Assembly: GCA_937139605.1 (NCBI GenBank)
Contig: CAKZQG010000033.1
Coordinates: forward strand, 1 to 12,000
Direction of reading: 5' to 3'
Length of the DNA: 12,000 nucleotides
Source: an uncultured bacterium
GTDB taxonomy: Bacteria > DRYD01
Shown here: positions 1-12,000 of the stretch, one piece after another
How positions within the stretch are numbered: the first letter of the stretch is position 1
How the letters are laid out: each line of letters begins with the position of its first letter
The notes under the pieces: model-generated
Told to the model about the DNA's origin: nothing
What the model saw: only the letters and a program-made list of their open reading frames with translations
Database searches by the model: none
Program-made: the position numbers and the translations under genes

Positions 1-73
1 ATCTCTTTTTTTCTTAAATATAACAACACATCAAATGGATTATATACTTTATCAGCTAAAAAATTATACCCAT

Positions 74-109
74 TATAACGAACGCAGTATGCGTGAGTTA
101 TATGAAATA
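74..109. repeat. Short palindromic insertion element, copy B (TA target)
   Basis: Read on the plus strand, the copy has an outer stem TATAAC (74-79) / GTTATA (97-102), an inner stem ACGCA (82-86) / TGCGT (90-94), a GTA loop and a TGAAATA tail. It interrupts the ATPase-like gene between the codons for Trp-Tyr and Asn-Gly. Removing 34 bp restores the family reading EWYNGYNFLADKVYNPFD. The flanks support a 2-bp TA duplication (4-bp TATA is also possible here). Outer stem, spacing and tail match the copy at 784-819, while the inner stem differs in sequence but still pairs. Confidence 0.8.
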
Positions 110-783
110 TACCACTCTTTTACTTCTTCTATATTTATATCTTCCAAATACTCCTTAAAATAATATTCCAATTCACTTTGTGTATATCCACATATATCTC
201 CATATCTCTTATCTAACGAAATATCCTTTAACTGATTTAATCCACTAAATAGTGATACCTTCGCAAATTTTGAAACCCCCATTACTAACACAAATCTTAT
301 ATATCTATCTAACCCTTTTAACACTGAATAAAACTCCTTTAATATTTTTCTAACCTCTTCTGCTTGTTTCTTATCTTCTATTAGATCTAATATTGGCTTA
401 TCATACTCATCTATTAACACTACTACCTGCTTACTATATTTCTCACTTAAGTCTATTATTAACTTTTTAAATCTTCTTATTCCATCTTTCTTTTTATCTT
501 CTTTTATCTTATATTTCCTATAGTTAATCTCTAGTTCATCTTCTATCCTATTATATACTTCCTTATACTCTCTTATATCTACTGAAAAATCTATTTTAAT
601 AACCGGATAGCTTTCATTCCAATCCCATTTATCTTCTATGTATAACCCTTTAAATAATTCCCTTTTCCCTTCATATATATATCTTATTGTTGATAGTAAT
701 AACGACTTCCCAAATCGTCTTGGCCTACTTAAAAACACATACTTTGAACTACTTAACAATTCATATATATACTTTGTTTTATC

Positions 784-819
784 TATAACGAAGGCGTAAG
801 CCTAATGTTATATGAAATA
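784..819. repeat. Short palindromic insertion element, copy A (TA target)
   Basis: This is the second copy of the element at 74-109, in the same orientation. The outer stem is TATAAC (784-789) / GTTATA (807-812), the inner stem AGGC (792-795) / GCCT (800-803), the loop GTAA, and the tail TGAAATA. It sits between the codons for NNYIYV and DKTKYIYELL of the ATPase-like gene. Removing 34 bp, counting one TA as target duplication, joins these two segments in frame. Both copies have exactly 17 nt between the outer stem arms. No other copy is visible in the window. Confidence 0.8.
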
Positions 820-1070
820 CATATATGTAATTATTTGTTATCAATTCTTTAAAATCACTTATTCCAATTGGTAATTTTTTCATAAAAAACACCTCTTTAA
901 ATAAACATTTTCTAATTAATATTTAAATTAATCTTAAATATTATTCCTTTTTCATTAGTTAATTATTTATTCAATAATGAAAGTCCAACTCTAAAAACAT
1001 CATTCAAACGAAAAAATTAGCTTGTAAGTGAAAGGAAATGAAAAATTAACTCTAAAAATTTTAATATTAT

Positions 1071-1106
1071 AAATAAAATAAAAAGGGGAGCGAAAAAGCC
1101 CCCCTT
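1071..1106 (-). terminator. Rho-independent terminator of the small lipoprotein gene
   Basis: On the minus strand an AAGGGG...CCCCTT type stem (1083-1088 with 1101-1106), continued by a two-pair GC/CG step after one mismatch, closes a six-base loop at 1092-1097. It is followed by a T-rich run (TTTTTATTTTATTT, ending near 1071). It lies about 30 bp after the stop codon at 1139 and is by far the most GC-rich patch in the neighbourhood, as expected for an intrinsic terminator. Confidence 0.85.
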
Positions 1107-1138
1107 ACTCCTTAATTTTATCTTTAATTAATATAACC

Positions 1139-1441
1139 CTACTCTATCTTTATCATATACATATCAAAATTATTACGATTAGAGCTATATCCAGTGATAT
1201 AAATTTTACCACTTCTATCTACATGCAGGGAATTTCCATAATCATCCTGATTCCCGCCTGCAATGTTATGAAATATAGAGACAACATCATTATCTCCGTC
1301 TTGATCTATATCTCTGTTTAGTAAAATTGTTTTTATGCCGCTACCTCCTCCAATTCCAAATAAATTACAACTTACTATAAAAACCATAACTAAACTTAAT
1401 ATAATTCCTTTTAATGTTAATAAAAGTAATGTTCTTTTCAT
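1139..1441 (-). CDS. Small lipoprotein with a single SBBP-type repeat
   Basis: This 100-residue protein starts with a lysine/arginine and hydrophobic signal peptide ending in a lipobox (IVSC, Cys25), so it should be lipid-anchored in the envelope. After a glycine-rich linker comes an acidic DIDQDGDND stretch (44-52), resembling calcium-binding DxDxDG loops in FG-GAP or dockerin-like repeats. The last 40 residues (GGNQDDYGNSLHVD, SGKIYITGYS, FDMYMIKIE) match an SBBP beta-propeller repeat. Such proteins usually carry many repeats, and one blade cannot close a propeller, so this may be an internally deleted relic or a unit that assembles with others. An AAGGGGTG ribosome binding site precedes the ATG and a TATAAT box lies at 1463-1468. 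The gene has its own terminator. The signal peptide resembles that of the lipoprotein starting at 11756. Function unknown. Confidence 0.7.
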   Translation of the reverse strand: MKRTLLLLTLKGIILSLVMVFIVSCNLFGIGGGSGIKTILLNRDIDQDGDNDVVSIFHNIAGGNQDDYGNSLHVDRSGKIYITGYSSNRNNFDMYMIKIE

Positions 1442-1509
1442 TTATTATCACCCCTTAACTTAATTATAATATTATTCAAAAAAAAATCCTCTTTTTTTAT
1501 TATTAAAAA

Positions 1510-3687
1510 TTATAATATTTTTGTATTTAATAGAATTAAATTAAAATTGATATTTAAATGTTTTTTATTATCTTTTAGGAATTGATAAAATAGTTTAGCT
1601 TTATCTGTTAAAAAAAACAACAATAGCCCCTTATAAAATTTTTTATCTATATATAACGTAGATAATTCATTTAAATTTATATTTTCATTTGAAATATAAA
1701 ACAATATCTTTTTAAAGTCATTAACATCCCTAACAAAATAACACTTATTTTTTAAATAATATTGATTTAAATATTGATAATTATCTTCATTATCTAGCAT
1801 AAATTCATCTAAAATAATATAAAACTTATTAAAAGAATTAACAAAATTCAAAAAACTTTCTTTACTTTTAAAATTAACATTAATAAGAAAAATTTCTTGA
1901 GAAAAAATAAAATTAGATAAAAAATTAGTCAATTCTAAAATTATAGGTTTATTCCTAATTTTTTGGCTAAATAATATATCTACAAAATCAAAAGAATACT
2001 TACTATTATTTATAGACCTTAATTTTAAAACAATAAAAGGATTAATTTCATTCAATTCGATATTATTCTTTAAATCTTTTAACTTTTTATAAAAATAATC
2101 ATTATTAGAAGTATTAATTGAAATTTCATTATTATTAAAAGTTTTTAAACTAAACGAGTTTTTCTGAATTGATATATTGTTTAAGAAGTAATTGATTATA
2201 AAAGGAGTAATAGGGATCTTAATTGAAGGTTTTTCATTTTTTTCTCCATATGGCTCCATTATTTCATTTATATTTTCTAAATTACTTAAAAACTTATCAA
2301 GGAAATAAAAAGGAACATTAACAGCTATTTTTGAATCCTTTTTAACATTAGGATTAATATTAGCTTTTTGATAAAATTGAACTAACTTTAAATTAACTAA
2401 GTGTCTGAATTCTTGGAATTTATTTGGATTTAATTCAATACCAGCTGCTTTAGAATGTCCCCCATACTTCCTTATCATATCCTTCCTATTTTTATCAATC
2501 TTAGAAAATAAATCAGTTATATTTATATCATCTATAGGGTTCCTAATGGATCCCTTTAAAGTATCATTAATTTTAACAAAAATTGCACAGGGTTTATTAT
2601 ATTCATTAGCTATCTTGCCAGCAACTATCCCCATTACCCCTAAATAATTTATATCATCCTCTATATAATCAGGAATTATGAACTCATCCTTATAATAGCT
2701 ATACTTATAGATATTTGAAATAACTTTTTGATATAATTTTTCTTGTAATCTTTGCCTATATTTATTTATTTGTTCTATTTCATAGATTTTTTGAGTTATT
2801 AATTTTTCATTGGTATATATATAATTAGATGTAATAAAATCAAAGATAATATCAGCAGAACTTATTCTACCAGGAGCATTTAATCTAGGAATTAATATGA
2901 AAGAAAAATCAAAAGAAGATAATGGATTACTTTTATACCCAATTTTTTCCCACATCTTTCTTAAAGAAAAAGGCATATAATTACTTTTACTAAGATTTAT
3001 CATTCTTTTAGTTATCCTTCTGTTTTCATCTAAAAGAGGGACAATATCTGCTAAAGTGCCGATCCCTGCTAAATATAAAATATCTTTTTCTATCTCATAT
3101 TTAGCATTATCTTTAGAATAGTTTAATAAAAATGCACCTATCTTGTAAGCAATCCCGGAAGCACATAAATACTTATATTTTAAATCAGTTAAGAACGGAT
3201 GGATTATTAAGTTTGCTTTTGGTAAAGTTTCTGGTAAAGTATGATGATCTATTACTATAACCTTCATCCCATTATTCACTAAATACTCTATCTCATTAAC
3301 AGAGGATATCCCGTTATCTATCGTTATGATCAAATCATAATTTTTTAAACCATATTTATAATTAATTGATTTTAAAGTATTAGGATTTAGGCCATAACCA
3401 TCAGTATATCTATTAGGTAAATAGAAATCTACATCTTTAAACAAAGCCTTTAAAGCTATAGTTAAAATAGAAGAAGATATAACCCCATCTGCATCATAAT
3501 CCCCAATAACTAAAATCTTACTAGAACTCTCTATTATTTTAATAAACTTTAAAAACGTAATATCACTTAAATTAGGGATATAAATATCTTGTTGAAAGTG
3601 ATCTTTTATATATTGATTTACTTGATTTTCATCAAAACTTCTATTATATAGTATATTTTTTAACCACAAAAGTACATCAGGATTCAT
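1510..3687 (-). CDS. recJ: Single-stranded-DNA-specific exonuclease RecJ
   Basis: RecJ degrades single-stranded DNA 5' to 3' in recombination and in base-excision and mismatch repair, in the cytoplasm. The DHH phosphoesterase core is plain: VIGDYDADGV (residues 61-69), TIDNG (122-126), the namesake DHH at 147-149, and GTLADIVPLL (210-219). The DHHA1 part has YLGVMGIVAGKI (348-359), KGSIRNP and GGHSKAAG (409-416). A PYGEKNEKP motif follows, as at the start of the OB-fold region. The last 250 residues or so are lysine/asparagine-rich and poorly conserved, giving 725 residues, longer than the smallest RecJ proteins. The aromatic-His pair usually found before the GV.GIVA motif reads Asn-Tyr here. 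The gene starts 17 bp after dtd on the same strand and has no visible Shine-Dalgarno sequence, so coupled translation is likely. The start is the best available methionine. Confidence 0.93.
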   Translation of the reverse strand: MNPDVLLWLKNILYNRSFDENQVNQYIKDHFQQDIYIPNLSDITFLKFIKIIESSSKILVIGDYDADGVISSSILTIALKALFKDVDFYLPNRYTDGYGLNPNTLKSINYKYGLKNYDLIITIDNGISSVNEIEYLVNNGMKVIVIDHHTLPETLPKANLIIHPFLTDLKYKYLCASGIAYKIGAFLLNYSKDNAKYEIEKDILYLAGIGTLADIVPLLDENRRITKRMINLSKSNYMPFSLRKMWEKIGYKSNPLSSFDFSFILIPRLNAPGRISSADIIFDFITSNYIYTNEKLITQKIYEIEQINKYRQRLQEKLYQKVISNIYKYSYYKDEFIIPDYIEDDINYLGVMGIVAGKIANEYNKPCAIFVKINDTLKGSIRNPIDDINITDLFSKIDKNRKDMIRKYGGHSKAAGIELNPNKFQEFRHLVNLKLVQFYQKANINPNVKKDSKIAVNVPFYFLDKFLSNLENINEIMEPYGEKNEKPSIKIPITPFIINYFLNNISIQKNSFSLKTFNNNEISINTSNNDYFYKKLKDLKNNIELNEINPFIVLKLRSINNSKYSFDFVDILFSQKIRNKPIILELTNFLSNFIFSQEIFLINVNFKSKESFLNFVNSFNKFYIILDEFMLDNEDNYQYLNQYYLKNKCYFVRDVNDFKKILFYISNENINLNELSTLYIDKKFYKGLLLFFLTDKAKLFYQFLKDNKKHLNINFNLILLNTKIL

Positions 3688-3704
3688 AAGTAAAATTGTA
3701 ATTG

Positions 3705-4154
3705 TTATAATTCAAAGATAAAAGTAACAGGCCCATCATTGATTATACCTACTTCCATTTTAGCACTAAATACCCCTTCTTTTACCTTTGGATAATGCTC
3801 TTTTAATAGTTTGACAAAATTATCATATAAAATTTTAGCATCATCTTTGTTAAGCGATCTATCAAAAGAAGGCCTCCTACCTTTAGAAATATCCCCGTAT
3901 AAAGTAAATTGAGAAACCACTAAAATTTCACCATCTATATCCTTTATTGATAAATTCATTTTTTGATGATCATCTTCAAATATCCTTAAATTTATTACTT
4001 TCTCTACTGCTTTAATTAATTTATTATTAATATTATCATTTTTATCTTCATTACTAAAACCTACCAATATATTTAATCCTTTCCCTATTTTCGATACCAA
4101 TTCATTATTAACCTTAACATAAGATTCCTTTACTCGCTGAATAACTAACTTCAT
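3705..4154 (-). CDS. dtd: D-aminoacyl-tRNA deacylase Dtd
   Basis: Dtd hydrolyses D-amino acids (and glycine from mischarged tRNAAla) off tRNA, so that they do not enter translation. The 149-residue length is normal for the family. The start MKLVIQRVKESYV, the SQFTLYG motif (81-87), GRRPSFDRS, and the C-terminal NDGPVTFIFE with the Gly-cisPro pair (141-142) that reads D-chirality are all present. It is the first gene of a two-gene unit with recJ. The 5' leader lacks an obvious Shine-Dalgarno sequence but carries one arm of a 12-bp inverted repeat 36 bp upstream; the other arm lies before gatA. Confidence 0.96.
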   Translation of the reverse strand: MKLVIQRVKESYVKVNNELVSKIGKGLNILVGFSNEDKNDNINNKLIKAVEKVINLRIFEDDHQKMNLSIKDIDGEILVVSQFTLYGDISKGRRPSFDRSLNKDDAKILYDNFVKLLKEHYPKVKEGVFSAKMEVGIINDGPVTFIFEL

Positions 4155-4189
4155 AATTTATTAAGTTCTATTTTATTTATTTAATTTTA

Positions 4190-4330
4190 ACTTTCTTTAA
4201 TAAAAAAATTCTTTAAATTTTTAAATTAATCCTTTTATTTATAGCTTAAATTTCACATGGTTTAATTTTTATTGAGTTTTTATAAAAAGGTTAAATTAAA
4301 ATAATATTGAAATAAAAAATTAAAGAAAGT
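4190..4330. promoter_or_regulatory. Divergent intergenic region with symmetric 12-bp inverted repeat
   Basis: ATTAAAGAAAGT occurs at 4319-4330 on the plus strand, about 32 bp before the gatA start, and at 4201-4190 on the minus strand, about 35 bp before the dtd start. Each arm points toward its own gene, and the match extends with W-AAAAT. The placement suggests a shared regulator site or a common early-transcript element for two divergent genes, both concerned with aminoacyl-tRNA. The region is extremely AT-rich, so chance similarity is possible, and I see no convincing -35/-10 pair. Confidence 0.4.
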
Positions 4331-4349
4331 AAAAATATTTTTGTTTTTT

Positions 4350-4356
4350 AAGGGTG
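4350..4356 (+). promoter_or_regulatory. Ribosome binding site that fixes the gatA start
   Basis: AAGGGTG lies 6 bp before ATG 4363. A GTG at 4354, in frame three codons upstream, falls inside this ribosome binding site itself and has no site of its own. ATG 4363 is therefore the better start. Confidence 0.75.
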
Positions 4357-4362
4357 GAAAAG

Positions 4363-5808
4363 ATGAAAGCAAAAGATATTTTAAAACAATTAATAACTAA
4401 AAAAATTAGCGTTAAAGAAGTAACCCAAAAATATTTAGAAAATATAAATAAAAAGAATAGCATATTAAATGCGTTTATAACAGTATTTGATGAGGATTTT
4501 ATAAATGAGCAAGTTGAGAAAGCTCAGGAAATGATAAACAAAGGAAATCTAACTCCAGTTGTGGGGCTACCTATAGCTGTTAAAGATAATATAAATCTAA
4601 AAGGGTACCCCACTACTTGTGCTTCCAAAATTCTAAGTAATTATGTTTCTCCATATAATGCAACAGTTGTAGAAAAACTAATGTATAGTGGAGCAATAAT
4701 AGTAGGAAAAACTAACTTAGATGAATTTGCTATGGGATCTTCTAATGAGAACTCATATTATGGAGTTGTAAGAAATCCTTTGAATTTAGAATGGGTTAGC
4801 GGAGGTTCTAGTGGAGGTAGTGCAGTAGCTGTTAGCGCAGATATGGTCCCCCTATCCTTAGGTTCCGATACAGGAGGCTCTATAAGATTACCTGCAGCAT
4901 TCACAGGAATATATGGATTAAAACCTACATATGGTATGGTTTCCAGATTTGGGTTAGTAGCATATGCTTCTTCGTTAGATCAGATAGGTCCAATGGGTAA
5001 AGATCCCCAAGATTTAGCCTTAATAATGCAAGTAATAGCTGGATATGATCCAAAGGATTCTACAAGCTATAGAGATATCACTATAGATTTTATTAATGAA
5101 AATTTTGAACCTAACTTTGAGTTGGATTCATTAAAAGGCTTAAAAATAGGAGTACCTTTTAAGATAATAAATGATGAAGGAGTAGATAAAATAATAAGAG
5201 ATTGCTTAAATGAATTTATAAATACCTTAGCTAATAATGAAATAGAAATAATAGAAATAGATTTTCCTTATTTAAGTTATTCAATCCCTGCGTATTATAT
5301 AATAGCATCAAGTGAAGCCAGCTCTAATCTAGCTAGGTATGATGGAATAAGATATGGCTTAAGAATAGAGCATTTTCAAGATAAATTAATAGAAGATACC
5401 AGAACATTAATGAAAATAACAAGAGGTCAAGGGTTCGGCTTAGAGGTTAAAAGAAGAATAATGATCGGAACGTTCTGCTTATCAAGTGGGTATTATGATG
5501 CTTACTATAAAAAAGCTCAACAAGTTAGAACATTAATAAAACAAGATTTCCAAAAAATATTTAATAAAGTTGATTTGATTATAATGCCAACCTCACCTAC
5601 TTTACCCTTTAAAATTGGAGAAAAAATAAATGATCCAATAAAAATGTACTTAAGCGATATATATACAGTTGGAGTTAATCTAAGCGGATTACCATCATTA
5701 AATATCCCAATAAAATATCAGGATTTCTATGTAGGGGTTCAGTTAATTGGCAACTACTTTAAAGAAAAATTCCTTTTAAATGTAGCTAATCTCATAAACT
5801 TATTATAA
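4363..5808 (+). CDS. gatA: Glutamyl-tRNA(Gln)/aspartyl-tRNA(Asn) amidotransferase subunit A
   Basis: GatA is the amidase of the GatCAB complex, which releases ammonia from glutamine and channels it to GatB to convert Glu-tRNAGln (or Asp-tRNAAsn) to the amidated form. At 481 residues the length is normal. The amidase-signature triad is intact: Lys74 in GLPIAVKDNI, the cis-Ser in SGGSSGGS (Ser149 by spacing) and the nucleophile Ser173 in SDTGGSIRLP. Specific GatA features include MGSSNENSYYGVVRNP, GIYGLKPTYGMVSRFGLVAY, GLEVKRRIMIGTFCLSSGYYDAYY and a C-terminal NLSGLPSLNIPI. gatC and gatB are not adjacent, so the complex must be encoded at more than one locus. The gene is divergent from dtd and is followed after 38 bp by a phosphatase gene on the same strand. 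Other amidases share the signature, but these GatA-specific segments make that unlikely. Confidence 0.95.
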   Translation: MKAKDILKQLITKKISVKEVTQKYLENINKKNSILNAFITVFDEDFINEQVEKAQEMINKGNLTPVVGLPIAVKDNINLKGYPTTCASKILSNYVSPYNATVVEKLMYSGAIIVGKTNLDEFAMGSSNENSYYGVVRNPLNLEWVSGGSSGGSAVAVSADMVPLSLGSDTGGSIRLPAAFTGIYGLKPTYGMVSRFGLVAYASSLDQIGPMGKDPQDLALIMQVIAGYDPKDSTSYRDITIDFINENFEPNFELDSLKGLKIGVPFKIINDEGVDKIIRDCLNEFINTLANNEIEIIEIDFPYLSYSIPAYYIIASSEASSNLARYDGIRYGLRIEHFQDKLIEDTRTLMKITRGQGFGLEVKRRIMIGTFCLSSGYYDAYYKKAQQVRTLIKQDFQKIFNKVDLIIMPTSPTLPFKIGEKINDPIKMYLSDIYTVGVNLSGLPSLNIPIKYQDFYVGVQLIGNYFKEKFLLNVANLINLL

Positions 5809-5846
5809 AAAACAAAATATTACAAAACATAGGAGTTTTTGGATTT

Positions 5847-6884
5847 ATGAAAGTAATTGCTATTGGAGATTTACATGGGGACTTTTATAGATTCAAAAGA
5901 ATCCTTGAAGAAACTGAAACTCTAAACATAACAGAAAAAGACCCCAATAATATTGAATCATTAGAAATAAATTTCAAAAATCTTGAGGATAAAATAGTAG
6001 TCTTTATAGGAGACTATGTTGATTGGAGAGAAGAACAACTAGAAAATCCCTTAAATTTAAATAAAACACAACTAATTAAAGGAACAGCTAAAATACTAAA
6101 ATCTATAAATATAATTTATAATAATCAAGATTTTAAAGATAAATTTTATTTTTTAATAGGTAATCATGAAGATATGATGTTCAAAGCCTTAGACTTTATT
6201 GTTAATTATTACTTAAAAGATAAAGAAAAAGAAAGTATAGAGAAGGATTTAGAAGATTTAATAAATATAGTATCAGAAACCCCATATAAACTTATCTATG
6301 AATCAGAGAATCCTGTTTTCGCTGAAAAATATTTTAATTTTATAAATTGGTACTTTCAAGGGGGGAAAAATACTATTTTCTCATTTGGTAGCACCTTTAA
6401 TTTTATTAATAATATTCTAAATATGAAATTCTTTAAAGAATTAATTTTATATTTAAAGTTGTATGTATCAGATGGTTTAATATTTTTTGCTCATACTTTC
6501 CCCGATGATAAAGAAACACTAATAAATTCCTTAGATAATTCTGAGAATTCAAAAGATACAAAAATTATTGATGATTTTGTTATTAATCAATTTTTATGGA
6601 GTAGAAGGATATGGGGGATAGATGCTTTTAATGGAAAATATACTGAAGCCACTAAATTTGAAGAAATAAAAGACATATTTGAACATAACAAAATAAAACA
6701 CTTTATAATAGGACATACAAGAATCTCAAAAAATACAGAACCATTTTATCACTTTGATGGAAAAATAATAAACATAGATCTCCATGGAACTCCATTATCT
6801 AAACCCCTAATCCTTGAAAATTTAAATATCGCTAATATTAAAAGAACTAATTACTTAAATTCATTAATAAATATTTTTTCATAA
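5847..6884 (+). CDS. PPP-family metallophosphatase (calcineurin-like)
   Basis: The protein carries the ordered two-metal motifs of the PPP/calcineurin-like phosphoesterases: GDLHG at 7-11, GDYVDW at 55-60, GNHE at 105-108, a later metal-ligand His in FFAHTFP (His216), a WSRR segment at 251-254 and GHT at 289-291. This pattern resembles bacterial PPP enzymes (PrpE-like, or ApaH/protein-phosphatase type) that act on phosphoproteins or dinucleoside polyphosphates. The substrate cannot be told from sequence. The usual GDYVDR motif has Trp in place of the phosphate-binding Arg, although an Arg follows directly (DWREE). An acidic and asparagine/lysine-rich insert separates motifs one and two. At 345 residues it is larger than PrpE. 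An AGGAG site lies 11 bp before the ATG, a slightly long spacing. It probably shares a transcript with gatA. Confidence 0.82.
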   Translation: MKVIAIGDLHGDFYRFKRILEETETLNITEKDPNNIESLEINFKNLEDKIVVFIGDYVDWREEQLENPLNLNKTQLIKGTAKILKSINIIYNNQDFKDKFYFLIGNHEDMMFKALDFIVNYYLKDKEKESIEKDLEDLINIVSETPYKLIYESENPVFAEKYFNFINWYFQGGKNTIFSFGSTFNFINNILNMKFFKELILYLKLYVSDGLIFFAHTFPDDKETLINSLDNSENSKDTKIIDDFVINQFLWSRRIWGIDAFNGKYTEATKFEEIKDIFEHNKIKHFIIGHTRISKNTEPFYHFDGKIINIDLHGTPLSKPLILENLNIANIKRTNYLNSLINIFS

Positions 6885-6940
6885 ATGAAATTTAAACTAA
6901 ACTATTTTAAAACAAGTTAGGAATTTTATAGGAAGAATAA

Positions 6941-7027
6941 GTGCTAAAATCGTGGTTTTAGAGGTATACAGTTAATTAACATTGTTTTTGTGCTAAAGTC
7001 TATGGGTAGGATTAAAGGTTACTTTAG
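6941..7027 (+). other. Two consecutive GTGCTAAA hairpins in the long intergenic gap
   Basis: GTGCTAAA occurs at 6941-6948 and 6990-6997. Each begins a stem closed by a matching arm: CTAAAA (6944-6949) with TTTTAG (6956-6961), and CTAAAG (6993-6998) with CTTTAG (7022-7027). A perfect 10-bp palindrome, GTTAATTAAC, sits between them at 6971-6980. The stretch is less AT-rich than other gaps here and has no open frame. It could be a structured RNA or part of the transposon relic that follows. Confidence 0.35.
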
Positions 7028-7275
7028 TATTGGAGCTTGTAAGGTGGGTTAAAATCCCGTTTTAGGTATCTTGGTTATAAAAAACAAATAGGTTCCAAAA
7101 GCAAAATAACAGCAAGGAACAAAAAAAGCAGATAAAAACATCCTTAAATCTGTCAATAAAGCTATCAATTACAATAAATATACAATAAAGATAACAGTAG
7201 TAAGGGTTATGAGAAGCTGTAAAGTTTAAATAAAAAGCAAACTCAACAGAAGCTACTGATTTTAATCAGTAGTAG
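7020..7275 (+). mobile_element. Probable decayed tnpB 3' end of an IS200/IS605-family element
   Basis: No intact frame exists, but pieces read like TnpB in the proper order across shifting frames: NPVLGI near 7034 (compare the GIDxG of the first RuvC motif), KQIGSKSKITARNKKS from about 7083 (compare the KGS...R segment), and a final NSTEATDFNQ with tandem TAG stops at 7270-7275. The EATDF tail, overlapping a terminal hairpin, is characteristic of IS605/IS1341-type tnpB ends. The earlier pieces are weak matches and several stops intervene. If right, this is an old relic whose right end now lies about 25 bp upstream of bamA. The left boundary cannot be placed, and the hairpins at 6941-7027 may also belong to it. 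Confidence 0.45.
7253..7272 (+). repeat. Perfect hairpin at the presumed transposon right end
   Basis: CTACTGATTTTAATCAGTAG is an exact inverted repeat: an 8-bp stem with a four-base loop. It overlaps the codons of the TnpB-like tail and its TAG stop. No T-run follows, so it is not a typical intrinsic terminator. IS200/IS605 right ends carry such subterminal hairpins, and the guide-RNA scaffold of tnpB maps to the same place. It ends 27 bp before the bamA start, so it lies in or next to the bamA leader. Confidence 0.6.
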
Positions 7276-7299
7276 ATAACATAAGGAGGCAAAAAAATT

Positions 7300-9414
7300 A
7301 TGAAATTTATTTCTTCTCTTATTCTTTGTTTTATCTTTATTTTATTATCTTTTAATATTTCTTATTCATATAATTTTTCTAATCAATATAAAGCCAAATT
7401 AAAGCATAATTTTAAACATAATATATTATTATCCCAATTATATAACCAAGAGCAACTATATAAAACAGATAGCTTAATAAATAATAAAAATGAATCAATG
7501 AATAATAATCAAACTAATAAAGACATCTATACTACTGAAAAAATTTATGTTAATGATATTATAATTAATGGCAATAAATTTATTTCATCAGATATAATAA
7601 AAGATAACCTAAGGATAAAGCCAGGAGAATTAGTCAATATAGATGAAATAAAAGATAATATTAGGTTAATATATGATATGGGTTATTTTAGTGATATTAG
7701 TTTAGATTTTGAACAAGTTGCACAAAATAAAGTAAATATTATAATAATTGTTATAGAAAACCCCTTAATTAGTAAAGTAGAATTTAGAGGTAATAAAATA
7801 TTATCTTCTTTAGATTTAATAGAATTAATTAATACAAGGCCAGGTAAAATACTTAATTATAATATACTTAAACAAGATATAGAAATTATTAATGAAGAAT
7901 ATAACAAAAAAGGGTATATAGGGATAGCTAATCATGTAGAAGACTTAGAGGTAACCAAAGATGGTAAGATAATTTTCTTCATAAAAGAAGCACTATATCC
8001 TACCAAAATTGAAATTAAAGGGAATACTTTGTTTAAAGAAAAAGATTTACTAAAATTAGTTACTATAAAACCATACGAACCACTTACCAAAGAAGAATTA
8101 GAAAGATCCTTAAAAAATATTTATGATTTTTATCAAGATAACGGATATCTATTAGCTGATGTTAGATCTAACATTGAAGGAGATAAAATAATTTTGGAAA
8201 TCTATGAAGCTGTCTTAGAAGATATTGAAGTAGAAGGTAATACTAAAACTAAAAAGTACGTTATAGAAAAGCATTTCAATCTGGAAAAAGGAAAAGTAAT
8301 AAATATATATAAGCTAAGAAGGGGACTAAGAAAACTACAATTAGGAGGATTATTTAAAAATGCAGATATAGATTTTAAAGGAGGCTCTAAACCTGGAAAT
8401 GTTATAATGATAGTTAAAGTAGAGGAGCAACAAACTGGGCAGTTAGTAGTAGGTGCAGGGTTCGGTGGGTTACCTGGAAGCAATAGAGGAGGAATAGCAG
8501 GGAATATCTCTTTATCTCAATTAAATTACAAAGGTAAAGGCCAGCAAGTTTTCCTTAACTGGGAAAGAGGAAACCTAATTAATAGCCTATCTTTTTCATT
8601 TTCCGATCCTTACTCCCTTAAAAATGATTATTTCTATTCTTTTTCTACTTATTTTACTGAATTATTTAAACAAAGAGCCATTATATCCAATAACCCTTTA
8701 ACTATTGGGTTATATAAAGATTACAGAAGCTCTGTTTCTTTTTCTTTTGGTAGAAGATTAATAAGCAAAGATATTACTTATTCTTTTTCTGTAGGTTCAT
8801 CTACTTTCAAAGTTTCTCCTACACCTGATCAAGATTTTCCTGCTATTGTTAATCCGTCAAAAGGAGCATATTTATTTTCAGGATTTAACCTTTCAAGGGA
8901 TACTCGAGATGATGAATTCTATCCTACCAAAGGAATCCTATACTCTTTTGATGTATCTAGTTTCTTTAAAAGTAGCGGGAATTTAGATAGTTTTTCTAAA
9001 CTTAGTTTTGAATATAGGAGATATTTTAATTTAAAAAACGATAGGGTTTTTGCTACAAGAGCTTTTATCGGAATCGCTACTGATAAAATCCCATTTGTTT
9101 ATCAATATACCTTAGGAGGATCAGATACTTTAAGGGGTTATGATTTTAACAGATTTATAGGTTCTAAAGCTTTTCTTTTAAATTTAGAATATAGGTTTCC
9201 TGTGTCTAAAAAAATAGAGAATTTATATGGAGCAGCGTTTATTGACGTCGGCGGTGCCTTCTTACCCAATGAATCTATTAATCTATCTAAGTTAGGTTTT
9301 GATTATGGTGTAGGTATTAGATTTGTTGTTCCTCAATTTGGATCAATAAGAATAGATTATGCTATATCCAATGAAAAAACAAAACTCGCTATAGGATTAG
9401 GACAAATGTTCTAA
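7300..9414 (+). CDS. bamA: Outer membrane protein assembly factor BamA (Omp85)
   Basis: BamA inserts beta-barrel proteins into the outer membrane. The 704-residue protein has an N-terminal signal peptide (hydrophobic 4-20, likely cleavage near 23), then a polar Asn/Lys-rich linker to about residue 78. Four POTRA domains follow, at roughly 80-153, 155-232, 233-304 and 305-377, each with the hGN turn (IINGNKF, EFRGNKI, EIKGNTL, EVEGNTK). The C-terminal barrel (380-704) has the Omp85 motif SRDTRDDEFYPTKG (532-545) and GGSDTLRGYDFNRF, where RGY takes the place of the usual lid-loop VRGF. It ends in Phe, as beta-signals do. Classical proteobacterial BamA has five POTRAs, so this one is shorter. 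A strong AAGGAGG site (7283-7289) precedes the ATG. The usual neighbours (skp, lpx genes) are absent. A TamA-like Omp85 paralogue is less likely given four POTRAs. Confidence 0.9.
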   Translation: MKFISSLILCFIFILLSFNISYSYNFSNQYKAKLKHNFKHNILLSQLYNQEQLYKTDSLINNKNESMNNNQTNKDIYTTEKIYVNDIIINGNKFISSDIIKDNLRIKPGELVNIDEIKDNIRLIYDMGYFSDISLDFEQVAQNKVNIIIIVIENPLISKVEFRGNKILSSLDLIELINTRPGKILNYNILKQDIEIINEEYNKKGYIGIANHVEDLEVTKDGKIIFFIKEALYPTKIEIKGNTLFKEKDLLKLVTIKPYEPLTKEELERSLKNIYDFYQDNGYLLADVRSNIEGDKIILEIYEAVLEDIEVEGNTKTKKYVIEKHFNLEKGKVINIYKLRRGLRKLQLGGLFKNADIDFKGGSKPGNVIMIVKVEEQQTGQLVVGAGFGGLPGSNRGGIAGNISLSQLNYKGKGQQVFLNWERGNLINSLSFSFSDPYSLKNDYFYSFSTYFTELFKQRAIISNNPLTIGLYKDYRSSVSFSFGRRLISKDITYSFSVGSSTFKVSPTPDQDFPAIVNPSKGAYLFSGFNLSRDTRDDEFYPTKGILYSFDVSSFFKSSGNLDSFSKLSFEYRRYFNLKNDRVFATRAFIGIATDKIPFVYQYTLGGSDTLRGYDFNRFIGSKAFLLNLEYRFPVSKKIENLYGAAFIDVGGAFLPNESINLSKLGFDYGVGIRFVVPQFGSIRIDYAISNEKTKLAIGLGQMF

Positions 9415-9426
9415 TAAATTAATTAG

Positions 9427-11535
9427 CTATTTACTAAATAAAATAACTAACACACTTAAAGCTAAACCTATTGTAATCCATAAGTAATAATTATAAAATA
9501 ATCCATTAAAAACTTTATTAGATACTATAGAACCTTTATGAAATTGATCTGCTACTTTATTTACCGCTCCATCCACTACTAAATTATCTATAAAATTCAC
9601 TAAATTACTAAAACTTCTTATAACATATCTACTAACTACATGGTAAAAATCATCAAAGTAATACCTTTTTGTTAATACTTTATATATTTCACTTAACAGA
9701 TTAGGTATATATCTTTTTCTTTCTGGTAAATATATTATAATGGCTAAAACTAACCCTAAAACTAATAATAAAGTAGAAGATAAAACCAACATTAAATTAA
9801 AATGTAATTCCTGTTTATTATGAATTAAATCTTTAAATATCTCTTTAATTGAATCTGAAAATATATGTTTATTAACAAATAAGAAATCAAAAGGTAAATT
9901 TATTATTCCTACTATTATTGAAAATATAGCTAATATAATTAATGGGATTGTCATATTTAGGGGGCTTTCTTTTATATTCTTATGGATTTCTTGAACATCA
10001 TTATAATCTATTTCATTAACTTGCTCATGTTCATTTTTTGTAATCTTTTTTAAAAAAGATATAACCCATATCCTTGACATATAAAAAGCTGTCAATAATA
10101 CAGTTATAAATGTAAGTACAAAAAATAGAATGTAATTATTGGATAATAGTACATTTAATATTTCATCTTTAGAAAAGAACCCACTTAATGGGAATAATCC
10201 TGCTAATGCTAAAAAACCAATAGTAAATGTAATAAAAGTTATTTTCATTGATTCTTTTAAGTTCCCCATAATCCAGATATCGTTAGGATCCATATGGTGA
10301 TGTGCATTATGATTATCATTATTAGTAGAGTTATGAGTATCATGAGTATTATGATGATTTTTTTCTTCTAATATTTTATGGTGTGCTTTTTCAATAGCCG
10401 TTATAACACTACCTGCTGATAAGAATAATAGAGCTTTGAAGAATCCGTGGGTAATTAAATGAAATATAGCTGCTACTACTCCATATACTCCAGCACTCAA
10501 TGCAGCAAACATATAACCTAATTGACTCATTGTAGAATAAGCTAATACTCGTTTAATATCTCTATTAACTATCCCCATTGTTGCTGCTAAGAATGCACTA
10601 ACTGCTCCTATAAATCCCACTATATATACCAATTTAATTCCAACGATATCTATGTAATAAAACATAGGATATACACGAGCAACTAAATATACTCCCGCAG
10701 CCACCATTGTTGCTGCATGTATTAAAGCAGATACAGGAGTAGGGCCTTCCATTGCATCCGGTAACCATACATGTAATGGTACCTGTGCACTCTTCCCAAA
10801 CGCCGCTACCATTAAACCTATTGGTACTAATACCGATAGCATCTTTACTACTTCTATTTTATTTAGTTCTATTATGTCTAAACTAATCCCATTAGATACT
10901 AGTATAAATAATGCCAATAAAAATCCTAAATCTCCTAATCTTGTAATAATGAAAGCTTTTTTAGCAGCAAACGATGCGCTATCCTTATGATACCAATACC
11001 CTATAAGTAAATACGAGCATAACCCCATTATCTCCCAGCCTATTATAAAAGTAACTAATGAAGATGCTAAAACAGTTATTAACATCCCGGAACTAAATAA
11101 ACTTAGATACGCAAAAAATCGAGGATAATCCCTATCATTCTCCATATAACCCGTTGAATAAATCTGAATCATTAAGACTACAAAAGTAACCATCAAACTA
11201 ACCCATATGCTAAGGTTATCGTATAAAAAACCTAAATTTATTTTATAATTCTCAAAAATTACCCAGCTAAATAAATTAAATACCTGAAACTCTTTATTTA
11301 AAAAATTAAGTGCTAATATTACTGTAAATATAAAAGATGTTAAAATTGCTAAAATAGTTATACTTGAATAGATTTCCTTAGGTACTTTAGTTTTTGGTTT
11401 TTTAGTATAAAAGGAAAATTCCTTTAGTTCATCAGTAGAATATTTTGTTTTTTCAAATAAGAAAACTATTAACGCTACTACAAAAAATGCAAATAACGGT
11501 AATATTGGCATTAGTTTAGCTATTATTTCAAGCAT
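9427..11535 (-). CDS. nuoL: NADH-quinone oxidoreductase subunit L (NuoL), with histidine-rich loop
   Basis: NuoL is the distal antiporter-like membrane subunit of respiratory complex I. This 702-residue protein has many membrane helices and the conserved family segments: IIGWEIMGLCSYLLIGYW with Glu168, RLGDLGFLL (199-207), FGKSAQVPLHVWLPDAMEGP with Lys248, PVSALIHAATMVAAG, LAYSTMSQLGYM, HLITHGFFKALLFLSAGS and FPLSGFFSKDEIL. The C-terminus (RYYFDDFYHVV...VVDGAVNKV, final membrane helix) matches the amphipathic lateral helix and last helix of true NuoL and argues against MrpA or a short NuoL-like transporter. Between the GSVITAIEKA segment and the next helix a loop at residues 385-413 holds ten histidines. 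No other nuo gene is in the window. The start has an AGGTGAG site a few bases upstream. The stop is 12 bp from the bamA stop, with no terminator visible between the convergent genes. Confidence 0.92.
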   Translation of the reverse strand: MLEIIAKLMPILPLFAFFVVALIVFLFEKTKYSTDELKEFSFYTKKPKTKVPKEIYSSITILAILTSFIFTVILALNFLNKEFQVFNLFSWVIFENYKINLGFLYDNLSIWVSLMVTFVVLMIQIYSTGYMENDRDYPRFFAYLSLFSSGMLITVLASSLVTFIIGWEIMGLCSYLLIGYWYHKDSASFAAKKAFIITRLGDLGFLLALFILVSNGISLDIIELNKIEVVKMLSVLVPIGLMVAAFGKSAQVPLHVWLPDAMEGPTPVSALIHAATMVAAGVYLVARVYPMFYYIDIVGIKLVYIVGFIGAVSAFLAATMGIVNRDIKRVLAYSTMSQLGYMFAALSAGVYGVVAAIFHLITHGFFKALLFLSAGSVITAIEKAHHKILEEKNHHNTHDTHNSTNNDNHNAHHHMDPNDIWIMGNLKESMKITFITFTIGFLALAGLFPLSGFFSKDEILNVLLSNNYILFFVLTFITVLLTAFYMSRIWVISFLKKITKNEHEQVNEIDYNDVQEIHKNIKESPLNMTIPLIILAIFSIIVGIINLPFDFLFVNKHIFSDSIKEIFKDLIHNKQELHFNLMLVLSSTLLLVLGLVLAIIIYLPERKRYIPNLLSEIYKVLTKRYYFDDFYHVVSRYVIRSFSNLVNFIDNLVVDGAVNKVADQFHKGSIVSNKVFNGLFYNYYLWITIGLALSVLVILFSK

Positions 11536-11755
11536 TTTCTCACCTACTTCCCTTGATTTTTATTTTATTAAAAAATTCTATACTTTACTTATTTTACCTT
11601 TCTAAAATAACTTGCCTTAAATTTTATTATTTTTATGCTATTTTTAGCAGGGTTTCTTTTTTTTTTGAATAATATTAAAAATATCAATATAAAAATATAT
11701 AACAAAAAAATATAAAAAATATAACAAATATAACAAAAAAAGGGGGGGGTAAAAA
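11536..11755. other. Divergent leader region with ATATAACAAA repeats and a G8 tract
   Basis: This gap separates nuoL (minus) from a lipoprotein gene (plus). ATATAACAAA occurs three times on the plus strand (11697-11706, 11719-11728, 11728-11737) in very A-rich sequence. A run of eight Gs at 11742-11749 then serves as the Shine-Dalgarno region, ending 6 bp before the ATG. A run of ten Ts lies near 11657-11666. No clear promoter can be called for either gene. Confidence 0.5.
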
Positions 11756-12000
11756 ATGAAAAAAAAGCTTATATTAATAATATTAGGTGCTATTTTAAGT
11801 ATAGTATCAATTTTAATAGTTAGCTGTAATTTAGGAGGTAGTAATAAATTCATTAATCTTTTAGGTAGCGGTTCAATAAGTGGTGGAGGTAGTGGGAATA
11901 TTCATAGTTTTCCTTTATTCTTTGATGGCCAATATCCAAATGATTATTATCCAAATGATTATGAAGAGTTCTTTTCTATTGTACCTACTTCTGATGGTGG
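11756..12000 (+). CDS. Lipoprotein, probably propeller-repeat type, 5' part only
   Basis: Only the first 81 codons are in the window. The protein opens with lysines and a hydrophobic stretch ending in the lipobox IVSC (Cys24), so it is a predicted lipoprotein. A Gly/Ser-rich linker and an aromatic, repetitive patch (YPNDYYPNDYEEF) follow, and the visible end, SIVPTSDGG, resembles the start of propeller-type repeats of the QTSDGGYIVAG kind. The signal peptide and lipobox (AILSIVSILIVSCNLGG) closely resemble those of the small lipoprotein at 1139-1441 (IILSLVMVFIVSCNLFG), suggesting one paralogous family. Initiation depends on an unusual G8 tract. The function is unknown. Confidence 0.7.
   Translation, partial: MKKKLILIILGAILSIVSILIVSCNLGGSNKFINLLGSGSISGGGSGNIHSFPLFFDGQYPNDYYPNDYEEFFSIVPTSDG

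Follow-up and report, generated by a model that had tools for sequence, protein, structure and literature searches.

The analysed window, a stretch of 12,000 nucleotides that comprises all of contig C33 of the source genome (G000), begins with a DUF1703 gene on the minus strand, which starts with an ATG at 881-883 and whose 3' part is lost past the contig start. DUF1703 proteins combine an AAA-ATPase-like domain with a PDDEXK nuclease motif at the C-terminus (PMC6387759). Full paralogs fit this layout, the nuclease part being recognised by reading the sequence. In the window, the reading of the gene is disrupted by each of two short palindromic elements, M1 (TATAACGAACGCAGTATGCGTGAGTTATATGAAATA) and N (TATAACGAAGGCGTAAGCCTAATGTTATATGAAATA). 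Both segments had been described in a first-pass annotation, which had also claimed that each copy breaks one protein reading; they were found with that sequence at those coordinates, and both interrupt the DUF1703 gene. The features are arranged as follows:

820..883, minus strand: first piece of the DUF1703 gene, MKKLPIGISDFKELITNNYIYV
784..819, plus strand: element N, TATAAC-GA-AGGC-GTAA-GCCT-AAT-GTTATA-TGAAATA, antisense to the DUF1703 gene; a 34-bp insert within the conserved YVDKT motif
110..783, minus strand: middle piece of the DUF1703 gene, AAA-ATPase_like (PF09820), with RPRRFGKS and LIDEYDKP, ending ..KEWY
74..109, plus strand: element M1, TATAAC-GA-ACGCA-GTA-TGCGT-GA-GTTATA-TGAAATA, antisense to the DUF1703 gene; a 34-bp insert within the Tyr codon of WYNGY, a conserved motif
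1..73, minus strand: last piece of the DUF1703 gene in the contig, NGYNFLADKVYNPFDVLLYLRKKE.., truncated by the contig start

The stretch between the two inserts matched PF09820 at 1.8e-53 in a profile search. A straight in-frame translation across N and M was rejected; the remaining frames are rich in stops. M1 is solitary in the window and stands in tandem with a second unit, M2, in six paralogs. Elsewhere in the window, two inverted stretches of 66 nt (1361-1426 and 11768-11833) are 73% similar; they are the signal-peptide parts of two predicted lipoproteins that are paralogs of each other (ORFs 1139-1441, minus strand, and 11756-11998, plus strand); similar genes are present on other contigs and in genomes G001 and G002.

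The elements share the plan TATAAC-GA-stem-loop-stem'-(G)A(N)-GTTATA-TGA..ATA, in which N has AAT replacing the second GA. The inner stem comprises 4-5 bp and the loop 3-5 nucleotides, followed by an unpaired tail (TGAAATA), and insertion occurs at a YTA site. Most elements are about 34-38 bp long, with variants of 21 and about 54 bp. The tail reads TGA(A/T)..ATA in the elements read, which for most corresponds to TTTCA on the other strand. Single-strand folding of the window inserts M1 and N gave z-scores of about -4, and each has a pairing inner stem (ACGCA/TGCGT in M1, AGGC/GCCT in N). In eight distinct elements, eight different inner stems are perfectly paired (AGGC/GCCT, ACGCA/TGCGT, ACACA/TGTGT, GGTA/TACC, GAGA/TCTC, GGGA/TCCC, GGAAA/TTTCC and CGATA/TATCG); only a degraded copy of the sister species (G001) fails to pair there. 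Swapping arms between elements yielded full stems in 0 of 72 combinations, and the observed pairing was reached in 0 of 100,000 permutations, in a test whose arms were assigned by eye, somewhat favouring pairing. Element K additionally carries the outer stem TACAAC/GTTGTA, in which a double change from T-A to C-G keeps the pair. The eight paired inner stems and the compensation in the outer stem of K show that the hairpin structure is conserved, so that the covariation seen earlier between the two window copies proves stronger than first described.

Element-free paralogs of the same genome supply the empty sites. The empty N site (784-819) reads ..ATGTAGATAAAAC.. in these paralogs, and the empty M site (74-109) reads TGGTATAATGGG; the latter can also be read as TGGTATAATGG in paralog C9 and in element-free paralogs. 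Both sites carry one TA when empty and a TA on both sides when filled, and 34 bp are inserted, which bears out the proposed exact 34-bp boundaries with a TA duplication. Filled and empty states are freely mixed: N is filled and M empty in C9, and the reverse is true for C4b.

A genome-wide pattern search, which had been suggested as a check, was run with ATAACGA-N(1-24)-GTTATATGA and yielded 35 matches in the source genome and none for a reversed-pattern control. Copies thus exist elsewhere in the genome, and their recurrence is not due to chance. The same pattern matched twice in the sister species, the only further member of the genus examined, and was not found in five further genomes of the phylum; the element is therefore present in two of the seven genomes examined from the phylum. 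With a covariance model built on the outer stem, two more elements of the source genome (K and L) were recovered, together with a degraded copy in the sister species. In total, about 37-39 copies were counted in the source genome. They occupy seven sites (N, M, R, D, C, K and L), all within DUF1703 paralogs, which make up roughly 1.6% of the genome; the pattern scan and the covariance model found no intergenic copies there. PF09820 matched 19 times in this genome. Many contigs break at the DUF1703 family, so that the copy number has to be taken as a minimum; contig ends lie inside or adjoin DUF1703 genes in C3, C4, C6, C12, C26, C28, C33, C35, C36 and C42. The sites, including one confined to the sister species, are the following:

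Site N: YV|DKT, 34 bp
Site M: W|YNGY, 34 bp per unit, M2 and M1 in tandem in six copies, a single unit in the window
Site R: after SKFAKVSL, opposite orientation, 34 bp
Site D: FDI|EYIS, 36 bp
Site C: VYI|MEFK, adjoining the nuclease motif, 21 bp
Site K: C-terminal, opposite orientation, 36 bp
Site L: after EFKV, about 54 bp
Site E (sister species): GLYI|EDKW, 36 bp, filled in two DUF1703 paralogs and in frame in both

Three copies in total were found in the sister species. Two are located at site E in DUF1703 genes, one of which is otherwise a complete reading frame of 519 amino acids. The third is the degraded copy (L168, G001:C100:10974-11011), which lies in a broken gene that is HD-domain-like by sequence reading and is the only copy in both genomes found outside DUF1703 genes. 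The pattern was not found in viral contigs. An exact-pattern scan of GTDB contigs, which may have left out the record of the own species, gave 46 scattered matches in unrelated taxa; these are presumably chance or unrelated matches. Matches in G006, G002 and contig C88 of G001, with E-values of 0.07-0.4, look like chance, and position 5107 of contig C23 carries the half-motif TATTTCATATAAC only and was rejected as an element. Contigs C16, C22 and C26 of the source genome contain repeated TATAAGGAATTGAAAC motifs which resemble CRISPR repeats. On the minus strand of contig C35 (L193), near the end of a DUF1703 gene, lies an open frame that resembles Rpn-type recombination-promoting nucleases in its sequence.

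The effect on the host genes depends on insert length. The 34-bp elements (N, M1, M2 and R) put the reading out of frame, with a stop close to each, and the elements C (21 bp), D, E and K (36 bp) and L (about 54 bp) are in frame; D, E and L encode a similar peptide (xYN...VIE). Five of eight element-bearing copies, but not one of the eight without an element, have further lesions (Fisher p=0.026), a comparison in which the paralogs recombine and hence are not independent, and in which the lesions may partly be assembly errors. The lesions are the loss of one base in C4a, a stop in C4b, a change from TGG to TGA in C5a, a frameshift in C5b, and a start loss together with a 14-bp insertion in C9. 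A nonsense codon is also present in one of the two E-bearing copies of the sister species. In the other three of the eight bearing copies (C45, C6 and C33, the last cut by the contig start), the visible parts are open except at the inserts. In view of these lesions, most element-bearing copies are probably pseudogenes.

The element-bearing copies do not form a clade; they are mosaics whose nearest neighbour shifts by segment and is often element-free. Intact paralogs of the source genome form one clade, separate from the sister species. Overall diversity is 21% in bearing and free groups alike, and copies of N differ pairwise by 0.8%, against 3-17% for the flanking sequence up to 10 bp from N and M. 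As a probe for extra constraint, about 3 substitutions in about 1030 nt of element, counted by hand, were set against the private coding changes of the copies, a comparison in which the diversity of the flanks may predate the spread of the elements. For near-invariant elements between varied flanks, either recombination at the edges or constraint must be assumed. Paralog C9, which has no M insert, and the window copy, which has one, are identical over about 148 bp downstream from site M but diverge on its upstream side, as would follow from a recombination breakpoint at the insert. With the paralogs in separate clades and no site common to both species, the simplest dating places the insertions after the split, and the fact that each site has its own element type favours duplication and gene conversion over repeated insertion as the route of spread.

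We consider it probable, at roughly 0.65, that these inserts represent a genus-specific, REP/RPE-like family of very small palindromic mobile elements, which is nearly confined to a recombining DUF1703 family. Mobility is suggested by the tandem units M2-M1, by the reversed orientation of R and K and by the occurrence of both filled and empty states at each site. According to this reading, elements would have inserted at several DUF1703 sites after the species split. An out-of-frame insertion of 34 bp would have turned the copy into a pseudogene, and an in-frame insertion would have been tolerated as a short extra peptide. Paralog duplication and frequent short-tract recombination may then have carried each site-specific element to many copies, and the hairpins possibly favour recombination breakpoints. 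A putative inserting enzyme would presumably act in trans on the folded strand. The confinement to DUF1703 genes counts against a mobile element, since a random inserter should also hit between genes, and survival in dispensable genes does not account for the absence from intergenic DNA. The absence of matches to the two transposase families searched and the near-invariance of the elements between varied flanks count against it as well. Furthermore, private nonsynonymous and synonymous substitutions stand at 34:30 in element-bearing and 35:37 in intact element-free copies, against a neutral ratio of 2.74:1; the broken copies thus still look constrained, which also counts against the mobile-element reading. 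Such similarity between the two groups is expected, however, if gene death is recent or if conversion imports functional sequence.

Several known systems resemble the element in part. Rickettsia palindromic elements (RPEs) are palindromic repeats of about 150 bp which reside inside unrelated protein-coding genes of Rickettsia, several of them in frame and adding a short peptide (PMC10969869). In-frame insertion, with the reading open across the palindrome, is likewise seen in C, D, E, K and L, but not in N, M and R; by description rather than sequence comparison, the present element differs from RPEs in its size of 21-54 bp, in its near restriction to one paralogous family and in that several copies are out of frame. 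The repetitive hairpin elements of fungal and sponge mitochondria are tiny and potentially mobile, keep their stems while other parts vary, and form double hairpins by tandem insertion (PMC2800124); unlike the element described here, they are organellar and mostly intergenic. Tagged REPs (GTAG/CGTC) comprise 20-40 bp with one hairpin and a short unpaired tag at its foot, and occur as grouped copies with varying stems, some of them intragenic (PMC3733652). The size, the single hairpin with compensatory stems and the unpaired tag of the present element recall them, and mobilisation of a REP-like element by a RAYT/IS200-type Y1 transposase could be considered; this appears rather unlikely, as Y1_Tnp (PF01797) had no match in the drafts of G000 and G001, the tag is TTTCA/TGAAA and neither GTAG nor CGTC, and REPs are predominantly extragenic, whereas all copies of the source genome lie inside DUF1703 genes.

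The first-pass annotation had linked the TA duplication to IS630/Tc1-mariner elements and their miniature derivatives, a link that the analysis does not support. TA at each end and precise empty sites would fit such an element, whose autonomous partner would carry the end signature TATAAC..GTTATATGAAATA. However, the IS630-type domain DDE_3 (PF13358) likewise had no match in either draft, and TA flanks are weak evidence, being uninformative in AT-rich sequence. The elements are also far smaller than familiar MITEs and have an internal hairpin instead of the usual terminal inverted repeats, which cannot fit in 34 bp. An IS630/Tc1-mariner origin is therefore improbable. The search covered two transposase families (Y1 and DDE_3) in two drafts that are 87-89% complete, and for this reason a missing transposase is not decisive. 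With neither domain found and a differing tag, the element is placed beside REPs and RPEs and filed in neither.

It could also be speculated that a recombination system which shuffles DUF1703 cassettes acts at the inserts or leaves them behind as by-products, the broken copies serving as a silent archive. All copies but one are found in this family, its paralogs are mosaic, and the identity between C9 and C33 begins exactly at site M. Mosaicism is equally present in element-free copies, however, and this explanation has little probability. Intragenic recombination among expanded DUF1703 paralogs is known from Cardinium and Rickettsia, and the Cardinium family is described as mosaic with no mention of such inserts (PMC6387759).

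Finally, ribosomes might hop the hairpins by programmed translational bypassing, as in T4 gene 60 and the byps of Magnusiomyces, which would leave the genes functional. Byps in the mitochondria of Magnusiomyces capitatus are short out-of-frame coding inserts with many copies per genome (PMC5009743). The three bearing copies that are open apart from their inserts, including the window gene, and the substitution ratio far under neutral are consistent with bypassing, as are the location of the inserts in conserved motifs, the TAT found at M both as the pre-gap codon and as the codon before resumption, and the fact that the elements are more conserved than neighbouring synonymous positions. Hopping cannot mend the other lesions in five of the eight copies, however, and does not require the in-frame lengths of D, E, K, C and L; R has the opposite orientation, take-off and landing codons are unmatched at N (GTA/ATA) and R (CTA/ATA), and intact element-free paralogs exist. 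In contrast to T4 gene 60 and the byps, most bearing copies thus carry extra lesions, orientations are mixed, in-frame variants occur and take-off and landing codons are not always matched. Bypassing is disfavoured and very improbable, and the stronger claim that the 34-bp inserts are several bypassing elements per gene, with DUF1703 nucleases made from interrupted genes, is likewise very improbable; if true, the inserts would be a chromosomal counterpart of the Magnusiomyces mitochondrial byps. With the interrupted yet otherwise open copies, bypassing in a bacterium could be tested clearly at the bench.

If the reading as a family of palindromic mobile elements is right, few mobile DNA elements in a bacterium would be as small as these inserts, whose folded structure is conserved and which would target, or survive in, almost one gene family only. 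How a 34-bp hairpin moves without a recognisable transposase, and whether hairpins of this kind are what drives expanded DUF1703 nuclease families to diversify by recombination, would then become questions that are testable in one genus.
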